Source of the DNA: Oscillospiraceae bacterium
Lineage (GTDB): Bacteria; Bacillota; Clostridia; Oscillospirales; Oscillospiraceae
Assembly: GCA_017622295.1 (NCBI GenBank)
Contig: JAGARK010000026.1
Coordinates: 29,840-93,839 of the forward strand
DNA length: 64,000 bases
Direction of reading: 5' to 3'
This document shows positions 1 through 64,000 of the stretch, piece after piece. The notes under the pieces were generated by a model. That model was not told the DNA's origin, ran no database searches, and saw only the letters and a list, made by a program, of their open reading frames with translations. Every line of letters starts with the position of its first letter. Position 1 is the first letter of the stretch. The position numbers and the translations under genes were made by a program.

Positions 1-38
1 CCTTCGGGCTGCCACCTTCCCCCCGGGGGAAGGCTTTT
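1..38. repeat. Partial GC-rich palindromic repeat (CCTTCCCC family)
   Basis: The window opens inside a copy of the CACCTTCCCCC / GGGGGAAGG palindrome. The same core recurs near 7831-7854 and as both ends of the 58184-58725 element. It lies just past the stop of prfA and has no T-run, so it is better read as a dispersed repeat than as the prfA terminator. Confidence 0.6.
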
Positions 39-1095
39 ATTTCGCATTCTTCAGCTTCTCCGCCTGGTCGGCGGTAGCCAGAGCGTTGATGATCTCGTCG
101 ATGTCGCCATCCATGATGGCGTCGATCTTGTACAGTGTCAGTCCCACCCGGTGGTCGGTGACCCGGCCCTGGGGTAAATTGTTGGTGCGGATGCGCTCGT
201 TGCGCATGCCGGTGCCCACCTGACTGCGGCGGAGTCCATCATTTTCCGACAGGATGCGCTCCTGTTCGATCTCATAGAGCTTACTTGCCAGCATCCGCAT
301 ACACTTTTCGCGGTTTTGTAGCTGGCTGCGCTCCTCCTGACATGCCACCACGATGCCGCTGGGCTTGTGGATCAGGCGCACAGCGGAGGAGGTCTTGTTG
401 ACATGCTGGCCGCCGGCGCCGGAGGCACGGTAGACCTGCATTTCGATGTCCGCGGGATTGATCTGGACGTCCACCTCCTCCATTTCAGGAAGCACCGCAA
501 CGGTTGCCGTGGAGGTGTGGACCCGGCCGCCGGACTCGGTCTCCGGCACCCGCTGGACCCGGTGGACGCCGGATTCGTATTTGAGCCGGGAATAGGCGCC
601 CCGGCCGTTTACAATAAAGTCCGCTTCCTTGACGCCTCCCAGCTCCGTTTCGTTGTAGTTCAGAAGCTCAATGCTCCAGTTCCGCCGGCCTGCGTACATG
701 GAGTACATCCGAAACAAACTGTGGGCAAACAGGGCGCTTTCCTCACCGCCGACACCGCCGCGGATCTCCACGATGACGCTCTTTTCGTCGTTGGGATCCT
801 TGGGAAGCAGCAGAAGCTGCAGCTTTTCGTAGAGCTCCTCCTTTGCGGCCTTGGCGGCAGCATAGGTTTCCTGGCACAGCTCCTTCATTTCCGGGTCGCT
901 CATCAGCTCCTCGGCGTCCGCCATGTCGGTCTCCGCCTGGCGGTAGGCCCGGAAGGCTTCGATGATAGGCTCCAGGTCGTTTTTCTCCCGCAGCAGCTTT
1001 GCAGCCTTTTTGGGGTCGCTGTAAAAATCCGACTGCTCGGATTTGAAGCATAATTCGTCATAGCGGTTTTCCACCGCTTTCAGTTTATCAAGCAT
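37..1095 (-). CDS. prfA: Peptide chain release factor 1
   Basis: Class I release factor that reads UAA and UAG in the ribosomal A site and triggers hydrolysis of peptidyl-tRNA. The protein of 352 aa has the usual RF1 length. The universal GGQ motif lies at about residues 228-230 in GAGGQHVNKTSSAVR. The codon-recognition tripeptide is PET at about 184-186 within RVPETESGGRVHTSTATV, the RF1 version of this region. An ATG five codons upstream (1110) sits on the Shine-Dalgarno: AGGAGA precedes the ATG at 1095 with correct spacing, so 1095 is the real start. It follows rlmA on the same strand after 60 bp and is probably co-transcribed. Identification is very secure. Confidence 0.97.
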   Translation of the reverse strand: MLDKLKAVENRYDELCFKSEQSDFYSDPKKAAKLLREKNDLEPIIEAFRAYRQAETDMADAEELMSDPEMKELCQETYAAAKAAKEELYEKLQLLLLPKDPNDEKSVIVEIRGGVGGEESALFAHSLFRMYSMYAGRRNWSIELLNYNETELGGVKEADFIVNGRGAYSRLKYESGVHRVQRVPETESGGRVHTSTATVAVLPEMEEVDVQINPADIEMQVYRASGAGGQHVNKTSSAVRLIHKPSGIVVACQEERSQLQNREKCMRMLASKLYEIEQERILSENDGLRRSQVGTGMRNERIRTNNLPQGRVTDHRVGLTLYKIDAIMDGDIDEIINALATADQAEKLKNAK

Positions 1096-1155
1096 GGGAA
1101 TTCTCCTCATCGGGGAATTTTCAGTATTGTATCAGCAAAATGGGGAAAAGTAAAG

Positions 1156-1956
1156 TCACGTCGGCCGGTAGACATTCAGCACGCAGCTGGCGGTATCGGT
1201 AAGCTTTTCAGTGGCAGCCAGGCGCTGGGCGCCCTCTTTTCCGATGCGGTAGACATGGGGCGTCATGCTCAGAAGATTGCGCACCTGCTCCCCCTCCACC
1301 GTAAACTCAAACCGGATGGGCACGGATTTGACCAGCCGGAAGCCCGGCAGCTCCGGGACGGTATCTTTTTCCTTGTGCAGAAGCTCCGGGTAAATGATGG
1401 ACTTCAGCCCCAGCAGATGATCCTCCGCCGCCAGCACCTGAAAATACAAGCCGTCATCTGTCAAGACCCGGCGAAATTCCGCCGCCATGGTCAGGGCGAA
1501 GAGGCTGGTCAGCAGCCCCGCAGATCTGTCCGCCACCGGCAAATGGGCGGCGGTGCCGCAGAGCCAGAGGGCCTCTTTATACCTGCCCGCAGCACAGCGG
1601 ACGGCTTCCTTGGAGATATCCAGTCCCGTCAGCTCCGCCTCCAGGGCGGAAGCCAGCCGGGAGGAATAGTAACCCTCACCGCAGCCAACATCCAGAATGG
1701 GGCCGGAGGCCCCCAGTTCCTTTGCGGTGTCGCAAAGAGTCCGGGCGATGGGCTCATAGTAATTCTCATCCAGAAAGGCCCGGCGGGAGAGCACCTGCTC
1801 CCGGGTGTCGCCGGGATGAAGGGATTTTTTCTGCTGAACGGTCAGCAAATTCACATATCCCTGCCGGGCAATATCAAAGCTGTGACGATTTTCACAGCGG
1901 TATTCTCGATCCACACGGCTGAGTGAGCAGCCGCAGATGGGGCAAATCAGTTCCAT
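1156..1956 (-). CDS. rlmA: 23S rRNA (guanine-N1)-methyltransferase, RlmA family
   Basis: SAM-dependent methyltransferase expected to modify N1 of a guanine in helix 35 of 23S rRNA (G745 or G748 type). The 266-aa protein begins with a zinc-binding knuckle, Cys5, Cys8, Cys21 and His25, typical of RlmA. A Rossmann methyltransferase domain follows, with motif I ILDVGCGEGY at about 87-96. The frame stays open upstream to 2193, but GGAGG lies 7 nt before the ATG at 1956 and the zinc motif begins there, so the longer start is rejected. It lies upstream of prfA and diverges from the deacetylase at 2030. RlmA(I) and RlmA(II) target choice cannot be decided from sequence alone. Confidence 0.9.
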   Translation of the reverse strand: MELICPICGCSLSRVDREYRCENRHSFDIARQGYVNLLTVQQKKSLHPGDTREQVLSRRAFLDENYYEPIARTLCDTAKELGASGPILDVGCGEGYYSSRLASALEAELTGLDISKEAVRCAAGRYKEALWLCGTAAHLPVADRSAGLLTSLFALTMAAEFRRVLTDDGLYFQVLAAEDHLLGLKSIIYPELLHKEKDTVPELPGFRLVKSVPIRFEFTVEGEQVRNLLSMTPHVYRIGKEGAQRLAATEKLTDTASCVLNVYRPT

Positions 1957-2029
1957 AATCATCCCTCCAATTTTTATCATACCCCAAAAAGGGGCTTGAG
2001 TCAACAAATCCGAAGGAAGTGAAAAGAAT

Positions 2030-2701
2030 TTGCACCGCATCATTGCTGTGATATTATGCCTGATTCTGCTGGCAATTCCCATACAGGCAGAGGACCAGAC
2101 CAAATATGTTGCCCTGACCTTCGACGACGGCCCCTCGGGACGGTTCACCCGGCGGCTGCTGGATGGGTTGGCGGAACGGGATGTGAAGGCCACCTTCCTG
2201 ATCTGCGGCTACCGGATCAAGGAATACCCCGCCGAAGCCCGGCGTATTGCCGACGAGGGCCACGAGATCGGCATCCACGGCTATTCCCACAAATCCATGT
2301 GTCCCATGACCCAGGACGAGGTCGAAGCCGAGATTCTGGACACTGCCGCCCTGCTTCCGGCGGGAGTGGAGCCGGTATTTCTGCGTCCCCCGGGCGGGCA
2401 GTGCGGCGATGGCATGTGGGACGCCGCAAGGATGCAGGGGCTGGCGGTGCTGACCTGGTCCCTGGACTCCAAGGACTGGGCCATCCACAACGCCAATGCT
2501 CTGGTGGAGCGGGTGGTCAGCCGTGTTCAGGACGGAGATGTGATATTGATGCACGACATGTACGACAGCACGGTCACTGCGGCGCTGACGATCATCGATA
2601 TCCTCAGCGCAAGGGGCTACAGGTTTGTCACTGCCGCCGAGCTGGCTCAGCTGCGGGGTGTCCAATTGCAGCCGGGAGCTGTCTATTGCAGTTTTCCGTA
2701 A
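2030..2701 (+). CDS. Secreted polysaccharide deacetylase (NodB/CE4 domain)
   Basis: Carbohydrate esterase 4 protein of 223 aa, predicted to remove N-acetyl groups from a cell-wall or extracellular glycan outside the membrane. Residues 1-20 form a signal peptide ending IQA. The metal-binding motif TFDDGP follows (Asp32, Asp33), then HGYSH (His83, His87) and RPPGG near Arg119. The catalytic set is therefore intact. The only plausible start is TTG at 2030, preceded by AAGGAAG; no in-frame ATG precedes the signal peptide. It is transcribed alone, divergently from rlmA. The exact substrate is unknown. A second, PdaA-like deacetylase lies at 62761. Confidence 0.88.
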   Translation: MHRIIAVILCLILLAIPIQAEDQTKYVALTFDDGPSGRFTRRLLDGLAERDVKATFLICGYRIKEYPAEARRIADEGHEIGIHGYSHKSMCPMTQDEVEAEILDTAALLPAGVEPVFLRPPGGQCGDGMWDAARMQGLAVLTWSLDSKDWAIHNANALVERVVSRVQDGDVILMHDMYDSTVTAALTIIDILSARGYRFVTAAELAQLRGVQLQPGAVYCSFP

Positions 2702-2703
2702 TA

Positions 2704-2805
2704 TTCAAATTGCAGTTTATTGCACTGTTGGGCAAATGAATGTAGAGGCGACCTGTGGTCGCCCCTATGAATTCTATTGCAAGGTACTCGATAAATCCTA
2801 ATTTG
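2704..2805. repeat. Dispersed inverted-terminal-repeat element, copy F
   Basis: Starts with TTCAAATTGCAGTTTATTGC and ends with a degraded inverted copy (CTCGATAAATCCTAATTTGC). The interior holds a GGCGACC/GGTCGCC hairpin. It has the same ends as the elements at 7677, 33559, 35524 and 60931. It occupies the gap between the deacetylase and hemW. Confidence 0.6.
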
Positions 2806-2821
2806 CCTCCATGCGAGAAAA

Positions 2822-2850
2822 CTCCCGCGCCGTTTGGCGCGGGAGTTTCA
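2822..2850. terminator. Shared rho-independent terminator
   Basis: A 10-bp GC stem (CTCCCGCGCC pairing with GGCGCGGGAG) with a GTTT loop lies between convergent genes. It carries a short T-run on both strands and ends hemW on the minus strand. Confidence 0.75.
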
Positions 2851-2853
2851 GCT

Positions 2854-4053
2854 TTACTTATTGTAGCGCTGCAGCTGGACGGATTTGTCCTGGATCAGCA
2901 GCAGATCCGAAATAATGGAATTGGAAATCAGGAAGCCCTTGGGGGTCAGATGCCAGCGGCCATCGTCGGTTTTGTTGGCGTGTCCGAAGCTGCGGCTCTT
3001 TTCCAGAGAGGCCTCGATGTCGTCAAAGGGCAGCAGAAACGCCTTCTCGTACTCAGCCCGGTTGATGCCGTTGATGGTACGCAGCCGGAGCATCAGATAC
3101 TCGCCGGCCCGCTCCCGCAGGGGGATCTCGTCGATCTCCTGGAGGACCTCGCCGCCGTTGCGGATGCCGCTGATATAGCCCTGGAGGTCCCGGATGATGG
3201 TGAAGCGCTTACCGGCAAAGTCGGAGCTGGCGTTGGGGCCGAAGCCCAGATACTCGCCGCCGGTCCAGTACTTCATATTGTGTCGGGAATACAGGCCCTT
3301 CCGGGCGAAATTGGAGATCTCGTACTGCCGGAAGCCATAGGAGCGGAGCAGCTCACAGGCCGCCAGATACATATCCGCCTGCTGATCGTCGGTGGGCAGA
3401 TTGCAGAAATCCTTATACTCATACAGGGGCGTACCCTCCTCCACCTTCAGGCCGTAACAGCTGATGTGCTCGGGATTCAGGTTCAGGATGCTCTCGAGGG
3501 TATTGCGCCAGCCGACAAGGGTCTGACCGGGCAGGCCATACATCAGATCCACGCTGATGTTCTTGAAGCCCGCCTTGCGGATGCGCTGGACGGCGGTGAC
3601 CGCCTGCTCATAGTTGTGGGGACGGCCGATCTTCTTCAGGATCTCGTCGTCGGCGCACTGGACGCCCAGGCTGACCCGGTTGAAGCCCTCGGCCTTCATC
3701 CGCTTCAGGAAGCTGTCGGAAACAGAGTCAGGATTGGCCTCAAAGGTGATCTCGGCGTTGTAATCCACGTCGAAATTCCGGCGGATGGCGGACAGAATGG
3801 TTGCCAGGCCCTCGGCGCCAAAGAAGCTGGGGGTGCCGCCACCAAAATAAATGGTATCGACCCTGTATGCAGGAGCCAGGGCGCCGGTCTCCTTGATATG
3901 GGCCAGCATGGCGTTCAGGTACGCGTCCATCAGCTTATCGTCCTTGGCGGTGAGGGAATAGAAGTCGCAGTACTGGCATTTGCTGCGGCAAAAGGGCACA
4001 TGGACATAAATGCCCAGGGGTGTTTTATTCTTTCGGGTGGTTAAAAAGGGCAT
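2854..4053 (-). CDS. hemW: Radical SAM heme chaperone HemW
   Basis: Member of the HemN-like radical SAM family that inserts or traffics heme rather than oxidising coproporphyrinogen. The protein has 399 aa. The radical SAM cluster motif is Cys22-x3-Cys26-x2-Cys29 in FCRSKCQYC, followed by GGGTPS. The family label HemW rather than HemN rests on the N-terminus going straight into the CxxxCxxC motif and on linkage to lepA, the usual lepA-hemW pair of Firmicutes. The frame is open to 4137, but that extension translates an AT-rich repeat. The ATG at 4053 follows GGAGG and starts at the conserved N-terminus. Its role in a heme-poor anaerobe is an open question. Confidence 0.92.
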   Translation of the reverse strand: MPFLTTRKNKTPLGIYVHVPFCRSKCQYCDFYSLTAKDDKLMDAYLNAMLAHIKETGALAPAYRVDTIYFGGGTPSFFGAEGLATILSAIRRNFDVDYNAEITFEANPDSVSDSFLKRMKAEGFNRVSLGVQCADDEILKKIGRPHNYEQAVTAVQRIRKAGFKNISVDLMYGLPGQTLVGWRNTLESILNLNPEHISCYGLKVEEGTPLYEYKDFCNLPTDDQQADMYLAACELLRSYGFRQYEISNFARKGLYSRHNMKYWTGGEYLGFGPNASSDFAGKRFTIIRDLQGYISGIRNGGEVLQEIDEIPLRERAGEYLMLRLRTINGINRAEYEKAFLLPFDDIEASLEKSRSFGHANKTDDGRWHLTPKGFLISNSIISDLLLIQDKSVQLQRYNK

Positions 4054-4078
4054 GGGAAATTTTACCTCCGGTAAAATA

Positions 4079-4141
4079 AATGCTGAATGCAGAATGCAAA
4101 ATGATATGAACACAATTCTGCACTTTGCATTTTGCATTATA
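4079..4141. repeat. AATGCAGAATGC-type AT-rich inverted repeat
   Basis: Iterated GCTGAATGCAGAATGCAAAA on the left and a mirrored TTCTGCACTTTGCATTTTGC on the right form a long imperfect palindrome between lepA and hemW. It is the shortest copy of the family also seen at 25433, 31618 and 57486. Confidence 0.75.
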
Positions 4142-4142
4142 T

Positions 4143-5951
4143 TTAGTCTTCGTCCAGCTTCAGGACGGCCATGAAGGCTTCACTGGGAACGGACACGGTA
4201 CCGAAGGTACGCATCCGCTTCTTGCCTTCCTTCTGCTTTTCCAGCAGCTTCTTCTTACGGGTGATGTCACCGCCGTAGCACTTGGCCAGCACGTCCTTGC
4301 GGACGGCCTTGATGGTCTCGCGGGCGATGATCTTGCCTCCGATGGCTGCCTGGACAGGGATTTCAAACTGGGCGCGGGGGATGTTCTCCTTCAGCTTTTC
4401 GCAGATCTTGCGGGCTCTGGGATAGGCGTTGTCCGCAAAGAGGATGAAGCTCAGGGCGTCCACGATGTCGCCGTTGAGCAGGATGTCCAGCTTGACGAGC
4501 TTGGAAGGACGGTAGCCGATGAGCTCATAGTCCAGAGAGCCATAACCTCTGGTTCTGGACTTCAGGGCATCGAAGAAGTCATAGATAATTTCGTTCAGGG
4601 GCATGTCGTAGTGGAGCTCCACACGGTTGGCGTCCAGATAGACCATATCCTTAAATTCGCCGCGCCGCTGCTGGCACAGGTCCATGATGTTGCCCACATA
4701 TTCCTGGGGGGCGATCAGATTGACCTTGGCAAAGGGCTCTTCTGCCAGCTCGATCTCCATGGGATCGGGGTAGTCCAGGGGAGTGTAGACCATCAGAGTC
4801 TCGCCGTTGGTCTTTGTAACTCTGTAAACAACGTTGGGCGCGGTGGTGATCAGGTCCAGATTGTATTCCCGCTCCAGACGCTCCTGGATGATCTCCATAT
4901 GCAGCAATCCCAGGAAGCCGCAGCGGAAGCCGAAGCCCAGGGCGATGGAGCTTTCCAGCTCGAAGGACATGGAGGCGTCGTTGAGCTTCAGCTTTTCCAG
5001 AGCTTCCCGCAGGTCCACGTATTTTGCACCGTCGGCGGGGTAGACACCGGAGAAAACCATGGGCTGGACTTCACGATAGCCGGGCAGGGGCTCGGAGGCA
5101 GGATTTTCCACCGTGGTGATGGTGTCGCCCACCTGGGTATCGGCAACGGTCTTGATGGAGGCGGTGATGTAGCCGACCTCGCCGGCGCCCAGGGCCTCGG
5201 CGGGGATCAGGCCGGTGGGGCTCATGGTGCCCACTTCCACTACCTTATAAACAGCGCCGGTGGCCATCATGCGGATATCCTGGCCTGCCCGGATGGTGCC
5301 CTGCTTGATTCTCGTATAGACGATGACGCCCCGGTAGGAGTCATACTGGCTGTCGAAGATCAGGGCCTGGAGGGGGGCCTCCCGGTCACCGGTGGGAGCG
5401 GGAACGTCCCGGACGATCATTTCCAGAACGGAATGGATGTTGATGCCGTTCTTGGCAGAGATTTCGGGAGAATCCTCAGCGGGAATGCCGATGATGTCTT
5501 CGACCTCTGCCTTGACCTCGGCGGGACGGGCGGAGGGCAGGTCGATCTTGTTGATGACGGGCAGGACCTCCAGGCCTGCGTCGATGGCGAGATAGGTGTT
5601 GGCCAGGGTCTGGGCCTCCACACCCTGGGATGCGTCAACCACCAGCACAGCGCCCTCGCAGGCGGCCAGGGAACGGGAGACCTCGTAGTTGAAGTCCACA
5701 TGGCCCGGGGTGTCGATGAGGTTCAGGGCGTAGGTTTCGCCGTCGTCGGCGGTGTAGGTCAGGGTTGCGGCGGTAGCCTTGATGGTGATGCCGCGTTCCT
5801 TTTCCAGCTCCATGGAGTCGAGCATCTGCTCGGCCCGGATGCGCTGGTCGATGGCATCGCACTCCTCCAGCAGCCGGTCCGCCAGAGTGGACTTGCCGTG
5901 GTCAATGTGGGCGATGATGGAAAAATTTCGGATGTGAGAAAGGTCGGTCAT
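4143..5951 (-). CDS. lepA: Elongation factor 4 (LepA), ribosome back-translocase GTPase
   Basis: Translational GTPase of 602 aa that acts on the ribosome, linked to back-translocation and 30S biogenesis. The G domain shows G1 AHIDHGKS at about 14-21, RGITIKA at about 53-59, DTPGHVDF at about 80-87 and NKIDLP. EF-G-like domains and the LepA-specific C-terminal domain follow ([20 protein letters not shown]), ending in the basic tail region. Full family length. The start at 5951 is supported by GAGGAGA. A promoter at 6108-6136 drives a leader of about 150 nt. It forms an operon with hemW. Confidence 0.97.
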
Positions 5952-6107
5952 ATCGGTCTCTCCTCAATATAATCATGCTTTTGTAATGGCCGGCATTCTT
6001 GACGGCCAGCCTGTCGGATTCCCGGATACGGCGCGTCGGGGATGCCGCGCCCTGCAAAGGGGAATTAAGATAATATCGCGCGCAGGGCACAATACGTCAT
6101 TTTCTTG

Positions 6108-6136
6108 ATTATAACTGGAAATTCCAAAAAAGTAAA
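6108..6136 (-). promoter_or_regulatory. lepA promoter
   Basis: On the minus strand, -35 TTTACT (6131-6136) and -10 TATAAT (6108-6113) are separated by 17 bp. The leader between here and lepA at 5951 is about 150 nt and contains GGCCGGC-type inverted repeats, but I recognise no known RNA element. Confidence 0.6.
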
Positions 6137-6231
6137 CCGTATGTTTTCGCAATTTCAGGGGAAAAATGAAGTTGGTAAAAGAAAAAATCCGGCGAAAGAT
6201 GGAAAAATCGAAAATTTTTCAGCAAAAACCC

Positions 6232-6260
6232 TTGCCAAAAAGTAATTTTCGGGGTATAGT
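6232..6260 (+). promoter_or_regulatory. rpoD promoter
   Basis: -35 TTGCCA (6232-6237), 17-bp spacer, -10 TATAGT (6255-6260). Transcription would give a 5' leader of about 215 nt before the sigma factor start at 6485. Confidence 0.7.
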
Positions 6261-6315
6261 TTAACGGCATGAGAAATACACAGCAGATTTGTGTGAGATA
6301 ATACAAATTCTTGCT

Positions 6316-6454
6316 AAAATGGCCTTTGTCCATTTTATCGTGCCATATATATGGCACGCCGCCTGCGGCGGCAAGAAATCGTATTGACTTCGTTTTTGGG
6401 GCAATGCCCCTCAGGCTGCTTGAGCAGCCTGGTAAAATGGCTTTGGCCGTTTTA
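6316..6454 (+). promoter_or_regulatory. Structured rpoD leader with six consecutive hairpins
   Basis: Six short, near-perfect inverted repeats stand in line: 6316-6336, 6340-6357, 6358-6372, 6398-6410, 6412-6431 and 6434-6453. The first and last resemble each other (AAAATGG with a pyrimidine/G loop and CCATTTT or CCGTTTT). None has a terminator-like T-run. The block fills the rpoD 5' untranslated region and ends about 30 nt before the ATG. Its function is unknown. Confidence 0.6.
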
Positions 6455-6484
6455 CTAAAAACTCGTATAAAGAGGGGAAACAGC

Positions 6485-7633
<1,149 letters not shown>

Positions 7634-7640
7634 CAGAAAG

Positions 7641-7666
7641 CCGCCCACAACCGTGGGCGGTTTTTT
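7641..7666 (+). terminator. rpoD terminator
   Basis: 8-bp stem CCGCCCAC / GTGGGCGG with an AACC loop and six T residues, starting 7 bp after the rpoD stop. Confidence 0.9.
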
Positions 7667-7676
7667 ATGTTTCAAC

Positions 7677-7893
7677 TTCAAATTACAGGTTATCGAGCAC
7701 TCAAAGCCCTCCCCTTTGGGGAGGGTGCCCCCCTTAGGGGGCGGGAGAGGTGCAGAACAAGGTTGCGTTTATTGCCGCACTTCGGCAAAATCGTACTGCT
7801 GACATACCTCTTCCGTCACGGCGAAGCCGTGCCACCTTCCCCAGAGGGGAAGGCTTGGCGCTACCGCGCCAGTACGACAAACTGTAATTTGAA
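7677..7893. repeat. Dispersed inverted-terminal-repeat element, copy A (217 bp)
   Basis: Left end TTCAAATTACAGGTTATCGA, right end the inverted TTCAAATTACAGTTTGTCGT. The interior carries several GC-rich palindromes, including CCCTCCCCTTTGGGGAGGG and, at 7831-7854, the CACCTTCCCC / GGGGAAGG core of a second repeat family. No open frame of its own was recognised. It lies between the rpoD terminator and the PBP2 terminator, so it interrupts nothing. Confidence 0.75.
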
Positions 7894-7905
7894 CAATCCC
7901 CATAG

Positions 7906-7938
7906 AAAAAGCGCCGTCATAAGACGGCGCTTTTTGCG
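7906..7938. terminator. Terminator for the mre/PBP2 operon
   Basis: AAAAAGCGCCGTC pairs with GACGGCGCTTTTT around an ATAA loop. The symmetry gives a T-run on both strands, and its position just past the PBP2 stop marks it as the minus-strand operon end. Confidence 0.85.
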
Positions 7939-7941
7939 TTA

Positions 7942-10050
7942 TCAACCGATGGTGTTCTCCAGATAGACCACATCGCCGACCACATCGTCGGAGGCAAAGT
8001 ATGCCTCGATGATGGCCTTGGCCACCTGGCCCAGGGTGGCGCCGTGGGCAGCCTTCTCGCCGTAGACCACAATGGCAATCTCAGGATCCTCGGCAGGAGC
8101 GAAGCAGATGAAGGAGCCATGGTCAGAACCCAGCATACCGGTCTGAGCGGTACCGGTCTTGGCGGCAACGTCAATATTCAGGCCCGCCATGGAGTTTCGG
8201 GCGGTACCCTGGGTGCCGGACACGACGGCCTTCATGCCTTCGACGTAGGTTTCGTAAACCTCGTTGGAGATGTCCAGCTGGCTGACCATCACAGGCTGGT
8301 TCTCATAGACCAGGCTGGTGTAATCCGCAGAGACCACGCGGCTGAGGAAGGTAGCCTTCATACGCACACCCTTATTGGCCAGGGTGCTGGCATAGACACA
8401 CAGCTGCATGGGGGTGAAGCGGTTTTCGTCCTGGCCGATGCAGGCAAGGATTCGGTTACCGGTATAGAAGCCGGCGTTGATGCCCGTGTAGAGCTTTGCC
8501 TTGGTTTCTTCGTTGGCGCGGTAGCCGAGGGTCTCATCCAACTCGATGCCGGTGGGCTCGCCCAGGCCCAGAGCCTTTGCGGTATCATCCAGGGCAGAAT
8601 TGCTGATGCGGTCACCCAGCTCATAGAAGAAGTAGTTGCAGGAAACCTCAAGAGCATTCTGGGCGTCGATCTCGCCGTGGGTAATGCCATAGGAGGAGTA
8701 GACCAGACATTTGGGTGCGAAGCCCTGATCCTCGTAGGTTCTGAAAACGCCCTCGTCCTTGATCATTTCCTCGGGCTCATATTTGCCGGTGGTCATGGCG
8801 GCGATGAGGGTGCAGGGCTTATAGGCCGATCCGGGAGGATAGGCCGCATGGAATGCGCGGTTGAACAGCGGGTCAAAATCCGCTTCCAGGATCTCGTCGT
8901 AATCCTCATTATAGGTAATGGGATTGTAGGTGGGATAGGAGGCGCAGGCCAGCACATCGCCGGTCTTGCACTCCATGACCACAACCGCGGCACCTTCAAC
9001 GTCATTGCCGTCGCCGGAGGTATTCTGCTCCGGGTCCTGAAGGTAGTTGATGACGTCAGCCAGAGCGTCCTCGGCGATGATCTGGACGTTCAGGTCCAGG
9101 GTGGTTTCGACGTTGTTGCCCGCCTTGGGGGTATCGACGCCGATGATGTTGCCTTCCTTGTCGCGGATATTGGCATAGTACTGGGAAATGATGGTACCGT
9201 TCTTGTCAACCACGTCAACGCGGGTGCCGTCGGTGCCGTGGAGGTAATCCTCAAAGGCCGCCTCGAAGCCGGACTGGCCGATGACGGCGTCCATGGCATA
9301 GCCCTTCTTCTGATACTTGGCCCAGTCCTCGGCGTCCATGGAGCCCATGGTGCCCAGAATATGGGCGGCATAGCGGGTGTGATACTCACGAACGGTGGAG
9401 GACTCGACCATCAGGCCGGGAGTATTCAGCTCCTTGATGGCGGACAGGTGCTCATCGGATACGTCCTGGATAAAGACGTAGTTGCTCAGGTTGGCAACGC
9501 CGCGCAGGTCGAATTCATAGCGCAGGCCGATGACCGCCCGGGCCTCCTCGTCGGTCCACTCCTCGGGAATGGAGTAACGGTCCCGGAGCTTCTGCAGTAG
9601 CAGGGGAGCGGTGATGTCAGAGTCGATACTCCGCTCGGACAGGAAGCGCTGGAAGTAACCGCGCCAGGCGGTGCTGTAGTCATCCAGTGTGTACTCAAAG
9701 GGGCGGGTTGCGGTGATGGGGAAATGGTCGTTATAGGAAACGCCCAGCTCCTCGCATTTTTTGATCAGATTGTAGATGGACTGGTTGGTATTGTCCGAAG
9801 AGGTAATAACATAGTGGTTGAACACCAGGTCATAACTGGCGCGGTTGCCCACCAGGATGTTACCGTTTCGGTCCAGGATGTCGCCCCGGGCCGCTTTGAC
9901 ACGGGTCAGGGTGGTAAAGGTTGTGGTGTTGTCGGTGTTGCCGTCGGTTGCAATGATCTGCAGGTTGAACAGTCTCAGACTGAACAGCGTCAGAATCAGC
10001 GCCACGATACCCACCAGCACCAGGGCTCTGAATCGGCTTATTCTTTCCAT
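7942..10050 (-). CDS. mrdA: Class B penicillin-binding protein 2, rod-shape transpeptidase
   Basis: Peptidoglycan D,D-transpeptidase of the elongation machinery, 702 aa, anchored in the membrane and acting outside it. One membrane helix lies at about residues 9-30. A PBP dimerisation-type domain contains AARGDILDRNGN at about 53-64, and the transpeptidase domain has catalytic SAYK (Ser408, Lys411), SCN (470-472) and KTG (631-633). All three motifs are intact. The ATG at 10050 is preceded by GGAGGAGAAAC; upstream in-frame sequence belongs to mreD in another frame. Its start overlaps the end of mreD by 13 nt, so the two are translationally coupled, matching MreC-MreD-PBP2 of the elongasome. Confidence 0.93.
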   Translation of the reverse strand: MERISRFRALVLVGIVALILTLFSLRLFNLQIIATDGNTDNTTTFTTLTRVKAARGDILDRNGNILVGNRASYDLVFNHYVITSSDNTNQSIYNLIKKCEELGVSYNDHFPITATRPFEYTLDDYSTAWRGYFQRFLSERSIDSDITAPLLLQKLRDRYSIPEEWTDEEARAVIGLRYEFDLRGVANLSNYVFIQDVSDEHLSAIKELNTPGLMVESSTVREYHTRYAAHILGTMGSMDAEDWAKYQKKGYAMDAVIGQSGFEAAFEDYLHGTDGTRVDVVDKNGTIISQYYANIRDKEGNIIGVDTPKAGNNVETTLDLNVQIIAEDALADVINYLQDPEQNTSGDGNDVEGAAVVVMECKTGDVLACASYPTYNPITYNEDYDEILEADFDPLFNRAFHAAYPPGSAYKPCTLIAAMTTGKYEPEEMIKDEGVFRTYEDQGFAPKCLVYSSYGITHGEIDAQNALEVSCNYFFYELGDRISNSALDDTAKALGLGEPTGIELDETLGYRANEETKAKLYTGINAGFYTGNRILACIGQDENRFTPMQLCVYASTLANKGVRMKATFLSRVVSADYTSLVYENQPVMVSQLDISNEVYETYVEGMKAVVSGTQGTARNSMAGLNIDVAAKTGTAQTGMLGSDHGSFICFAPAEDPEIAIVVYGEKAAHGATLGQVAKAIIEAYFASDDVVGDVVYLENTIG

Positions 10051-10625
10051 GTTTCTCCTCCGATTTTGCCGATGGCTTTGACCAGGGGGTACAGCGCCAG
10101 CATCACCAGCACAGACATGACCCCGGCAATGGTAAACACGCCGAAGCGGGCCCACAGGGTGCGGCCGATGAAAATACCGATGGCAAAGAGGCTCCACTCA
10201 TAGAGCATCATGGCCAGCCCGGCACAAAGCATGATGGAACCGAAGCTCCGGTGCCAGAAAACCTGGCGGAAAAGGGATGCTCCGATGACGAACAGGGTGA
10301 TCAGGGCGATCACATAAGGTCCCGGTGCGGAGCCGGAGAACCAGTATATCGCAGAAGCCAGCAGCGCAAACAGGCCGCCGTCCTCCGCGCCCGCCAGAAT
10401 GCCGATGAGCAGAATGCCGCAGACGGCCAGATCCGTGGTGGCGCCGGAGAAACGGAACCGGCTCATCACCACATCCTGGACGATCAGCAGCACCAGGCAC
10501 AGCAGGGCATACAGTGCCCATTTCAGGGTCTGCAGCTGCTGATGGCGGGTCATATGCAGGACCTTCAGAAGATTGGTTCCCTTGGGGTCCGGCTTAAATT
10601 CATATTTTCTGCGTTTTTTTGCCAT
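10038..10625 (-). CDS. mreD: Rod shape-determining protein MreD
   Basis: Small integral membrane protein of 195 aa in the elongasome. After a basic cytoplasmic N-terminus (MAKKRRKYEFKPDPKG) come about five hydrophobic helices from residue 35 onward, the usual MreD topology. The family is poorly conserved in sequence. The assignment rests on topology plus position between mreC and PBP2, which is diagnostic. The start codon at 10625 has only a weak GGAG 11 nt upstream; a later ATG (MTRHQQLQ) is a possible alternative. Confidence 0.85.
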   Translation of the reverse strand: MAKKRRKYEFKPDPKGTNLLKVLHMTRHQQLQTLKWALYALLCLVLLIVQDVVMSRFRFSGATTDLAVCGILLIGILAGAEDGGLFALLASAIYWFSGSAPGPYVIALITLFVIGASLFRQVFWHRSFGSIMLCAGLAMMLYEWSLFAIGIFIGRTLWARFGVFTIAGVMSVLVMLALYPLVKAIGKIGGETWKE

Positions 10626-10628
10626 GAC

Positions 10629-11534
10629 TTATCCAACTCCATCGCTCTGAGGAGCCTGAACAGGCTCGGTGGGCTGATCGGCCTGAGGTACCTGAGGGGT
10701 CTGCTCGGTGGAGCCGAACTGGGTGATGATGAACACCTGCTCCAGCGAGCCGATCTCCGCCGCAGGGTCCAGCACCGCGTACTTGGCAACGCCGGTGTCG
10801 CCGAAGCCGGCGTCCACAACGTGGCCCAGGATCAGTCCCTTGGGATAAATGGTAGAGCCGGAGGTGACCACCTGGTCATTGTTTCGGATGATGGCGGAGG
10901 AATCCAGATAGTCCATCCGCAGCAGGTCCTTGCGGCCTTCCTCGTAGCCGCCGCTGACCATGCCGTTGTAGCCGGAAGATGCGATGGTGGCAGAGATCTC
11001 CAGGGTGGAGTCCAGAACGGTCTTGACCACGGCGTAGTTGGGACCGGCTTCGGTCACCAGACCCACGACTTCGCCGTTGGCGGTAATCACACACATATTC
11101 TCGGCAATGCCCACGTTGCTGCCGCGGTTGATGGTGAAGGTACTGGTCCAGTCGGTGGCGCTCCAGGAGATGATATAGGCGTCGGTGGTGACATAGTCCT
11201 CATTGTAGGACAGCAGACCCATCTGCTGGCGCAAGCGCTCGTTGTCACGAGCCGTGGCGTCAGCCCGGCGGGCGGTATCCTCCATCTCGGCGATCTGGGC
11301 CTTCAGGGCCTCATTTTCCGCAGCCAGGGTCTCATAGCGGAACATATAGCTGTAAAACTGCTCGGCGGAGCTGGTCAGCGCATTGGCGCCGGCCCGGAAA
11401 GGAGCCAGGGCGCCCTGGACCAGCATACCGGGAATGCTCATACCGGTGGCGTTGCTCAGCACCGCCAGGCCCGCGGCCAGCAGCACCGCCACGATGATCA
11501 GCACCCGGATCCGGGTTGTAAACAAATGTCTCAT
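10629..11534 (-). CDS. mreC: Rod shape-determining protein MreC
   Basis: Bitopic membrane protein of 301 aa that links PBP2 to the cytoskeletal elongasome. A membrane helix at about 8-25 is followed by a coiled-coil stretch (AENEALKAQIAEMEDTAR, about 70-110) and the extracellular beta-barrel domain. That order is typical of MreC. The C-terminal 25 residues are Pro/Gln-rich. The ATG at 11534 follows GGGAG; a longer frame upstream runs into maf. It overlaps maf by 4 nt and is followed by mreD after 3 nt. mreB is not next to it here, so the actin-like partner must be encoded elsewhere. Confidence 0.93.
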   Translation of the reverse strand: MRHLFTTRIRVLIIVAVLLAAGLAVLSNATGMSIPGMLVQGALAPFRAGANALTSSAEQFYSYMFRYETLAAENEALKAQIAEMEDTARRADATARDNERLRQQMGLLSYNEDYVTTDAYIISWSATDWTSTFTINRGSNVGIAENMCVITANGEVVGLVTEAGPNYAVVKTVLDSTLEISATIASSGYNGMVSGGYEEGRKDLLRMDYLDSSAIIRNNDQVVTSGSTIYPKGLILGHVVDAGFGDTGVAKYAVLDPAAEIGSLEQVFIITQFGSTEQTPQVPQADQPTEPVQAPQSDGVG

Positions 11535-12106
11535 AGATTTTCTCCCATCATATCCGGGGCCATTTCCCGGAGAATCTGTCCCAGACGGCACACAGGAAGG
11601 CCCACCACATTATAATAGTCTCCCTCCAGCGCGGTGCAGAACAGCGCCGCGCCGCCCTGGATGCCATAAGCGCCGGCCTTATCCATGGGTTCGCCGGTGG
11701 CGACATAAGCCAGTATCTCCCTTTCGGTGAGTTCCCGGAAATGGATGTCGGTGATTTCGGTGCAGGTGTGAGCCTTGTCGCCCCGCAGCACCGTCACGCC
11801 GGTCATGACCTGGTGGGCCCGGCCGGAGAGGCTCCGGAGCATCGCCGCCGCCTCATCTTCCGTGCGGGGCTTGCCCAGTACCTTACCGTCGCAGACCACG
11901 ATGGTATCGGCGGCCACCACCACATCGTCGGCTTCCCGGGGCGTGGCAGCAGCCTTCAGGCTGCTGATCCGGGCCACCTCCCGCTCAGGGGGCAGCGAAG
12001 GGTCCATGGTTTCGTCAATATCCGCCGCCCGGATCACGAAGGGAACGTGGAACAGGCCCATCAGTTCCTTCCGCCGGGGGGAGGCGGATGCTAAGATCAA
12101 GTTCAT
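11531..12106 (-). CDS. maf: Maf family nucleoside triphosphate pyrophosphatase
   Basis: Cytoplasmic house-cleaning pyrophosphatase of 191 aa that hydrolyses dTTP/UTP or modified nucleotides to monophosphates; the family is also known as septum formation inhibitor. The N-terminal loop LASASPRRKELM at about 4-15 is the Maf signature. Asp and Lys residues of the active site follow in ADIDE, AADTIV and the GKVLGKPRTEDEA segment. The start at 12106 follows AGGAAGGAAATAGT. Its 3' end overlaps the mreC start by 4 nt, giving the common maf-mre arrangement of Firmicutes. Confidence 0.93.
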   Translation of the reverse strand: MNLILASASPRRKELMGLFHVPFVIRAADIDETMDPSLPPEREVARISSLKAAATPREADDVVVAADTIVVCDGKVLGKPRTEDEAAAMLRSLSGRAHQVMTGVTVLRGDKAHTCTEITDIHFRELTEREILAYVATGEPMDKAGAYGIQGGAALFCTALEGDYYNVVGLPVCRLGQILREMAPDMMGENL

Positions 12107-12131
12107 ACTATTTCCTTCCTAAGATAAAGCA

Positions 12132-12152
12132 CGTCATTGCGAGCCAGTGCGA
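12132..12152. repeat. Fragment of a GTCATTGCGAG-type repeat
   Basis: GTCATTGCGAGCCAGTGCG lies between maf and the U32 gene. It matches the inverted end (CTCGCAATGAC) of the larger element at 59878-59951 and is probably a remnant of the same family. Confidence 0.4.
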
Positions 12153-12154
12153 TT

Positions 12155-14239
12155 TTATTCCACTCCCCGCAGATACAGGCCTCTGGTGCAGGCACCGGGG
12201 TCGAAGGGGCTGGGATGTACATAGTCAGAGAGCACCCGGTCCACTTCCTTACTGCTTTCGGTGGTGAAATACAGCCGGGTGGCCCAGACGCCGATCTTGG
12301 TCAGATCCTCCTGACGGTCCAGCCAGCTAAGCTTCTTACCGTTGAGCAGAACGCTGCGGCAGGAATCGCCGTCCTTGATAACAGGGAAGTCGGCGCCGGT
12401 CTTGTCGGTCAGCTTCAGGGCGGGGCCGGTCTTGCAGGAGCACTCGCCGCTGCGGCCCCGGAACAGACAGTTTTCCGTCACCATCAGGGGCATCCGTCCG
12501 TAGATCAGGATCTCACAGGGAACCGTCTTGCTCAGATCCCGGATCTGGGGCATGGTCATCTCAAAGCTGAGGGTCACGGAGGCCAGATTCAGCTTGCTGA
12601 GGAAATACACGGAGCCGGAATTGTAAATGTTCAGGCCAAAGTCGCCGTGGATCCGCAATCCCAGCTCCCGGGCAACCATCAGAAGGCCCACATTGCCCAC
12701 CAACACATCCTTCAAGCCCAGGGACTGGAGCTTCTGCAGGTCTGCCTTGAGCTTAACCAGCTCCTTGTCGTGGGCAATGCGGGGCAGCACTGCCGCCACC
12801 TTGCCCCGGCTCAGCAGATCCAGACACAGCTGGGAATCCGCCAGCAGCACATGCAGGGGAACATAGAGCATCACCGTCTCCAGCTTCAGAAGCTTGGGGG
12901 TGATCTGGTCGGCAGAGGTGACCTGAACGGACAGGCCGGGCATGCCGGCGTGGCCCAGATGGTCGGGGATCCGGGCCGGCTTGCCCAGGGTGGGCTTCTC
13001 CCGGCGGGCCCGGAGGGCGCTGAGCTGATTCAGGGCGTCACGGCGCATGGCGTTGATGGCTGCGGCGGACATGGTCAGGCCCGGCTCCACCTGGGTGCGG
13101 ACCTCCACACAGCGGTAGGGGGTGCCGCCGGTCTTGCTGAGCCGCTGGGCCAGGGCCGCAGGCTCCAGAGGGACATTTCGCGCCACCTCGGGCATGGGGC
13201 CGGCGACCTTGCAGACCCGTCCGTCGGGATCGGTGACGGTCAGGGAGCTGCCCTTGGAGGAAACCACCGCCCGGAAGACGATGTCCACCAGGGGATTTTC
13301 CGCATTTTCATAGGACTGGCGGGCAGCCTGGAGCCACTTGGGATGGTCCTTGTCATCCTTGCGGATGCCGAACATCTGGGGGCCGGTCTGACCGAGATAG
13401 TAATCATCGGTAAAGCCCTCCCGGTTGAAGGCCATGTAAAGGGCGTCCATCATGGTGTCGGTGACCACGCCTTCGTCGATGGCCCGGCGGTAGACGGCGG
13501 TGACGGTGGCCACATACTCAGGCCGCTTCATACGGCCCTCCAGCTTCAGCGAGGCAACGCCCATGGCTTCCAGATCCTTGACGTAATCCACCAGACAGTT
13601 GTCCTTCAGACTCAGGGGATACTTGTTCTCCCAGTGGTTGTAGCCGTAGCTCTGGCGGCAGGGCTGGGCGCAGCGGCCCCGGTTGCCGGACCGGCCGCCG
13701 ATGGCGGCGGACAGGTAGCACTGGCCGGAGTAGCACATGCACAGGGCGCCGTGGCCGAAGACCTCGATCTCAATGGGAGAATTGGCGCAGATATACTTGA
13801 TCTCCTCAGCGGAAAGCTCCCGGCTGAGGACCACACGGCTCATACCCAGGGCGGCGCAGAACAGCACGCCGGGGAGGGAATGGACCGTCAGCTGGGTGGA
13901 GCCGTGGAGGGGCACCTTGGGCGCCACCTGGCGGCACAGCTGAATCACGCCCAGATCCTGGACGATGAAGGCATCCACATCCGCCTCCGCCGCCTGGCGG
14001 ATCAGGGTGGTCAGTTCGGTCATTTCCCGGTCAGAGACCAGGGTATTCAGGGTAAGATGCACCGCCACACCCCGGACATGGCAGTATTTCACCGCCTCCA
14101 CCAGGGTCTGGGGAGTAAAGTTTTTTGCACTCTGGCGGGCATTGAACATGCCGCAGCCCAGATACACCGCATTGGCGCCGTTTTGAACCGCGGCGCGGAG
14201 GGCTTCCATAGATCCCGCGGGGGCTAATAATTCCAGCAT
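12155..14239 (-). CDS. U32 family peptidase-like protein with C-terminal DUF3656-type region
   Basis: Peptidase U32 family protein of 694 aa. Several characterised relatives (RlhA, TrhP) are needed for RNA hydroxylation rather than proteolysis, so an RNA-modification role is more likely than a protease. The N-terminal barrel starts LELLAPAGS. The U32 signature runs from about 157 to 195 with Cys167, Cys169, Cys174, Cys190 and Cys194, candidate iron-sulfur or metal ligands. The length fits the long U32-DUF3656 class. The ATG at 14239 follows GGAGAGAGACGCTT, and an extended -10 promoter lies just upstream. It is transcribed toward maf and may be read through into that operon. Confidence 0.85.
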   Translation of the reverse strand: MLELLAPAGSMEALRAAVQNGANAVYLGCGMFNARQSAKNFTPQTLVEAVKYCHVRGVAVHLTLNTLVSDREMTELTTLIRQAAEADVDAFIVQDLGVIQLCRQVAPKVPLHGSTQLTVHSLPGVLFCAALGMSRVVLSRELSAEEIKYICANSPIEIEVFGHGALCMCYSGQCYLSAAIGGRSGNRGRCAQPCRQSYGYNHWENKYPLSLKDNCLVDYVKDLEAMGVASLKLEGRMKRPEYVATVTAVYRRAIDEGVVTDTMMDALYMAFNREGFTDDYYLGQTGPQMFGIRKDDKDHPKWLQAARQSYENAENPLVDIVFRAVVSSKGSSLTVTDPDGRVCKVAGPMPEVARNVPLEPAALAQRLSKTGGTPYRCVEVRTQVEPGLTMSAAAINAMRRDALNQLSALRARREKPTLGKPARIPDHLGHAGMPGLSVQVTSADQITPKLLKLETVMLYVPLHVLLADSQLCLDLLSRGKVAAVLPRIAHDKELVKLKADLQKLQSLGLKDVLVGNVGLLMVARELGLRIHGDFGLNIYNSGSVYFLSKLNLASVTLSFEMTMPQIRDLSKTVPCEILIYGRMPLMVTENCLFRGRSGECSCKTGPALKLTDKTGADFPVIKDGDSCRSVLLNGKKLSWLDRQEDLTKIGVWATRLYFTTESSKEVDRVLSDYVHPSPFDPGACTRGLYLRGVE

Positions 14240-14272
14240 AAGCGTCTCTCTCCATATGGTATACTTGGACAC

Positions 14273-14281
14273 ATTATAGCA
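14273..14281 (-). promoter_or_regulatory. U32 gene promoter (extended -10)
   Basis: On the minus strand TGCTATAAT gives a perfect -10 (14273-14278) with the TGn extension. No good -35 is seen at 17 bp. Confidence 0.5.
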
Positions 14282-14293
14282 CAATCACTTTCG

Positions 14294-14319
14294 GAATTCT
14301 ACCCTCCGGGGTAGAATTC
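14294..14319. promoter_or_regulatory. Perfect 11-bp inverted repeat in a divergent promoter region
   Basis: GAATTCTACCC and GGGTAGAATTC form a perfect hairpin or palindromic operator with a TCCG loop. There is no T-run. It sits upstream of the U32 promoter and about 90 bp before the promoter of the P-ATPase unit. 14320-14410 shows nothing else recognisable. Confidence 0.4.
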
Positions 14320-14410
14320 ATGAAATATTAATACTGATTTCACACAAATCCCACCGGAACCGGGTCAGCGCGAAAACATAGAATCTGTAACAAATTGCCT
14401 GCAAAAATTC

Positions 14411-14439
14411 TTGACAGGATTGGTCTTTTCTGTTAATTT
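14411..14439 (+). promoter_or_regulatory. Promoter of the peptide/DUF6110/P-ATPase unit
   Basis: -35 TTGACA (14411-14416), 17-bp spacer, -10 TAATTT (14434-14439). It precedes the 26-aa frame by about 25 bp. Confidence 0.6.
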
Positions 14440-14465
14440 TAGAGTATAAAGGAGCGTGATACACT

Positions 14466-14546
14466 GTGAAATCCCATAAGTTCTGGGCCTGGGCCGCTGT
14501 GTTCAGCATGTTCATGGTCATGATCACCGGCTATAAACACAAGTAA
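14466..14546 (+). CDS. 26-aa hydrophobic peptide, DUF6219-like
   Basis: Short frame, GTG 14466 to TAA 14546, encoding M-KSHKFWAWAAVFSMFMVMITGYKHK. AAGGAG lies 11 nt upstream, directly behind a promoter, which supports translation. A single hydrophobic helix (about residues 6-20) is flanked by Lys/His-rich ends. The pattern KSHKFWA...TGYK recalls the small DUF6219 proteins often seen near DUF6110 genes; that link is from memory and untested. It is separated from the DUF6110 gene by 18 bp and is presumably co-transcribed. Possible roles are membrane partner or regulator of the ATPase. Confidence 0.6.
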   Translation: MKSHKFWAWAAVFSMFMVMITGYKHK

Positions 14547-14564
14547 TTCAAGGAGGATTCCATT

Positions 14565-14837
14565 ATGATTTTCGGTTGGGGAAAGATTGCCACCTTCGTC
14601 GGCGGCGCGCTGTTCGGCAGCGTCGGCGTCAAGCTGCTGACCAGTAAGGATGCCAAGAAGGTTTACACCCACGCCACCGCCGCTGTCCTGCGTGCCAAGG
14701 ACTCCGTTATGGAGACCGTCACCCAGGTGCAGGAGAACTGCGAGGATATCCTGGCTGATGCAAAGAGCATCAACGAAGCACGGGCTGCCGAAGAAGCGCA
14801 GTATGTCGGTGAGGACAAGGAAGAGGTTATCGGCTGA
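14565..14837 (+). CDS. DUF6110 family small protein
   Basis: Protein of 90 aa with a glycine-rich hydrophobic N-terminus (FGWGKIATFVGGALFGSVGV, about 3-22), then SKDAKKVYTHATAAVLRAKDS and an acidic C-terminal half. This matches what I recall of the DUF6110 family, which commonly precedes heavy-metal P-type ATPases. No function is established. The start at 14565 follows AAGGAGG. A rho-independent terminator separates it from the ATPase, so the ATPase may be expressed at a lower level by read-through. Confidence 0.8.
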   Translation: MIFGWGKIATFVGGALFGSVGVKLLTSKDAKKVYTHATAAVLRAKDSVMETVTQVQENCEDILADAKSINEARAAEEAQYVGEDKEEVIG

Positions 14838-14854
14838 TTATCTGCAAAAACCAG

Positions 14855-14882
14855 GCCGCCCGCACACTGCGGGCGGCTTTTT
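14855..14882 (+). terminator. Terminator between the DUF6110 gene and the P-ATPase
   Basis: 10-bp stem GCCGCCCGCA / TGCGGGCGGC with a CAC loop and five T residues. It lies only 22 bp before the ATPase start, so it may act as an attenuator. Confidence 0.85.
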
Positions 14883-14903
14883 GCTCCAAGAGAGGTTTCT
14901 CCT

Positions 14904-16976
14904 ATGAGATGTAAAATTCTTCACGAAAGCAAGGGCCGCATCCGGCTCCACGCGGAGGTGGGCCGGATGTCCATGGAAGAGGCGGACCAGCTGGAAAATT
15001 ATCTGAACCAGCAGCCTCAGGTCCAGCGGGCCACCGTTCACGAGCGGACCTGCAATATCATCATTCTCTACACCGGGGACCGCGGTCGCCTGGTCCAGGC
15101 CATCGCCGCCTTCCAATTCCGCCGGGAGGACATGGTCCCCTCCACGCCGGAAAACAGCAGCCGGGCTCTGAACCGGCAGTATGAGGAGCGGCTGGTGCGG
15201 ATGTGCGTCACCCGGGGCCTGAGAATTCTGTTCGTGCCCATGCCCCTGCGAAAGATCTGGGCCACCATCCGTGCCTGCCGCTATGTCTGGAAGGGCATCA
15301 AATGCCTGCTGAAGGGCAAGCTGGAGGTAGCCATTCTGGACGCCCTGTCCATCGGCATCTCCATCGCCCGGGGCGATTACCCCACAGCGGCTTCGGTGAT
15401 GTTCATGCTGAAGGTCAGCGAGCTGCTGGAGGAATGGACCCGGAAGAAGGCCCTGAGCGATCTGGCCCGGTGCATGTCGCTGAATGTGGACCGGGTGTGG
15501 CTGCGCGCCGACGAGGGCGAAGTCCTCGTACCCATCGGTCAGGTCAGGGAAGGCGACATCATCTGCATCCGGGCCGGCTCCGTGGTGCCCCTGGACGGCA
15601 AGGTGGTGGAGGGCGATTCCAGCGTCAATCAGGCCTCCCTCACCGGCGAGAGCATGGCCGTCCACAAGAGCGTGGGCGCCTCCATCTACGCCGGCTCCGT
15701 GGTGGAGGAGGGTGAATGCGTCATTCAGGTGGGCCTGAGCCAGGGCTCCAGTCGGTATGACCAGATCGTCAGCATGATCGTCGAATCCGAGAAGCTGAAA
15801 TCCGAGACGGAAGACCGGGCACTGTACCTGGCGGACAAGCTGGTGCCCTACTCTCTGGCAGGCACGGCCCTGACCTATCTTCTGACCCGCAATGTGACCC
15901 GGGCCATCTCCATTCTGATGGTGGATTTCTCCTGCGCACTGAAGCTGAGTATGCCCCTTGCGGTGCTCTCTGCCATGCGCGAATGCAGCAATTACCACAT
16001 CACCGTCAAGGGCGGCAAATATCTGGAGGTTGTGGCCAACGCCGACACCATCGTCTTCGACAAAACCGGCACCCTGACCCGGGCGGAGCCCACGGTTGTG
16101 GATGTGGTTCCCTTCGGCGGACGGGACCCGGAGCGGGTGCTGCGCATTGCTGCCTGTCTGGAAGAGCACTATTTCCACTCCATGGCCAACGCCGTCATCA
16201 AGGCGGCGGTAGACCGGGGCATCGTCCACGACGAGATGCACACCAAGCCCGAATATGTGGTGGCCCACGGCATCGCCAGCTACATCGACGGGGAGAAGGT
16301 GGTCATCGGCAGCCACCACTTCGTCTTCGAGGACGAGGGCTGCGTCATCCCGGAGGGGGAGGAAGAAAAATTCCATACCATCCCCAATGAATACTCCCAG
16401 CTGTATCTGGCTGCCGGCGGCGTGCTGGCAGGCGTCATCTGCATCTTCGATCCCCTGCGGCAGGAGGCCGCTGAGGTTCTGAACGAGCTGCGGGAACTGG
16501 GTATCAGCCGCATCATCATGATGACCGGTGACAACGAGCGCACCGCCGCAGCGGTGGCCCGGAAGGTGGGCGTGGACGTTTACCATTCCGGCGTCATGCC
16601 CGAGGACAAATCCCGGTTCGTGGAAGCCGAAAAGGCCGCAGGCCGCACCGTCATCATGATCGGCGACGGCATCAATGATTCCCCCGCCCTGTCGGCGGCG
16701 GACGCGGGCATCGCCATCAGCAGCGGTGCCGCCATTGCCCGGGAGATCGCGGACATCACCATCGGCGGCGAGGATCTGCGGGAGCTGGTAGTTCTGCGGC
16801 GCATCGCCATGAAGCTCCAGCAGCGCATCAACAGCAACTACCGCTTCATCATGGGCTTCAACGGCGGTCTGATCGGACTGGGCGCCATCGGCGTTCTGCC
16901 GCCGGCCACCTCCGCGCTGCTGCATAACACCTCTACTCTGGGCGTGACCATGCACTCCATGACGAATCTGCTGTAA
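14904..16976 (+). CDS. Divergent heavy-metal translocating P-type (P1B-like) ATPase
   Basis: P-type ATPase of 690 aa predicted to export a transition metal. An N-terminal HMA-like fold without a CxxC pair covers about 1-70. The actuator motif LTGES is at 246-250, the phosphorylation site DKTGT at 386-390, and the hinge GDGINDSPAL at 587-596. Two hallmark motifs are altered. The membrane metal site, normally CPC or SPC, reads FSC at 342-344 (DFSCALKLSMP), and the nucleotide-domain HP pair reads HS at 425-426. The first membrane helices are shortened and basic. Metal specificity therefore cannot be read from the motif. It follows the DUF6110 gene, a recurrent pairing. The gene ends at a shared terminator facing rsmG. 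Confidence 0.85.
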   Translation: MRCKILHESKGRIRLHAEVGRMSMEEADQLENYLNQQPQVQRATVHERTCNIIILYTGDRGRLVQAIAAFQFRREDMVPSTPENSSRALNRQYEERLVRMCVTRGLRILFVPMPLRKIWATIRACRYVWKGIKCLLKGKLEVAILDALSIGISIARGDYPTAASVMFMLKVSELLEEWTRKKALSDLARCMSLNVDRVWLRADEGEVLVPIGQVREGDIICIRAGSVVPLDGKVVEGDSSVNQASLTGESMAVHKSVGASIYAGSVVEEGECVIQVGLSQGSSRYDQIVSMIVESEKLKSETEDRALYLADKLVPYSLAGTALTYLLTRNVTRAISILMVDFSCALKLSMPLAVLSAMRECSNYHITVKGGKYLEVVANADTIVFDKTGTLTRAEPTVVDVVPFGGRDPERVLRIAACLEEHYFHSMANAVIKAAVDRGIVHDEMHTKPEYVVAHGIASYIDGEKVVIGSHHFVFEDEGCVIPEGEEEKFHTIPNEYSQLYLAAGGVLAGVICIFDPLRQEAAEVLNELRELGISRIIMMTGDNERTAAAVARKVGVDVYHSGVMPEDKSRFVEAEKAAGRTVIMIGDGINDSPALSAADAGIAISSGAAIAREIADITIGGEDLRELVVLRRIAMKLQQRINSNYRFIMGFNGGLIGLGAIGVLPPATSALLHNTSTLGVTMHSMTNLL

Positions 16977-16988
16977 AACACAACATAA

Positions 16989-17023
16989 AAAATCCCGAAT
17001 GCATCTGCATTCGGGATTTTTAC
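16989..17023. terminator. Bidirectional terminator between the P-ATPase gene and rsmG
   Basis: ATCCCGAATGCA pairs with TGCATTCGGGAT around a two-base loop, flanked by A and T runs, so it works for both converging genes. Confidence 0.9.
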
Positions 17024-17024
17024 A

Positions 17025-17729
17025 TTACAGGGGGGACTGCTTGATCTTGGCATAGCGCCGGGGGTACTGCTTGGGGGTGGGGGCCACTTTTTTCAGCACG
17101 ATCACGGAATGGTTCGTGCCGTCCACGGGGAAGTCCTTCACTTCCTCCAGCTGCAGACCCAGCTTCTTGATGGCGTTCTTCGCCTCGGCCAGCTCTTCCC
17201 GGGCGGCTGCGCCCTTCAGGGCCAGCACCTTGCCGCCCACCCGGACATAGGGAGCCGTCAGCTCCAGCAGGATGTTCAGCCGGGCAACAGCACGGGAGGT
17301 AGCATAATCAAACTTCTCCCGATGGTCCGCCACCGCTTCCTCCGCCCGGGCGGTGATGCAGCGGGCATTGGAAACACCCAGCTCCGGCAGGACCGTCTCC
17401 AGCCAGTTGACCCGCTTGGCAAGGGAATCCAGCAGCGTCACCTTCGCCTCGGGGCAAGCGATGGCCGTGGGCACGCCGGGAAAGCCCGCACCGCAGCCCA
17501 CATCGATCAGACTTCTGCCCGCCAGGTCCGCGCATTTCAGCACGGACAGGCTGTCGAGCAGGTGGAGCTTTGCCACCTGGGCGCTCTCGGTAATGGCGGT
17601 CAGGTTCATGACCTCGTTCTGCTTGACCACAGCGGCGCCGAAGGCGCAGAGCTTCTGGCAGGTTTCGCCGCTCAGCTCCAGACCCAGCTCCGGCAGGCCC
17701 TCTTTCAGGGTTTTCAGCATCAGTTCCAT
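17025..17729 (-). CDS. rsmG: 16S rRNA (guanine527-N7)-methyltransferase RsmG
   Basis: SAM-dependent methyltransferase of 234 aa that makes m7G527 in 16S rRNA; its loss gives low-level streptomycin resistance. Motif I is LIDVGCGAGFPGVP at about 94-107, with LDSLAKRVNWLE following and SRAVARL at about 165. The RsmG family pattern is clear. The start at 17729 overlaps the upstream DUF3810 stop by one base (TGATG), so it is translationally coupled. In many Firmicutes rsmG sits beside mnmG and rpmH near the origin; here it is 22 kb away from rpmH. Confidence 0.95.
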   Translation of the reverse strand: MELMLKTLKEGLPELGLELSGETCQKLCAFGAAVVKQNEVMNLTAITESAQVAKLHLLDSLSVLKCADLAGRSLIDVGCGAGFPGVPTAIACPEAKVTLLDSLAKRVNWLETVLPELGVSNARCITARAEEAVADHREKFDYATSRAVARLNILLELTAPYVRVGGKVLALKGAAAREELAEAKNAIKKLGLQLEEVKDFPVDGTNHSVIVLKKVAPTPKQYPRRYAKIKQSPL

Positions 17730-18949
17730 CAGCCAACACCCTCCTCAACAGGCTCGGTCTCCTTGGCATTGATGATGCCGCTCAGGTCTACCTGGCTCTC
17801 GTCCATGGGATCGAAATGGGATTCTTCCACGGTGATATTGGGCAGGATGACCTGCTGATAATGCCACCAGACCAGCAGATCGCTGACCTCATCATAGGAA
17901 GCCACGCCGGCCTCATCACCGCTGGCCTTCAGGTAGGTGTCGTTGACATTGTTGGCCAGGGTGGTGGCGCTGTCGCTGCGGCGGGATGCAAAAAAGGCAT
18001 CATAGCTCTTCAGATCCCGGTCCAGCAGCTCGCTGACGCCGGTGGAGAGCCGCGCCGCAGCTGCGATGGTCTCGGAGGTATTGGCCCGGATCAGGGCATT
18101 GTAGCAATAGCGGTAGGCCATGAAATAGCCGGAATACTGATATTCCACGCTCTCATTTGCCATGCAGGCCAGGAAGCCCGCGAAATTGGCGTCCCGCTCC
18201 ACGGCGATGCACTTGCGGTGGGCCATCTCATGGCACATGGTGAAGGGCAGCGTCACATCAGGGATCTGGGGATTGACGGCAGCCTCGCCGGTCAGGCCCA
18301 CGGTCACGCCGGTGATACCCATGGAGGTATACATATCCGCCCAGCCCAGCTTCTTGACGGGCAGGTTGGAGCCGGCGAACACGGAATAGGAATAGTCATA
18401 GACCAGCGTTTCGAAGCCATCGGCAGCCTGGAGCGCCAGGGTGTCGAAATCGGCGAAGTCCACCTCACCGCTGCCGTCCCGGTTTACCTGAGAAGCCAGA
18501 TCGTTGGCCATGTCCCGGTAGTAGGTCGCAGCCCTGGTCAGCTCCTCGACGCCGTACTGGCGCTCTTCCAGACGGATGTCATCGGTGATGGAGCCTGCAT
18601 AATAATTGATGCCCCAGACCAGAGTATGACACATAAAGATCAGTGCGGCGCCTGCCAGCACCCAGCCGAACCAGCGGACCGGGTTCCACTTGCAGACGAT
18701 CATTACCACAACCGACGCGATCACCACCACCAGCAGTGCCATGACGCCCATCTGCCACAGGCAGTAGTCCACACTGCCGGACCACTGCGCCAGCATATCC
18801 TGGAGCGTGCGGATCACATAGGGATAGACCATATCCACAATGGTGGAGAATTTTTCGCCGAACTGCATCAGCACCCAGCTCATGCCCGCCAAAATCGCGG
18901 CAGTCAGATATCCGACCCAATATTTCAAAGGAAACGCCTCCTTGTACAT
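17729..18949 (-). CDS. DUF3810 membrane-bound putative metallopeptidase
   Basis: Protein of 406 aa. Three hydrophobic helices occupy about residues 10-115, followed by a large domain with the zinc-protease pattern His240-Glu-x2-His244 (CHEMAHRKC) and a downstream ERDANFAG motif at about 251-258 that could give the third ligand. This is the layout of DUF3810 proteins, inferred to be metallopeptidases. The substrate is unknown. Tyr-rich helices follow, and the C-terminus is acidic. It is the first gene of a two-gene operon with rsmG. A promoter sits at 18970-18998. Confidence 0.8.
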   Translation of the reverse strand: MYKEAFPLKYWVGYLTAAILAGMSWVLMQFGEKFSTIVDMVYPYVIRTLQDMLAQWSGSVDYCLWQMGVMALLVVVIASVVVMIVCKWNPVRWFGWVLAGAALIFMCHTLVWGINYYAGSITDDIRLEERQYGVEELTRAATYYRDMANDLASQVNRDGSGEVDFADFDTLALQAADGFETLVYDYSYSVFAGSNLPVKKLGWADMYTSMGITGVTVGLTGEAAVNPQIPDVTLPFTMCHEMAHRKCIAVERDANFAGFLACMANESVEYQYSGYFMAYRYCYNALIRANTSETIAAAARLSTGVSELLDRDLKSYDAFFASRRSDSATTLANNVNDTYLKASGDEAGVASYDEVSDLLVWWHYQQVILPNITVEESHFDPMDESQVDLSGIINAKETEPVEEGVG

Positions 18950-18969
18950 TTTTGCATATAGGTTTTAAT

Positions 18970-18998
18970 AGTATAACACAAACCAGGCCGCTTGTCTG
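18970..18998 (-). promoter_or_regulatory. Promoter of the DUF3810-rsmG operon
   Basis: Minus strand: -35 CAGACA (18993-18998), 17 bp, -10 TATACT (18970-18975), 21 bp before the start codon. Confidence 0.5.
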
Positions 18999-19128
18999 CC
19001 CCTTATTTTTTAAATTTTTCTGAATGACTGGGAATTTTATGTAAACATTCGACAAGATTTTCAAAAAGGGCTGGTCATCGGGAAGGTTTTCGTGTAGAAT
19101 AATGTCAGATTACATCGGAGGTGCCTTT

Positions 19129-19968
19129 ATGCCTTCTAATTATGCTCACTATCGCTTCGGCAAGCAGCTGCTTTCCAGCCTGCCCGCCGACGTCCGGCGG
19201 CCCATCCAGCGGTTCCGCCGGCTCTATGACATGGGTCTTCACGGCCCGGATCTTTTCTTCTATCATAATTTTCTGACCAGGGACATCGTCGGTTCCCTGG
19301 GCCAGAAATACCACCACCAGACAGGCCGGGAATTCTTCACCCGGGCCTGCAAGCATCTGCACCAGGAGCCCACCGAGGCGGGCATCGCCTATCTCTATGG
19401 CGTGCTGGCCCATTTCTGCCTGGATTCGGTGTTCCATCCCTTCGTGCTCAGGCAGACCGAAAGCGGCGCCATCACCCACACGGAGCTGGAGACGGAATTC
19501 GATCGTTATCTTCTGCTGAAGGACGGCGTTCAGGAGCCCCATACCTATGACTGCAGCGCCCATATGACCCTGACCCGGGGCGAATGCGTCACTCTGGCGG
19601 AATTCTATCCCCCCGTGACGGCAGACAATGTGCTCCACTCCCTGCGCTCCATGGCCCGCAGCGTCAAGGCTATGGCCGTTCCCGAGGGAGCCAGGCGCCG
19701 GTTCGTCAAAAAGGCCCTGTCCGTCACCAAGCCCGCCATCCGGCAGCTGATGATCCCCACCCACCCCGTCCGGGCCTGCGCCGCCCTGGACGAAGAGATG
19801 ATGATGCTCTACAACGAAGCGGCGGAGCTTTACCCCCAGCTGGTGCAGCAGCTGATGGCCCACATGGCCTACAATGCCTACCTCGGCAGCAGCTTCGACC
19901 GGACCTTCGACGGCACCGGCGAGCCGGTCCGCCACGAATGGGGCACCATGGAAGTCAAGCTGAGCTAA
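19129..19968 (+). CDS. Zinc-dependent phospholipase C family protein
   Basis: All-helical protein of 279 aa related to zinc phospholipase C / S1-P1 type proteins. The N-terminus MPSNYAHYRFG, then GPDLFFYH at about 39-46, AHFCLDSVFHP at about 94-104 and THTELETEFD at about 116-125 provide the His/Asp/Glu metal ligands of the family. No signal peptide is seen, so it is probably cytoplasmic, unlike secreted clostridial alpha-toxin. The start at 19129 follows GGAGGTGCCTTT, overruling an upstream ATG at 19102. It stands alone. A phospholipid or phosphoester substrate is possible but unproven. Confidence 0.82.
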   Translation: MPSNYAHYRFGKQLLSSLPADVRRPIQRFRRLYDMGLHGPDLFFYHNFLTRDIVGSLGQKYHHQTGREFFTRACKHLHQEPTEAGIAYLYGVLAHFCLDSVFHPFVLRQTESGAITHTELETEFDRYLLLKDGVQEPHTYDCSAHMTLTRGECVTLAEFYPPVTADNVLHSLRSMARSVKAMAVPEGARRRFVKKALSVTKPAIRQLMIPTHPVRACAALDEEMMMLYNEAAELYPQLVQQLMAHMAYNAYLGSSFDRTFDGTGEPVRHEWGTMEVKLS

Positions 19969-19976
19969 AAGCAATC

Positions 19977-20020
19977 ACACCCCCATTTCCCAGGGCATAG
20001 TCCGGGAAATGGGGTGTTTT
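19977..20020 (+). terminator. Terminator after the phospholipase C-like gene
   Basis: Long stem: ACACCCCCATTTCCC pairs with GGGAAATGGGGTGT across an approximately 13-nt loop, followed by TTTT. Confidence 0.7.
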
Positions 20021-20029
20021 ATGATCAAT

Positions 20030-20240
20030 GCAGCCTAAGGAGGCTACCAAGACTCCCCTTGAGAGTGAAGCCGAGACTCTGCGCCCGCAGGCGCTTTTCG
20101 GAGCGCAACCGCCCGATGGAGGCTCTCAGCGCGGAGATGAGGGGTGAAAGGCTGGATTATTTGCCGTGCTGACTGTGAGCTTTCACCCCTCCGAGCCGCC
20201 TTACAGCGGCCCACCTCCCCTCAAAGGGGAGGCTTTGGGT
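20030..20240. repeat. GC-rich composite palindromic repeat region
   Basis: Holds AGGGGTGAAAG with a distant inverted CTTTCACCCCT, and a CCTCCCCT / AGGGGAGG hairpin at about 20212-20231 like those in the 7677 element. No coding potential is seen. It fills the gap between the phospholipase gene terminator and the perR promoter. Confidence 0.5.
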
Positions 20241-20299
20241 AGGATACTCATAAAAGCCAATATCCGCGACACAGCTTTAAAAATTTTTATTAAATGCGA

Positions 20300-20338
20300 A
20301 TAATTCTTATTGACAAACAGAAAAAGCTGTGATAGGAT
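20300..20338 (+). promoter_or_regulatory. perR promoter with possible autoregulatory site
   Basis: -35 TTGACA (20310-20315), 17 bp, -10 TAGGAT (20333-20338). The palindrome AATAATTCTTATT overlaps the -35 and is AT-rich like Fur/PerR operators, but it does not fit the 7-1-7 PerR box well. Confidence 0.55.
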
Positions 20339-20386
20339 ATGGGTGTAAACAAGAGAGCCCCAAAACAGGAAGAAAGGCAGGTGCCC

Positions 20387-20788
20387 ATGGGCGAGACGAA
20401 AAAGCACTTCAGAAAACGCGACGCCATCCTGGAATGTCTGCGTTCGACTGATGCCCACCCTTCGGCGGACATGGTCCACGAAATGCTTCAGGCCGAACAC
20501 CCGGACATCTCCCTGGCTACCGTTTACCGGAATCTGGCGCTGTTCAAGCAGCAGGGCAAGATCATGAGCGTATGCACCGTAAAGGGTGTGGAACGGTTCG
20601 ATGCGAATACCGCCACCCACGTCCACTTCATTTGCGAAAACTGCGACGCTGTCTCCGATCTGCACCAGATCCACATCCCCGACTCCCTGAACCGGGAAGT
20701 CACCGATTGCTCCGGCAATCAGATGCACAGCTGCCAGCTGACCATCACAGGTCTTTGCAGCAGCTGCCTCAATCAAGAAAAACAATAA
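20387..20788 (+). CDS. perR: Fur-family peroxide-responsive repressor, PerR-like
   Basis: DNA-binding metalloregulator of 133 aa. A winged helix (LATVYRNL at about 43-50) is followed by a dimerisation domain. Structural zinc cysteines are Cys83/Cys86 (CENC) and Cys124/Cys127 (CSSC). The regulatory site resembles PerR: His24, the ERFD Asp72, His78/His80 (THVHF) and Asp91. An Asp at the PerR-diagnostic position and the following peroxide-defence gene favour PerR over Fur. The ATG at 20387 is chosen because AGGCAGGTG precedes it; an in-frame ATG at 20339 lies inside the promoter -10 region. It is followed after 49 bp by reverse rubrerythrin with no terminator, so the two are likely one transcript. 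Confidence 0.88.
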   Translation: MGETKKHFRKRDAILECLRSTDAHPSADMVHEMLQAEHPDISLATVYRNLALFKQQGKIMSVCTVKGVERFDANTATHVHFICENCDAVSDLHQIHIPDSLNREVTDCSGNQMHSCQLTITGLCSSCLNQEKQ

Positions 20789-20837
20789 AACAAAAAGATA
20801 CACACACTAAAAAACAATTATTTTGGAGGATTTTATT

Positions 20838-21431
20838 ATGAAGAAGTTTGTTTGCTCTGTTTGCGGTTACGTCCACACTGCCGAAGAACTGGCCGCCGAT
20901 TTCCGCTGCCCCGTCTGCAAGGTCCCCGCTTCCAAGTTCGTTGAGCAGAAGGGCGAGCAGAAGCTGGCCGCCGTTCACGAGTACGGTGTCTACGCTCAGA
21001 CCGTTAAGAATAACCCCGATATCTCCGAAGAAGACAAGAAGTACATCTTCGACCAGCTGATGGCCAACTTCCAGGGCGAGTGCTCCGAGGTCGGCATGTA
21101 CCTGTGCATGGCCCGCATCGCTCACCGCGAGGGCTATCCCGAGATCGGCCTGTACTGGGAGAAGGCAGCCTACGAAGAGGCTGAGCACGCAGCAAAGTTC
21201 GCAGAGCTGCTGGGCGAGGACCTGGAGCCCAACATGAAGGCCACCACCAAGGACAACCTGGCATGGCGTGTTGACTGCGAGTTCGGCGCAACTCAGGGCA
21301 AGTTCGACCTGGCCTCCTGCGCCAAGAAGAACAACCTGGACGCCATCCACGACACCGTGCATGAAATGGCCCGCGATGAGGCCCGTCACGGCGTCGCTCT
21401 GAAGGGCCTGCTGGAGCGTTACTTCAAGTAA
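20838..21431 (+). CDS. Reverse rubrerythrin (N-terminal rubredoxin, C-terminal diiron domain)
   Basis: Non-heme iron peroxidase of 197 aa that reduces hydrogen peroxide, and in clostridia oxygen, with electrons from NADH via flavo/rubredoxin partners. The rubredoxin-like Fe(Cys)4 site is at the N-terminus (Cys6, Cys9, Cys24, Cys27), and the ferritin-like four-helix domain follows ([26 protein letters not shown]). This inverted domain order defines reverse rubrerythrin, the oxygen-induced form in Clostridium. The start at 20838 follows TTGGAGG. Placement behind perR predicts derepression by peroxide. A hairpin terminator follows. Confidence 0.93.
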
Positions 21432-21449
21432 GCCATTGGAAACAGAATA

Positions 21450-21500
21450 ACCGACGATAGCCTTACCGCCGGTCTCCGGTACCGGGGACCGGCGGATTTT
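21450..21500 (+). terminator. Terminator-like 46-bp repeat, copy 1
   Basis: The 46-bp block at 21450-21495 is repeated at 22047-22092 with three differences. Its CCGCCGGTC / GACCGGCGG stem is followed by ATTTTCC, a weak T-run. It ends the perR-rubrerythrin transcript. Confidence 0.75.
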
Positions 21501-21526
21501 CCTAAATCCGTGAAAGGAGAACCGTT

Positions 21527-22036
21527 ATGAACGAAAAGATTGCTGCCCTGCTGAACGATCAGATCAACAAGGAGTTCTACTCCGCATATCTGTATCTGGA
21601 TATGGCCAACTATTATGACGAGCTGGATCTGGACGGCTACGCCAACTACTACATGATCCAGGCCCAGGAGGAGCGGGATCACGCACTGCTGTTCATGAAA
21701 TACATGCAGAACAATGGCCTGAAGGTGACCCTGGAGGCCATCGCCAAGCCCGATAAGGAATTCAACGCCGTCCTCGATCCGCTGGTCATCGCTGCGGAGC
21801 ACGAGCGCTATGTTACCGCCCTCATCAACAACATCTACCACGAGGCTCATCAGGCCAAGGACTACCGGACCATGAAGTTCCTGGACTGGTTTGTTGATGA
21901 GCAGATGGAGGAAGAGGAGAATGCTGACAAGATGATCAGCCGCTATAAGCTCTTCGGCCAGGACCCCAAGGGTCTGTACCTGCTGGATCAGGAGTACGCT
22001 GCCCGGGTCTACACCGCCCCCTCTCTGACGCTGTAA
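21527..22036 (+). CDS. ftn: Non-heme ferritin, iron storage
   Basis: Ferritin of 169 aa that oxidises Fe(II) and stores it as ferric mineral in a 24-mer shell. The four-helix bundle shows ferroxidase ligands in KEFYSAYLYL (Glu near 17), AQEEERDHA-like QAQEERDHALL at about 45-55 (Glu, His) and AEHERYV at about 90-96. Length and helix order are normal. AAGGAG precedes the start. It is flanked on both sides by copies of the same terminator repeat, so it forms its own cistron next to the PerR-reverse rubrerythrin pair. Confidence 0.93.
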   Translation: MNEKIAALLNDQINKEFYSAYLYLDMANYYDELDLDGYANYYMIQAQEERDHALLFMKYMQNNGLKVTLEAIAKPDKEFNAVLDPLVIAAEHERYVTALINNIYHEAHQAKDYRTMKFLDWFVDEQMEEEENADKMISRYKLFGQDPKGLYLLDQEYAARVYTAPSLTL

Positions 22037-22046
22037 ACGTAAAACT

Positions 22047-22097
22047 ACCGACGATAACCTTACCGCCGGTCCCCAGTACCGGGGACCGGCGGTTTTA
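22047..22097 (+). terminator. Ferritin terminator, 46-bp repeat copy 2
   Basis: GC stem CCGCCGGTCCCC / GGGGACCGGCGG followed by TTTT. It is nearly identical to the block at 21450. Confidence 0.85.
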
Positions 22098-22152
22098 TGT
22101 GTATGTTTCCCGGAATTCTTCGCAAACTAACCCATATGAAAGGAGATGCTTT

Positions 22153-22521
22153 ATGAAAAATCGTGTATTTGTCTTTTTGCTGATCGCCGTCATGGCCTTC
22201 TCGGCGCTGGCCGGGTGCCAGAGTGTCCAGGCCGCCCCGGAGGCCCTGCCCGTAGCTACCGCCAGCAGCGCTGGCGCTGCCGTAACCAGCGAACAAGCTG
22301 CCGCCCCCGCCGAAGCGGCCATCACAGCGGAAGAGGCCCAGAACATCGCCCTGAAGCACGCGGGCTTCACCGCCGACCAGGTGAAGCGTCTGCATGTTGA
22401 GTACGAGATCGACCGGGGCATCCCCCACTATGATGTGGAGTTTGACGAGGGATATTGGGAATACGACTACGAGATCGACGCCCAGACAGGGGAGATCCTG
22501 TCCTTTGAAAAAGACGACTGA
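22153..22521 (+). CDS. PepSY-domain lipoprotein
   Basis: Protein of 122 aa with a lipoprotein signal: hydrophobic helix at about 5-19 and lipobox LAGC at about 18-21, so it is anchored outside the membrane. An Ala/Glu-rich spacer follows (about 25-55). Then comes a single PepSY domain (ITAEEAQNIALKHAGF through DYEIDAQTGEIL). PepSY domains are proposed to inhibit or sense peptidases; the actual role here is unknown. GGAGATGCTTT precedes the start. It is monocistronic, bounded by the ferritin terminator and its own terminator. Confidence 0.85.
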   Translation: MKNRVFVFLLIAVMAFSALAGCQSVQAAPEALPVATASSAGAAVTSEQAAAPAEAAITAEEAQNIALKHAGFTADQVKRLHVEYEIDRGIPHYDVEFDEGYWEYDYEIDAQTGEILSFEKDD

Positions 22522-22524
22522 ACC

Positions 22525-22554
22525 AAAAAGGAGCGGAAAATTCCGCTCCTTTTT
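22525..22554 (+). terminator. PepSY lipoprotein terminator
   Basis: AAAAAGGAGCGGAA pairs with TTCCGCTCCTTTTT. Symmetric, so it could also stop the opposing acyltransferase transcript. Confidence 0.85.
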
Positions 22555-22606
22555 CCTTTTCCCCTTGTACTATCTAAATTCATTGAAAAGGGCTTTTTCT
22601 CAACTA

Positions 22607-23653
22607 TTATACCGGCTTGTGCTCAATAATTCGCCTTCTTCCCACAAGGAAAGGGAACCAACGATTAATAATCCAAATGGGAATAATCAGTATCAAACTC
22701 AATACCACTGTCAACAAAAGCGAAAAGAGCGAAGAGCAAAGCGTATCTGCCAGAATAGCACTATACAAACCCGGCAGACATCTCCTGATAACTACCTGTA
22801 ACAGGCTATATACCTTTCCGTGGAGAGCAAAACACAACAGTGTGTTTTGCCCAATATACAGCACCATCTTATTCGGCGGTAAAATCTTGCACACAGAAAT
22901 AACTGCCGCCACACCTAGCAATTGACAAACGTAAGTCACAAGAATATTCAGAGAATCATTATATGTGATTTCTTCTCTGAACAACACGGCACACAGATAT
23001 ATTCCCCAGACAACGCATCGAGTAATCAAAGTGTTATATTTATTAAACCTTACTTCAAATTCTGCACGGAACAAATACCCAAGCACCATAAAAAACATTG
23101 CAATGAATATATACTCAAGATGCCAGGGCAGCGCAATATCGTTCCAGGGAAGCAGTGCTGGATCCATAATGATAGCATATATATTACTAAGAAGAGATAA
23201 AAACAACGAAATACCCAGTAGCCACCAGCGCTTTAACCTGATAGATGTTTTTTCATACCAGCAAATCAGGAAAAAGAACGGGATAAACGCTATGAACAAA
23301 GCTGCGACAAACCATAGTCCATCTCCGTGTCCACGGATCTGCATCATGTTCCAAAATAATTCTATTCCCAGAGGATTATGTGCGGTAAACGAAAAAACTT
23401 GAGCAACAAGAATATTCGCTACGCTAAAAACCAGCCAAGGAACAAAAAGCTGTGCCACCTTTTTTCGAAAGAAATGAACGAAGTTATCGGTAAAGGAATA
23501 TACATAACCAGACGAGAAGAAAAATAGAGTCAGGAAAAAGGGCTCATATATTGCTATAAGAGGATCAGTAGAAGATTCAAGATGTGCGTTCATTACACAC
23601 ATAATACATATATACTTTGCAATATCTACCCATGTAATTCTGTTTTCTTTCAT
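22607..23653 (-). CDS. Acyltransferase 3 family membrane protein
   Basis: Membrane protein of 348 aa with about ten hydrophobic helices. The N-terminus WVDIAKYICIMCVMNAH (about 6-22) fits the acyltransferase 3 pattern of O-acetyl transfer to surface polysaccharides. The active-site His is likely in the NAH motif at about 22. The AT content is much higher than in the neighbours, with A/T-ending codons, which points to recent acquisition. GGAGGGAAT precedes the ATG at 23653. No polysaccharide genes adjoin it. The acceptor is unknown. Confidence 0.75.
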   Translation of the reverse strand: MKENRITWVDIAKYICIMCVMNAHLESSTDPLIAIYEPFFLTLFFFSSGYVYSFTDNFVHFFRKKVAQLFVPWLVFSVANILVAQVFSFTAHNPLGIELFWNMMQIRGHGDGLWFVAALFIAFIPFFFLICWYEKTSIRLKRWWLLGISLFLSLLSNIYAIIMDPALLPWNDIALPWHLEYIFIAMFFMVLGYLFRAEFEVRFNKYNTLITRCVVWGIYLCAVLFREEITYNDSLNILVTYVCQLLGVAAVISVCKILPPNKMVLYIGQNTLLCFALHGKVYSLLQVVIRRCLPGLYSAILADTLCSSLFSLLLTVVLSLILIIPIWIINRWFPFLVGRRRIIEHKPV

Positions 23654-23915
23654 ATTCCCTCCAGAGGATTTATCCTGATATGAAAACACACTGTTCCCAT
23701 TAAGATTTCACAAATACCATTAATTCAAATTGATTAACCAGTCAAAAAGCTTTACTTTAATTCTCCTGAAATTTATATTCCAAAATGTCCAATATCAAAA
23801 TACCATAGTATTTGTTTAATGTCAAATAATCAGAGACAATAGTATTGTAATATTTGACAGCCAGAAGGACATCCCTCGGCTGACCACCAAGGATGTATAA
23901 CGTAATTATTCCTTT
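23654..23915. other. AT-rich intergenic stretch without a recognised gene
   Basis: No frame with a ribosome site was found; a 73-codon minus-strand frame at 23757-23978 reads through the terminator stem and looks spurious. The base composition resembles the adjacent acyltransferase gene and differs from lspA, so it probably arrived with it. Confidence 0.5.
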
Positions 23916-23949
23916 AAAAAAGGAGAGCGGCTGAGCCGCTCCCTTTTTT
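23916..23949 (+). terminator. Orphan terminator upstream of lspA
   Basis: A GAGCGGC / GCCGCTC stem with flanking A6 and T7 runs. There is no plus-strand gene between the PepSY terminator and this point. It may end an unannotated short transcript or be a relic of a gene displaced by the acyltransferase. Confidence 0.75.
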
Positions 23950-23957
23950 TGCGCCGT

Positions 23958-23986
23958 TTGACATTCCCGGATGTGCATGATATCAT
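23958..23986 (+). promoter_or_regulatory. lspA-rluD promoter
   Basis: -35 TTGACA (23958-23963), 17 bp, -10 TATCAT (23981-23986). Confidence 0.75.
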
Positions 23987-24050
23987 GGAGGAAATAAAAT
24001 GGGGTGGAATCGAAAACCGCCCCGTAATTCCCGTCTGGAGGATAATATCC

Positions 24051-24527
24051 ATGCAGTTTCTCATCATGACCCTCTTCGCCGCCGGCATCGTGGCTGCGGA
24101 TCAGTTTACCAAATACCTGACAGTGGCAAATATCGCCCTGTATCAGGATGTGGAATTCATCCCGGGCTTCCTTGGCCTGACCTACGTCCAGAACACCGGC
24201 GCCGCCTTCTCCTCCTTCGAGGGCCAGCAGTGGCTCTTTGCCCTGATTTTTACGATCTTTACCCTGCTGATCCTCCTCGAGTACTTCAAAAAGTCCATGG
24301 GCTTTACCAAATTTGAGCGCTGGTGTATTGCCGCCATCTACGGCGGCGGTCTGGGCAACATGATCGACCGGGTCCGCTTCGGCTATGTGGTGGACATGAT
24401 CGAGACGAAATTCATGGAATTTCCCGTGTTCAATGTGGCCGACTGCTTCATTACCTGTGGCTGCATCGCCATGCTCATCTCCCTGATCTTCTTCAACAAA
24501 GATTTCTGGAAGGAAGAGAAAAAATGA
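24051..24527 (+). CDS. lspA: Lipoprotein signal peptidase (signal peptidase II)
   Basis: Aspartic membrane protease of 158 aa that removes signal peptides from diacylglyceryl prolipoproteins, such as those at 22153 and 29470. Four membrane helices are predicted. The catalytic pair is Asp115 in GYVVDMI and Asp131 in FNVADCF; GGGLGNMIDR at about 98-107 is the conserved lead-in. The ATG at 24051 follows TGGAGGATAATATCC; a longer frame upstream lies in the promoter. Its stop overlaps the next start (ATGA), coupling it to rluD, a pairing common in Firmicutes. Confidence 0.95.
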   Translation: MQFLIMTLFAAGIVAADQFTKYLTVANIALYQDVEFIPGFLGLTYVQNTGAAFSSFEGQQWLFALIFTIFTLLILLEYFKKSMGFTKFERWCIAAIYGGGLGNMIDRVRFGYVVDMIETKFMEFPVFNVADCFITCGCIAMLISLIFFNKDFWKEEKK

Positions 24528-25429
24528 TTTACACCGCTGATATGGCCGGTGAGCGGCTGGACGCTTACGTCACCCGGGTCTGCGATGGGCTCACCCGCTC
24601 CGCCGCCCAGAAGCTCATCGAGCAGGGTGCCGTCACGAGGAACGGCAAGCCCGGCAAGAAAAACGACAAACTGAACATCGGCGATTCCATCCAGGTCACC
24701 ATCCCGGAGCCCAAAGAGGTGGACATCGTGGCCAAGGACATCCCCCTGGACATCGTCTACGAGGACGAGGACGTGGTGGTCATCAATAAGCCCAAGGGAC
24801 TGGTGGTACACCCCGCTGCGGGCCATCAGGACGACACCCTGGTCAACGGCCTGCTGTATGCCCTGGGCGATGATCTCTCCGGCATCAACGGCGAGCTGCG
24901 CCCCGGCATCGTCCACCGCATCGACAAGGACACCAGCGGATTGCTGGCAGTGGCGAAAAACGATCTGGCCCACACCATGCTGGCAAGCCAGCTGAAGGAC
25001 CATTCCATGCACCGGACCTATGAAGCAATCGTCTGCGGCTCCTTCCGGGAGGACAGCGGCACCGTCAACGCCCCCATCGGCCGCCACCCCACAGACCGGA
25101 AGAAGATGACCGTCACGGCCCGCAACTCCAAGGAGGCTGTGACCCACTGGGAGGTAGTCAGGCGCTACCGGGGCTATACCCACATCCGCTGCCGTCTTGA
25201 AACCGGCCGGACCCACCAGATCCGCGTCCACATGGCCCACATCGGCCACCCCATCCTGGGTGACACCGTTTACGGCCGGAAAAAGCCGGAACTCGGTCAG
25301 GACAGCCAGTGCCTCCATGCGGGTGCCCTGTGCTTTGCCCATCCCCGGGACGGACGGCCCGTGATGGTTCTGGCCGATCTGCCGGACTATTTTAAGGAAG
25401 TTATTGAAAAATTGGAGAGAATGGGATAA
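24524..25429 (+). CDS. rluD: RluA/RluD family 23S rRNA pseudouridine synthase
   Basis: Pseudouridine synthase of 301 aa. An N-terminal S4 RNA-binding domain (about 8-60) precedes the catalytic domain. The active-site motif is HRIDKDTSGL with catalytic Asp134. INKPKGLVVHPA and RCRLETGRTHQIRVHM are further family landmarks. By analogy with the lspA-linked enzyme of other Firmicutes it probably acts on large-subunit rRNA, but the exact uridines are not deducible. The start at 24524 overlaps the lspA stop by 4 nt. Confidence 0.9.
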   Translation: MIYTADMAGERLDAYVTRVCDGLTRSAAQKLIEQGAVTRNGKPGKKNDKLNIGDSIQVTIPEPKEVDIVAKDIPLDIVYEDEDVVVINKPKGLVVHPAAGHQDDTLVNGLLYALGDDLSGINGELRPGIVHRIDKDTSGLLAVAKNDLAHTMLASQLKDHSMHRTYEAIVCGSFREDSGTVNAPIGRHPTDRKKMTVTARNSKEAVTHWEVVRRYRGYTHIRCRLETGRTHQIRVHMAHIGHPILGDTVYGRKKPELGQDSQCLHAGALCFAHPRDGRPVMVLADLPDYFKEVIEKLERMG

Positions 25430-25432
25430 CCA

Positions 25433-25548
25433 AATGCAGAATGCTGAATGCATAATGCAAAATTAAGGTATCGCCTACGGCGAAATTTAAAAATCGTCCC
25501 GAAGGGACACCACAATTCTGCATTCTGCACTTTGCATTTTGCATTTAT
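25433..25548. repeat. AATGCAGAATGC-type element, long copy
   Basis: About 115 bp. The left arm AATGCAGAATGCTGAATGC and the right arm ATTCTGCATTCTGCACTTTG are inverted. Between them lie AATTTAAAAATCGT and a TCCC/GGGA mini-hairpin (GTCCCGAAGGGAC). The same skeleton is found at 31618 and, reversed, at 57486. Confidence 0.75.
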
Positions 25549-25563
25549 GGAAAGGTATGTATT

Positions 25564-26418
25564 ATGGGTATATTTTCCGACATTCTGCTCACCGTCGATT
25601 TCGACCGGACCCTCACTGCGCCGGATTCCACCATCCCCCAGCGCAATTTTGAGGCCATCCGCTATTTTATGGAAAACGGCGGTGCCTTCACCGTCAATAC
25701 CGGCCGCAGCGTGCCCATGTACAGCCGCCTGCTGAACGAAGTAGAGGTCAATGCGCCTCTGCTGCTCTACAACGGCTCCGCCGCCTACGACCGGGAAACC
25801 GGGGAGCTGTCGCTGCTGCGCCCCATCGACATGGATATGAAGGAAACGGTTCTGGAGCTGCTGGAGCTGTTCCCGGACCTGACGGTGGAGGTCCAGGGCG
25901 TCAAGGCACACTACAATTTCATCCCCGACAAAAAATGGGACGATTTCTGCGCCTACAACAAATGCCCCTGCGCCACCGCCCGGCCGGAGGACGACCTGGG
26001 GCCCTTCCTGAAATTCACCCTCTACGGCGAATTTCACGATTCCACCGTCCCCAGCCTCTTCGTGGCCACCCCCGCCGAGAAGGCCCGCATCGACGAGGCC
26101 GAGGGGATCCTGCTGGAACGCTACGGCGACAAGGTGGAGGTCTTCCGCTCCGCCACCCGCCTTCTCGACGTTCACGCCAAGGGCGTCAGCAAGGGAGGCG
26201 CCGCCCGGGCACTGCAGCAGCGGATGGGAAGAGCCATCCTGATCTGCGTAGGTGACGCAGAAAACGACATCCCCATGCTGGAAGCGGCGGATTTTGCCTA
26301 CGCTCCCGCCGACGGCTTGGTGGCAGACCGGTTCGAAAACGTGTGCAATTGCGGCGAAGGCGCCGTAGCAGACGTGATCTACAAAAAGATTCCCGAAATT
26401 TTGAAAAAAAGGGCTTGA
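25564..26418 (+). CDS. Cof-type HAD family phosphatase
   Basis: Haloacid dehalogenase superfamily hydrolase of 284 aa with a type IIB cap. Motif I is DFDRTLT with nucleophile Asp12 and acid Asp14, motif II Thr in NTGRS at about 45, motif III Lys near HAKGVSKGGA, and motif IV GDAENDIPML. Such proteins dephosphorylate sugar phosphates, pyridoxal phosphate or flavin precursors; the substrate cannot be predicted. The first Asp is preceded by VDF rather than the usual FDLD spacing, but all catalytic residues are present. The -35 of the tRNA promoter overlaps its stop codon. Confidence 0.87.
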   Translation: MGIFSDILLTVDFDRTLTAPDSTIPQRNFEAIRYFMENGGAFTVNTGRSVPMYSRLLNEVEVNAPLLLYNGSAAYDRETGELSLLRPIDMDMKETVLELLELFPDLTVEVQGVKAHYNFIPDKKWDDFCAYNKCPCATARPEDDLGPFLKFTLYGEFHDSTVPSLFVATPAEKARIDEAEGILLERYGDKVEVFRSATRLLDVHAKGVSKGGAARALQQRMGRAILICVGDAENDIPMLEAADFAYAPADGLVADRFENVCNCGEGAVADVIYKKIPEILKKRA

Positions 26419-26443
26419 CAATCCCGCGGATCCGTGTTAGAAT
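26415..26443 (+). promoter_or_regulatory. tRNA operon promoter
   Basis: -35 TTGACA (26415-26420), 17 bp, -10 TAGAAT (26438-26443), 34 bp before the first tRNA. A strong near-consensus promoter. Confidence 0.85.
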
Positions 26444-26477
26444 TTTCTGGCTGAATAGGCCAAGGTAATGCGAGTCC

Positions 26478-26551
26478 GCGGGTGTAGTTCAATGGTAGAA
26501 CACCAGCCTTCCAAGCTGGTCACGCGGGTCCGATTCCCGTCACCCGCTCCA
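26478..26551 (+). tRNA. tRNA-Gly (anticodon UCC)
   Basis: Cloverleaf with acceptor GCGGGTG / CACCCGC, anticodon loop CTTCCAA with TCC at 26510-26512, T-loop TCCGATT and encoded CCA at 26549-26551. First of three tRNAs behind one promoter. Confidence 0.95.
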
Positions 26552-26558
26552 TAGAAAT

Positions 26559-26635
26559 GCGCCAGTAGCTCAGCTGGATAGAGCAACTGCCTTCTAAGCA
26601 GTAGGTCGGGGGTTCGAGTCCCTCCTGGCGTACCA
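26559..26635 (+). tRNA. tRNA-Arg (anticodon UCU)
   Basis: Acceptor GCGCCAG pairs with CTGGCGT (terminal G-U). The anticodon loop CTTCTAA carries TCT at 26593-26595, the T-loop is TTCGAGT and CCA is encoded. The last 24 bases of this gene region are repeated exactly at 26730-26753. Confidence 0.95.
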
Positions 26636-26674
26636 TTTCCGATCCGGCTTTGTCTGGACTCGAAAATTGGATAA

Positions 26675-26693
26675 AACAGTCCGGTGGACTGTT
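26675..26693. repeat. 19-bp palindrome AACAGTCCGGTGGACTGTT, copy 1
   Basis: 8-bp stem and 3-nt loop. The identical 19 bases recur at 26920-26938, both after a tRNA gene. Confidence 0.8.
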
Positions 26694-26729
26694 GATCGCG
26701 AGGGCTTGACCGAGCGACTCCTTGATTGA

Positions 26730-26753
26730 TCGAGTCCCTCCTGGCGTACCATT
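26730..26753 (+). repeat. Duplicated 3' end of tRNA-Arg
   Basis: 24 bases identical to 26614-26637: the end of the T-arm, the acceptor 3' strand, CCA and two more bases. The 5' part of the tRNA is missing, so it is not a functional tRNA. It looks like an attachment-site or deletion scar. Confidence 0.75.
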
Positions 26754-26769
26754 CAGTACAAATGAATAT

Positions 26770-26847
26770 GGTGGATGTAGCTTAGTTGGTTAAAGCGCCA
26801 GATTGTGGCTCTGGAGACCGTGGGTTCGAGTCCCATCACCCACCCCA
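26770..26847 (+). tRNA. tRNA-His (anticodon GUG)
   Basis: G at -1 (26770), the His identity base, precedes acceptor GTGGATG. The anticodon loop TTGTGGC has GTG at 26805-26807 and CCA is encoded at 26845-26847. The 3' acceptor strand is CACCCAC, leaving one A-C mispair at the fifth acceptor position. Confidence 0.93.
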
Positions 26848-26855
26848 TAAAAAAT

Positions 26856-26886
26856 ACCGATATCCATTTGGATATCGGTGTTTTTT
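26856..26886 (+). terminator. tRNA operon terminator
   Basis: 10-bp stem ACCGATATCC / GGATATCGGT with an ATTT loop, then G and six T residues. Confidence 0.9.
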
Positions 26887-27046
26887 GTTTTTTGAAATGG
26901 GATTCGAATGATTCAAAGCAACAGTCCGGTGGACTGTTTTTAGGGAGTGGGAGAATCCCTGCCTTCACAGACGCATCCCGTAGGGATGTGGGTGGAAAAT
27001 CGAAAAAGAGAGCAGTATCTCCCTCCGCAAAGCGGAGGTTTTTTGT
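26887..27046. other. Post-tRNA spacer with a second palindrome and back-up terminator
   Basis: Contains the second 19-bp palindrome (26920-26938) and a CCTCCGC / GCGGAGG stem with a T6 run at 27022-27044, oriented as a plus-strand terminator. No gene is supported; a minus-strand frame over tRNA-His is an artefact. Confidence 0.6.
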
Positions 27047-27928
27047 TCACTCCCCTTTCCCCTCGATCCGGGAATACCAGCACACGCCCCCCAGAATCAG
27101 GGTGCCGCCCACCAGCTGCAGCCCGGTAGGGATCTCCCCGAACAGGAAACCCGCCATCACCGCCGCTGCCGCAGGCTCACAGAGCTTGGAGGCGGAGACG
27201 AAGGACGGTGAAAAGTATTTCAGGCACCAGCTGAAAATGCTGTGGCCCAGAATGGTGGAGAACACCGCCAGCAGCGCGCCCACCACGATGGCGCTGGGGC
27301 CGTAACTGAACATTCCATAGCCCTGAACCAGACACGTCACCATCAGCACCGCCGCGCAGGACGTATATACCATGTAGGTATACACCGTTGTGGAGACCCG
27401 GCTGCGGACAACGCGGCCAATGAGGGTATAGACCGCCACGGCAATTGCCGCCAGCAGTGCCAGAATATCGCCGTAAAGCTGTGAGCCGCTGCCGGAATCG
27501 GCATAGGCGATCATCACGCTGCCCGCCAGAGTCACCGCGATGGCAGCGATGGCCCTGCCGGAGAGCCTGCCTCCCAGTACCAGGCAAAAACCCAGGCAGA
27601 CCCAGATCACCTCCGTGCAGACGATGGTGGTGGAGCTTGCCACGGAGGTGTGGGCCAGGGATTCAAACCACAGAACAAAGTGGATGGCCAGAAACAGACC
27701 GCTGAGACCGCTCAGCAGCGCCAGCTTCTTAGGGATCTGAAATAGTTCCCTGCGCACCGCCGGCTTTCCCAGCACCACGGGGGTCAGAAACAGCACCGTC
27801 CACAGCAGCCGGAAGGCCGCCGTCACCGCCGAAGGGGCTTCGGAGTATTTTACAAAAATCGACGACAGGGAGATGCCCAGAACGCCGACAACGATCATGA
27901 TCATCGGATGTTTTTCGAGATAACCCAT
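27047..27928 (-). CDS. DMT superfamily (EamA) transporter
   Basis: Integral membrane protein of 293 aa with ten predicted helices in two EamA repeats, about 7-135 and 145-290. It belongs to the drug/metabolite transporter superfamily, whose members usually export amino acids or metabolites. GEIPTGLQLVGGTLILGG near the end of the second repeat is a typical EamA finish. The start at 27928 is preferred because AAGGA lies 8 nt upstream; the ATG at 27937 abuts that site. Substrate not predictable. Divergent from the DUF3592 gene. Confidence 0.87.
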   Translation of the reverse strand: MGYLEKHPMIMIVVGVLGISLSSIFVKYSEAPSAVTAAFRLLWTVLFLTPVVLGKPAVRRELFQIPKKLALLSGLSGLFLAIHFVLWFESLAHTSVASSTTIVCTEVIWVCLGFCLVLGGRLSGRAIAAIAVTLAGSVMIAYADSGSGSQLYGDILALLAAIAVAVYTLIGRVVRSRVSTTVYTYMVYTSCAAVLMVTCLVQGYGMFSYGPSAIVVGALLAVFSTILGHSIFSWCLKYFSPSFVSASKLCEPAAAAVMAGFLFGEIPTGLQLVGGTLILGGVCWYSRIEGKGE

Positions 27929-28016
27929 ACATCCCATCCTTCCATACCGGTTTACCCGGATTTTATCATGTTTTCTCACCTGTGGCAACAGCCGGACAAA
28001 CTTTTCCAATCCGCCG

Positions 28017-28045
28017 TTGCGTCAGAGACCGGGGTATGGTATGAT
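28017..28045 (+). promoter_or_regulatory. Promoter of the DUF3592-radical SAM pair
   Basis: -35 TTGCGT (28017-28022), 17 bp, -10 TATGAT (28040-28045). Confidence 0.65.
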
Positions 28046-28079
28046 GTAAATAAAGAAACAGACTGAAAGGAGCAGTATC

Positions 28080-28493
28080 ATGGTTGAGATTATTTTCGGC
28101 ATTTTTGCCGCGCTTTTCGCGCTGATCTTTCTGGCCGTCGGCGTACTGGCTCTGGTGGGCGGCGCGCAGCAGCAGCGCCGCTGCCGCGGATCCGCCGAGG
28201 GTATCGTATCCGCCGTTCACACCCAGAAGCAGCACAAAGGCACGCGCGGGACCACCGTCTACACCCCGGAATTCCGCTTTGACGCCGACGGACAGACCTA
28301 TACCATAAAGGCCAATTTCGCTTCCATCAAGCAGGAATACCAGGAAGGCCAGGCCGTAACCATCCGCTATGATCCCGCCAATCCCCAAAACGCCTATGTG
28401 GCCGACGATCCTGACAACTCCTCCCAGGGCGGCGTTCTGTGCGTTTGTCTGGGGCTGCTGCTCACTCTGGGCGCGCTGGCGCTGTTTGCATGA
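28080..28493 (+). CDS. DUF3592 family membrane protein
   Basis: Protein of 137 aa with hydrophobic helices at about 3-26 and 118-136 bracketing a soluble beta-rich domain (EGIVSAVHTQ through VTIRYDPANPQNAYV). This arrangement, with the RYDPxNP signature, is that of DUF3592. Function unknown. AAAGGAG precedes the start. Its stop overlaps the start of the next gene (ATGA), so the two are coupled. Confidence 0.8.
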   Translation: MVEIIFGIFAALFALIFLAVGVLALVGGAQQQRRCRGSAEGIVSAVHTQKQHKGTRGTTVYTPEFRFDADGQTYTIKANFASIKQEYQEGQAVTIRYDPANPQNAYVADDPDNSSQGGVLCVCLGLLLTLGALALFA

Positions 28494-29359
28494 TGTATAC
28501 CTCCTTCAGTGACAGCTGCCGACGGCGCTTCGGCTGCAAGGTCTATAAGCTCTCCATCGACGCCGGGTTCTCCTGTCCCAACCGGGACGGAAAGCTGGGC
28601 TATGGGGGCTGTATTTTCTGCGCCGGGGACGGCAGCGGTGCCTTCGCCGCCCGGGGCAGCGACATCCGCGCCCAGCTGGAGCAGGCAAAACACCGGGTGG
28701 AGGCCAAAAACCGGGGCGGAAAGTACATCGCCTATTTTCAGGCCTTCACCAACACCTACGCCCCCGCACAGCAGCTGCGCCGCCTCTACGAAGCGGCCCT
28801 GGAGCCGGAGGACGTGGTAGGCATCGCCATCGGCACCCGGCCCGACTGCCTGGGTCCGGAGGTCATCGAACTTCTGAAAGATATCCACAGGCATAAGCAT
28901 GTGTCTGTGGAGCTGGGCCTTCAGACGGTCCATCCCGCGTCCGTCCGCTACATCCGCCGGGGCTATGAGAACGAAGTCTACTTCAACGCGGTACGGCGGC
29001 TGAAGGAGGCGGGGCTCGAAGTCGTGACCCATATCATCCTGGGCCTGCCCGGGGAAACCATGGAAGACGCCGCCGAAACCACCCGCCAGGCCATCGCTGC
29101 GGGCACCGACGGAGTAAAATTCCACCTGCTTCATGTGCTCCGGGGCACAGATCTGGAAAAGGATTACGCCGCGGGGAAATTCCGCTGTCTGGAGCTGGAG
29201 GAATATGCCCGGTGGCTGAAAGCCTGCCTCGCGGAGGTTCCAAAGGACGTGGTGGTTCACCGGATCACCGGCGACGGAGCCAAAAAGGACCTGATCGCCC
29301 CCCTCTGGTCGGCGGACAAGAAGCGGGTCCTCAATTATCTCAACACATATCTGAAATAA
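28490..29359 (+). CDS. TIGR01212 family radical SAM protein (YtqA/YhcC-like)
   Basis: Radical SAM enzyme of 289 aa. The cluster-binding cysteines are in CPNRDGKLGYGGCIFC, with the longer spacing of this family at about residues 24-39. The barrel continues with QAFTNTYAP, GTRPDCL and VELGLQTVH. Bacterial members such as YtqA and YhcC lack a firmly assigned reaction. The start ATG at 28490 (or the adjacent 28493) overlaps the DUF3592 stop. A terminator follows directly. Confidence 0.88.
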   Translation: MMYTSFSDSCRRRFGCKVYKLSIDAGFSCPNRDGKLGYGGCIFCAGDGSGAFAARGSDIRAQLEQAKHRVEAKNRGGKYIAYFQAFTNTYAPAQQLRRLYEAALEPEDVVGIAIGTRPDCLGPEVIELLKDIHRHKHVSVELGLQTVHPASVRYIRRGYENEVYFNAVRRLKEAGLEVVTHIILGLPGETMEDAAETTRQAIAAGTDGVKFHLLHVLRGTDLEKDYAAGKFRCLELEEYARWLKACLAEVPKDVVVHRITGDGAKKDLIAPLWSADKKRVLNYLNTYLK

Positions 29360-29361
29360 TC

Positions 29362-29391
29362 AAAGGACGCCCATGGGCGTCCTTTTTTCCT
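29362..29391 (+). terminator. Terminator of the DUF3592-radical SAM operon
   Basis: AAAGGACGCCC pairs with GGGCGTCCTTT through a minimal AT loop, followed by a T-run. Confidence 0.9.
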
Positions 29392-29469
29392 CTTTTCTTT
29401 TCCCAGATTTTATGGTATGATGCTGGGGCAATCACGGACTGCGAATTTATCTCCCAGGGAGGAATCTTT

Positions 29470-30408
29470 ATGAAGAAAATGCCGGCACTGGCCCTTATTG
29501 CCATGATGCTTTTGACCTTCGTCGCCTGCGGCGGTGAGGAGCCCGCTCCCGCCACGGAGCCCACCGCCCCCATTCTCACCGAAGCGCCCACGCAGGCACC
29601 CACTGAGGCTCCCACCGAAGAGCCCGACCCCATCACCGCCACCGACATGGCCGAGACCGTCCTGTTCGATGACGAAAACTGCAGCTTCACCGTCAGCCTG
29701 GCCTCCGAAAATGCCCACCTGGGCATGACTTTGGATGCCCTGTGTGTCAACAAAACCGACAAGACCCTGATGTTCACCTGGAACACCGTTTCCGTCTGCG
29801 GCTATCTGTACGATCCTCTGTGGTCCCAGGAGGTCGCCCCCGGCGAGAGCGTTACCAGCGTCGTCTACATCGACACCTTCCAGCTGGAGCAGCTGGGCAT
29901 CACCTCCATCGATGAGATCGAATTTACATTGTACATCTTTGACAGCGGCGATTTTATGGCTCAGCCCTATGCAAACGACGTCTTCACCATCTACCCCACG
30001 GGCTTGGATGAAGCTTCCGTTGTCTATCCGGAGCGCATCAGCGTGGACGGCGAGCAGGTAATCACCGGCGACAACAATGTGGACTTCATCATCGAGGGCT
30101 TTGAAGAAAGCGGCGGTACCTACGCTCTGCGCTGCTATCTGGGCAACCGGACCGATGCCAATCTGGTCTACGCCTGGGAGGACGTAACCGTCAACGGCAG
30201 CGCCATCGACCCCATGTTTGCCTTGGAGGTCCCCGCCGGCAAGCAGACCTACGGCGAAGTATCCTTCTTCCTGCGTGAGCTCAAGGCACAGGGAATCAGC
30301 GACGTGGAGGAGATCACATTCCGTCTGAATGTCACGGATTCCGCCACCGGCGAAGCTGTTCTGGATCAGGTCTTCACCTTCCGGGCCGAAGACAGCCTGG
30401 TGGGATAA
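29470..30408 (+). CDS. Lipoprotein with Thr/Pro linker and two repeated beta domains
   Basis: Protein of 312 aa with no family I recognise with certainty. Lipoprotein signal: hydrophobic stretch at about 4-18, lipobox FVACG with Cys near 20. A repetitive TEAPTQAPTEAPTEEP-type linker spans about 28-55. Two similar domains follow, about 60-180 and 185-310. Each alternates beta-strands and holds a pattern of the type WNTVSVCGYLYDP or WEDVTVNGSAIDP, then VAPGES or VPAGKQ and a DEIEFTL or EEITFRLNV strand. They therefore look like an internal duplication. Surface-exposed; role unknown. Confidence 0.75.
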   Translation: MKKMPALALIAMMLLTFVACGGEEPAPATEPTAPILTEAPTQAPTEAPTEEPDPITATDMAETVLFDDENCSFTVSLASENAHLGMTLDALCVNKTDKTLMFTWNTVSVCGYLYDPLWSQEVAPGESVTSVVYIDTFQLEQLGITSIDEIEFTLYIFDSGDFMAQPYANDVFTIYPTGLDEASVVYPERISVDGEQVITGDNNVDFIIEGFEESGGTYALRCYLGNRTDANLVYAWEDVTVNGSAIDPMFALEVPAGKQTYGEVSFFLRELKAQGISDVEEITFRLNVTDSATGEAVLDQVFTFRAEDSLVG

Positions 30409-30425
30409 TTTATAATACCATGCAA

Positions 30426-30453
30426 AAAGGGCACCCCGAAGGGTGCCCTTTCG
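30426..30453. terminator. Terminator between the lipoprotein gene and pta
   Basis: AAAGGGCACCC / GGGTGCCCTTT with a CGAA tetraloop between converging genes; symmetric A/T flanks serve both strands. Confidence 0.85.
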
Positions 30454-30472
30454 ATTATGTTGTTTTACAGGC

Positions 30473-31471
30473 TTACACCATTGCAGCGGTGATGATTGCC
30501 ATCTTGTAGACCTCGTCGGCGTTGCAGCCGCGGGACAGGTCGTTGATGGGAGCAGCCAGACCCTGCAGGATGGGGCCCAGAGCTTCGTAACCACCCAGAC
30601 GCTGTGCGATCTTGTAGCCGATGTTGCCGGCCTCGATGGTGGGGAAGATGAAGGTGTTTGCATAGCCAGCAACGGGGGAGCCGGGGAACTTCAGCTGGCC
30701 GACCTCGGGAGCGACAGCTGCGTCGAACTGCATCTCGCCGTCAATAGCCAGATCGGGAGCCATTTCCTTGGCAACAGCGGTAGCGTCATGGGACAGCTTG
30801 ACAGTGCCGCCCTTGCCGGAGCCGTTGGTGGAGAAGCTCAGCATGGCAACCTTGGGATCGATGCCGAAGACCTTGGCGGTGTTGGCAGTCTCGATGGCAA
30901 CCTCAGCCAGCTTCTGAGCAGCGGACAGAACAACGTTGCCCTCCTTGTCCAGGGTGTCTTCGTAGCCCAGGTTGATGGCGCAGTCGCCCATGGCCAGCTT
31001 CTCTTCGCCGCGAACCATGATGAAGCAGGAGGAAACCAGGTGAGAACCCTTCTTGGTCTTGACGATCTGCAGAGCGGGACGGACGGTATCAGCGGTGGAG
31101 TAGGTAGCGCCGCCCAGCAGAGCGTCAGCGTAGCCCATCTTCACCAGCATGGTGCCGAAGTAGTTACCCTTGGCCAGAGCAGCCTTGCAGTCCTCAGCGG
31201 ACATCTTGCCCTTGCGCAGCTCGACCATCTTCTCGATCATGGCTTCCATGCCTTCGTAGGTAGCGGGATCCAGGATCTCGACGCCTTCGATGTTGAAGCC
31301 GCCCTTGGCAGCGTTTGCCTTGACTTCCTCAACATTGCCCACCAGGATGGGGGTCAGGAAACCACCCTCATTCAGACGGGCAGCAGCTTCCAGGATACGG
31401 GCATCGTGGCCCTCGGTGAAAACGATCTTTCTGGGGTTAGCCTTCAGGGTTTCGATCATAGCATTGAACAT
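30473..31471 (-). CDS. pta: Phosphate acetyltransferase
   Basis: Converts acetyl-CoA and phosphate to acetyl phosphate and CoA, the first step of acetate fermentation. The protein has 332 aa, the normal length of the short, single-domain Pta. KIVFTEGHDARILEAA opens the fold, GGATYSTADTVRPALQIV at about 125-142 is the family signature, and SFSTNGSGKGG and FPTIEAGNIGYKIAQRLGG follow in the CoA/phosphate site. GGAGG lies upstream of the ATG at 31471. ackA is not adjacent, so the kinase must be elsewhere. Preceded by a strong promoter. Confidence 0.95.
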   Translation of the reverse strand: MFNAMIETLKANPRKIVFTEGHDARILEAAARLNEGGFLTPILVGNVEEVKANAAKGGFNIEGVEILDPATYEGMEAMIEKMVELRKGKMSAEDCKAALAKGNYFGTMLVKMGYADALLGGATYSTADTVRPALQIVKTKKGSHLVSSCFIMVRGEEKLAMGDCAINLGYEDTLDKEGNVVLSAAQKLAEVAIETANTAKVFGIDPKVAMLSFSTNGSGKGGTVKLSHDATAVAKEMAPDLAIDGEMQFDAAVAPEVGQLKFPGSPVAGYANTFIFPTIEAGNIGYKIAQRLGGYEALGPILQGLAAPINDLSRGCNADEVYKMAIITAAMV

Positions 31472-31522
31472 ATGAAATCAGTCCTCCATATATCGGGTCT
31501 TTGCCCGTAATTTTACAGATTA

Positions 31523-31551
31523 ATTATACATCATCCATTTTCAGGGTGCAA
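31523..31551 (-). promoter_or_regulatory. pta promoter
   Basis: Minus strand: -35 TTGCAC (31546-31551), 17 bp, -10 TATAAT (31523-31528). Confidence 0.8.
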
Positions 31552-31584
31552 CCCTTTTTCGGTTTTTTTGTCCGGTGAGGACGT

Positions 31585-31705
31585 TTGATAAATTGTAGTT
31601 TGCCGCGCTTCGGCGCGAAATGCAGAATGCTGAATGCAAAATTGAAGGGTTTTCTTCGAAAACAATTTAATCGTGCGCTGCATGCACACCATAATTCAAA
31701 TCCCA
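31585..31705. repeat. Composite copy of both AT-rich repeat families
   Basis: Starts with GATAAATTGTAGTTTGCCGC, the inner form of the TTCAAATTACAG-type end. The AATGCAGAATGCTGAATGC arm follows from 31619. Two hairpins come next, TTTTCTTCGAAAA and GTGCGCTGCATGCAC, and then CACCATAATTC. The order matches 25433 and the reverse complement of 57486. Confidence 0.7.
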
Positions 31706-31729
31706 ATTCTTAATACATCCCCGGAAACC

Positions 31730-31758
31730 TTGCAATTTGTAACTTCTTGTGATAAAAT
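31730..31758 (+). promoter_or_regulatory. Promoter of the DUF2207 gene
   Basis: -35 TTGCAA (31730-31735), 17 bp, -10 TAAAAT (31753-31758). Confidence 0.7.
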
Positions 31759-31797
31759 GATTTGATGAAAAATATTCCTGAAAGGAGGGGGAAGCGA

Positions 31798-33519
31798 ATG
31801 AGAAAGCTGCGCTGCGTGATCATCGCGATTTTGTGCGTGATGATGCTCTCGACCACCGTTTTCGCCAACAGTGCCAGTAAGATCGACAATATCGCCTACG
31901 TCTCCAGCGACGGCAGCTGCCAGGTTACCCTGTCCGTCACCGTCCGGCTGGACGGCGCCACCACCGGCCTGACCTTCCCCCTGCCCGGCGACGCCAAAAA
32001 TGTCACCATGAACGGCTCCTCGGTCCGGACCTACAAAAGCGGCAACACCGTGATGGTGGACCTTTCTTATCTGGACAATCTGGTGGGCGAATACACCACC
32101 ACCTTCCAGTACGCACTGGACAATGTCATAATCCGGGAAGAGCCGGAGGAAGGCAAGGACGGGGAAGTGAAGTACTATCTGTCCCTGCCCCTGCTGGCGG
32201 GCTTCGCTTATCCCATCGACAATCTATCCTTCACCGTGACCCTCCCGACAGACGCCGTCACAGAGCCGGACTTTTACAGCGGCTATCTGCAGCAGACCAT
32301 CGAGTCCTCCCTGCAGTTTCTGACCACCGGCAAGATCATCACCGGCTCCACCACGGCCCAGCTCAAGGACCGGGAGACCCTGACCATGACCATGCTGGTG
32401 GAGCGGGACATGTTCCCGGGTCTGCCCATCACCCAGCGTGACGGCAACCCCGAGGTCATCCCTATGGCAATCCTGGCTGCGCTGGCGCTGATCTACTGGA
32501 TCGCCACCCTCCGGACGCCTCCCATCCTCCGCCACTACCGGTCCATGCCCCTGGAGGGCGTCACCGCCGGTGAGATGGGCGCCCGTCTGACCATGGCCGG
32601 CGGCGACCTGACCATGATGGTCTTCACCTGGGCCCAGCTGGGCTACATCCACATCCACGCCGACCGGCGGGGAAAGGTCCTGCTGTACAAGCGCATGGAT
32701 ATGGGCAACGAGCGGGGCCCCTATGAAAACCGCTGCTTCAAGAGCCTCTTTGGCCGCAAAGACGTCATCGATGCCACCGGCAGCTACTACGCAAAGCTCT
32801 GCCTGAAGGCCGCCGAGACGGTGCCGGGCATTGCCGAAATGTACCGCCGCAGCGCCGGTTCCGTCAAGCTGTTCCGGCTGGTTTCCTGCGGTGTCAGCCT
32901 GTTTTGCGGCATCTGCCTGGCCATGAACCTGGTTTTCAACACGGTTCTGCAGGTCCTGCTGGCCCTCATCCTGGGCGCCCTGGGCGTCATTACCGCATGG
33001 AACATCCAGGAGGGCGCCTTCCGCCTCCACATCCGGGGCAAGCTGCCGCTCTATGTGGGCATCGGCTGCGCCGTCCTGTGGATCGTGCTGGGCATTCTGG
33101 CGGGACAGTGGCTCATCGCGCTGCTGGCCATGCTGATGCAGATTCTGGCGGGCCTTCTGGCAGCCTACGGCGGCCGCCGCAGCGATCTGGGCCGTCACGC
33201 CGCCAGCCAGGTGCTGGGTCTGCGGCATTATCTGAAGCATGTGACCAATCAGGAGCTGCGCCGGCTGGTCAGCGACAATCCCGACTACTTCTTCGACATG
33301 CTGCCCTATGCCATCGCCCTGGGCGAGGACGGCAGCTTCGCAAAGCAGTACGGCCGGATCCCGCTGCCGGAGTGCCCCTACCTGACCACCCAGAAGAAGG
33401 TCAAGCACACCGCCGAGGACTGGGCCCGGTATCTTCGTCATGTGGCTGACCTGATGGACAGCCGCCAGCGGAAAATGCAGCTGGAAAAATGGATGGTCAT
33501 CCGCTTCCGCAGAAAATAA
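31798..33519 (+). CDS. DUF2207-type membrane protein
   Basis: Protein of 573 aa. A signal peptide (about 1-23, ending VFA) precedes an extracytoplasmic beta-rich domain to about residue 215. A helix (about 222-240), a cytoplasmic stretch, and two helical hairpins at about 360-405 and 415-455 follow, then a cytoplasmic C-terminus rich in basic residues. This signal peptide-domain-helix-cytoplasmic layout is that of DUF2207 (YciQ-like) proteins. Function unknown. AAAGGAGG precedes the ATG at 31798; the in-frame ATG at 31762 lies only 4 bp past the -10. Monocistronic with its own promoter and terminator. Confidence 0.75.
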   Translation: MRKLRCVIIAILCVMMLSTTVFANSASKIDNIAYVSSDGSCQVTLSVTVRLDGATTGLTFPLPGDAKNVTMNGSSVRTYKSGNTVMVDLSYLDNLVGEYTTTFQYALDNVIIREEPEEGKDGEVKYYLSLPLLAGFAYPIDNLSFTVTLPTDAVTEPDFYSGYLQQTIESSLQFLTTGKIITGSTTAQLKDRETLTMTMLVERDMFPGLPITQRDGNPEVIPMAILAALALIYWIATLRTPPILRHYRSMPLEGVTAGEMGARLTMAGGDLTMMVFTWAQLGYIHIHADRRGKVLLYKRMDMGNERGPYENRCFKSLFGRKDVIDATGSYYAKLCLKAAETVPGIAEMYRRSAGSVKLFRLVSCGVSLFCGICLAMNLVFNTVLQVLLALILGALGVITAWNIQEGAFRLHIRGKLPLYVGIGCAVLWIVLGILAGQWLIALLAMLMQILAGLLAAYGGRRSDLGRHAASQVLGLRHYLKHVTNQELRRLVSDNPDYFFDMLPYAIALGEDGSFAKQYGRIPLPECPYLTTQKKVKHTAEDWARYLRHVADLMDSRQRKMQLEKWMVIRFRRK

Positions 33520-33526
33520 CGATATG

Positions 33527-33557
33527 CTCCCGCAGCGTTTGGCTGCGGGAGTCTTTT
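33527..33557 (+). terminator. DUF2207 gene terminator
   Basis: 10-bp stem CTCCCGCAGC / GCTGCGGGAG followed by TCTTTTG. The repeat element at 33559 starts immediately after it. Confidence 0.85.
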
Positions 33558-33558
33558 G

Positions 33559-33663
33559 TTCAAATTGCAGTTCGTCTGTCCGTCACGATACGCCAATGCA
33601 GGGGCGGGCATTGCCCGTCTCTGCAAGGGTGTTCCTAATCGGCGCGACAAACTGCAATTTGAA
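33559..33663. repeat. Dispersed inverted-terminal-repeat element, copy B (105 bp)
   Basis: Left end TTCAAATTGCAGTTCGTCTG, right end the inverted TTCAAATTGCAGTTTGTCGC. The interior holds GGGCGGGCATTGCCCGTC, an internal hairpin. No coding sequence. 33664-33823 downstream shows nothing recognisable. Confidence 0.8.
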
Positions 33664-33823
33664 CCTCTGGCGCAGTCACGTCTCCGCGTGGGGATATCAT
33701 GGATCGCAGATTCCGGTCTTATTTTCCTTAAAAAGGAATCAAATAATTTTCATTCTTTAAGAATTTTATCGATTTCTTAAGAATTCCATGTAAAAAAGTT
33801 TACAAATTTCTTTTCATTCCCAA

Positions 33824-33852
33824 TTGACCGGGACACCATTTTCTGGTATTCT
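33824..33852 (+). promoter_or_regulatory. Promoter of the NfeD-SPFH operon
   Basis: -35 TTGACC (33824-33829), 17 bp, -10 TATTCT (33847-33852). Confidence 0.65.
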
Positions 33853-33888
33853 AATAATAGAAAAACAGCTCTGGAAAGGAGGCTTTTT

Positions 33889-34332
33889 ATGGAAGCAATC
33901 ATCTGGCTGGTAATCATGGTCATCTTTCTGATCGCGGAGGCTGTGACGGTTACGACAGTGTCGCTGTGGTTCGCCGGCGGCAGTCTGGCCGCGCTGATCG
34001 CGGCGCTGCTGGGCGCCAAGATCTGGATGCAGATCGTGATTTTCCTGGCCGTTTCCGCCGCGCTGCTGGCCTGCCTGCGGCCCCTGGTCCGCAAGCACTT
34101 CACCCCCAGGATCAAAGCCACCAATGTAGACGCAGTGGTGGGCACCCGGGGCTATGTCACCGCCGATATCGACAACATCGCCGCCACCGGCACCGTCAGG
34201 CTGGGCGGCATGGAGTGGACCGCCCGCTCCGCAGCCGGCGATCCCATTCCCGCCGGCGCTCTGGTGCAGGTGGTGCGGATCGAAGGCGTCAAGGCCATCG
34301 TCACCCCCGCAGAAGTAACCGCAAATACGTAA
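33889..34332 (+). CDS. NfeD family membrane protein
   Basis: Short NfeD protein of 147 aa. Two or three membrane helices (about 3-22, 26-45 and 47-62) are followed by a C-terminal OB-fold domain (VGTRGYVTADIDNIAATGTVRLGG through VRIEGVKAIVTPAE). Short NfeD proteins are encoded beside SPFH proteins and act with them in membrane microdomain organisation. GGAGGC precedes the start. It lies 25 bp before the SPFH gene, the standard pairing. Confidence 0.9.
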   Translation: MEAIIWLVIMVIFLIAEAVTVTTVSLWFAGGSLAALIAALLGAKIWMQIVIFLAVSAALLACLRPLVRKHFTPRIKATNVDAVVGTRGYVTADIDNIAATGTVRLGGMEWTARSAAGDPIPAGALVQVVRIEGVKAIVTPAEVTANT

Positions 34333-34357
34333 TTAAGATAACTACAGGAGGTACATT

Positions 34358-35275
34358 ATGGGTTGGATCATCGGAGCTATCGTTCTCATTGTATTCGTCA
34401 TCGTCATTTCCAACATCAAGGTCGTGCAGCAGTCCCGGGCATACGTCATCGAGCGTCTGGGCGCCTTCCACGAGGTCTGGGGCGTGGGCATGCACTTCAA
34501 GATGCCCTTCATCGACCGGGTGGCCCGCCGGGTCAGCCTGAAGGAACAGGTCCTGGACTATCCCCCTCAGCCCGTCATCACCAAGGATAACGTCACCATG
34601 CAGATCGACACCGTGGTCTACTTCCAGATCACCGATCCCAAGCTCTACACCTACGGCGTCGAGCAGCCCATGATGGCCATGGAGACCCTCACCGCCACCA
34701 CCCTGCGAAACATCATCGGCGACCTGGAGCTGGATCAGACCCTGACCTCCCGCGACGTGGTCAACACCAAGATGCGCGCCATCCTGGACGAGGCCACCGA
34801 CCCCTGGGGCATCAAGGTCAACCGCGTGGAACTGAAGAACATTCTGCCTCCCGCCGACATCCAGAGCTCCATGGAAAAGCAGATGAAGGCCGAGCGTGAC
34901 CGCCGTCAGGCCATCCTGCAGGCCGAGGGCCAGAAGAACTCCGCCATTCTGATCGCAGAAGGCGAGCGGGAATCCGCCATCCTGAGAGCCGACGCTGAAA
35001 AGCAGGCCGCCATCCTGAAGGCAGAAGCCGAGAAGGAAGCCGCCATCCTGAAGGCTGACGGCGAAGCCCAGGCCATTCGGGCCGTGCAGCAGGCACTGGC
35101 CGACTCCCTGGCACTGCTGAACGAGAAGGCCCCCAACGACCAGGTTCTGAAGCTGAAGTCCATCGAGGCCATGCAAAGAATAGCCGACGGTCAGGCTACC
35201 AAGATCATCATCCCCAGCGAGATGCAGGGTCTGGTGGGCATGGCCAACGGCATCGTAGAGGGCGTGAAGGAGTAA
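34358..35275 (+). CDS. SPFH/band 7 (QmcA/stomatin-like) membrane protein
   Basis: Protein of 305 aa with one N-terminal membrane helix (about 3-20). The band 7 domain covers about 22-175, with ERLGAF, VSLKEQVLDYPPQPV and the stomatin-like WGIKVNRVELKNILPP at about 148-163. A long helical C-terminal part has a tandem alanine-rich pattern (AILIAEGERESAILRADAEK and similar, about 190-235) predicted to form a coiled coil for oligomerisation. Such proteins scaffold membrane microdomains and modulate membrane proteases. AGGAGG precedes the start; partner of the preceding NfeD protein. Confidence 0.92.
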   Translation: MGWIIGAIVLIVFVIVISNIKVVQQSRAYVIERLGAFHEVWGVGMHFKMPFIDRVARRVSLKEQVLDYPPQPVITKDNVTMQIDTVVYFQITDPKLYTYGVEQPMMAMETLTATTLRNIIGDLELDQTLTSRDVVNTKMRAILDEATDPWGIKVNRVELKNILPPADIQSSMEKQMKAERDRRQAILQAEGQKNSAILIAEGERESAILRADAEKQAAILKAEAEKEAAILKADGEAQAIRAVQQALADSLALLNEKAPNDQVLKLKSIEAMQRIADGQATKIIIPSEMQGLVGMANGIVEGVKE

Positions 35276-35278
35276 GCC

Positions 35279-35473
35279 ATGGCCAGCAAATACGACCGCT
35301 TTATCAAAACCTACGGTCAGGGCGTGATGGAATCCACAGAAATCTGGGTGGATAAAAAGACCGGTGTCAACTACCTGTGGCACCACAGTGGCTACGCCGG
35401 TGGCCTGACCCCCCTGCTGGACCGGGAGGGGAAACCCATCATCACCCCCATCCCTGTCAAGTACGACGAATAA
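35279..35473 (+). CDS. DUF6440 family small protein
   Basis: Protein of 64 aa. The core STEIWVDKKTGVNYLWH followed by GGLTPLLDREGKP matches DUF6440 as I recall it. No membrane segment or signal is seen. Function unknown. Its ribosome site AAGGAG overlaps the end of the SPFH gene, and the start lies 4 bp after that stop, so it is the third gene of the NfeD-SPFH operon. Confidence 0.75.
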   Translation: MASKYDRFIKTYGQGVMESTEIWVDKKTGVNYLWHHSGYAGGLTPLLDREGKPIITPIPVKYDE

Positions 35474-35481
35474 GTATTACA

Positions 35482-35512
35482 ACCCCCGGCCATGATGGCC
35501 GGGGGTATTTTT
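35482..35512 (+). terminator. Terminator of the NfeD-SPFH-DUF6440 operon
   Basis: 10-bp stem ACCCCCGGCC / GGCCGGGGGT, loop ATGAT, then ATTTTT. Confidence 0.9.
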
Positions 35513-35523
35513 ACAGCCGAAGA

Positions 35524-35622
35524 TTCAAATTACAGTTTATCGCACTGGCGCAGGAGCGCCCTTGGTTTCCCCCGGGGAAGGCAGGGGTGCAGTGCTAACC
35601 GGAGCGATAAACTGTAATTTGA
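35524..35622. repeat. Dispersed inverted-terminal-repeat element, copy C (99 bp)
   Basis: Left end TTCAAATTACAGTTTATCGC and an almost perfect inverted right end ending at 35622. The interior has GGCGCAGGAGCGCC and a CCCCCGGGG core. It sits directly behind a terminator, like copies A, B and D. Confidence 0.85.
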
Positions 35623-35670
35623 CACCAAAGATTTCCATACAAATAATTTCGTAAAATTTCACCAAAAATA

Positions 35671-35699
35671 TTGCAATCCATTTGTGACTGTGCTATATT
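35671..35699 (+). promoter_or_regulatory. typA promoter
   Basis: -35 TTGCAA (35671-35676), 17 bp, -10 TATATT (35694-35699). Confidence 0.7.
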
Positions 35700-35749
35700 T
35701 TTAAGTTGAAGGACTATTGAATTTTACTTTACCAAAGGAGACTTTTTAT

Positions 35750-37588
35750 ATGGCTTCTCAAGATAAAATCCGCAATATTGCAATCATCGCCCACGTTGAC
35801 CACGGCAAGACCACTCTGGTGGATGAGCTGCTGAAGCAGGGCGGCATCTACCGCGAAAATCAGGCCACCCAGGACCGGGTCATGGACTCCGGCGATCTGG
35901 AGCGGGAGCGCGGCATCACCATCCTGGCAAAGAACACCTCCGTCCGCTACAAGGACTATAAGATCAACATCGTCGATACCCCGGGTCACGCTGACTTCGG
36001 CGGCGAGGTCGAGCGTATCCTGAAGATGGTCAACGGTGTCATCCTGCTGGTGGACGCCGCCGAGGGCCCCATGCCCCAGACCCGCTTCGTGCTGCAGAAG
36101 GCCCTGGAGCTGGGCCACAAGGTCATCGTGGCCGTCAACAAGATCGACAAGCCCGACGCCCGCATTGAAGAGGTCATGGACGAGGTTCTGGAGCTGCTGC
36201 TGGATCTGGACGCCACCGACGACCAGTTCAACAGCCCCACCGTCTTCTGCTCCGGCCGTCAGGGTACCGCTGCCTACGGTCCCGATGAGCAGGGCAAGGA
36301 CCTGACCCCCCTGTTCGAGACCATCATCAATTATATCGACGCTCCCTCCGGTGACGAGGAAGGCCCTCTGCAGCTGCTGGTTTCCTCCATTGATTATAAT
36401 GAATACGTTGGCCGTATCGCTGTCGGCCGCGTGGAGCGGGGCACCATCAAGGTTAACCAGGAAGTGACCATCTGCGACTTCCATGACCCCGAGCTGAAGC
36501 AGAAGGGCAAGGTCGTGGCTCTGTACGAGTACGACGGCCTGGGCAAGAAGCCCATCCAGGAGGCAAAGGCCGGCGAGATCGTGGCCCTGTCCGGTATGGC
36601 TGACATCACCATCGGCCGTACCCTCTGTGCCCCCGAAGCCGTGGAGGCACTGCCCTTCGTCAAGATCAGCGATCCCACCATCGAAATGACCTTCGCCGTC
36701 AACGATTCTCCCTTCGCCGGCAAGGAGGGCAAGTTCGTCACCTCCCGCAATCTGCGGGACCGTCTGGAAAAGGAGCTCTTAAAGGATGTCTCCCTCCACG
36801 TCACCGAGCAGGGCACCGATGCCTTCAACGTTGCCGGCCGCGGCGAGATGCACCTGAGCATCCTGATGGAGACCATGCGCCGTGAAGGCTTTGAGTTCTC
36901 CGTCTCCACCCCCCGCGTCCTGACCAGGGAAATCGACGGCAAGATCTGCGAGCCCATCGAGCGGATGGTCGCAGACGTCCCTGAAGAGTGCATGGGCTCC
37001 GTCATCGAGAAGATCGGCCGCCGCAAGGGCGATCTGCTGAGCATGACCCCCATGGGCAGCCGCTACCGCCTGGAGTTCATGGTTCCCTCCCGGGGCCTCT
37101 TCGGCTACCGCAGCGAGTTTCTGACCGACACCCGGGGCGAGGGCATCATGTCCAGCGTCCTTGCTGACTACGCACCCATGAAGGGCGAGATCGAGCGCCG
37201 TCAGGTGGGCTCCCTGATTGCCCATGAGTCCGGCGAGGCCTGCGCCTACGGTCTGGGCGCTGCCCAGGAGCGCGGCTCCCTGTTCATTGGCGCCGGCACC
37301 CCTGTCTACGCCGGCATGGTCGTGGGTATCTGCAGCCGCAACGAGGATATGAACGTCAACGTCTGCAAGAAGAAGCAGCTGACCAACATGCGTGCTTCCG
37401 GCTCCGACGAAGCCATCCGTCTGACTCCCCCCAGAATCTTCTCTCTGGAGCAGTGCCTGGAATTCCTGGCCGACGACGAGCTGCTCGAATGCACCCCCAA
37501 GAGCCTGCGCATCCGCAAGCGCGAGCTGGATCACGCCGCCCGTATGCGCGCCCTGATGAAGAAGCGCGCCCAGGAAGAGGGCAAGTAA
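35750..37588 (+). CDS. typA: Ribosome-associated GTPase TypA/BipA
   Basis: Translational GTPase of 612 aa that binds the ribosome under stress or cold and assists 50S assembly. G1 is AHVDHGKTTL at about 13-22, RGITILAKNTSV at about 50-61, DTPGHADFGGEVER at about 76-89 and NKIDKPDAR at about 130-138, followed by EF-G-like domains and the BipA C-terminal domain. The start at 35750 follows AAAGGAG, which excludes an in-frame ATG at 35717. Full length, with a basic C-terminal tail. Confidence 0.97.
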   Translation: MASQDKIRNIAIIAHVDHGKTTLVDELLKQGGIYRENQATQDRVMDSGDLERERGITILAKNTSVRYKDYKINIVDTPGHADFGGEVERILKMVNGVILLVDAAEGPMPQTRFVLQKALELGHKVIVAVNKIDKPDARIEEVMDEVLELLLDLDATDDQFNSPTVFCSGRQGTAAYGPDEQGKDLTPLFETIINYIDAPSGDEEGPLQLLVSSIDYNEYVGRIAVGRVERGTIKVNQEVTICDFHDPELKQKGKVVALYEYDGLGKKPIQEAKAGEIVALSGMADITIGRTLCAPEAVEALPFVKISDPTIEMTFAVNDSPFAGKEGKFVTSRNLRDRLEKELLKDVSLHVTEQGTDAFNVAGRGEMHLSILMETMRREGFEFSVSTPRVLTREIDGKICEPIERMVADVPEECMGSVIEKIGRRKGDLLSMTPMGSRYRLEFMVPSRGLFGYRSEFLTDTRGEGIMSSVLADYAPMKGEIERRQVGSLIAHESGEACAYGLGAAQERGSLFIGAGTPVYAGMVVGICSRNEDMNVNVCKKKQLTNMRASGSDEAIRLTPPRIFSLEQCLEFLADDELLECTPKSLRIRKRELDHAARMRALMKKRAQEEGK

Positions 37589-37641
37589 GCGCCGTCTTCC
37601 GGCAAACATGACACCCACTATATAAACACAGAGGTGCCCCT

Positions 37642-39123
37642 ATGAAACGTACAATCAAACTGATCATTCTGATCCTTTGCGTCATTGCGCTGGCCTTTGA
37701 GCTGGGCTTCGTCGGTTATATGCACCTGACGGGCAACAACGGCGCAAGCGTCGGTATCATCGGCGGCGCAGATGGCCCCACCAACATCATCCTCAGCACC
37801 AACACCGAGCCCGTCCCGGAGGAGACTCCCGCTCCCACCCAGGAGCCCACCGAGGCCCCCACCGAGACACAGCCCGAGGAAACCGAGCCCACCGAGGAGG
37901 AGTCCGGCGAGAAGCGCTATATCCTCAGCTTCGCCGGTGACTGCACCTTCGGCAGCACCGCCGTCAAGTCCAAGTCCGAATCCAGCTTCATCCAGACCAT
38001 CGGCAGCAATTATGAATTCCCCTTCGCCAATGTGGTCGAATATTTCGAAAATGACGATTTCACCATCGTCAATCTGGAGGGCCCCCTGACCGAGACCGGC
38101 AAGGCCGCTCAAAAGACCTTCGCCTTCAAGGGCCCCACCGCCTATACCCAAATCCTGACCTCCTCCTCCGTGGAGGCCGTCACCCTGGCCAACAACCACT
38201 CCGAGGACTACGGCACCGAGGGCTACAAGAGCACCACCAAGGCCCTGAACGAGGCAGGCGTGGCCTACGTCGAAAAGAACGGCACCACCCTGCTCATGAC
38301 CGAAAGCGGTCTGAAGATCGGCCTGTATGCCGCCTCCTTCGATTTCAACAAGAGCGATATGGTAAACGACATCGGCCTGCTGCGCCAGCAGGGCGCCGAG
38401 ATCGTCATCTGCGCCTTCCACTGGGGCACCGAGGGTGCCTACCGCCCCAACAGCAACCAGGAATACTACGGCCGGGCCGCCATTGAGGCCGGCGCCGACA
38501 TCGTCTACGGCAGCCATCCCCATGTGCTGCAGAAGGTCGAGCAGTATCAGGACGGCTATATCTTCTATTCCCTGGGTAATTTCTCCTTCGGCGGAAGCGT
38601 CTTCCCCCAGGACTACGACTCTGCCATTTTGCAGATGGAAGTCATCCGGGATGAGGAGGGCGTCATCACCCTGGGTGAGCTGACCATGATCCCCGTATCC
38701 ATCAGCTCCATGAAGAACCAGAACAATTTCCAGCCCACCCCCATGGTCAAGGGCACCATCGAATACGACCGGGTCATCAGCAAGCTGGACGGTTCCTTCA
38801 AGGGTCCCAACCTGAAGGTCGATTACAGCACCATCACCGGCGGCAGTAATGACGAGACCACCCCGCCCACGGAATCCGGCTCCTCCGAGCCCACCGCCCC
38901 CTCCACCGGCACGGATTCCTCCGCACCCACCACGGCACCTGCACCCGAACCCACCACCGCGCCCCAAACGCCCGGTGATTCCGGCAGCACCGGAGGTACC
39001 CCCTCCGGTGACTCCGGCAGCAGCGATGCAGGCTCCTCCGGCGGTTCTGCGGGCGGCGACAGCGGCAGTTCCGGCAGCGCTGGCGGCAGTTCCGGTGGTG
39101 ACGGAGGCATCTCTGAGGGATAA
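37642..39123 (+). CDS. CapA-like metallophosphatase-fold protein with GGADGPT motif at the membrane anchor
   Basis: Protein of 493 aa. One membrane helix (about 5-27) is followed at 37-47 by VGIIGGADGPT, a motif otherwise known from the beta subunit of sodium-pumping decarboxylases. An acidic Pro/Thr linker spans about 54-90. The CapA (PgsA-type) domain covers about 92-400, with FAGDCTFG (Asp100), NLEGPLT, LANNHSEDYG, HWGTE and GSHPHVLQ intact. The C-terminal 90 residues are a Ser/Gly/Thr/Pro-rich tail of low complexity. The CapA fold is tied to poly-gamma-glutamate or other surface-polymer handling, but no pgs genes adjoin. The extra motif is the odd feature. Confidence 0.85.
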   Translation: MKRTIKLIILILCVIALAFELGFVGYMHLTGNNGASVGIIGGADGPTNIILSTNTEPVPEETPAPTQEPTEAPTETQPEETEPTEEESGEKRYILSFAGDCTFGSTAVKSKSESSFIQTIGSNYEFPFANVVEYFENDDFTIVNLEGPLTETGKAAQKTFAFKGPTAYTQILTSSSVEAVTLANNHSEDYGTEGYKSTTKALNEAGVAYVEKNGTTLLMTESGLKIGLYAASFDFNKSDMVNDIGLLRQQGAEIVICAFHWGTEGAYRPNSNQEYYGRAAIEAGADIVYGSHPHVLQKVEQYQDGYIFYSLGNFSFGGSVFPQDYDSAILQMEVIRDEEGVITLGELTMIPVSISSMKNQNNFQPTPMVKGTIEYDRVISKLDGSFKGPNLKVDYSTITGGSNDETTPPTESGSSEPTAPSTGTDSSAPTTAPAPEPTTAPQTPGDSGSTGGTPSGDSGSSDAGSSGGSAGGDSGSSGSAGGSSGGDGGISEG

Positions 39124-39159
39124 TCTTTGATTTTCTTACGCAATTTCGCAAAAAAATTG

Positions 39160-39188
39160 TTGACCTCACCCATTTTTTCGGTTATACT
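39160..39188 (+). promoter_or_regulatory. rpmH promoter
   Basis: -35 TTGACC (39160-39165), 17 bp, -10 TATACT (39183-39188). The leader to rpmH is about 88 nt. Confidence 0.8.
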
Positions 39189-39281
39189 CATCTAGTGTGA
39201 TCGTAAGATCCCTAACTATGTGTTGCTGCGGCCCTGCGGGGCTGTCGAGCATAAATGTGATTTAACAGGAGGTGTAATTTC

Positions 39282-39416
39282 ATGAAGCGTACCTATCAGC
39301 CCAGCCGCCGTCATCGTTCCAAGGTCCACGGTTTCCGTCAGAGAATGGCTACTTCCAACGGCCGTAAGGTTCTGGCCCGTCGTCGTGCAAAGGGCCGCAA
39401 GGTTCTGTCCGCCTGA
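39282..39416 (+). CDS. rpmH: 50S ribosomal protein L34
   Basis: Basic protein of 44 aa starting [19 protein letters not shown] and ending in KGRKVLSA, the complete L34 pattern. AGGAGG lies upstream of the ATG at 39282. It is the first gene of the conserved rpmH-rnpA-yidD-yidC-jag cluster, which in most Firmicutes lies beside dnaA and the replication origin. Here capA-like and typA genes lie upstream instead and no dnaA is in the window. Confidence 0.97.
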
Positions 39417-39475
39417 GTGTAAGCCCGGTGGATCATTCCACAACGGAAGAAACGCTCAATGCGAAACGGGAGCTA

Positions 39476-39514
39476 TAGCGGGGCGAAGAAAATTCGCCCC
39501 GCTCCCTTTTTATT
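39476..39514 (+). terminator. Hairpin with T-run after rpmH
   Basis: AGCGGGGCGAA pairs with TTCGCCCCGCT around GAAAA, followed by CCCTTTTTAT. It would attenuate or stop transcription between rpmH and rnpA. Confidence 0.75.
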
Positions 39515-39680
39515 TGGATATCTTCTTGAAACGGCTCGTCCGCAGGGCGCCGGTCCTTTTGCCCCAGCCCGGCACAGCGAATCCCACGAAATACACAAAG
39601 TATTCCTTCGGGCTCCGCTGCTTGGTCTGTGCCAAAAATCCTCGCCGCCTGCATGACGATCCATTCCTGCGAAGATATCT
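39515..39680. repeat. Element with GATATCTTC inverted ends in the rnpA leader
   Basis: Begins GGATATCTTC (39516) and ends GAAGATATCTG (39671-39681), giving inverted ends around about 150 bp of GC-rich DNA. It separates rpmH from rnpA, which are usually nearly adjacent. The minus strand is open in two frames, but neither has a ribosome site. Confidence 0.5.
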
Positions 39681-39709
39681 GAGTTATGGAATATTTGAGG
39701 GATAATACT

Positions 39710-40054
39710 ATGAAATTTTCGAGTGCGCTGAAGCTGAATCATATTTTCCAGCGGCTGTACCGCACCAATGGCCAGGCAAACGGCTATCTTGTGCTCTACG
39801 CCCGGAAGAACCGGACCAATACCAACCGGGTCGGCATCACCGTCAGCAAGAAGCTGGGTCATGCCGTGGTCCGCAACCGGGTGCGCCGCCGCCTGCGGGA
39901 AGTCTACCGCCTCAATGAAGCGAAATTCCAGCCCGGCTGGGACATCGTGGTGGTGGCCCGGACCAAGGCCGTGAGCGCCGAATTCTCCAGGCTTCAGGAG
40001 AGCTATCTGGAGCTGGCCCAAAAGGCCGGGATCCTGCTCCCTGAGAAACAGTAA
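39710..40054 (+). CDS. rnpA: Ribonuclease P protein component
   Basis: Basic protein subunit of RNase P, 114 aa, which helps the catalytic RNA process tRNA 5' ends. The RNR signature is [14 protein letters not shown] at about 56-69; [11 protein letters not shown] and VVVARTKA are further family marks. The ATG at 39710 is preceded by TGAGGGATAATACT; an upstream in-frame ATG at 39686 lacks a site. Followed by yidD after 4 bp. Confidence 0.95.
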
Positions 40055-40058
40055 GATT

Positions 40059-40271
40059 ATGAAACGATTCATGCTGGCACTGATCCGGTTTTATCAGCGC
40101 CATATTTCCCGCTATACCCCGGCCTGCTGCCGGTATTCTCCCACCTGCTCCCGCTATGCTTACGAAGCCATCACAAAATACGGAGCCGCAAAGGGCGGCT
40201 GGCTGGCCTTCAAAAGGCTTATGCGCTGCCACCCCTTTACCAGAAGAGACTATTTTGACCCGGTTCCGTAA
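40059..40271 (+). CDS. yidD: Membrane protein insertion efficiency factor YidD
   Basis: Protein of 70 aa with the YidD pattern: [27 protein letters not shown] at about 7-33 with the conserved cysteines, then AYEAITKYG and [15 protein letters not shown]. It is thought to assist YidC-mediated membrane insertion. The ribosome site is weak, so it is probably coupled to rnpA 4 bp upstream. It sits between rnpA and yidC as in most bacteria. Confidence 0.95.
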
Positions 40272-40299
40272 GGTTCCAGAAAACTAAGGAGGAACGTCA

Positions 40300-41544
40300 A
40301 TGATTCTCGCATTTTCCCTCGCTGATATCGTCCAGATCCCCTTCGGCTGGCTGCTGCACTGGCTGTATCAGTTTACCGACAATTATGGTCTGGCTATGAT
40401 CATCTTCGCCATCGTCGTTCAGACGGTGCTGCTGCCCATGCGTGCCAAGTCCAAGAAGAGCATGATGAAGATGTCCCGCCTGACTCCCATGGTCCAGAAG
40501 ATCCAGGCCCGTTATGCTGACGATCCCCAGAAGCAGAACGAAGCCATGAATCAGCTGTACAAGGAAGAGGGCGTCTCCATGACCGGCGGCTGCCTGTGGA
40601 GCTTTATCCCCATGCTGATCCTGTTCCCTCTGTTTGCCGTCATCCGTCAGCCCATTACCTACATCCTAATGGAGTCCGCTGAGAACGCGCAGCTGATCGT
40701 TGACACCATCAAGGGCATCAACCCCGCTCTGTTCTCCGGCAATGCCTACTATGAGCAGGTTACCGCCGCTCAGGCCATCTCCACCTACGCCGCCGAGCTG
40801 AAGGCAGCAATTCCCGACCTCAGTGAAGCTACCCTGGCCGGTATCAACTTCAGCTTCCTGGGCATCAACCTGGGCAGCATTCCCCAGTTCAACGTCTTTG
40901 CATGGGAAGCCTGGAACTGGGCCAACATCGGCCTGTTCCTGATCCCCGTGATCTCCGCCGCTTCTCAGGTCCTGAATATGTGGATCAGCCAGAAGCTGAA
41001 CAACTCCGTCGTTACCAACGAGAAGGGTGTTCACGACGAAGAGGCTGCCAAGAAGTCCCAGCAGAACCAGTCCACCCAGATGATGATGTGGATGATGCCC
41101 CTGATGTCCCTGTGGATCGGCTTCACCGTTTCCGCAGGCCTCAGCCTGTACTGGTTCATCGGCGGTATCTACTCCATGATCTCCGACGCCATCATGACCA
41201 AGCGTTTCCGCAAGATCTATGACGCAGAGGACGCCGTCCGCCTGCAGCGCGCCATGGAACTGGACGCCATCGAGGCCGAGAAGGAGCGCATCCGCGCCGA
41301 GCGCCGTGCCGCCAACCCCGAGGGCCAGACCCAGAACACCAGCAAGAAGAAGCTTCAGAAGAAGCTGCAGCTGGAAGAGGAGGCCGCCAAGGCCGCCGCT
41401 GCCAGGGAATACGCCGCCAGAAAGGGCGTCATCATTGACGAGAAGACCGAAGAGGTCACCGTCATGTCCGGCATTCCCAGCCGCCCTTACTGCAAGGGCC
41501 GCAACTACGACCCCAACCGCTACAGCAATACCACGGAGGAATAA
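40300..41544 (+). CDS. yidC: Membrane protein insertase YidC/OxaA
   Basis: Insertase of 414 aa of the Gram-positive type, without the large periplasmic domain of proteobacteria. Helices surround the conserved cytoplasmic loop (RAKSKKSMMKMSRLTPMVQK at about 47-66). The insertion into the middle (about 115-205) is longer than in Bacillus OxaA1 and carries extra extracytoplasmic sequence. The C-terminal 90 residues are highly charged and helical, suited to ribosome contact. No lipobox is seen at the N-terminus. AAGGAGG precedes the start. Three bases separate it from jag. Confidence 0.93.
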   Translation: MILAFSLADIVQIPFGWLLHWLYQFTDNYGLAMIIFAIVVQTVLLPMRAKSKKSMMKMSRLTPMVQKIQARYADDPQKQNEAMNQLYKEEGVSMTGGCLWSFIPMLILFPLFAVIRQPITYILMESAENAQLIVDTIKGINPALFSGNAYYEQVTAAQAISTYAAELKAAIPDLSEATLAGINFSFLGINLGSIPQFNVFAWEAWNWANIGLFLIPVISAASQVLNMWISQKLNNSVVTNEKGVHDEEAAKKSQQNQSTQMMMWMMPLMSLWIGFTVSAGLSLYWFIGGIYSMISDAIMTKRFRKIYDAEDAVRLQRAMELDAIEAEKERIRAERRAANPEGQTQNTSKKKLQKKLQLEEEAAKAAAAREYAARKGVIIDEKTEEVTVMSGIPSRPYCKGRNYDPNRYSNTTEE

Positions 41545-41547
41545 CCA

Positions 41548-42480
41548 ATGGAAAAGAGTATTATTGCCACCGGCGCTTCCATCGATGTAGCCATCGAATC
41601 CGCTCTGAGCCAGCTGGGTCTGGATCGTGACAGCGTTTCCGTCATGGTCCTGCAGCAGGCCAAGGCCGGCTTCCTGGGCTTCGGCAAGCAGCTGGCAAAG
41701 GTCCAGGTGACCTATGAAGCACCCGATCCCGTGGTGGTTCCCGAGAAGCCCAAGAGCGCTCTGGGCAGCGCCTCCCGCTCCAAGCCCAAGGCCCGTCCCA
41801 TCCCCGAGAAGAAGCCTGAAGCTCCCAAGCCTGAAGTCAAGCCCGAGCCCATGAAGACCGAAGCTCCCAAGATGGAGAAGAAGGTCGAAAAGGCTGAAAA
41901 GAAAATCGAAAAGAAGACCGAAAAGTTCGAGAAGAAGGCTGAAAAGTCCGAAAAGAAGGTCGAAAAGAAGGCAGAGAAGAAGCCCGCCGCTCCCAGGGAG
42001 CCCAGGGTCTACGCTCCCGCCGAGGCCGGCTCCACCGAGGAGAAGATCGAGGTCTTCCTGAAGGGTCTGCTGGAGAAGATGGGCTCCGACGCCGTGCCCC
42101 ACGCATGGAAGGAAGGCGAAAACAGCTACAAGGTCGATCTGACCGGCACTGATCTGGGCTATCTGATCGGCCGCCGGGGCGACACCCTGGACGCCATCCA
42201 GCATCTGGCCAACTACACCGTCAACCGGGATGAGGAAGGCCATATCCGCATCAACATCGACGCTGAGGATTACCGCCAGAAGCGGGAGGACTCCCTGCGC
42301 CGCTATGCCCGCAAGAAGGCTCAGCAGGTGCTGAAGGCCCGCCGCCGCACCACCCTGGAGCCCATGAACGCCTACGAGCGCCATGTGATCCACGCCGCCC
42401 TGCAGGACATGGATAACATCACCACCCATTCCACCGGCACCGAGCCCAACCGCCGCGTTGTGATCGAATACGTCCGGTAA
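41548..42480 (+). CDS. jag: Jag/KhpB RNA-binding protein (Jag-N, KH, R3H)
   Basis: RNA-binding protein of 310 aa, called SpoIIIJ-associated protein or KhpB. A Jag-N domain at about 1-55 (ALSQLGLDRDSVSVMVLQQA...FLGFGK) is followed by a Lys/Glu/Pro-rich linker at about 60-150 with EKK repeats. The KH domain covers about 165-240 (LIGRRGDTLDAIQHLANYTV), and the R3H domain about 245-310 ends in RRVVIEYVR. The linker is unusually long and lysine-rich. KhpB with KhpA regulates cell size and sRNA-related processes in related bacteria. Last gene of the cluster. Confidence 0.92.
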   Translation: MEKSIIATGASIDVAIESALSQLGLDRDSVSVMVLQQAKAGFLGFGKQLAKVQVTYEAPDPVVVPEKPKSALGSASRSKPKARPIPEKKPEAPKPEVKPEPMKTEAPKMEKKVEKAEKKIEKKTEKFEKKAEKSEKKVEKKAEKKPAAPREPRVYAPAEAGSTEEKIEVFLKGLLEKMGSDAVPHAWKEGENSYKVDLTGTDLGYLIGRRGDTLDAIQHLANYTVNRDEEGHIRINIDAEDYRQKREDSLRRYARKKAQQVLKARRRTTLEPMNAYERHVIHAALQDMDNITTHSTGTEPNRRVVIEYVR

Positions 42481-42495
42481 GCTCTGCACAATCTT

Positions 42496-42527
42496 AAGCT
42501 CCCGCACCGGAAGGTGCGGGAGCTTTT
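42496..42527 (+). terminator. Terminator of the rpmH-jag cluster
   Basis: AAGCTCCCGCACC pairs with GGTGCGGGAGCTT around GGAA, followed by a T-run. Confidence 0.9.
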
Positions 42528-42609
42528 GTGGTTATTGAATGAAACCGCGGTACAGGAATCTGCATCCGTGGATGAAATTCACAAATAATGAATAAGTATG
42601 TATAAAACA

Positions 42610-42638
42610 TTGACATATTTGGTATTCAGATGTATAAT
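42610..42638 (+). promoter_or_regulatory. argC operon promoter (perfect consensus)
   Basis: TTGACA (42610-42615), 17 bp, TATAAT (42633-42638). Just upstream, TGAATAAGTATGTAT at about 42591-42605 weakly resembles an ArgR box half-site pair, so arginine repression is plausible but unproven. Confidence 0.85.
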
Positions 42639-42684
42639 CAGTGCATATATTTTCAATACATAAACTGGAAAGAGTGTATGCGAC

Positions 42685-43602
42685 ATGACCAGAATCTTCA
42701 TTGACGGCAGCGCCGGTACCACCGGTCTGCGGATCGCCGACCGTCTGACGGCCAGAACCGATCTTGATATCCTGCACATCCCCGAGGCTCTGCGCAAAGA
42801 CCCCGCCGCCCGGAAGGATGCCATCGCCTCCGCCGATATCGTCTTCCTGTGTCTGCCCGACGCAGCTGCCCGGGAGGCGGTGGCTCTGGCAGAGGGCAGC
42901 AAGGCCAAAATCATCGACACCTCCACCGCCCACCGGGTAGATCCCGCCTGGGCCTACGGCTTCCCGGAGCTCTCCGCTGCCCACCGGGAGAAAATCGCAA
43001 ATTCCTCCCGCATTGCCAACCCCGGCTGCCACGCCAGCGGCTTCATTGCCTCTGTCTACCCGCTGGTTTCCAGGGGCGTCATCAGTGCCGATTTTCCCCT
43101 GACGGCCTACTCCCTCACCGGCTACTCCGGCGGCGGCAAGGGCCTCATCGCCGAATACGAGGACCCGAACCGTGACCCCCGCCACGAAAGCCACCGGATC
43201 TACGGCACCACCCTGGCCCACAAGCATCTGCCGGAGATGCAGAAGATCTGCGGCCTGAACCAGCCCCCGGTATTTTCCCCCATCCTGGGCGATTTCTACG
43301 AGGGTATGGCTACCTCCATCCTCCTGCCCGGCTTTGACGCGAAGAAGGTCCACGAGACCCTCAGCGAGCACTATGAGGGCCAGAAGCTGGTCACCGTCGC
43401 TCCCCTGGGCGGCGACGAGAGCGTCATCTACGCCAGCACCCTGGCAGGCAAGGATTCCATGCGGATCATCGTCTGCGGCCACGAAAACCAGACCATGGTC
43501 ACCACACTGTTTGACAATCTTGGCAAAGGCGCTTCCGGCGCAGCCATTGAGAATATGAACATCCTGCTGGGCGTGGACGAAGCCACCGGCCTGGATGTGT
43601 AA
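42685..43602 (+). CDS. argC: N-acetyl-gamma-glutamyl-phosphate reductase (short, type 2)
   Basis: NADPH-dependent reductase of arginine biosynthesis, 305 aa, converting N-acetylglutamyl phosphate to the semialdehyde. The N-terminal Rossmann motif is IDGSAGTTGLRI at about 6-17, and the catalytic Cys115 lies in IANPGCHASG. The length, about 40 residues below the common form, marks the type 2 ArgC class. The start at 42685 has a modest AAAGAG upstream. First gene of an argC-J-B-D operon. Confidence 0.95.
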   Translation: MTRIFIDGSAGTTGLRIADRLTARTDLDILHIPEALRKDPAARKDAIASADIVFLCLPDAAAREAVALAEGSKAKIIDTSTAHRVDPAWAYGFPELSAAHREKIANSSRIANPGCHASGFIASVYPLVSRGVISADFPLTAYSLTGYSGGGKGLIAEYEDPNRDPRHESHRIYGTTLAHKHLPEMQKICGLNQPPVFSPILGDFYEGMATSILLPGFDAKKVHETLSEHYEGQKLVTVAPLGGDESVIYASTLAGKDSMRIIVCGHENQTMVTTLFDNLGKGASGAAIENMNILLGVDEATGLDV

Positions 43603-43620
43603 GAAGAAAGGATTCACATT

Positions 43621-44835
43621 ATGAAACTGATTTCCGGCGGCGTCTGCGCCGCAAAGGGATATAAGGCAAACGGCATCCACTGCGGCATCCGCAAGAACCA
43701 CTCCAAGAAGGATCTTGCACTGATCGTCAGCGACGTTCCCGCCTCCGCCGCCTCCGTTTACACCACCAATCTGGTCAAGGGTGCCCCCCTGACCGTTACC
43801 AAGACCAATATTTCCGACGGCATCGCCCAGGCAGTCATCTGCAATTCCGGCAACGCCAATACCTGCAACTACAATGGCATCGAGATCGCCGAAGGCATGT
43901 GCGGTCTGGTGGCCGAGCACACCGGCATCTGCGCCCGGAATGTGGTGGTAGCCTCCACCGGGGTCATCGGCCAGGTTCTGGACCTGACCCCCATTGAAAA
44001 CGGTATGGAAGAACTCACCGCAGGCCTGAGCTACGACGGCAGTGAAAACGCCGCCATGGCCATCATGACCACCGACACCATTAAGAAGGAAGTGGCCGTG
44101 GAGTTCACCGTGGGCGGCAATGTCTGCCGCATGGGCGGCATCGCCAAGGGCAGCGGCATGATCCATCCCAACATGGCCACCATGCTGGTGTTCATCACCA
44201 CCGACTGCGCCATTTCCCCCGCCATGCTCCAGAAGGCCCTGTCCAGTGATATCGCCAATACCTTCAACATGCTCAGCGTGGACGGCGACACCTCCACCAA
44301 CGATATGGTCACAGTTCTTGCCAACGGTCTGGCAGGCAACGAAGAAATCACCGCCGAGGGCGAGGATTTCAACACCTTCATGGAGGCCCTGAACACCCTG
44401 ACCATCCATCTGTGCCGCATGATCGCCGGCGACGGCGAGGGCGCCACCAAGCTCCTCGAGTGCATCGCCACCGGCGCGGACACCGAAGAAGCCGCCAAGA
44501 TTTCCGCCAAGAGCGTCATCTGCTCCAGTCTTTTCAAAGCCGCCATGTTCGGCGCCGACGCCAACTGGGGCCGGGTCCTGTGCGCCATCGGCTACTCCGG
44601 GGCCGATGTGGACGTTTCCAAGATCGGCGTTTCCTTCCGGTCCCCCAAGGGCGAGATCGAGGTCTGCCGCAACGGTGCAGGCGTCCCCTTCTCTGAGGAG
44701 AAGGCTAAGGAGATCCTGCTGGAGAAGGAGATCGACATTCTCATCTCTCTGGGCGACGGTGAATACGGCGCCACCGCCTGGGGCTGCGACCTGACCTACG
44801 ATTACGTCAAGATCAACGGCGACTACAGAACTTAA
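43621..44835 (+). CDS. argJ: Bifunctional ornithine acetyltransferase / N-acetylglutamate synthase
   Basis: Transfers the acetyl group from N-acetylornithine to glutamate, closing the acetyl cycle, and in bifunctional forms also uses acetyl-CoA. The precursor of 404 aa self-cleaves before the nucleophilic threonine, here Thr187 in IHPNMATMLVF. NSGNANTC at about 75-82 and ASTGVIG at about 111-117 are further active-site marks. The motif is fully conserved. Whether it is mono- or bifunctional cannot be told; absence of argA nearby favours bifunctional. AGAAAGGA precedes the start. Confidence 0.95.
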   Translation: MKLISGGVCAAKGYKANGIHCGIRKNHSKKDLALIVSDVPASAASVYTTNLVKGAPLTVTKTNISDGIAQAVICNSGNANTCNYNGIEIAEGMCGLVAEHTGICARNVVVASTGVIGQVLDLTPIENGMEELTAGLSYDGSENAAMAIMTTDTIKKEVAVEFTVGGNVCRMGGIAKGSGMIHPNMATMLVFITTDCAISPAMLQKALSSDIANTFNMLSVDGDTSTNDMVTVLANGLAGNEEITAEGEDFNTFMEALNTLTIHLCRMIAGDGEGATKLLECIATGADTEEAAKISAKSVICSSLFKAAMFGADANWGRVLCAIGYSGADVDVSKIGVSFRSPKGEIEVCRNGAGVPFSEEKAKEILLEKEIDILISLGDGEYGATAWGCDLTYDYVKINGDYRT

Positions 44836-44877
44836 TTGTCCCCCATTCCTGTACAGGTATTTTCAGGAGGTAACGAA

Positions 44878-45741
44878 ATGGAAACGAATTTTTCCAATGC
44901 CGAGCGGGCCGAGGTCCTGACCGCGGCGCTGCCCTATATTAAAAAGTACAGCGGAAAGATCGTCGTGATCAAATACGGCGGCAACGCCATGATCAACGAG
45001 CAGCTCAAGCAGCAGGTGATGGAGGACATTGCCCTGCTGTGGCTCATCGGCGTCAAGGTGGTGCTGGTCCACGGCGGCGGTCCCGAAATCAGCGAGACCA
45101 TGAGTAAGCTTGGCAAAAAGGCCGAGTTTGTGAACGGTCTTCGAGTCACCGACCGGGAGACTGTGGACATTGTCCAGATGGTTCTGGCCGGTAAGGTCAA
45201 CAAGACTCTGGTCAATCTGATCCAGATGAAGGGCGGCAACGCCGTGGGTCTTTCCGGCATCGACGGCGGCATCATCCAGGCGGAGATCAAGGATCCCGCT
45301 CTGGGCTATGTGGGAAAAATCACCAAGATCCGTACCCAGCCCATTGAGGACCTGCTGGAAAAGCACTACATCCCTGTCATCTCCACCGTTGCCGGCGACC
45401 GCCAGGGCAACGTCTACAACATCAACGGCGACACCGCCGCCGCCTTCATCGCCGGCGCTCTGGGCGCCGAGCGTCTGATCATGATGACCGACATCGCCGG
45501 CATCCTGATGGATAAGGACGACCCCGCCACCCTGATCCCCCACATTACCGTGGAGGAGGCGAAGAAGCTCTACGACTCCGGCGTCATCTCCGGCGGCATG
45601 ATCCCCAAGGTAGACTGCTGCATCGAGGCGCTGGAGCACGGCGTCAACAATGTGGTCATCATGGATGGACGGGTACCCCACTCCATCCTGATGGAGCTGC
45701 TGACCGACGAAGGCGCCGGTACCATGGTTATGAAAGGCTGA
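44878..45741 (+). CDS. argB: Acetylglutamate kinase
   Basis: Amino-acid kinase of 287 aa that phosphorylates N-acetylglutamate, the usual control step of arginine synthesis. VIKYGGNAM at about 30-38 and VLVHGGGPEIS at about 62-72 bind phosphate and substrate; NINGDTAAAFIAGAL is at about 181-195. The ATG at 44878 follows CAGGAGG; an open frame reaches 44836 but lacks a site. Order argC-J-B-D equals the pathway genes. An N-terminal helix of about 20 residues is present, of the type seen in arginine-inhibited hexameric enzymes. Confidence 0.95.
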   Translation: METNFSNAERAEVLTAALPYIKKYSGKIVVIKYGGNAMINEQLKQQVMEDIALLWLIGVKVVLVHGGGPEISETMSKLGKKAEFVNGLRVTDRETVDIVQMVLAGKVNKTLVNLIQMKGGNAVGLSGIDGGIIQAEIKDPALGYVGKITKIRTQPIEDLLEKHYIPVISTVAGDRQGNVYNINGDTAAAFIAGALGAERLIMMTDIAGILMDKDDPATLIPHITVEEAKKLYDSGVISGGMIPKVDCCIEALEHGVNNVVIMDGRVPHSILMELLTDEGAGTMVMKG

Positions 45742-46910
45742 TGAATATGAGTATCATTTCTCTGGATAAAGAATATGTGGCCGGTACCTACGGCCGGTTC
45801 CCTGTGGAGCTGATTTCCGGCAAGGGAAGCATCATCACCGATGTAAACGGTAAGGAGTACATCGACATGGGCTCCGGCATCGGCGTCACCGCCTTCGGCT
45901 TCGGCGACGAGGCCTGGATCGCCGCCACCACCGCCCAACTGGGCAAGCTCCAGCACACCTCCAACCTCTATTACACCGAGCCCTGCGCCCTGCTGGCCCA
46001 GGCCCTGTGCGAAAAGACCGGCCTGAAGAAGGTTTTCTTCGGCAATTCCGGCGCCGAGGCCAATGAGTGCGCCATCAAGGTGGCCAGAAAATACTCCGCC
46101 GAGAAGAAGGGCCCGGAATACAGCACCATCATCACCCTGATCAATTCCTTCCACGGCCGCACCCTGACCACCCTGGCCGCCACGGGACAGGATCATTTCC
46201 ACAAGCTGTTCCAGCCCCTGACCCCTGGCTTTACCCATGTTCCCGCCAATGACGCTGCCGCGCTGGAAGCTGCCGTGACAGAGGGCAAGATCGCGGGCAT
46301 CATGCTCGAGTGCGTCCAGGGCGAGGGCGGCGTGCTGCCCCTGACGGCGGAATTTGTGGCAGCCGCCGCAAAGCTGTGCGCCAACCATGATATCCCCCTG
46401 ATCATCGACGAGGTCCAGACCGGCAACGGCCGCACCGGCAGCCTGTATTCTTACATGCAGTTCGGCATCACCCCCGACATCGTCACCACCGCCAAGGGTC
46501 TCGGCGGCGGCCTGCCCATCGGCGCCTGCCTGATGGGTGAGAAGGTCCAGAATGTTCTGGGCCCCGGCGATCACGGCTCCACCTACGGCGGCAACCCCGT
46601 CTGCTGCGCCGGCGCCCTGAGCGTCATCAACCGTCTGGATGATGCCTTCCTGCAGGAGGTCCAGGCCAAGAGCGCCTATGTTTTCTCCGCTCTTAACAAT
46701 GCTCGCGGCGTGGAAAGCGTCGCCGGTATGGGTCTGATGATCGGCATCAAGACCGTCAAGCCCGCCAAGGATGTGGTCAACGCCTGCATGGAGCGCGGCG
46801 TCCTGTGCCTGACCGCCAAAGATAAGGTCCGGCTCCTGCCCGCCCTGAATATCCCCATGGAGGATCTGAAACAGGCAGTGGCAGTGATCAAATCCGTCTG
46901 CGCTGAATAA
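45741..46910 (+). CDS. argD: Acetylornithine aminotransferase
   Basis: PLP-dependent class III aminotransferase of 389 aa converting N-acetylglutamate semialdehyde to N-acetylornithine with glutamate. GNSGAEANECAIKVARKY at about 103-120, DEVQTGNGRTG at about 223-233 and the PLP lysine in VTTAKGLGGGLPIG at about 249-262 are intact. The ATG at 45741 overlaps the argB stop (TGATG); the ATG at 45747 has better spacing from GAAAGG and may be the true start. End of the operon. Confidence 0.95.
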   Translation: MNMSIISLDKEYVAGTYGRFPVELISGKGSIITDVNGKEYIDMGSGIGVTAFGFGDEAWIAATTAQLGKLQHTSNLYYTEPCALLAQALCEKTGLKKVFFGNSGAEANECAIKVARKYSAEKKGPEYSTIITLINSFHGRTLTTLAATGQDHFHKLFQPLTPGFTHVPANDAAALEAAVTEGKIAGIMLECVQGEGGVLPLTAEFVAAAAKLCANHDIPLIIDEVQTGNGRTGSLYSYMQFGITPDIVTTAKGLGGGLPIGACLMGEKVQNVLGPGDHGSTYGGNPVCCAGALSVINRLDDAFLQEVQAKSAYVFSALNNARGVESVAGMGLMIGIKTVKPAKDVVNACMERGVLCLTAKDKVRLLPALNIPMEDLKQAVAVIKSVCAE

Positions 46911-46916
46911 AGAAAC

Positions 46917-46946
46917 AAAAAAGACCGGCTTTGGCCGGTCTTTTTT
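46917..46946. terminator. Bidirectional terminator between argD and the spoIIE-like gene
   Basis: AAAAAAGACCGGC pairs with GCCGGTCTTTTTT around TTTG, between converging genes. Confidence 0.9.
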
Positions 46947-47056
46947 ATCGTCTTCTTTCCCTTGCTTTTCTGACCTTTCACCAGATATTGGGGTAAATCA
47001 ACAGGAATTTCTCCCACATCTTGTGTTTCGACAGCATTCGTGAGAATCTGGTGGTA

Positions 47057-48985
47057 TTATGTAGACAAGGCACAGGGGTGTAGGCGCACCACCGCGACAG
47101 TGGCGTCGTCCTGAAGCTCCCCGCAGCCCAGTTCCAGCAGCCTGTCCGCCAGCTCCCCCGGCGGTACTGCGGAAATATCAGATACATGGCGCAGGGCAGC
47201 CTCTCCGTCCACGCCGTCGCTGGTCAGAATCAGCACCTCTCCCCGTCCAAGGGACAGCCGCTCCACACTCTCCCGCCCGTCCTGCACGGACAGCCCGGGA
47301 GGTGGTCCGGCTGTCCCGATTTTTTCCGGAATTCCATCCCGCACCAGCCAGCTGGGAGCTGCTCCCCATTTGTACAGCCACACCCGGCCGGTGTCCAGCC
47401 GCAATTCCGCCAGATCCATGGTCACGGAGGCGGACCGGCCCCGGAGCACCAGCAGACTGTTGACGCTGCGCAGGGCATACTCCGCCGGAAATCCCGCGCT
47501 GAGCATCTGGCGCAGCATAGCCGCAGCGGTCTGGCCCTCCTGGGCGGCCCCCAGTCCGGTGCCCATGCCGTCGCAGATCAGCAGATACTGCCGCCCTCCG
47601 GTACCGGGGAACCGCAGGCACCGATCCCCGTTGGCCTCCTCCCGGCCGATGGCGCTGATGCCGATCTGGGCTTCAAACTTCTTCTTGAGGGTTTCTCCCC
47701 GGCGGGGCAGCTCATCGGATTGCAGCTGAAGATAGTGGGCCAGGAACTGGTATTGCTGGATCACCGCCCAGCGGTATTCCTCCCGCCGGTCCCGGTCGGC
47801 CTTGATGGTCCGCAGCTGCTCCTGGCTGCGGCGCAGCTCCAGCACCAGCCGGGCCGGTTTTTTGCAGCCGAGGTTCAGGCTGAACTGGTCAACCAGGGGC
47901 TTGTGCAGCAGATTGGTGGGCAGGGGCGTCAGCCGTTCCCGGCAGCCCTTGCGGCAGGGGCAGCCGCCGCAGGCACGCTCCTGGGTCCGGGCCAGCAGGG
48001 CGCTTTCGTCGATGGGGGCCGTAGCCTCCTCCAGCAGCAGCTGCTGGGTCTGGGACATCACTCCCGCCATTAATTCCAGCCGCACCTGGGCCAGTCCCGT
48101 TTCCCCCCGGCGGTGGTGAAGCTCCGGCTGAGGCGGCAGCAGCACCGCAAGTCCCCCGCCCACCGCCAGCAGCACCGCCGGCAGCGGATCAGTCAGCCCG
48201 CACAGCCCCATCACCAGAAGATACACCCCGCCCGGAGCCACAATGCCCAGCATTTTGCTCTTCCAGGGAATCAGCCTGCACAGCCAGGCCAGGCACAGCA
48301 CCGCCGTCATGGGCACCTGGGTCAGCTGTGCCAGATCCAGCGCCAGCCCCGCCAGGGCCGCTACGGGAAAAACGCCCCCGGCGGTCAGCATCCCCGCCGC
48401 CGGAAAGCCCAGACTCAGCTTCGGCCCCAATGACAGCTGAGCCAATGATAATACCAGCACTCCCGCCCCCAGCCAGTCCGCCACTGGGTCCTTCCGGGCC
48501 CGGATCATCAGAAATAGCCAGGCGGAGAGCGGGGCCAGCCCCACCCGCAGAAGATAAACCGGTACCGCCGTCCGGTCCTTAAGAAATATTTGAAAGCCCA
48601 ACCCCACGGCGGACACAAGAAGCCCCGCCACAGCGCCCGCCAGAAGGATATGGGCCCGCTCCTCATCCTTTCGCCGATTCACCATCAGCGCCGCCGGGAG
48701 TCCCAGCCCCAGCCACACCAGGCCCTGAAATCCCGCTTTTCCCCAAAACAGCAGGTATCCCGCCGCGCCTCCCAGAGCCGCCACCAATCCCTGCCATCCG
48801 GTCAGCGCGAAGAGCAGCCCCAGCGCCAGAGGCTGGGCGCTGTGAGCCAGACTCGCGGCGCTGAGTACCAGCCCTGCGGAAAAATAAAGGGCCGTTTTTC
48901 CCGTCAGTCTCAGCCGGGGGTTTACCGCCAGCTTCCGGAGTCTCCCACTGCTGCGCCGGACGTAGGTTTCGATGGTTGTCATCAT
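47057..48985 (-). CDS. spoIIE: SpoIIE-like stage II sporulation phosphatase
   Basis: Membrane protein of 642 aa. About ten hydrophobic helices fill residues 30-300, a central region with a Cys cluster (ACGGCPCRKGCRE, about 340-352) follows, and a C-terminal PP2C-type SpoIIE phosphatase domain spans about 435-640 with LICDGMGTGLGA at about 478-489 and DDATVAVVRL near the end. SpoIIE dephosphorylates SpoIIAA to activate sigma-F in the forespore. It is shorter than the 827-aa Bacillus protein. The ATG at 48985 is chosen over an in-frame GTG at 48994 that abuts AAGG. It indicates spore formation. Confidence 0.9.
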   Translation of the reverse strand: MMTTIETYVRRSSGRLRKLAVNPRLRLTGKTALYFSAGLVLSAASLAHSAQPLALGLLFALTGWQGLVAALGGAAGYLLFWGKAGFQGLVWLGLGLPAALMVNRRKDEERAHILLAGAVAGLLVSAVGLGFQIFLKDRTAVPVYLLRVGLAPLSAWLFLMIRARKDPVADWLGAGVLVLSLAQLSLGPKLSLGFPAAGMLTAGGVFPVAALAGLALDLAQLTQVPMTAVLCLAWLCRLIPWKSKMLGIVAPGGVYLLVMGLCGLTDPLPAVLLAVGGGLAVLLPPQPELHHRRGETGLAQVRLELMAGVMSQTQQLLLEEATAPIDESALLARTQERACGGCPCRKGCRERLTPLPTNLLHKPLVDQFSLNLGCKKPARLVLELRRSQEQLRTIKADRDRREEYRWAVIQQYQFLAHYLQLQSDELPRRGETLKKKFEAQIGISAIGREEANGDRCLRFPGTGGRQYLLICDGMGTGLGAAQEGQTAAAMLRQMLSAGFPAEYALRSVNSLLVLRGRSASVTMDLAELRLDTGRVWLYKWGAAPSWLVRDGIPEKIGTAGPPPGLSVQDGRESVERLSLGRGEVLILTSDGVDGEAALRHVSDISAVPPGELADRLLELGCGELQDDATVAVVRLHPCALST

Positions 48986-49076
48986 TCGTACCACTGCCTT
49001 TCTTAAATTTGGTAGGAAAATCCTATCACGGCAGCGAAAATTATTCTGTCGGAAGGGGACCGGGAGAGAAAGTTTC

Positions 49077-49105
49077 TTGCATAGCGCCCCAGGGGGGTGT
49101 ATAAT
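49077..49105 (+). promoter_or_regulatory. Promoter of the CYTH-exonuclease operon
   Basis: -35 TTGCAT (49077-49082), 17 bp, -10 TATAAT (49100-49105). Confidence 0.8.
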
Positions 49106-49142
49106 ATAAGATATTTTAAACAGCAGAAGGAGGGGCTCCTAT

Positions 49143-49724
49143 ATGGGTCGTGAATTTGAACTGAAATATGCCGCCGATCAGGCTGCCTTGGAAATTCTGA
49201 AGGGCCGCTATCCCAACCTTCGGGTCATTTCCATGGAAACCGCCTATTACGACACCCCCGAGCGGAAGCTCAGCGCCCGCCGCTGGACCCTTCGCCGGCG
49301 CAGAGAGAACGGCGCGTCCATCTGTACCCTGAAGACCCCGCTGCCCGACGGCTCCAGAGGGGAGTGGGAAGTGGAGGCGCCTCACATTGAAAAGGGCATC
49401 GGCGATCTGTGCGCCTGCGGTGCGCCCCGGGAGCTGGCAGTTCTCACCGCCCCCGGTGTGATCCAGATTTGCGGCGCCCGGTTTACCCGCCTGGCTGCCA
49501 CCATCGAACTGGAGAAGAGCACCGTGGAGCTGGCTCTGGACAGCGGCGCTCTGCTGGGCGGCGGACGGGAGTTGCCCTTCACCGAGGTAGAGGTGGAGCT
49601 GAAATCCGGCGACGAAACTGCCGCCGTGGCCTTTGCCCAGGCGCTGGCCGCCGAATTCGGCCTGAAGGCCGAAGCAAAAAGCAAATACCGCCGGGCGCTG
49701 GATCTGGCAAAAGGAGATACATAA
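49143..49724 (+). CDS. CYTH domain protein (triphosphate tunnel metalloenzyme)
   Basis: Protein of 193 aa with the CYTH signature ExExK near the start (EFELK at about 4-8). Alternating charged beta-strands follow (RRWTLRRRRENG, CTLKTPL, EVEVEL), which line the triphosphate tunnel. Bacterial members hydrolyse inorganic triphosphate or nucleoside triphosphates, or act as class IV adenylate cyclases; triphosphatase is the more common activity. AGGAGGGG precedes the start. The stop overlaps the next start (TAATG). Confidence 0.85.
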   Translation: MGREFELKYAADQAALEILKGRYPNLRVISMETAYYDTPERKLSARRWTLRRRRENGASICTLKTPLPDGSRGEWEVEAPHIEKGIGDLCACGAPRELAVLTAPGVIQICGARFTRLAATIELEKSTVELALDSGALLGGGRELPFTEVEVELKSGDETAAVAFAQALAAEFGLKAEAKSKYRRALDLAKGDT

Positions 49725-50410
49725 TGGCCCAATTTGAGAACTTATTTGCAAAATATGACCGTCTGGTGCTCTTCGATACGGAAACCACGGGTCTTCAGTA
49801 CAGCCGGGATGAGATCATTGAGTTCGCCGCCGTGGTGGTGGAACGCCGTGAGGGCATTCCCACGGTGACACGGGAATACGACGAGCTGATCCAGCTGTCT
49901 CCCGGTGGCTTCGTACCGCCGAAAATCGAGCAGCTGACAGGCATCTCCACTGCGGATATCCGGGAGCGGGGCCTGCCCAAAACCCGGGTGGCAAGGGACA
50001 TCGCCGACATGATTGCAGGAAACACCCTGCTGCTGGCCTACAACGCCCATTTCGATCTGAGCTTTCTGTACTACTTCCTGCTGCGCGACGGCGACCCCAT
50101 GATTCTCAAGGGCAAGGACAAGCTGGACCTTCTGACGGTCTACAAGGACCGGCATCCTTACCCCCATAAGCTTTGCAATGCCATTGAGGTCTACGGCCTT
50201 TCCGGCAAGGTCTGCAATTCCCACCGGGCGGTTGACGATGTGCTGGCCACGGTAGCCGTCATGGAGGAGATGGAAAAGGAACAGAACGATCTGGCCCAGT
50301 ACATCAACCTCTTCGGCTACAACCCCAAATACGGCATCGACGGCAAGCCCATCGGCTCCGTGACCTATAAGCCCCAGCCCTATAATACGACACATCCCCT
50401 ATATTTATAA
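49724..50410 (+). CDS. 3'-5' exonuclease, DnaQ/DEDDh family
   Basis: Exonuclease domain protein of 228 aa. Exo I is LFDTETTGL at about 15-23 (Asp, Glu), Exo II is AHFDLSFL at about 108-115, and Exo III is SHRAVDD at about 166-172 with the DEDDh histidine. All metal ligands are present. No polymerase or helicase domain is fused, so it resembles stand-alone proofreading or RNase T-like nucleases. The target (DNA or RNA) is undecided. Coupled to the CYTH gene by a one-base stop-start overlap, with AAGGAG upstream. Confidence 0.87.
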   Translation: MAQFENLFAKYDRLVLFDTETTGLQYSRDEIIEFAAVVVERREGIPTVTREYDELIQLSPGGFVPPKIEQLTGISTADIRERGLPKTRVARDIADMIAGNTLLLAYNAHFDLSFLYYFLLRDGDPMILKGKDKLDLLTVYKDRHPYPHKLCNAIEVYGLSGKVCNSHRAVDDVLATVAVMEEMEKEQNDLAQYINLFGYNPKYGIDGKPIGSVTYKPQPYNTTHPLYL

Positions 50411-50464
50411 ATTGCATCATACATTCTGCATTTCGCGCATTTGCGCGGTAAGCTGCAATTTGAA
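50411..50464. repeat. Degenerate repeat fragment
   Basis: Contains ACATTCTGCATTTCGC, a GCGCATTTGCGC hairpin and the right-hand end GTAAGCTGCAATTTGAA of the TTCAAATTGCAG family. No clear left end. Confidence 0.5.
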
Positions 50465-50485
50465 TCTCACTCAGGAGGAAAAACT

Positions 50486-51667
50486 ATGATCAACGAAACA
50501 TCCTACGCCCTGGGTGCGAACCGCTCCTGCATCCGGGATCTGTTTGAATACGGCTGTCAGCGGGCCGCCCAGGTGGGCCGTGAAAATGTGTATGATTACT
50601 CCCTGGGTAATCCCTCCATTCCTTCGCCCCCGGAGGTCAACGATACCATCCGGCAGATCCTCAGCGATACCGACTCCCTGGCCATCCACGGCTATACCTC
50701 CGCCGTGGGCGACCTTGCCTGCCGTCAGGCCATCGCCGATGATCTGAACGCCCGCTACGATGCCGGGGTCCGGCCTCAGGATCTGTTCATCGGCTGCGGC
50801 GCCGCGCCGGAGCTGGTGGCCGTTTTCCGGGCCCTGGCGGTGCCCGGGGCGGAGATTCTCGCCATCGCCCCCTATTTTCCGGAGTACAAGCCCTTTGTGG
50901 AGGGTACCGGCGCTGCCTTTAAGGTGGTTCCCCCGGATATCCCGGGCTTCCAGATCAATATGGCAGCGGTGGAGGCCATGCTGACCCCCAATACGCAGGC
51001 GGTCATCATCAATTCTCCCAACAACCCCTCCGGCGTGGTGTATACGGAAAACACCCTCTGGGCCCTGGGCATTCTGCTCACCCGGAAAAGCGCCGAATTC
51101 GGCCACCCCATCTACATCGTGGCCGACGAGCCCTACCGGGAGCTGACTTACGGCTGCACCGCTCCCTTCATCCCCCTGATCTACCCCAACACCATCGTCT
51201 GCTACTCCTACTCCAAGAGTCTGTCCCTCCCTGGCGAACGGATCGGCTATGTCTACGTTCCCCGGCAGGCGGAGGACGCTTCGGCGCTCTATGCCGCCAT
51301 CGCCGGCGCTGCCCGGGCCTGCGGCCACGTCTGCGCCCCCAGCCTGTGGCAGAAGGTCATTGCCCGATGTGCCCATCTGCGGCCGGATCTCCACAGCTAC
51401 GACCGCAACCGCAGGGCCCTCTATGAAGGTCTGAAATCCTTTGGCTATGAGGTGGCAAAGCCCGACGGCGCCTTCTACCTCTTCATCAAGGCCCCCGGCG
51501 GCGATGCCAATGCCTTCAGCGAAAGAGCCAAAAAGAAGGACCTTCTCCTTGTTCCCGGCGACGGCTTCGGCTGCCCCGGCTATTTCCGGATCTGCTACTG
51601 CGTCAGCTACGAGATGATCCAGAAGAGCCTGCCGGTGTTCAAAGCGCTGATGGAAGAGCTCAATTGA
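50486..51667 (+). CDS. PLP-dependent class I/II aminotransferase
   Basis: Fold-type I aminotransferase of 393 aa. Landmarks are NSPNNPSGVVY at about 176-186, ADEPYRELTY with the PLP-binding Asp at about 213-222, and the Schiff-base lysine in SYSKSLSLPGERIGY at about 242-256. The C-terminal Arg is in FRICYC. The N-terminus (GANRSCIRDLFEYG) is typical of a subgroup often called aspartate/alanine aminotransferase, but the amino donor cannot be assigned. AGGAGG precedes the ATG at 50486. The promoter of the next gene overlaps its stop codon. Confidence 0.88.
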   Translation: MINETSYALGANRSCIRDLFEYGCQRAAQVGRENVYDYSLGNPSIPSPPEVNDTIRQILSDTDSLAIHGYTSAVGDLACRQAIADDLNARYDAGVRPQDLFIGCGAAPELVAVFRALAVPGAEILAIAPYFPEYKPFVEGTGAAFKVVPPDIPGFQINMAAVEAMLTPNTQAVIINSPNNPSGVVYTENTLWALGILLTRKSAEFGHPIYIVADEPYRELTYGCTAPFIPLIYPNTIVCYSYSKSLSLPGERIGYVYVPRQAEDASALYAAIAGAARACGHVCAPSLWQKVIARCAHLRPDLHSYDRNRRALYEGLKSFGYEVAKPDGAFYLFIKAPGGDANAFSERAKKKDLLLVPGDGFGCPGYFRICYCVSYEMIQKSLPVFKALMEELN

Positions 51668-51692
51668 CTTTGAACGCCTCGTGTGATAGACT
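51664..51692 (+). promoter_or_regulatory. Promoter of the 74-aa gene
   Basis: -35 TTGACT (51664-51669), 17 bp, -10 TAGACT (51687-51692). The -35 overlaps the stop codon of the aminotransferase. Confidence 0.65.
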
Positions 51693-51726
51693 GTTTTCAT
51701 CAAAAAAACACCATGGAGGGAACAAA

Positions 51727-51951
51727 ATGGACATCAAGGAAAAGATCGAGCAGGCTGCCAGGAAGCTTCTGAGCGACAAGGACCTGCTGGCAAAGTTCGA
51801 AAAGAACCCCGCCTCCGTCATTGAGGAGCTGATCGGCGTGGACCTGCCCGACGATCAGGTGAACCAGCTGATCGAGGGCATCAAGGCCAAGATCACCGTC
51901 GACAAGATCGGCAGTGCCCTGGGGGGCCTCGGCAGCCTCTTCGGCAAATAA
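51727..51951 (+). CDS. 74-aa protein resembling a nitrile-hydratase-type leader peptide
   Basis: Small helical protein. FEKNPASVIEELIGVDLPDD at about 24-43 resembles the leaders of NHLP/Nif11-type RiPP precursors (a DPxxALxELLGVxLP pattern). It ends KIGSALGGLGSLFGK, i.e. a GG pair before a seven-residue tail. No modification enzyme, peptidase or transporter is encoded within several kilobases, so a RiPP role is only a hypothesis. The family without enzymes may act in another way. A TGGAGG ribosome site and a dedicated promoter and terminator show it is a real gene. Confidence 0.7.
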   Translation: MDIKEKIEQAARKLLSDKDLLAKFEKNPASVIEELIGVDLPDDQVNQLIEGIKAKITVDKIGSALGGLGSLFGK

Positions 51952-51957
51952 ATAATA

Positions 51958-51986
51958 AAACCACAGCCAATTTGGCTGTGGTTTTT
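51958..51986 (+). terminator. Terminator of the 74-aa gene
   Basis: AAACCACAGCC pairs with GGCTGTGGTTT around AATTT, with a T-run. Confidence 0.9.
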
Positions 51987-51990
51987 ATAT

Positions 51991-52386
51991 TCAGCTTTTC
52001 CGGACGAATTTTTCCTTGCACCGTGGGCAGGTGATGGCGATCTTACCCTTGCCCCGGGGGACCCGGACATTCTGGCGGCACCGGGGGCAATCGTAATAGC
52101 GATGGTCCCGGTCCTTGATCCGGTCAAAAAACTGCAGGAATTTCCGGTTTTCCTGATAGCGCTTGTAGGTATTGCGGGAGAAGGACCGGCAGATGGCCCA
52201 GATCATCAGACCATAGGAAACGGCCGTCAGCAGCAGGTTGGCTACCGCCACCTTCACAAAACCCGTGATCAGGCAGATTGCCAGCGCCACGCCCAAAATC
52301 GCCAGATTCAGTTTATCTGTTCCGTACCTGCCTGCCATAAAGCGCTGCATGGAAGCAGACAGCCTGGCTAAAAACTGTCGAATCAT
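51991..52386 (-). CDS. Membrane protein with C-terminal zinc ribbon
   Basis: Protein of 131 aa. Two helices at about 25-62 lie in a hairpin after a basic N-terminus (FLARLSASMQRFMAGRYG). A linker YKRYQENRKFLQFFDRIKDR follows. The C-terminus is a zinc ribbon with two CPRC pairs, at about 100-103 and 120-123, 20 residues apart. The name and function are unknown. AAGGTG lies before the ATG at 52386; an in-frame GTG at 52398 overlaps that site. Converges with the 74-aa gene and shares its terminator region. Confidence 0.75.
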   Translation of the reverse strand: MIRQFLARLSASMQRFMAGRYGTDKLNLAILGVALAICLITGFVKVAVANLLLTAVSYGLMIWAICRSFSRNTYKRYQENRKFLQFFDRIKDRDHRYYDCPRCRQNVRVPRGKGKIAITCPRCKEKFVRKS

Positions 52387-52550
52387 AAAATTTATCACCT
52401 TGCTAATGGAGTCTGCCTATATTATATTGCAAATAATCAGGATTTCAACACAATGATTCCATTATTTACGGATTGTTTAATATTTCTTTAAGGCTACCCC
52501 CTGATGAAAAGAAGTACTCTAATTCAAGTTCAGTATCAGATAAGTTCCTC

Positions 52551-52579
52551 TTGGCGAAGTGGAAGAAATATGATATACT
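52551..52579 (+). promoter_or_regulatory. GH25 gene promoter
   Basis: -35 TTGGCG (52551-52556), 17 bp, -10 TATACT (52574-52579). The stretch 52400-52550 shows nothing else recognisable. Confidence 0.6.
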
Positions 52580-52609
52580 GGGTCAAAAGAGCACGAAGGA
52601 GATGAGGCT

Positions 52610-53554
52610 GTGGAGACTGAAACCATCAATCTGGAAACAAAGACCCCGAAAAAGAGATCCCTGACCGGATTTCTGGTGGTCGGTGTCATTGTGATGCTGA
52701 TGCTTCTGGTGGTGCTGACCTATCTGTGTCTTCCTTATTTTGAAGCCGGAGTCCCGCAGCTTGCCGCCATGTCCACCGAAGCGCCCACCCTTCCTCCCAC
52801 GCAGCCTCCTACCGAGCCACCCACCGAGGAGCCCACGGAAGCGCCTACCGAAGCTCCGACAGAGCCTCTGCTTCCTGACGAATACCTCAGCCCCTACGGC
52901 GCACTGGATTTCCAGTTCGAGGGACGCTACCTTAAGTGCCTGCGGACCGAGACCCTGACGGGTATCGACGTCTCCTCCCACCAGAAGGACATCGACTGGC
53001 GCTGGGTCAAGGCTTCCGGTGTGGATTTCGCCATGATCCGCATTGCCTACCGGGGCTATGAAAGCGGTAAAATCGTGATGGACTCCTACGCCGAGGCAAA
53101 TCTTTCCGGCGCGGCGGCGGTTGGTCTGCCCGTGGGCGTGTATTTCTTCTCCCAGGCACTGAATGTTGAGGAAGCGAAAGAGGAAGCCGCCTTTGTACTG
53201 GAGGCCATCGCGGAGTACGACATCACCATGCCCGTGGTCTTCGACTGGGAACATGTCAGCGATGAGGACGCCCGCTCCCATGAAATGGACCCCCGGACCC
53301 TGACAGACTGCGCCCTGGCCTTCCTGGGGGCCATCGAAGAGGCGGGCTACACCCCCATGATGTACTTCAACCCCTATCAGGCCCGCAACGACCTGTACCT
53401 GGAGGAGCTAATTGACTACGATTTCTGGCTGGCCCGGTATACCAAGCGCATGGATTTCCCCTACACGGTGAAGATGTGGCAGTACACCGACTCCGGCACC
53501 GTCCCCGGCATCGAAGGCCCCACGGATATCAATGTCTATTTTGTGGAAGAATGA
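52610..53554 (+). CDS. Membrane-anchored GH25 lysozyme-like muramidase
   Basis: Protein of 314 aa. Helix at about 20-41, a TEAPTLPPTQPPTEPPTEEP-type linker at about 56-88, then a glycoside hydrolase family 25 domain from about 117: GIDVSSHQKDIDW (Asp120), VFDWEH at about 210-215 with the catalytic Asp212 and Glu214, and WQYTDSG near the end. It would cleave the MurNAc-GlcNAc bond of peptidoglycan outside the membrane. The start is GTG at 52610, with AAGGAG 8 nt upstream. It is a housekeeping autolysin type rather than a phage lysin, as no phage genes adjoin. Confidence 0.9.
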   Translation: METETINLETKTPKKRSLTGFLVVGVIVMLMLLVVLTYLCLPYFEAGVPQLAAMSTEAPTLPPTQPPTEPPTEEPTEAPTEAPTEPLLPDEYLSPYGALDFQFEGRYLKCLRTETLTGIDVSSHQKDIDWRWVKASGVDFAMIRIAYRGYESGKIVMDSYAEANLSGAAAVGLPVGVYFFSQALNVEEAKEEAAFVLEAIAEYDITMPVVFDWEHVSDEDARSHEMDPRTLTDCALAFLGAIEEAGYTPMMYFNPYQARNDLYLEELIDYDFWLARYTKRMDFPYTVKMWQYTDSGTVPGIEGPTDINVYFVEE

Positions 53555-53561
53555 ACATACC

Positions 53562-53593
53562 ATCACCCGGCGCTATGCGCCGGGTGATTTTTT
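53562..53593 (+). terminator. GH25 gene terminator
   Basis: 12-bp stem ATCACCCGGCGC / GCGCCGGGTGAT with a TAT loop and T6. Confidence 0.9.
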
Positions 53594-53668
53594 GAATTTT
53601 TCTCCGCCGGGGTTTTCTCCGGCGGTAAACTGTGGTAAAATATGAAAAACGACCAAAAGGAGCGCGCT

Positions 53669-54301
53669 ATGGGAAAATTTCTGATCTTCTGCGCGGCGGA
53701 ATTCGACACACTGGCCCAGCCCATCGGGCCGGAGGATTTTATCCTCGCCGCCGACGGGGGACTGCGGCATCTGGAAAAACTGAATATCAAGCCCCATGGC
53801 ATTCTGGGAGATTTCGACTCTCTTGGCTATGTGCCGCAGGGGGCTCAGGTCTTCCCGGTGGAGAAGGACGACACCGATTCCATGCTGGCCGTCCGGAAGG
53901 GACTGGAGCTGGGATTCCGGGAATTCGTTCTCTACGGCAGTCTGGGTGGCCCGAGACTGGACCACACCATCGCCAATTTTCAGACCCTGCAGTTCCTGGC
54001 GGACCACGGCGCCCGGGGGTATCTGGTGGGAAATAACTATCTCGTCACCGTCATCAAAGACGAGACTGTATCCTTCCCGAAGGAGGCCAAGGGCATCTTG
54101 TCCCTCTTCTGCCTGGGCCCCGACGCCCGGGAGGTGACCCTGACGGGCCTGCAGTATCCGCTGGAAAAGGGAACGCTGACCAGCGGATTCCCCCTGGGGG
54201 TCAGCAACCATTTCACCGGGGAGGCCGCGCAAATTACCGTAGGGCAGGGGAGTATCCTGGCCCTCTGGGACAGAAAGAACGGATTTCCGAAAAGATCATG
54301 A
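53669..54301 (+). CDS. thiN: Thiamine pyrophosphokinase
   Basis: Transfers pyrophosphate from ATP to thiamine, giving thiamine pyrophosphate. The protein has 210 aa. AADGGLRHLE at about 29-38, GDFDSLG at about 49-55 and EKDDTDSMLAVRKG at about 67-80 carry the conserved Asp residues; GSLGGPRLDHTIAN follows. The thiamine-binding SNHFTG lies near the C-terminus. AAAAGGAG precedes the ATG at 53669, excluding the upstream ATG at 53642. The usual partners rpe and rsgA are not adjacent, and no TPP riboswitch was seen upstream. Confidence 0.93.
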   Translation: MGKFLIFCAAEFDTLAQPIGPEDFILAADGGLRHLEKLNIKPHGILGDFDSLGYVPQGAQVFPVEKDDTDSMLAVRKGLELGFREFVLYGSLGGPRLDHTIANFQTLQFLADHGARGYLVGNNYLVTVIKDETVSFPKEAKGILSLFCLGPDAREVTLTGLQYPLEKGTLTSGFPLGVSNHFTGEAAQITVGQGSILALWDRKNGFPKRS

Positions 54302-54322
54302 TCCCTATAAGGAGGCGTCTTT

Positions 54323-55690
54323 ATGCTGACTTATGAACTGAAAAAATCTCCCGGTGTCCCCCTGTATGAAGCGCTGTACCGCTGCATCCGGGCGGACATT
54401 CTCTCCGGAAATCTGAAACCCGGTGAGAAGCTCCCCAGCAAACGTGCCCTGTCCCAGAATCTGGAGGTCAGCAAAATCACCGTGGAGGGTGCCTACGGCC
54501 AGCTGCTGGCGGAGGGGTACATCCGGGCCCAGGAAAAGGTGGGCTATTTTGTGGAGGATATTCCCCAATCCGTCCACGTTCCTGTGGAAAACCCTTCAGC
54601 CCCGGTAGATCCGGAAGCATCAGCAGAACTCCAGTCCGGCGGCCCGGAGCATTTTCCCTTCTCGGTGTGGAGCAAGCTGCAGCGGGAAGTGATGCTGGAC
54701 TACGGTGAGAGGCTGCTGCTGCCCATGCCCAATCAGGGCATCCGGGAGCTGCGCTGCGCCATCGCCGAGCACCTGGCGGGCTTCCGGGGTATGCACGTCA
54801 GCCCCGAAAATATCCTCATCGGCGCGGGCACGGACTTTCTTTACAATCTGCTGATCCAGCTGCTGGGCCGTGACAAGATCTACGCTGTAGAGGACCCGGG
54901 CTACGGCAAGATCCGTAAAATCTACTCTGCTGGCGGCGTCCGATGCATCGGAGCCCCCATGGACCACTGCGGCGTCCGGCCGGAGTGCCTGGAAAACGCT
55001 GATGTGCTGCACATTTCCCCCTCACACCACTTTCCCACAGGACTGGTTACCCCGGTCCAGCGGCGGCAGGAGCTGCTGAGCTGGGCGGAAGGCACGGAGC
55101 GTTACATCATCGAAGACGACTATGACTCTGAATTTCGCTTCGACGCCCACCCTATGCCCACCATGCAGTCCCTGGACCGCAAAGGGCGGGTGATCTATAT
55201 GAATACCTTCTCCAAAACCCTGGCCCCCTCCATCCGAATCAGCTATATGGTGTTGCCCACCGCTCTGATGGAGACCTACCGGGAAAAGCTGGGCTTTTAC
55301 ACCTGCACCGTTTCCAGCTTTGAGCAGTACACCCTGGCACGGTTCCTGAGCCGGGGATATTTTGAAAAGCACATCAACCGGATGCGCAAATTCTACAAGC
55401 AGCGCCGCAACCGGGTGGTTTCCGCTCTGAACGGCTGCGCTTTCGCCAATCTCCTGCAGATCCGGGAGGAGGATGCGGGACTGCATTTTCTGTTGAAGGT
55501 GGACACGGAACTTTCCGATGAGGCTCTCACCGCACTGTGTGCCCGGGCCGGCATCCATTTAAGAACCCTCAGCAGCTATTATCGCGGCGAGGCCCCGGAG
55601 GAGGTACGGCACCATCTTGTGATCAACTACGCCGGACTCCGGGAGGAGACCCTGGAGCAGGTGCTGAAAAACATTGAAAAAACTCCCTGA
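54323..55690 (+). CDS. MocR/PdxR-type GntR regulator with aminotransferase domain
   Basis: Transcription regulator of 455 aa. A GntR winged helix is at about 13-78 (LPSKRALSQNLEVSKITVEGAYGQL), followed by a fold-type I aminotransferase domain from about 110 with a PLP-type lysine in NTFSKTLAPSIRISY. Such proteins use PLP as effector and usually control a neighbouring gene for PLP, GABA or amino-acid metabolism. The natural target is unclear: the aminotransferase at 50486 and thiN are the nearest candidates, and no pdxS/pdxT or gabT is adjacent. TAAGGAGG precedes the start. Confidence 0.9.
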   Translation: MLTYELKKSPGVPLYEALYRCIRADILSGNLKPGEKLPSKRALSQNLEVSKITVEGAYGQLLAEGYIRAQEKVGYFVEDIPQSVHVPVENPSAPVDPEASAELQSGGPEHFPFSVWSKLQREVMLDYGERLLLPMPNQGIRELRCAIAEHLAGFRGMHVSPENILIGAGTDFLYNLLIQLLGRDKIYAVEDPGYGKIRKIYSAGGVRCIGAPMDHCGVRPECLENADVLHISPSHHFPTGLVTPVQRRQELLSWAEGTERYIIEDDYDSEFRFDAHPMPTMQSLDRKGRVIYMNTFSKTLAPSIRISYMVLPTALMETYREKLGFYTCTVSSFEQYTLARFLSRGYFEKHINRMRKFYKQRRNRVVSALNGCAFANLLQIREEDAGLHFLLKVDTELSDEALTALCARAGIHLRTLSSYYRGEAPEEVRHHLVINYAGLREETLEQVLKNIEKTP

Positions 55691-55709
55691 TGATCCATCA
55701 GGGAGTTTT
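55679..55709 (+). terminator. MocR gene terminator overlapping its stop codon
   Basis: AACTCCCTGATG pairs with CATCAGGGAGTT. The TGA stop lies inside the stem, and a T-run follows. Confidence 0.85.
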
Positions 55710-55723
55710 TCGCGTTCAAAGGG

Positions 55724-55758
55724 CAAAAAAACCGCCCCAGGTATTCCCAGGACGGTGC
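55724..55758 (-). terminator. Terminator of the HPr-like gene
   Basis: On the minus strand an imperfect stem (CCGTCC with GGGCGG) is followed by seven T residues, about 35 bp past the gene end. Confidence 0.6.
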
Positions 55759-55787
55759 TACAAGAGCCTTATTTATGCGGGTCGGAG

Positions 55788-56024
55788 TCAGTCGATCAGA
55801 AAACGGCCCACTTTCACGCGGAACGCTTCGCCGATCTCTTCGCTGCAGTCCAGCTGCAGCACCAGCGGCCGATCCATGCTCAATGTGAAAATGCCCATCA
55901 GACTTTTGGCATTCACCCTGCGGTGACCGTCGGTGATTCCAATATAAAAATCTTCCTTCGAGGCAATGACCGAAAGGGACCGGACATCCTGAAAAGATTT
56001 CACTCTGACGTACATTTCCTGCAT
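55788..56024 (-). CDS. HPr-like protein lacking the phosphorylatable histidine
   Basis: Protein of 78 aa. The middle and C-terminal part, NAKSLMGIFTLSMDRPLVLQ at about 38-57, matches the HPr fold, including the Ser46-type region. The N-terminal GIHARPA loop with His15 is absent; the corresponding segment reads VIASKEDFYIG. It therefore cannot carry a PTS phosphate on that residue and may act as a regulator. GGGGAGG lies 7 nt before the ATG at 56024, so expression is likely. It stands alone on the minus strand. Confidence 0.75.
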   Translation of the reverse strand: MQEMYVRVKSFQDVRSLSVIASKEDFYIGITDGHRRVNAKSLMGIFTLSMDRPLVLQLDCSEEIGEAFRVKVGRFLID

Positions 56025-56198
56025 GAAAAAACCTCCCCTATGCTGTACAAAGAACCCAATTTCGTGTATAATGGGGGGAGCAATCTGGGGCGACCGGCTC
56101 CAACTTGACTAAGATTATAGCGGAAGATTCCTGATTTTTCAATTGACGCTTTGGACGATTAACACAAAAACTAAAACTCGAATTTGGTGGAAATAACA

Positions 56199-57485
56199 AT
56201 GAAGTTTGCTTTTTATACCCTCGGATGCAAAACAAATCAGTACGAAACCCAGGCCATGGAGCAGCTGCTGCGCGAACGCGGACATGAAATCGTGCCCTTT
56301 GACGCAAATGCTGACGGCTACATCGTCAATACCTGCTCCGTCACCGCCGTGGCTGACAAGAAGAACCGGGCCGTCATCCGCCGGTGCCGCCGGAGCAATC
56401 CCGATGCTGTGCTGGGTGTCTGCGGCTGCTATACCCAGCACGACGCCGAGGCCGTCCGGGCCCTCAGCGCCGATGTCCTGGGCGGCAGCGGCAGCCGGCA
56501 GGAATTCATCAGTATGATGATCGAGGCTGTGGAAAACCGCAGCCATCAGGAATCCCTGGATAACGCCCTGCGGCGCCGGGATTTCGAGGTTCTCCCCGCC
56601 GGAGGACTGGAGGAGCGGACAAGAGCCATGGTCAAGGTCCAGGACGGCTGCGTCAATTTCTGCTCCTACTGCATCATTCCCTACACCCGGGGCCCCATCC
56701 GTTCGGCGCCTCTGAATCTGGCGGTAGAGCAGGCGAAGGAGCTGGCCGAGCAGGGCTACAGGGAAATCGTGGTGACAGGCATCGAGATCGCATCCTGGGG
56801 CGTGGATCTTCCCGGCAAGCCCCCGGTGACAGATCTGATCGCAGCGCTGTGTGAAGCGGTACCCGGCATGCGGGTCCGGCTTGGCAGTCTGGAACCCCGG
56901 ATCGTGACGGAGGCATTCTGCGAAAGACTGAAAAAGTACCGCAATTTGTGCCCCCAGTTCCATCTTTCCATGCAGTCCGGCTGCGACACGGTCCTGGCCC
57001 GGATGAAGCGCAAATACGACACCGCCCGCTATTACGAGAGCGTGGAGCTTCTGAACCGCCATTTTCCCGGCTGCGCCATCACCACGGACATGATCGTGGC
57101 CTTCCCCGGAGAGACGGAGGAAGAATTCCGGCAGAGTCTGGACTTTATCCGCAAGTGCGGCTTCGCGGATATGCACATTTTCCCCTATTCCCGCCGCCCC
57201 GGCACCCCTGCGGACAAGATGCCCGGTCAGCATAATAATGACACCAAAGAGGCCCGTTCCCGTGCCGCCATCGCCGTGGCTGAGGAAATGAGCCGCAGCT
57301 ACCGGGAAAACCTCGTCGGCAGCACCCACGAAGTCCTTTTTGAAGAGGTTTCCGACGGCTTCTACACCGGTCACGCCCCAAACTATGTGAAATTCTATGT
57401 AGAAGGGGAGCATCTCCACAACCAGGTGCACAATGTGGAAGTCACCGGCCTTTTCAAAGACGGCGTCATGGGAAGAATTGTATAA
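56199..57485 (+). CDS. mtaB: tRNA t6A37 methylthiotransferase MtaB
   Basis: Radical SAM methylthiotransferase of 428 aa that converts t6A37 to ms2t6A37 in tRNAs reading ANN codons. The N-terminal UPF0004 cluster ligands are Cys10 (TLGCKTNQYE), Cys46 (NTCSV) and Cys75 (GVCGC). The radical SAM cluster is Cys151-x3-Cys155-x2-Cys158. A TRAM-like C-terminus follows. GCKTNQYE is characteristic of MtaB rather than MiaB. The ATG at 56199 is preferred over a TTG at 56184 because GGTGGAAA lies just before it. Confidence 0.94.
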   Translation: MKFAFYTLGCKTNQYETQAMEQLLRERGHEIVPFDANADGYIVNTCSVTAVADKKNRAVIRRCRRSNPDAVLGVCGCYTQHDAEAVRALSADVLGGSGSRQEFISMMIEAVENRSHQESLDNALRRRDFEVLPAGGLEERTRAMVKVQDGCVNFCSYCIIPYTRGPIRSAPLNLAVEQAKELAEQGYREIVVTGIEIASWGVDLPGKPPVTDLIAALCEAVPGMRVRLGSLEPRIVTEAFCERLKKYRNLCPQFHLSMQSGCDTVLARMKRKYDTARYYESVELLNRHFPGCAITTDMIVAFPGETEEEFRQSLDFIRKCGFADMHIFPYSRRPGTPADKMPGQHNNDTKEARSRAAIAVAEEMSRSYRENLVGSTHEVLFEEVSDGFYTGHAPNYVKFYVEGEHLHNQVHNVEVTGLFKDGVMGRIV

Positions 57486-57580
57486 TGTAAAATTCAGAAT
57501 GCAGAATTATGGTGTGCGCAAAGTCCACGATTTAAATAAGTTTTCGAAGAAAACACATTCATTTTGCATTTCAATTCCCC
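57486..57580. repeat. AATGCAGAATGC-type element, inverted copy
   Basis: Reads as the reverse complement of 31618-31700: TTCAGAATGCAGAATTATGG, then GTGCGC, a GTTTTCGAAGAAAAC hairpin and ATTTTGCATTTC. It starts directly after the mtaB stop. Confidence 0.75.
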
Positions 57581-57582
57581 CC

Positions 57583-57611
57583 TTGCAATCCAAAAAATCC
57601 CATGATATAAT
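57583..57611 (+). promoter_or_regulatory. queH promoter
   Basis: -35 TTGCAA (57583-57588), 17 bp, -10 TATAAT (57606-57611). Confidence 0.8.
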
Positions 57612-57640
57612 TAATTTTTAGTTCTTTTCGGAGGTTTTTT

Positions 57641-58186
57641 ATGAAAACCCTGCTGCATATCTGCTGCGCCCCCTGCGCCAATCAGCCCATTGAGGTGCTC
57701 CGGGGCGACGGTATCGAAGTCGCCGGATTTTGGTACAATCCCAATATCCACCCCTTCACCGAATACCGCTCCCGGCGCAATACCCTCCGGGAGTACGCCC
57801 AGACCATCGATCTGAAGCTCATCGAGCGGGACGACTACGGCCTGCGGCCCTTCGTCCGGGAGGTGGCTGAAGATATCGACGGCCGCTGCGTCAAGTGCTA
57901 CGAAATGCGCCTGTTTGAAACGGCCAGACAGGCCGCGGAGGGCGGCTTCGACAGCTTTACATCCAGCCTGTTCATCAGCCCCTATCAGAATCATGAGCTG
58001 ATGCGGGAGACTGCGGAACGGGCCGCCTTTGAGTACGGCGTGGAATTTCTCTACCGGGATTTCCGTCCCTATTTCCGGGCCGGTCAGGATTTCGCCCGGG
58101 AGCACGGCTTCTACATGCAAAAATACTGCGGCTGCGTCTTCTCCGAGCAGGAGAGATATCTGAAGCCGAAGAAAATCATTCCCTAA
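57641..58186 (+). CDS. queH: Epoxyqueuosine reductase QueH
   Basis: Last step of queuosine synthesis in organisms without QueG: reduces epoxyqueuosine in tRNA to queuosine. The protein has 181 aa. Conserved cysteines are in HICCAPC (Cys8, Cys9, Cys12), RCVKCYEMRL at about 86-95 and YCGCVFSE at about 165-172, ligands of the iron-sulfur and iron site. FWYNPNIHP and SLFISPYQNH are further family marks. TTCGGAGG precedes the start. Its TAA stop is formed by the first bases of the inverted repeat that bounds the DUF559 element. Confidence 0.93.
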   Translation: MKTLLHICCAPCANQPIEVLRGDGIEVAGFWYNPNIHPFTEYRSRRNTLREYAQTIDLKLIERDDYGLRPFVREVAEDIDGRCVKCYEMRLFETARQAAEGGFDSFTSSLFISPYQNHELMRETAERAAFEYGVEFLYRDFRPYFRAGQDFAREHGFYMQKYCGCVFSEQERYLKPKKIIP

Positions 58187-58725
58187 TACCTTCCCCCTGG
58201 GGCGAAGGTGGCCCGAAGGGCCGGATGAGGGGACCCCGCTGTCAGTTATTGAGAGTATGAAAAGAAATGAGCAACTGAAAAAATACGCCCAGGAACTACG
58301 AAAGAATATGACCAAAGAAGAAAATCTTTTGTGGTACCATTTCCTGCGGCATTATAATGTACAGTTTCGTCGCCAATGCCCGTTTGGGCAGTATATTGTG
58401 GATTTTTACTGTGCCAAAGCACGACTGGTGGTAGAACTGGATGGTTCTCAGCATTACAACCCGCAGACCTTCGAATACGACCGCTCCCGAACTGCCTATC
58501 TGGAATCACTGGATCTGAAAGTTCTACGTTTTTCCAACAGGGAAGTTTTGCAGCAGTTTGAAAACGTGTGTCAAGTGATCGACGTTGCCATTAAAGAACG
58601 CTTTTCGGAAGGTCCCGTTTTCATAGGGAAAGGCCGCAGAGCCTTATCAACAGAGTACTATTCGAGGGCAGAGTCCCCTCATCCGCCCCCTGCGGGGGCA
58701 CCTTCCCCCCAGGGGGAAGGTATTA
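58184..58725. mobile_element. Inverted-repeat-bounded element carrying a DUF559 nuclease gene (542 bp)
   Basis: The left end starts TAATACCTTCCCCCTGGGG, the right end is its inverted copy, and the similarity extends about 50 bp inward (58184-58238 and 58672-58725), including an identical CGGATGAGGGGAC. Each arm has a small internal hairpin whose sequence differs between arms but whose pairing is kept (GCCC-GAA-GGGC and CCCCC-GCA-GGGGG). The DUF559 frame fills the space between. The same CCTTCCCC palindrome occurs without a gene at 1-38 and 7831-7854. Confidence 0.7.
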
Positions 58726-58739
58726 AGATTGGAGGCATT
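58257..58739 (+). CDS. DUF559 (Vsr-like) endonuclease-domain protein, frame open into the next gene
   Basis: DUF559 domain of about 115 aa: AQELRKNMTKEENLLWYHFL at about 11-30, FRRQCPFGQYIVDFYC with the catalytic Asp at about 38-53, and VVELDGSQHY at about 58-67 with the Glu, a PD-(D/E)xK-type site. Such proteins are related to very-short-patch endonucleases; their job is unknown. There is no stop codon of its own. After residue 115 the frame runs through the right inverted repeat (translated as a Pro/Gly-rich stretch) and continues in frame into the methyltransferase up to 59873, giving a 538-aa frame. No good ribosome site precedes 58257. Confidence 0.75.
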
Positions 58740-59873
58740 ATGTCTAAATTTGAATTCGCAGTGCCCTGCCTGTTTGGTCTGGAGGGCATCGCCGGCGACG
58801 AGCTGCGCCGGCTGGATATTGAAAATGTCCGGGTGGAGAACGGCCGCGTCCTCTTCTCCGGCGACGAGCGGGCCATGGCCAAGGCCAATGTAAGCCTGCG
58901 CACCGGCGAACGGGTGCTGATCGTCCTGGCTGCCTTCAAGGCCACCACCTTTGAGCAGCTGTTCCAGGGCGTCTACAAGACTGAGCTGGAAAATTACATT
59001 CCGAAAGACGGCCAGTTCCCCGTCAAGGGCCACTGCCTGAACTCCCAGCTGATGAGCGTGCCCGATTGCCAGGCCATCATCAAGAAGGCCGCCTCCCGCC
59101 GTCTGGGCGAGAAGTACGGCGTAAGCTGGCTGCCCGAGACCGGCACCAGGTATCAGCTGCAGTTTGCCATCATGAACGATCAGGTGACGCTGTATCTGGA
59201 TACCTCCGGCCCCGGCCTGCACAAGCGTGGCTACCGTGCCAACGCCAACGAGGCTCCCCTGCGGGAAACTCTGGCTGCTGCCATGATCCAGGTCGCCCGC
59301 TACCGCGGCAAGGAATTCTTCTGGGATCCCTTCTGCGGCTCCGGTACCATTCCCATTGAGGCCGCCTTCATCGCCAAGAACAAGGCCCCCGGCATGTACC
59401 GCCGCTTCGCTTCCGAAGCCTATGCCTGGTGTGATCCCAAGATCTGGGGCGAAGTCCGCACCGAAGCCAAGGACCGGGAATTCAAGGGCAACTACAAAAT
59501 TCTCGGCTCCGACTGTGATCCCAAGTGCATCTCTCTGGCTATGGCCAACGCCCGGAAGGCCCAGGTAGATAACCTCATCGAGTTCCGGGACGGCGATGCC
59601 ACCAAGATAGATCTGCCCGCTCCCAGCGGCATCATGGTCTGCAATCCCCCCTACGGCCAGCGCATGATGGAGCAGCAGAGCGCACAGCGGCTGTATGCCG
59701 CCTTCGGCAAACATGTACGATACGCCGACGGCTGGAAGAAGTACATCATCACCTCCGAGCCGGAATTCGAGCACTATTTTGGCAAGCGGGCCGACAAGAA
59801 GCGTAAGCTCTACAACGGCATGATCAAGTGCGACTACTATATGTATTTGGATAATCAGAGAAAGAAGAAGTAA
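58740..59873 (+). CDS. THUMP-domain class I SAM-dependent RNA methyltransferase (RlmL/YpsC-like)
   Basis: RNA methyltransferase of 377 aa counted from the internal ATG at 58740, preceded by TTGGAGGCATT. An N-terminal ferredoxin-like/THUMP region covers about 1-160. The methyltransferase domain has DPFCGSGTIPIEAA at about 196-209 as motif I and NPPYGQR at about 303-309 as motif IV, the N2-guanine methyltransferase type of RlmL and YpsC. It likely methylates 23S rRNA; the exact base is unproven. The DUF559 frame upstream is fused in frame, so a longer protein could also form, but the strong internal site argues for separate synthesis. Confidence 0.9.
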   Translation: MSKFEFAVPCLFGLEGIAGDELRRLDIENVRVENGRVLFSGDERAMAKANVSLRTGERVLIVLAAFKATTFEQLFQGVYKTELENYIPKDGQFPVKGHCLNSQLMSVPDCQAIIKKAASRRLGEKYGVSWLPETGTRYQLQFAIMNDQVTLYLDTSGPGLHKRGYRANANEAPLRETLAAAMIQVARYRGKEFFWDPFCGSGTIPIEAAFIAKNKAPGMYRRFASEAYAWCDPKIWGEVRTEAKDREFKGNYKILGSDCDPKCISLAMANARKAQVDNLIEFRDGDATKIDLPAPSGIMVCNPPYGQRMMEQQSAQRLYAAFGKHVRYADGWKKYIITSEPEFEHYFGKRADKKRKLYNGMIKCDYYMYLDNQRKKK

Positions 59874-59877
59874 ACAT

Positions 59878-59951
59878 ATCGCGGCAATCCCCTGCAATAT
59901 TCCGGAATCCTACGGAGATTGCCACGTCGCTTCGCTCCTCGCAATGACATC
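59878..59951. repeat. GGCAATC / GATTGCC repeat with TCGCAATGAC end
   Basis: Contains GGCAATCCCCTGCAATATTC, an inverted GGAGATTGCC, and CGTCGCTTCGCTCCTCGCAA, ending in TGACAT. This is a familiar dispersed repeat of gut Clostridia genomes. A related fragment lies at 12132-12152. Confidence 0.6.
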
Positions 59952-59978
59952 TTTCTTTAGACAGAAATGGAGGAATCC

Positions 59979-60914
59979 ATGAAGCATTTATTTATCATCA
60001 ATCCCGCAGCGGGAAGCAGAGACCGAACCGGCGACTACAGTGAAAAAATCCACACCATCTGCACAGAGCGGGATCTGGACTACCGTATTGAAGTTTCCAC
60101 AGGTCCCGGTGAATGCACCCGCATCGCCCGGGAGGCAGCCGAAACCGGGGAGGAATACCGGATCTACGCCTGCGGCGGCGATGGTACCCTCAACGAAGTC
60201 ATGTCCGGGGCAGCAGGTTACCCCAACGCCGCCGTAACCGTGTTCTCCGGCGGCAGCGGCAACGATTTTGTCAAGCTCTTCGACGATCCCAGGGCCTTTT
60301 TCGATCTGGAGCGGCTGCTGGACGCAGAGGAAGTTTCCTTCGACCTGATCCGCTGTAATGATGACCTGGCACTGAACATCTGCTGCGTGGGCCTCGACGC
60401 CCGCATCGGCAACGATGTGGCCCGATACAAGCGGCTTCCGCTGCTCCACGGCTTCCGGGCCTACGCCGCTTCCACCCTGGTCAACATATTCCGGGGCATT
60501 TCTGAGCACTACATCATCGAAATCAATGGCGAACGGATCGACGGCCGGCAGACCTTCGTGTGCGTGTGCAACGGCAGATTCTACGGCGGAGGCTTCAATC
60601 CCGTTCCCGAGGCCGACCCTGCCGACGGTATGCTGGACGTGCTGGTGGTCAGGCACATCTCCCGGCTCCAGATCCCCGGCATCATCGGAAAGTACAAGAA
60701 CGGCCGCTACAAGGAGCTGAGCCATGTGGCCCGCTATTTCCGCACCGACCGCATCCGGGTCATCTGCGATGGCGAGACTCCCATCAATCTGGACGGCGAG
60801 ATTCGCACCGCAACCACCGTGGACCTCTCCGTTGCAAATGAAAAGCTCCGCTTCTTCTATCCCAGAGGACTGAGCTGGAAATATACAGAACATCAGGAAA
60901 GCGCCGTCGTCTGA
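59979..60914 (+). CDS. Diacylglycerol/lipid kinase family protein (DagK/YegS-like)
   Basis: Lipid kinase of 311 aa. The N-terminal domain binds ATP: INPAAGS at about 6-12 and GGDGTLNEV at about 64-72, followed by SGGSGNDFVK. A C-terminal beta-sandwich domain with GGGFNPVPEADPADGMLDV binds the lipid. Such kinases phosphorylate diacylglycerol or undecaprenol and recycle lipids of wall or lipoteichoic acid synthesis. GGAGG lies before the ATG at 59979; an in-frame ATG at 59967 overlaps that site. Confidence 0.9.
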   Translation: MKHLFIINPAAGSRDRTGDYSEKIHTICTERDLDYRIEVSTGPGECTRIAREAAETGEEYRIYACGGDGTLNEVMSGAAGYPNAAVTVFSGGSGNDFVKLFDDPRAFFDLERLLDAEEVSFDLIRCNDDLALNICCVGLDARIGNDVARYKRLPLLHGFRAYAASTLVNIFRGISEHYIIEINGERIDGRQTFVCVCNGRFYGGGFNPVPEADPADGMLDVLVVRHISRLQIPGIIGKYKNGRYKELSHVARYFRTDRIRVICDGETPINLDGEIRTATTVDLSVANEKLRFFYPRGLSWKYTEHQESAVV

Positions 60915-60927
60915 CGGCGTTTTTTTA
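60902..60927 (+). terminator. Lipid kinase terminator overlapping its stop
   Basis: CGCCGTC / GACGGCG stem with a GTCT loop and T7; the TGA stop falls within the hairpin. Confidence 0.85.
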
Positions 60928-60930
60928 TAT

Positions 60931-61028
60931 GAAAATTACAGTTTATCGCGCTTTAGGCGCAATCTGCATTCAGCATTTTAAATTTTGCATTGTGCTGCCG
61001 AAGGCAGCACGCCAAACTGCAATTTGAA
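60931..61028. repeat. Dispersed inverted-terminal-repeat element, copy D (98 bp)
   Basis: Left end AAAATTACAGTTTATCGCGC, right end CCAAACTGCAATTTGA. The interior mixes in the second family (AATCTGCATTCAGCATTTTA) and a GTGCTGCCGAAGGCAGCAC hairpin. Located directly after a terminator. Confidence 0.8.
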
Positions 61029-61033
61029 AATTC

Positions 61034-61062
61034 TTGCCTTTTGAATCAATGCGGGATATAAT
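61034..61062 (+). promoter_or_regulatory. Promoter of the ADP-ribosylglycohydrolase gene
   Basis: -35 TTGCCT (61034-61039), 17 bp, -10 TATAAT (61057-61062). Confidence 0.75.
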
Positions 61063-61093
61063 AAAATGAGATTTTATCGAAGGAGGGGTGGCT

Positions 61094-62194
61094 ATGAATT
61101 CCAAGCTTTCCGCTTATCGGGGATGCCTGCTGGGTCTGGCGGTGGGCGATGCCATGGGTTATTCTGTCGACACCAAAACCTGGCCCCAAATCCAGGAGGA
61201 TTACGGACCCAACGGACTGCTGGGCTATGACCTATGCAACGGCTATGCCGACGTCACCTCTCACACCCAGCTGGCGGCCTTTACCTGCAACGCGCTGCTG
61301 CTGGGCATGACCCGGGGACAGGTCCTGGGCAAAATGGCTCCCTTCGTCAAATATGTGGAAGTGGGCCACAAGGAATGGGCCATGGGCCAGCGCAGCTATG
61401 ATCAGCCCCGGCGGAATTACTGCTGGGTCTTCCGGATCCCGGAGCTGCGCCGCCGTCACTGCACCGACACCCGGATCATCGACAACATCAACCGCGGCCT
61501 CATCGGCACCCCTGAGGAGCCCCGGAACAAATTCGACGGCTGCGCCGGCATCGCCACAGCCGTGGCCGTGGGTCTTTTCGACGACCCGAAGCGGATGGAT
61601 CAGAGCGAGATCGACCGGCTGGGCGCCGAGGCCATCGCCATCACCCACGGCAGCCCCATCGCATTTCTGCCCGGCGCGGTCATCGCCCATCTGATCAGCC
61701 GACTTCTGCGGGACCGGGTGACGCCCCTGACGGAGCTGATTGAAGAATCCCTGACCGCGCTGGAGGAACAGTTCAGCCATGAATACGTCCAGGTCAAGGA
61801 AATCTGCACCCTGGCGCGCCGGGCGATTTTCTTAGGCAGCGGCGGTAATTTAAATCATGTGGAGGCCCTGGAATCTCTGAAATGCGACACCGGCGCGGAG
61901 GTTCTGGCCGGCGCCATTTACGTCAGCCTTGCCTGCTGCAATGATTTCGACGGCGCCATGATCGCTGCCGTCAACCACTCCGGCCGCAGCGCGGCGGTAG
62001 CCAGCATCGCCGGCGCCATTCTGGGCGCCCGTCTGGGAGCGGAAGCGCTGCCGGAATTCTATCTGGAATGTCTGGAAGCCGCCCCCATGCTGGTGGATCT
62101 GGCGGACGATCTGGTCCAGGGCTGCCCCATGGTCAGGGGCAACAAGCTCTTCGACGGCGACTGGGACCGGAAATATCTCCACGGCGAATATTGA
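61094..62194 (+). CDS. Divergent ADP-ribosylglycohydrolase family protein
   Basis: All-helical ARH/DraG-fold protein of 366 aa. YRGCLLGLAVGDAMG at about 8-22 is the family start. The usual magnesium ligands are altered. Where the family has SDDTQM, this protein reads DVTSHTQL (about 53-60); where it has GDSDSTAAI, it reads NHSGRSAAVASI (about 294-305), with both Asp residues gone. Catalytic ADP-ribose hydrolysis is therefore doubtful. The ATG at 61094 follows AGGAGGGGTGGCT. The next gene, bioY, starts 22 bp later. No ADP-ribosyltransferase is nearby. Confidence 0.8.
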   Translation: MNSKLSAYRGCLLGLAVGDAMGYSVDTKTWPQIQEDYGPNGLLGYDLCNGYADVTSHTQLAAFTCNALLLGMTRGQVLGKMAPFVKYVEVGHKEWAMGQRSYDQPRRNYCWVFRIPELRRRHCTDTRIIDNINRGLIGTPEEPRNKFDGCAGIATAVAVGLFDDPKRMDQSEIDRLGAEAIAITHGSPIAFLPGAVIAHLISRLLRDRVTPLTELIEESLTALEEQFSHEYVQVKEICTLARRAIFLGSGGNLNHVEALESLKCDTGAEVLAGAIYVSLACCNDFDGAMIAAVNHSGRSAAVASIAGAILGARLGAEALPEFYLECLEAAPMLVDLADDLVQGCPMVRGNKLFDGDWDRKYLHGEY

Positions 62195-62216
62195 TTTTCA
62201 AAAAAGGAGAATAACT

Positions 62217-62717
62217 ATTCATACTTCCATCAAAAATATGGTTCTTGCTTCATTGTTCGCAGGACTCATGGCCATCTGCGCCTGGATCTCGATTCCGGTT
62301 TTTGATATTGCCTTCACCATGCAGACCTTCGCCGTTTGTCTGGCGCTGCTGCTTTTGGGCGGAAAATGGGGAACGGTATCCATTTTTATCTACCTGCTGC
62401 TGGGCGCGGTGGGTCTTCCGGTGTTCAGCGGCTTTCGGGGCGGAATCGGCGTGCTGGCCGGGGTCACCGGCGGGTATCTGTGGGGATTTTTATCCACAGG
62501 TCTTTGCTACTGGTGTGCAGAAAGGTGGGGAAAACTTCCGGGGCTGATTCTGGGCCTTCTGGCCTGCTACAGCTGCGGAAGCCTCTGGTTCGCCTTCTAC
62601 AGCGGCGGCGGAATGGGTCTGATTTTGCTGCGGTGCGTGGTGCCCTATCTGATCCCCGACGCACTGAAATTATGGCTGTCCCTGACCCTGGCAAAGCGAA
62701 TCAAGAAATACATATAA
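62217..62717 (+). CDS. bioY: BioY family biotin transporter, apparent ATT start
   Basis: Substrate-binding membrane component of a biotin ECF-type transporter, 166 aa from 62217. Five or six helices are present, with the BioY marks FTMQTFAVCLALLLLGGKWG, YLLLGAVGLPVFSGFRGG and GGYLWGF. AAGGAG (62204-62209) stands 7 nt before an ATT codon at 62217, and the frame from there gives a normal BioY N-terminus (HTSIKNMVLASLFAGL). The first ATG (62238) is 28 nt from the ribosome site, too far for initiation. ATT is a rare start, so a mutated ATG or genuine weak initiation are the options. Confidence 0.87.
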   Translation: MHTSIKNMVLASLFAGLMAICAWISIPVFDIAFTMQTFAVCLALLLLGGKWGTVSIFIYLLLGAVGLPVFSGFRGGIGVLAGVTGGYLWGFLSTGLCYWCAERWGKLPGLILGLLACYSCGSLWFAFYSGGGMGLILLRCVVPYLIPDALKLWLSLTLAKRIKKYI

Positions 62718-62760
62718 ATCCCTCTCCGGCGCATAAACTGTGGCTAGGAGGGGATTTTTT

Positions 62761-63537
62761 ATGCGAAAAAGGGATCTGATCATACTCATCAGTGCGCTGG
62801 CGGCTGCGGTGGCACTGTCGGCGCGGATCATGGCCGGAGCGGTGCTGGAGACGGGCTCCTGGGGTCTGAGCTTCCGCACCGAGGGAGCCGCGCCCCTGGG
62901 CAATGCGGGCAGCGAGCAGCTGGCCAAATACGACGCGGCATATCTGGGAGATACTTCCAAAAAAGTGATCTATCTGACCTTCGACGCCGGCTACGAAAAC
63001 GGCTGCACAGCCAAAATTCTGGACACACTAAAAGAGCATAATGTTCCCGCCGCCTTTTTTCTGGTGGGCAACTACATCGAGCAAAATGCCGACCTGGTAC
63101 GGCGGATGGCAGAGGAAGGGCACATCGTGGGCAACCACACCATGCACCACTATGACATGAGCAAGATTTCCGACAAAGCGGACTTTGAAAAGGAGCTGAC
63201 GGATCTGGAAAACCTGTTCAAAGAAACCACCGGAAAGGATCTTCCAAAATACTACCGCCCGCCCCAGGGGATTTACAGCGAAGAGAATCTGCAGATGGCA
63301 AAAGAACTGGGCTACAAGACCGTTTTCTGGAGTCTTGCCTATGTGGACTGGCAGAACGACGCCCAACCCACGAAGGAGCAGGCTTTTTCCAAGCTCCTTC
63401 CCCGGATCCATCCCGGGGCGGTGGTGCTGCTGCATTCAACTTCCCAGACCAACGCCGAGATTCTGGACGAGCTGCTGACCAAATGGAAGGAGATGGGGTA
63501 TACTTTCGGAAGCATCGGAGATCTGATTTCCTCATAA
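62761..63537 (+). CDS. pdaA: PdaA-like polysaccharide deacetylase (spore cortex type)
   Basis: CE4 deacetylase of 258 aa resembling PdaA, the N-acetylmuramic acid deacetylase needed for muramic delta-lactam in spore cortex. An N-terminal helix (about 5-27) serves as signal or anchor. The metal motif is TFDAGYENG at about 74-82, of the PdaA TFDxGYE form rather than TFDDGP, followed by GNHTMHH at about 127-133 and RPPQGIYSE at about 166-174. Together with the SpoIIE-like gene it supports sporulation. GGAGGGG precedes the start. Confidence 0.85.
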   Translation: MRKRDLIILISALAAAVALSARIMAGAVLETGSWGLSFRTEGAAPLGNAGSEQLAKYDAAYLGDTSKKVIYLTFDAGYENGCTAKILDTLKEHNVPAAFFLVGNYIEQNADLVRRMAEEGHIVGNHTMHHYDMSKISDKADFEKELTDLENLFKETTGKDLPKYYRPPQGIYSEENLQMAKELGYKTVFWSLAYVDWQNDAQPTKEQAFSKLLPRIHPGAVVLLHSTSQTNAEILDELLTKWKEMGYTFGSIGDLISS

Positions 63538-63576
63538 AAATTACAGAAAAAATTTTAGAAAACCTGAAAATTATTC

Positions 63577-63605
63577 TTTACAACTGGGTAAACTCATGGT
63601 ATGAT
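63577..63605 (+). promoter_or_regulatory. rpsO promoter
   Basis: -35 TTTACA (63577-63582), 17 bp, -10 TATGAT (63600-63605). The leader of about 120 nt could carry the S15 autoregulatory fold, but I could not identify it. Confidence 0.7.
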
Positions 63606-63732
63606 AATCAGGCTGGTCTGAACCAGAAACTTATCTTTACCCGCTGCTCAGTTGAGGGAGAACGCTGAATAACAGCATTTCACCAACCCCTACTTGGCTG
63701 CTGGGAAATATTATGAAAAGGTGGAAATTACC

Positions 63733-63999
63733 ATGATTCTGAAGGAAAAGAAGACCCAGGTTATCCTGGAGAACGCTACTCACGAAGGCGATACCGGTTC
63801 TCCCGAAGTCCAGATCGCTATCCTGACTGCCCGCATCAACGAGCTGACCGATCATCTGCGCGTGCACAAGCATGACAACCACTCCCGTCGTGGCCTGCTG
63901 ATGATGGTTGGTAAGCGCCGCAAGATGCTGGACTATCTGGCTAACAAGGACATCAACCGTTACCGTGCTCTGATCGCCAAGCTGGGTATCCGTAAGTAA
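63733..63999 (+). CDS. rpsO: 30S ribosomal protein S15
   Basis: Complete S15 of 88 aa; binds 16S rRNA early in 30S assembly. [20 protein letters not shown] at about 16-35, [19 protein letters not shown] and the C-terminal [12 protein letters not shown] are diagnostic. AAGGTGG precedes the ATG at 63733. In most bacteria pnp follows; the window ends one base past the stop codon. Confidence 0.97.
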
Positions 64000-64000
64000 G

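Follow-up and report, generated by a model that had tools for sequence, protein, structure and literature searches.

YcjD-type DUF559 nuclease genes are associated with triplex-code repeats across bacterial phyla and may form a selfish element with them

Introduction

The BoxC or PIT repeats of Escherichia coli have been known since the 1990s, and the way in which they spread has remained unexplained. It was reported that these older elements are the same as the TM motif and that TMECO oligonucleotides fold as stable intrastrand triplexes, as judged by CD and NMR (PMC4666352). According to the part of that paper available to us, E. coli K-12 has 23 TMECO copies, ten of which are arranged in five inverted pairs (Holder et al. 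2015, PMC4666352), double-stranded TMECO gives no triplex signal, DMS footprinting in vivo revealed no protected triplex, and TM loci are more rearranged among E. coli strains than control sites. Holder et al. (PMC4666352) report that, across 56 E. coli genomes, most TMECO repeats could be placed at a defined locus in every one, and on this ground we take the E. coli copies to be mostly old. In the same portion of the paper, mobility-giving functions are described as never having been found around TMECO sites (PMC4666352).

YcjD-type proteins are presented in the accessible literature and database entries as PD-(D/E)xK nucleases related to Vsr. Within the open-licence literature, a scope that excludes bioRxiv, no paper was found that connects either DUF559 or YcjD to BoxC/PIT/TM repeats; further literature drawn on, in the parts available, comprised PMC12907096 (which holds the term DUF559), PMC2267715, and PMC1189080.

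An earlier note, made from the letters of one stretch of DNA alone, described a DUF559 nuclease gene framed by inverted arms that also occur without a gene, and compared this layout in its logic to RAYT and REP sequences. Here, we describe this locus, its relatives in the same genome and genus, and DUF559 genes in other phyla.

Materials and Methods

The stretch of 64,000 nucleotides (hereafter, the window) corresponds to positions 29840-93839 of contig C16 in the 2 Mb genome of an Oscillospiraceae bacterium, which is approximately 76% complete. A scan of the genus gave 162 matches to PF04480 in 77 of 136 genomes, with up to 6 copies per genome. From these, 134 loci were fetched (five from the own genome, the 29 leading entries of the match list, which mostly represent different genomes, and 100 others from that list), 131 of which had enough flank to be testable. 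The cross-phylum set consists of the best 80 of at least 567 matches from one scan that was seeded with a Sinorhizobium sequence; 78 of them were testable, including 64 from Pseudomonadota, and this origin accounts for the 45 of 78 that belong to Alphaproteobacteria. Arms were located by a finder for Y-loop-R...R' motifs no more than 300 bp from the gene.

The nuclease gene and its flanks

Between queH on the left (57641-58186, PF02677) and a gene for an RlmL-type methyltransferase on the right (58740-59873), the plus strand of the window carries a frame for a DUF559/YcjD-type PD-(D/E)xK nuclease at 58257-58604, where 58604 is the end of the aligned domain and the PF04480 domain itself lies at 58272-58589. 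The match to PF04480 is strong (E = 1.9e-33, 115 bits, cut-off 20.6), and the only other Pfam domain in the protein was PF18741, below its own cut-off. The catalytic pattern D46, E57-x-D59, and H63 was invariant in 15 sequences. The NCBI DUF559 model PRK09767.1, which we take to be YcjD, matches the protein over almost its full length, yet scores 82 bits where the cut-off is 218; solved relatives detected by profile are the endonuclease-like protein 3hrl (E = 4e-38) and the mobile intron protein 3r3p (E = 6e-4). The frame lacks a stop codon: it continues across the right arm and on into the methyltransferase, up to 59873 (58257-59873, 538 aa). Frames of 542 aa were also observed in genomes G011 (beside queH) and G120, and given this recurrence the in-frame fusion of nuclease and methyltransferase may be a kept feature.

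The enclosure of this frame by inverted arms, as first noticed in the earlier note, was recovered in the form of two nested pairs: 58184-58214 with 58695-58725 (31 nt, 94% complementary) and 58218-58239 with 58668-58689 (22 nt, 86%). The left arm (58184-58241, plus strand) has a hairpin, H1 (58189-58208, CCTTCCCCCTGGGGCGAAGG), that is slightly decayed by one base (GGGGCGAAGG), followed by a second hairpin, H2 (58210-58222), and by an inner purine stretch, R' (58223-58232, GGATGAGGGG), which mirrors the purine strand of H1 apart from a T in place of one A and some insertions. This architecture is common to the arms of the genus. The right arm (58668-58725, minus strand) has an intact H1 at 58701-58720, H2 at 58685-58699, and R' at 58675-58684. 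The small hairpins of the two arms differ (GGCCCGAAGGGCC on the left vs. GCCCCCTGCGGGGGC on the right) and pairing is kept in both, just as had been noted from the letters.

Mirror pattern of the arms

Throughout the genus, arms are ordered as 5'-Y-loop-R (H1), usually a second hairpin (H2), and then R', the mirror of R. Pairs of R and R' include AAGGGAGG with GGAGGGAT, GAGGGGG with GGGGGAG, and GGGAGAG with GAGAGGG; GGGGGAGA with AGAGGGGG is an example from the cross-phylum set. H2 varies freely and stays paired, with 123 distinct versions among 224 arms, and it differs between the two arms in all 68 two-armed elements. A rule by which the two arms avoid like H2 hairpins was considered and discarded, as the 0 of 68 identical pairs compare with only 0.83 expected at random. 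The H1 core, on the other hand, is common to both arms of an element in 30 of 68 cases vs. 5.8 expected.

For 261 distinct arms, R' scored 0.70 against the mirror of its own R, compared with 0.57 against a direct repeat, 0.57 against the mirrors of other arms, and 0.56 against shuffled sequences (Wilcoxon p = 6e-29, 5e-21, and 5e-30, respectively); these p-values overstate independence because the arms are related sequences, and the choice of A or T in R' nonetheless recurs in at least nine H1 types. In the cross-phylum set (best 80 of at least 567 matches), where H2 was not required, the own mirror beat the direct repeat in 50 loci, tied in 10, and lost in 2. The mere presence of a finder hit was rejected as proof of a mirror, since a direct-repeat finder also fires in 115 of 131 genus loci and 59 of 78 cross-phylum loci (best 80 of at least 567); both stretches are G-rich, and only the paired tests separate mirror from direct repeat.

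Base by base, in the 224 of 261 arms that could be placed, a mirror G corresponded to G in R' in 1151 of 1268 positions (97 A, 13 T, 7 C), and a mirror A corresponded to A in 337 of 496 positions, with 148 T, 6 G, and 5 C. Such frequent A-to-T replacement with hardly any A-to-G is not the expected outcome of drift. The 97 G-to-A cases depart from the triplex code, and most of them are confined to a handful of CCTTCCCC-type positions. This R' pattern is the code of an intrastrand antiparallel purine triplex (Y.R.R') with G.GC, A.AT, and T.AT triads. The arms have the class II triplex motif, that is, Y-loop-R followed by R' as a mirror with G.GC and A(T).AT; the loop length of 1-6 nt used by Holder et al. 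is found in E. coli-type arms and is exceeded in the window and in most genus arms, where H2 occupies this place. By eye, the G-rich repeats published for archaeal Methanomicrobiaceae also follow the same A-to-T mirror code and read R'-R-Y, at least in the part of the report available (PMC8044849).

Distribution of arms around DUF559 genes

In the genus, the finder detected an arm on some side of 125 of 131 DUF559 genes and on both sides of 100. Among the best 80 of at least 567 cross-phylum matches, 64 of 78 testable genes had an arm on any side and 39 had arms on both sides; the any-side counts were 51/64 in Pseudomonadota, 3/3 in Melainabacteria, 2/2 in Chloroflexota, 2/2 in Thermodesulfobacteriota, 1/1 in Nitrospirota, 1/1 in Planctomycetota, 0/1 in Myxococcota, and 4/4 in unplaced sequences. 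The same finder gave 0 of 30 for YraN, another PD-(D/E)xK gene, 7 of 30 for queH (two of these arms coming from an adjoining DUF559 element, and only one locus having both sides), and 42 of 1183 for control positions in the cross-phylum loci, none of which was two-sided. The arms thus accompany DUF559 genes far more often than control genes, as the earlier note had proposed to check. Ten named loci from plasmid and phage collections were also inspected, and the finder fired on some side in eight of them; it missed Picosynechococcus and E. coli, the latter because the TMECO hairpin near ycjD has a mismatch that the finder disallows.

With a strict H1 motif, 67 of 75 cross-phylum loci (best 80 of at least 567) were armed on any side and 37 on both, as against 4.4% and 0.09%, respectively, of 7745 control windows. 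The strict motif was present on any side of 77 and on both sides of 53 of the 131 genus loci, compared with 5 of 30 (none on both sides) for queH and 0 of 30 for YraN. When 28 of the 54 genus loci without the strict motif were viewed by eye, most had arms with other H1 sequences.

The finder detected no arm at 6 of the 131 genus loci and at 14 of the 78 cross-phylum loci (best 80 of at least 567), the latter including both Legionella loci, and the view that PF04480 genes in general are armed had to be abandoned, as 24 of 26 weaker matches (under 64 bits) lacked arms and only 2 had them. Eight of these 26 lie in open frames of more than 1000 aa. The other three of the 29 loci fetched in this phylum-wide sample, the strong matches (at least 99 bits), were all armed. 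The arm link belongs to strong, YcjD-type PF04480 matches; arm-less homologues, which the earlier note had named as evidence against its idea, do exist, mostly among the weak matches but also among the genus and cross-phylum genes counted above.

The arms also have a preferred direction. For validated H2-bearing arms, R' pointed inward in 168 and outward in 21 cases in the genus, and inward in 35 and outward in 16 cases among the best 80 of at least 567 cross-phylum matches. In Deinococcus and a faecal phage scaffold (L035, L041), the arms were seen to face outward, with H1 as the part closest to the gene, which is the reverse of what is usual in the genus.

Co-inheritance of gene and arms

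Across the 136 genomes, 66 contained both strict arms and a DUF559 gene, 18 only arms, 11 only the gene, and 41 neither (Fisher p = 4e-11, Spearman 0.63), and in genomes at least 90% complete the corresponding numbers were 15, 7, 1, and 20 (p = 2e-5), in a test that ignores the relatedness of the genomes. As a control for this co-occurrence, the arm pattern read backwards gave 0 matches. The larger the edit distance between two H1 sequences, the less identical are the proteins (Mantel r = -0.41, 0 of 999 permutations, 121 loci), and nucleases of the same genome resembled each other more if their H1 sequences were alike (0.589, 17 pairs) than if these were unlike (0.535, 80 pairs; p = 1e-4). 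These results show that the nuclease and its arms are inherited together as a unit.

Gene-less copies and variable sites

With up to 3 mismatches allowed, the window contains 12 instances of the sequence CCTTCCCCNNGGGGAAGG, with overlapping registers counted separately, compared with 0.98 expected, and no shuffle out of 100 reached this number. The own genome has five DUF559 genes, four of which lie between such arms by eye; next to the fifth (L005), a gene-less armed copy is present on the 3' side alone. The earlier note had placed the core without a gene at two positions of the window. The stretch at 1-38 was rejected as a gene-less copy, as it is an arm of a second DUF559 gene, on the minus strand at 29453-29773 of contig C16, that ends just before the start of the window (C16:29840). 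The other, within 7677-7893, is indeed a gene-less relative: two inward arms with about 55 nt between them occupy 7706-7856. Three more copies of this relative occur in the genome at 81-83% identity; two are almost full length, and the third spans 132 of 163 nt. Each end of the relative matches the arms of a DUF559 element of contig C63 with 91-92% identity. Gene-less copies therefore share their ends with a gene-bearing element of the own genome, as MITE-type elements do. Another copy without a gene, partial and not mentioned in the earlier note, shows a single clear arm at 20186-20235 on the minus strand (CCTCCCC..GGGGAGG, a second hairpin, and R' GGAGGGG), and in genome G102 one gene-less copy found 70 matches including itself, mostly of arm length.

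The gene-less copy at 7706-7856 is wrapped by a different small repeat, an outer 19-nt inverted repeat at 7677-7695 and 7875-7893, and this outer repeat (TTCAAATTACAG..TTATCG) also wraps gene-less armed copies elsewhere in the own genome (L302, L303, L304). Stretches similar to AATTCCAATTTGTC near several DUF559 elements of the genus resemble it. A further stretch in the window, ATTGCCACGTCGCTTCGCTCCTCGCAATGACA at 59918-59949, looks like another dispersed palindromic repeat, perhaps of the CGTC-tagged kind.

The sites themselves vary between relatives, with gene-bearing and element-free versions at both queH and dnaJ, and gene-less armed versions at queH as well. Among 30 loci behind queH, at least two were gene-bearing (L129, L134) and at least two carried gene-less armed copies (L146, L153), and most of the remaining loci had a short gap or other sequence. 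The gene-less copies at this site have other H2 hairpins and thus are not simple donors or recipients. Other inverted repeats, starting with GTAGGGCGGG, were observed in the queH gap of L130 (genome G054) and L139 (genome G008), indicating that the gap tolerates several kinds of small inserts. Twelve loci upstream of dnaJ comprised six gene-bearing ones, four without an armed element, one with another gene, and one that was unreadable; the names dnaK and dnaJ for the neighbouring genes are our reading of their sequences. The search for element-free sites between queH and the methyltransferase, suggested in the earlier note, was therefore successful there and also upstream of dnaJ. Insertion junctions with target duplication or clean excision were not found among these relatives, which are too diverged for base-exact empty sites. 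Genomes G060 and G062 were considered as a near-identical pair for an exact empty site and set aside: their queH places are alike, but the G060 query matched G062 only partly.

The ycjD locus of E. coli

In E. coli, ycjD is annotated as a DUF559 gene, and the sequence of TMECO no. 9 is present, unchanged, between ycjD and fabI in K-12 DH10B, downstream of ycjD. A 44-nt query containing the TMECO no. 9 repeat was found in 5376 of 5426 E. coli genomes, at a median of 19 places per genome, and the ycjD version of the sapF-fabI gap was at least 80% covered in 3363 of 5426. In the loci viewed (L039, L125, L126), the sapF-fabI gap holds, depending on the E. coli lineage, either ycjD with a TM repeat or the efflux operon eefRABCD (described in the available part of PMC12817139). 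E. coli was accordingly rejected as a clean empty-site case, as two strains without ycjD at sapF have efflux genes there.

Discussion

The layout first proposed, i.e., a nuclease gene with arms and gene-less relatives, is strongly supported and extends more widely than had been suggested, through the genus and across phyla. On balance, we consider the unit to be probably a selfish genetic element in which two inverted arms accompany a single small nuclease gene of the YcjD-type DUF559 family, and which has non-autonomous relatives. We infer that the nuclease acts on the arms and that the unit is mobile. The arm strand would fold when it becomes single-stranded during replication, the nuclease would recognise or cut either this fold or its junction, and the unit would be copied during break repair, to gene-less armed copies (homing) or to new sites; the gene-less armed copies, including BoxC/PIT/TMECO of E. 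coli, would then be the non-autonomous relatives of the unit. Several points count against this reading. By itself, a nuclease cannot join DNA, and gene and arms would be inherited together in any linked unit. The 18 genomes of 136 with strict arms but no DUF559 gene and the 11 with the gene but no strict arm also weigh against it, as do the genes of both sets at which the finder detected no arm and the failure to find an insertion junction with target duplication or clean excision. From the E. coli work, the mostly old look of the TMECO copies and the negative results with DMS footprinting in vivo and with double-stranded TMECO point the same way. In addition, the second, outer inverted repeat may have moved the gene-less copies of the own genome, which would argue against spread driven by the nuclease. 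A broader proposal, which we regard as tentative and somewhat short of an even chance, is that of a mobile element class spanning phyla, in which a lone PD-(D/E)xK nuclease would recognise its ends as three-stranded DNA, BoxC/PIT/TM repeats would be non-autonomous copies, and triplex folding would be a signal for spread in many bacteria.

The selfish element has two main rivals, namely homing into pairs of arms that lack a gene, and DNA repair on behalf of the host. The nuclease might be an invader, similar to a homing endonuclease, that has lodged between pre-existing arms; these would be older and spread by another enzyme, and the nuclease would cut empty armed pairs. The queH site, with DUF559 in L129 and L134 and gene-less copies in L146 and L153, fits such an origin, as do the profile match to the mobile intron protein 3r3p and the 91-92% identity between the ends of own-genome gene-less copies and a gene-bearing element, but the H1 types track the protein, unlike what a recent invader of arbitrary arms would leave, and the gene-less copies at queH carry other H2 hairpins. 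We judge this origin possible but rather unlikely; its probability and that of the selfish element do not belong to a set that sums to one, because the two readings overlap.

Alternatively, a structure-specific housekeeping nuclease could clear or repair triplex or hairpin obstacles and adjoin its own substrate for regulation, the repeats being spread by other means. Enzymes of the DUF559/Vsr-like kind have been linked to DNA repair: Caulobacter VsrA was proposed as a repair nuclease, and a methylase mutant is reported to require it for its SOS response. In addition, the more frequent rearrangement of E. coli TM loci relative to control sites would also suit this role (PMC4666352, in the part available). 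It is harder to reconcile with the patchy presence of the gene (77 of 136 congeneric genomes), with up to 6 copies in one genome, with arms beside the gene that mostly face inward (168 vs. 21 outward in the genus), and with relatives that have the same site without the element, and we therefore regard a repair role as improbable. Plain hitchhiking, in which C-rich palindromes and small ORFs gather in tolerant intergenic gaps and the link is a by-product, is very improbable in our estimation: the queH and dnaJ gaps do hold other repeats, and 7 of 30 queH genes have arms nearby (two of them from an adjoining DUF559 element), but two-sided framing of 100/131 DUF559 genes vs. 0/30 for YraN, 1/30 for queH, and 0/1183 positions, the 24 of 26 weak PF04480 matches without arms, and the coevolution of arms and gene all stand against it.

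To our knowledge, and within the literature searched, the link between YcjD-type nucleases and triplex-code repeats across phyla is new. It points to a likely enzyme partner for the BoxC/PIT/TM repeats, with ycjD of E. coli K-12 as a laboratory system, and makes it possible to ask how the repeats originate and whether triplex DNA serves as a recognition signal in biology. The link likewise offers a functional hypothesis for DUF559 proteins, which are still labelled by Pfam as being of unknown function.

Comparison with known systems

The Vsr-like endonucleases, E. coli YcjD, 3hrl, and 3r3p belong to the same nuclease superfamily as the enzyme of the window; flanking triplex repeats, in contrast, are absent from the accessible parts of the descriptions of Vsr-like endonucleases and YcjD. 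The CGTC-tagged REPs (PMC3733652) are also palindromic repeats of multiple phyla without a known transposase; compared by description and not by consensus sequence, they may or may not be kin of the arms.

With RAYT/REP and its GTAG-tagged repeats (the REPtron; PMC3733652, PMC3116915, and PMC8266576), the unit shares an enzyme gene flanked by palindromic repeats and many gene-less copies. However, its enzyme is a PD-(D/E)xK nuclease, unlike the HUH tyrosine transposase of RAYT (PMC3733652, in the part available), and its arms are characterised by a mirror repeat. At the window locus, no HUH tyrosine transposase was found (only PF04480 and the PF18741 match below its cut-off), and by eye neither of the two window arms has a GTAG tag at the foot of a hairpin. 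Owing to these two differences, the DUF559 unit is not a REPtron, though alike in working; the RAYT/REP analogy first drawn for this locus thus holds for the logic and fails for the two RAYT features looked at.

The closest resemblance is to BoxC/PIT/TMECO. No enzyme has been linked to those repeats, whereas many arm pairs of the genus enclose a nuclease gene, and the second loop of the genus arms is usually an H2 hairpin, longer than the 1-6 nt searched for in E. coli, with H1 sequences that vary widely. Both nevertheless have the class II purine motif Y-R-R' with G.GC and A(T).AT triads and many intergenic copies, and K-12 itself has five inverted pairs and, with copy no. 9, a repeat of this kind between ycjD and fabI.
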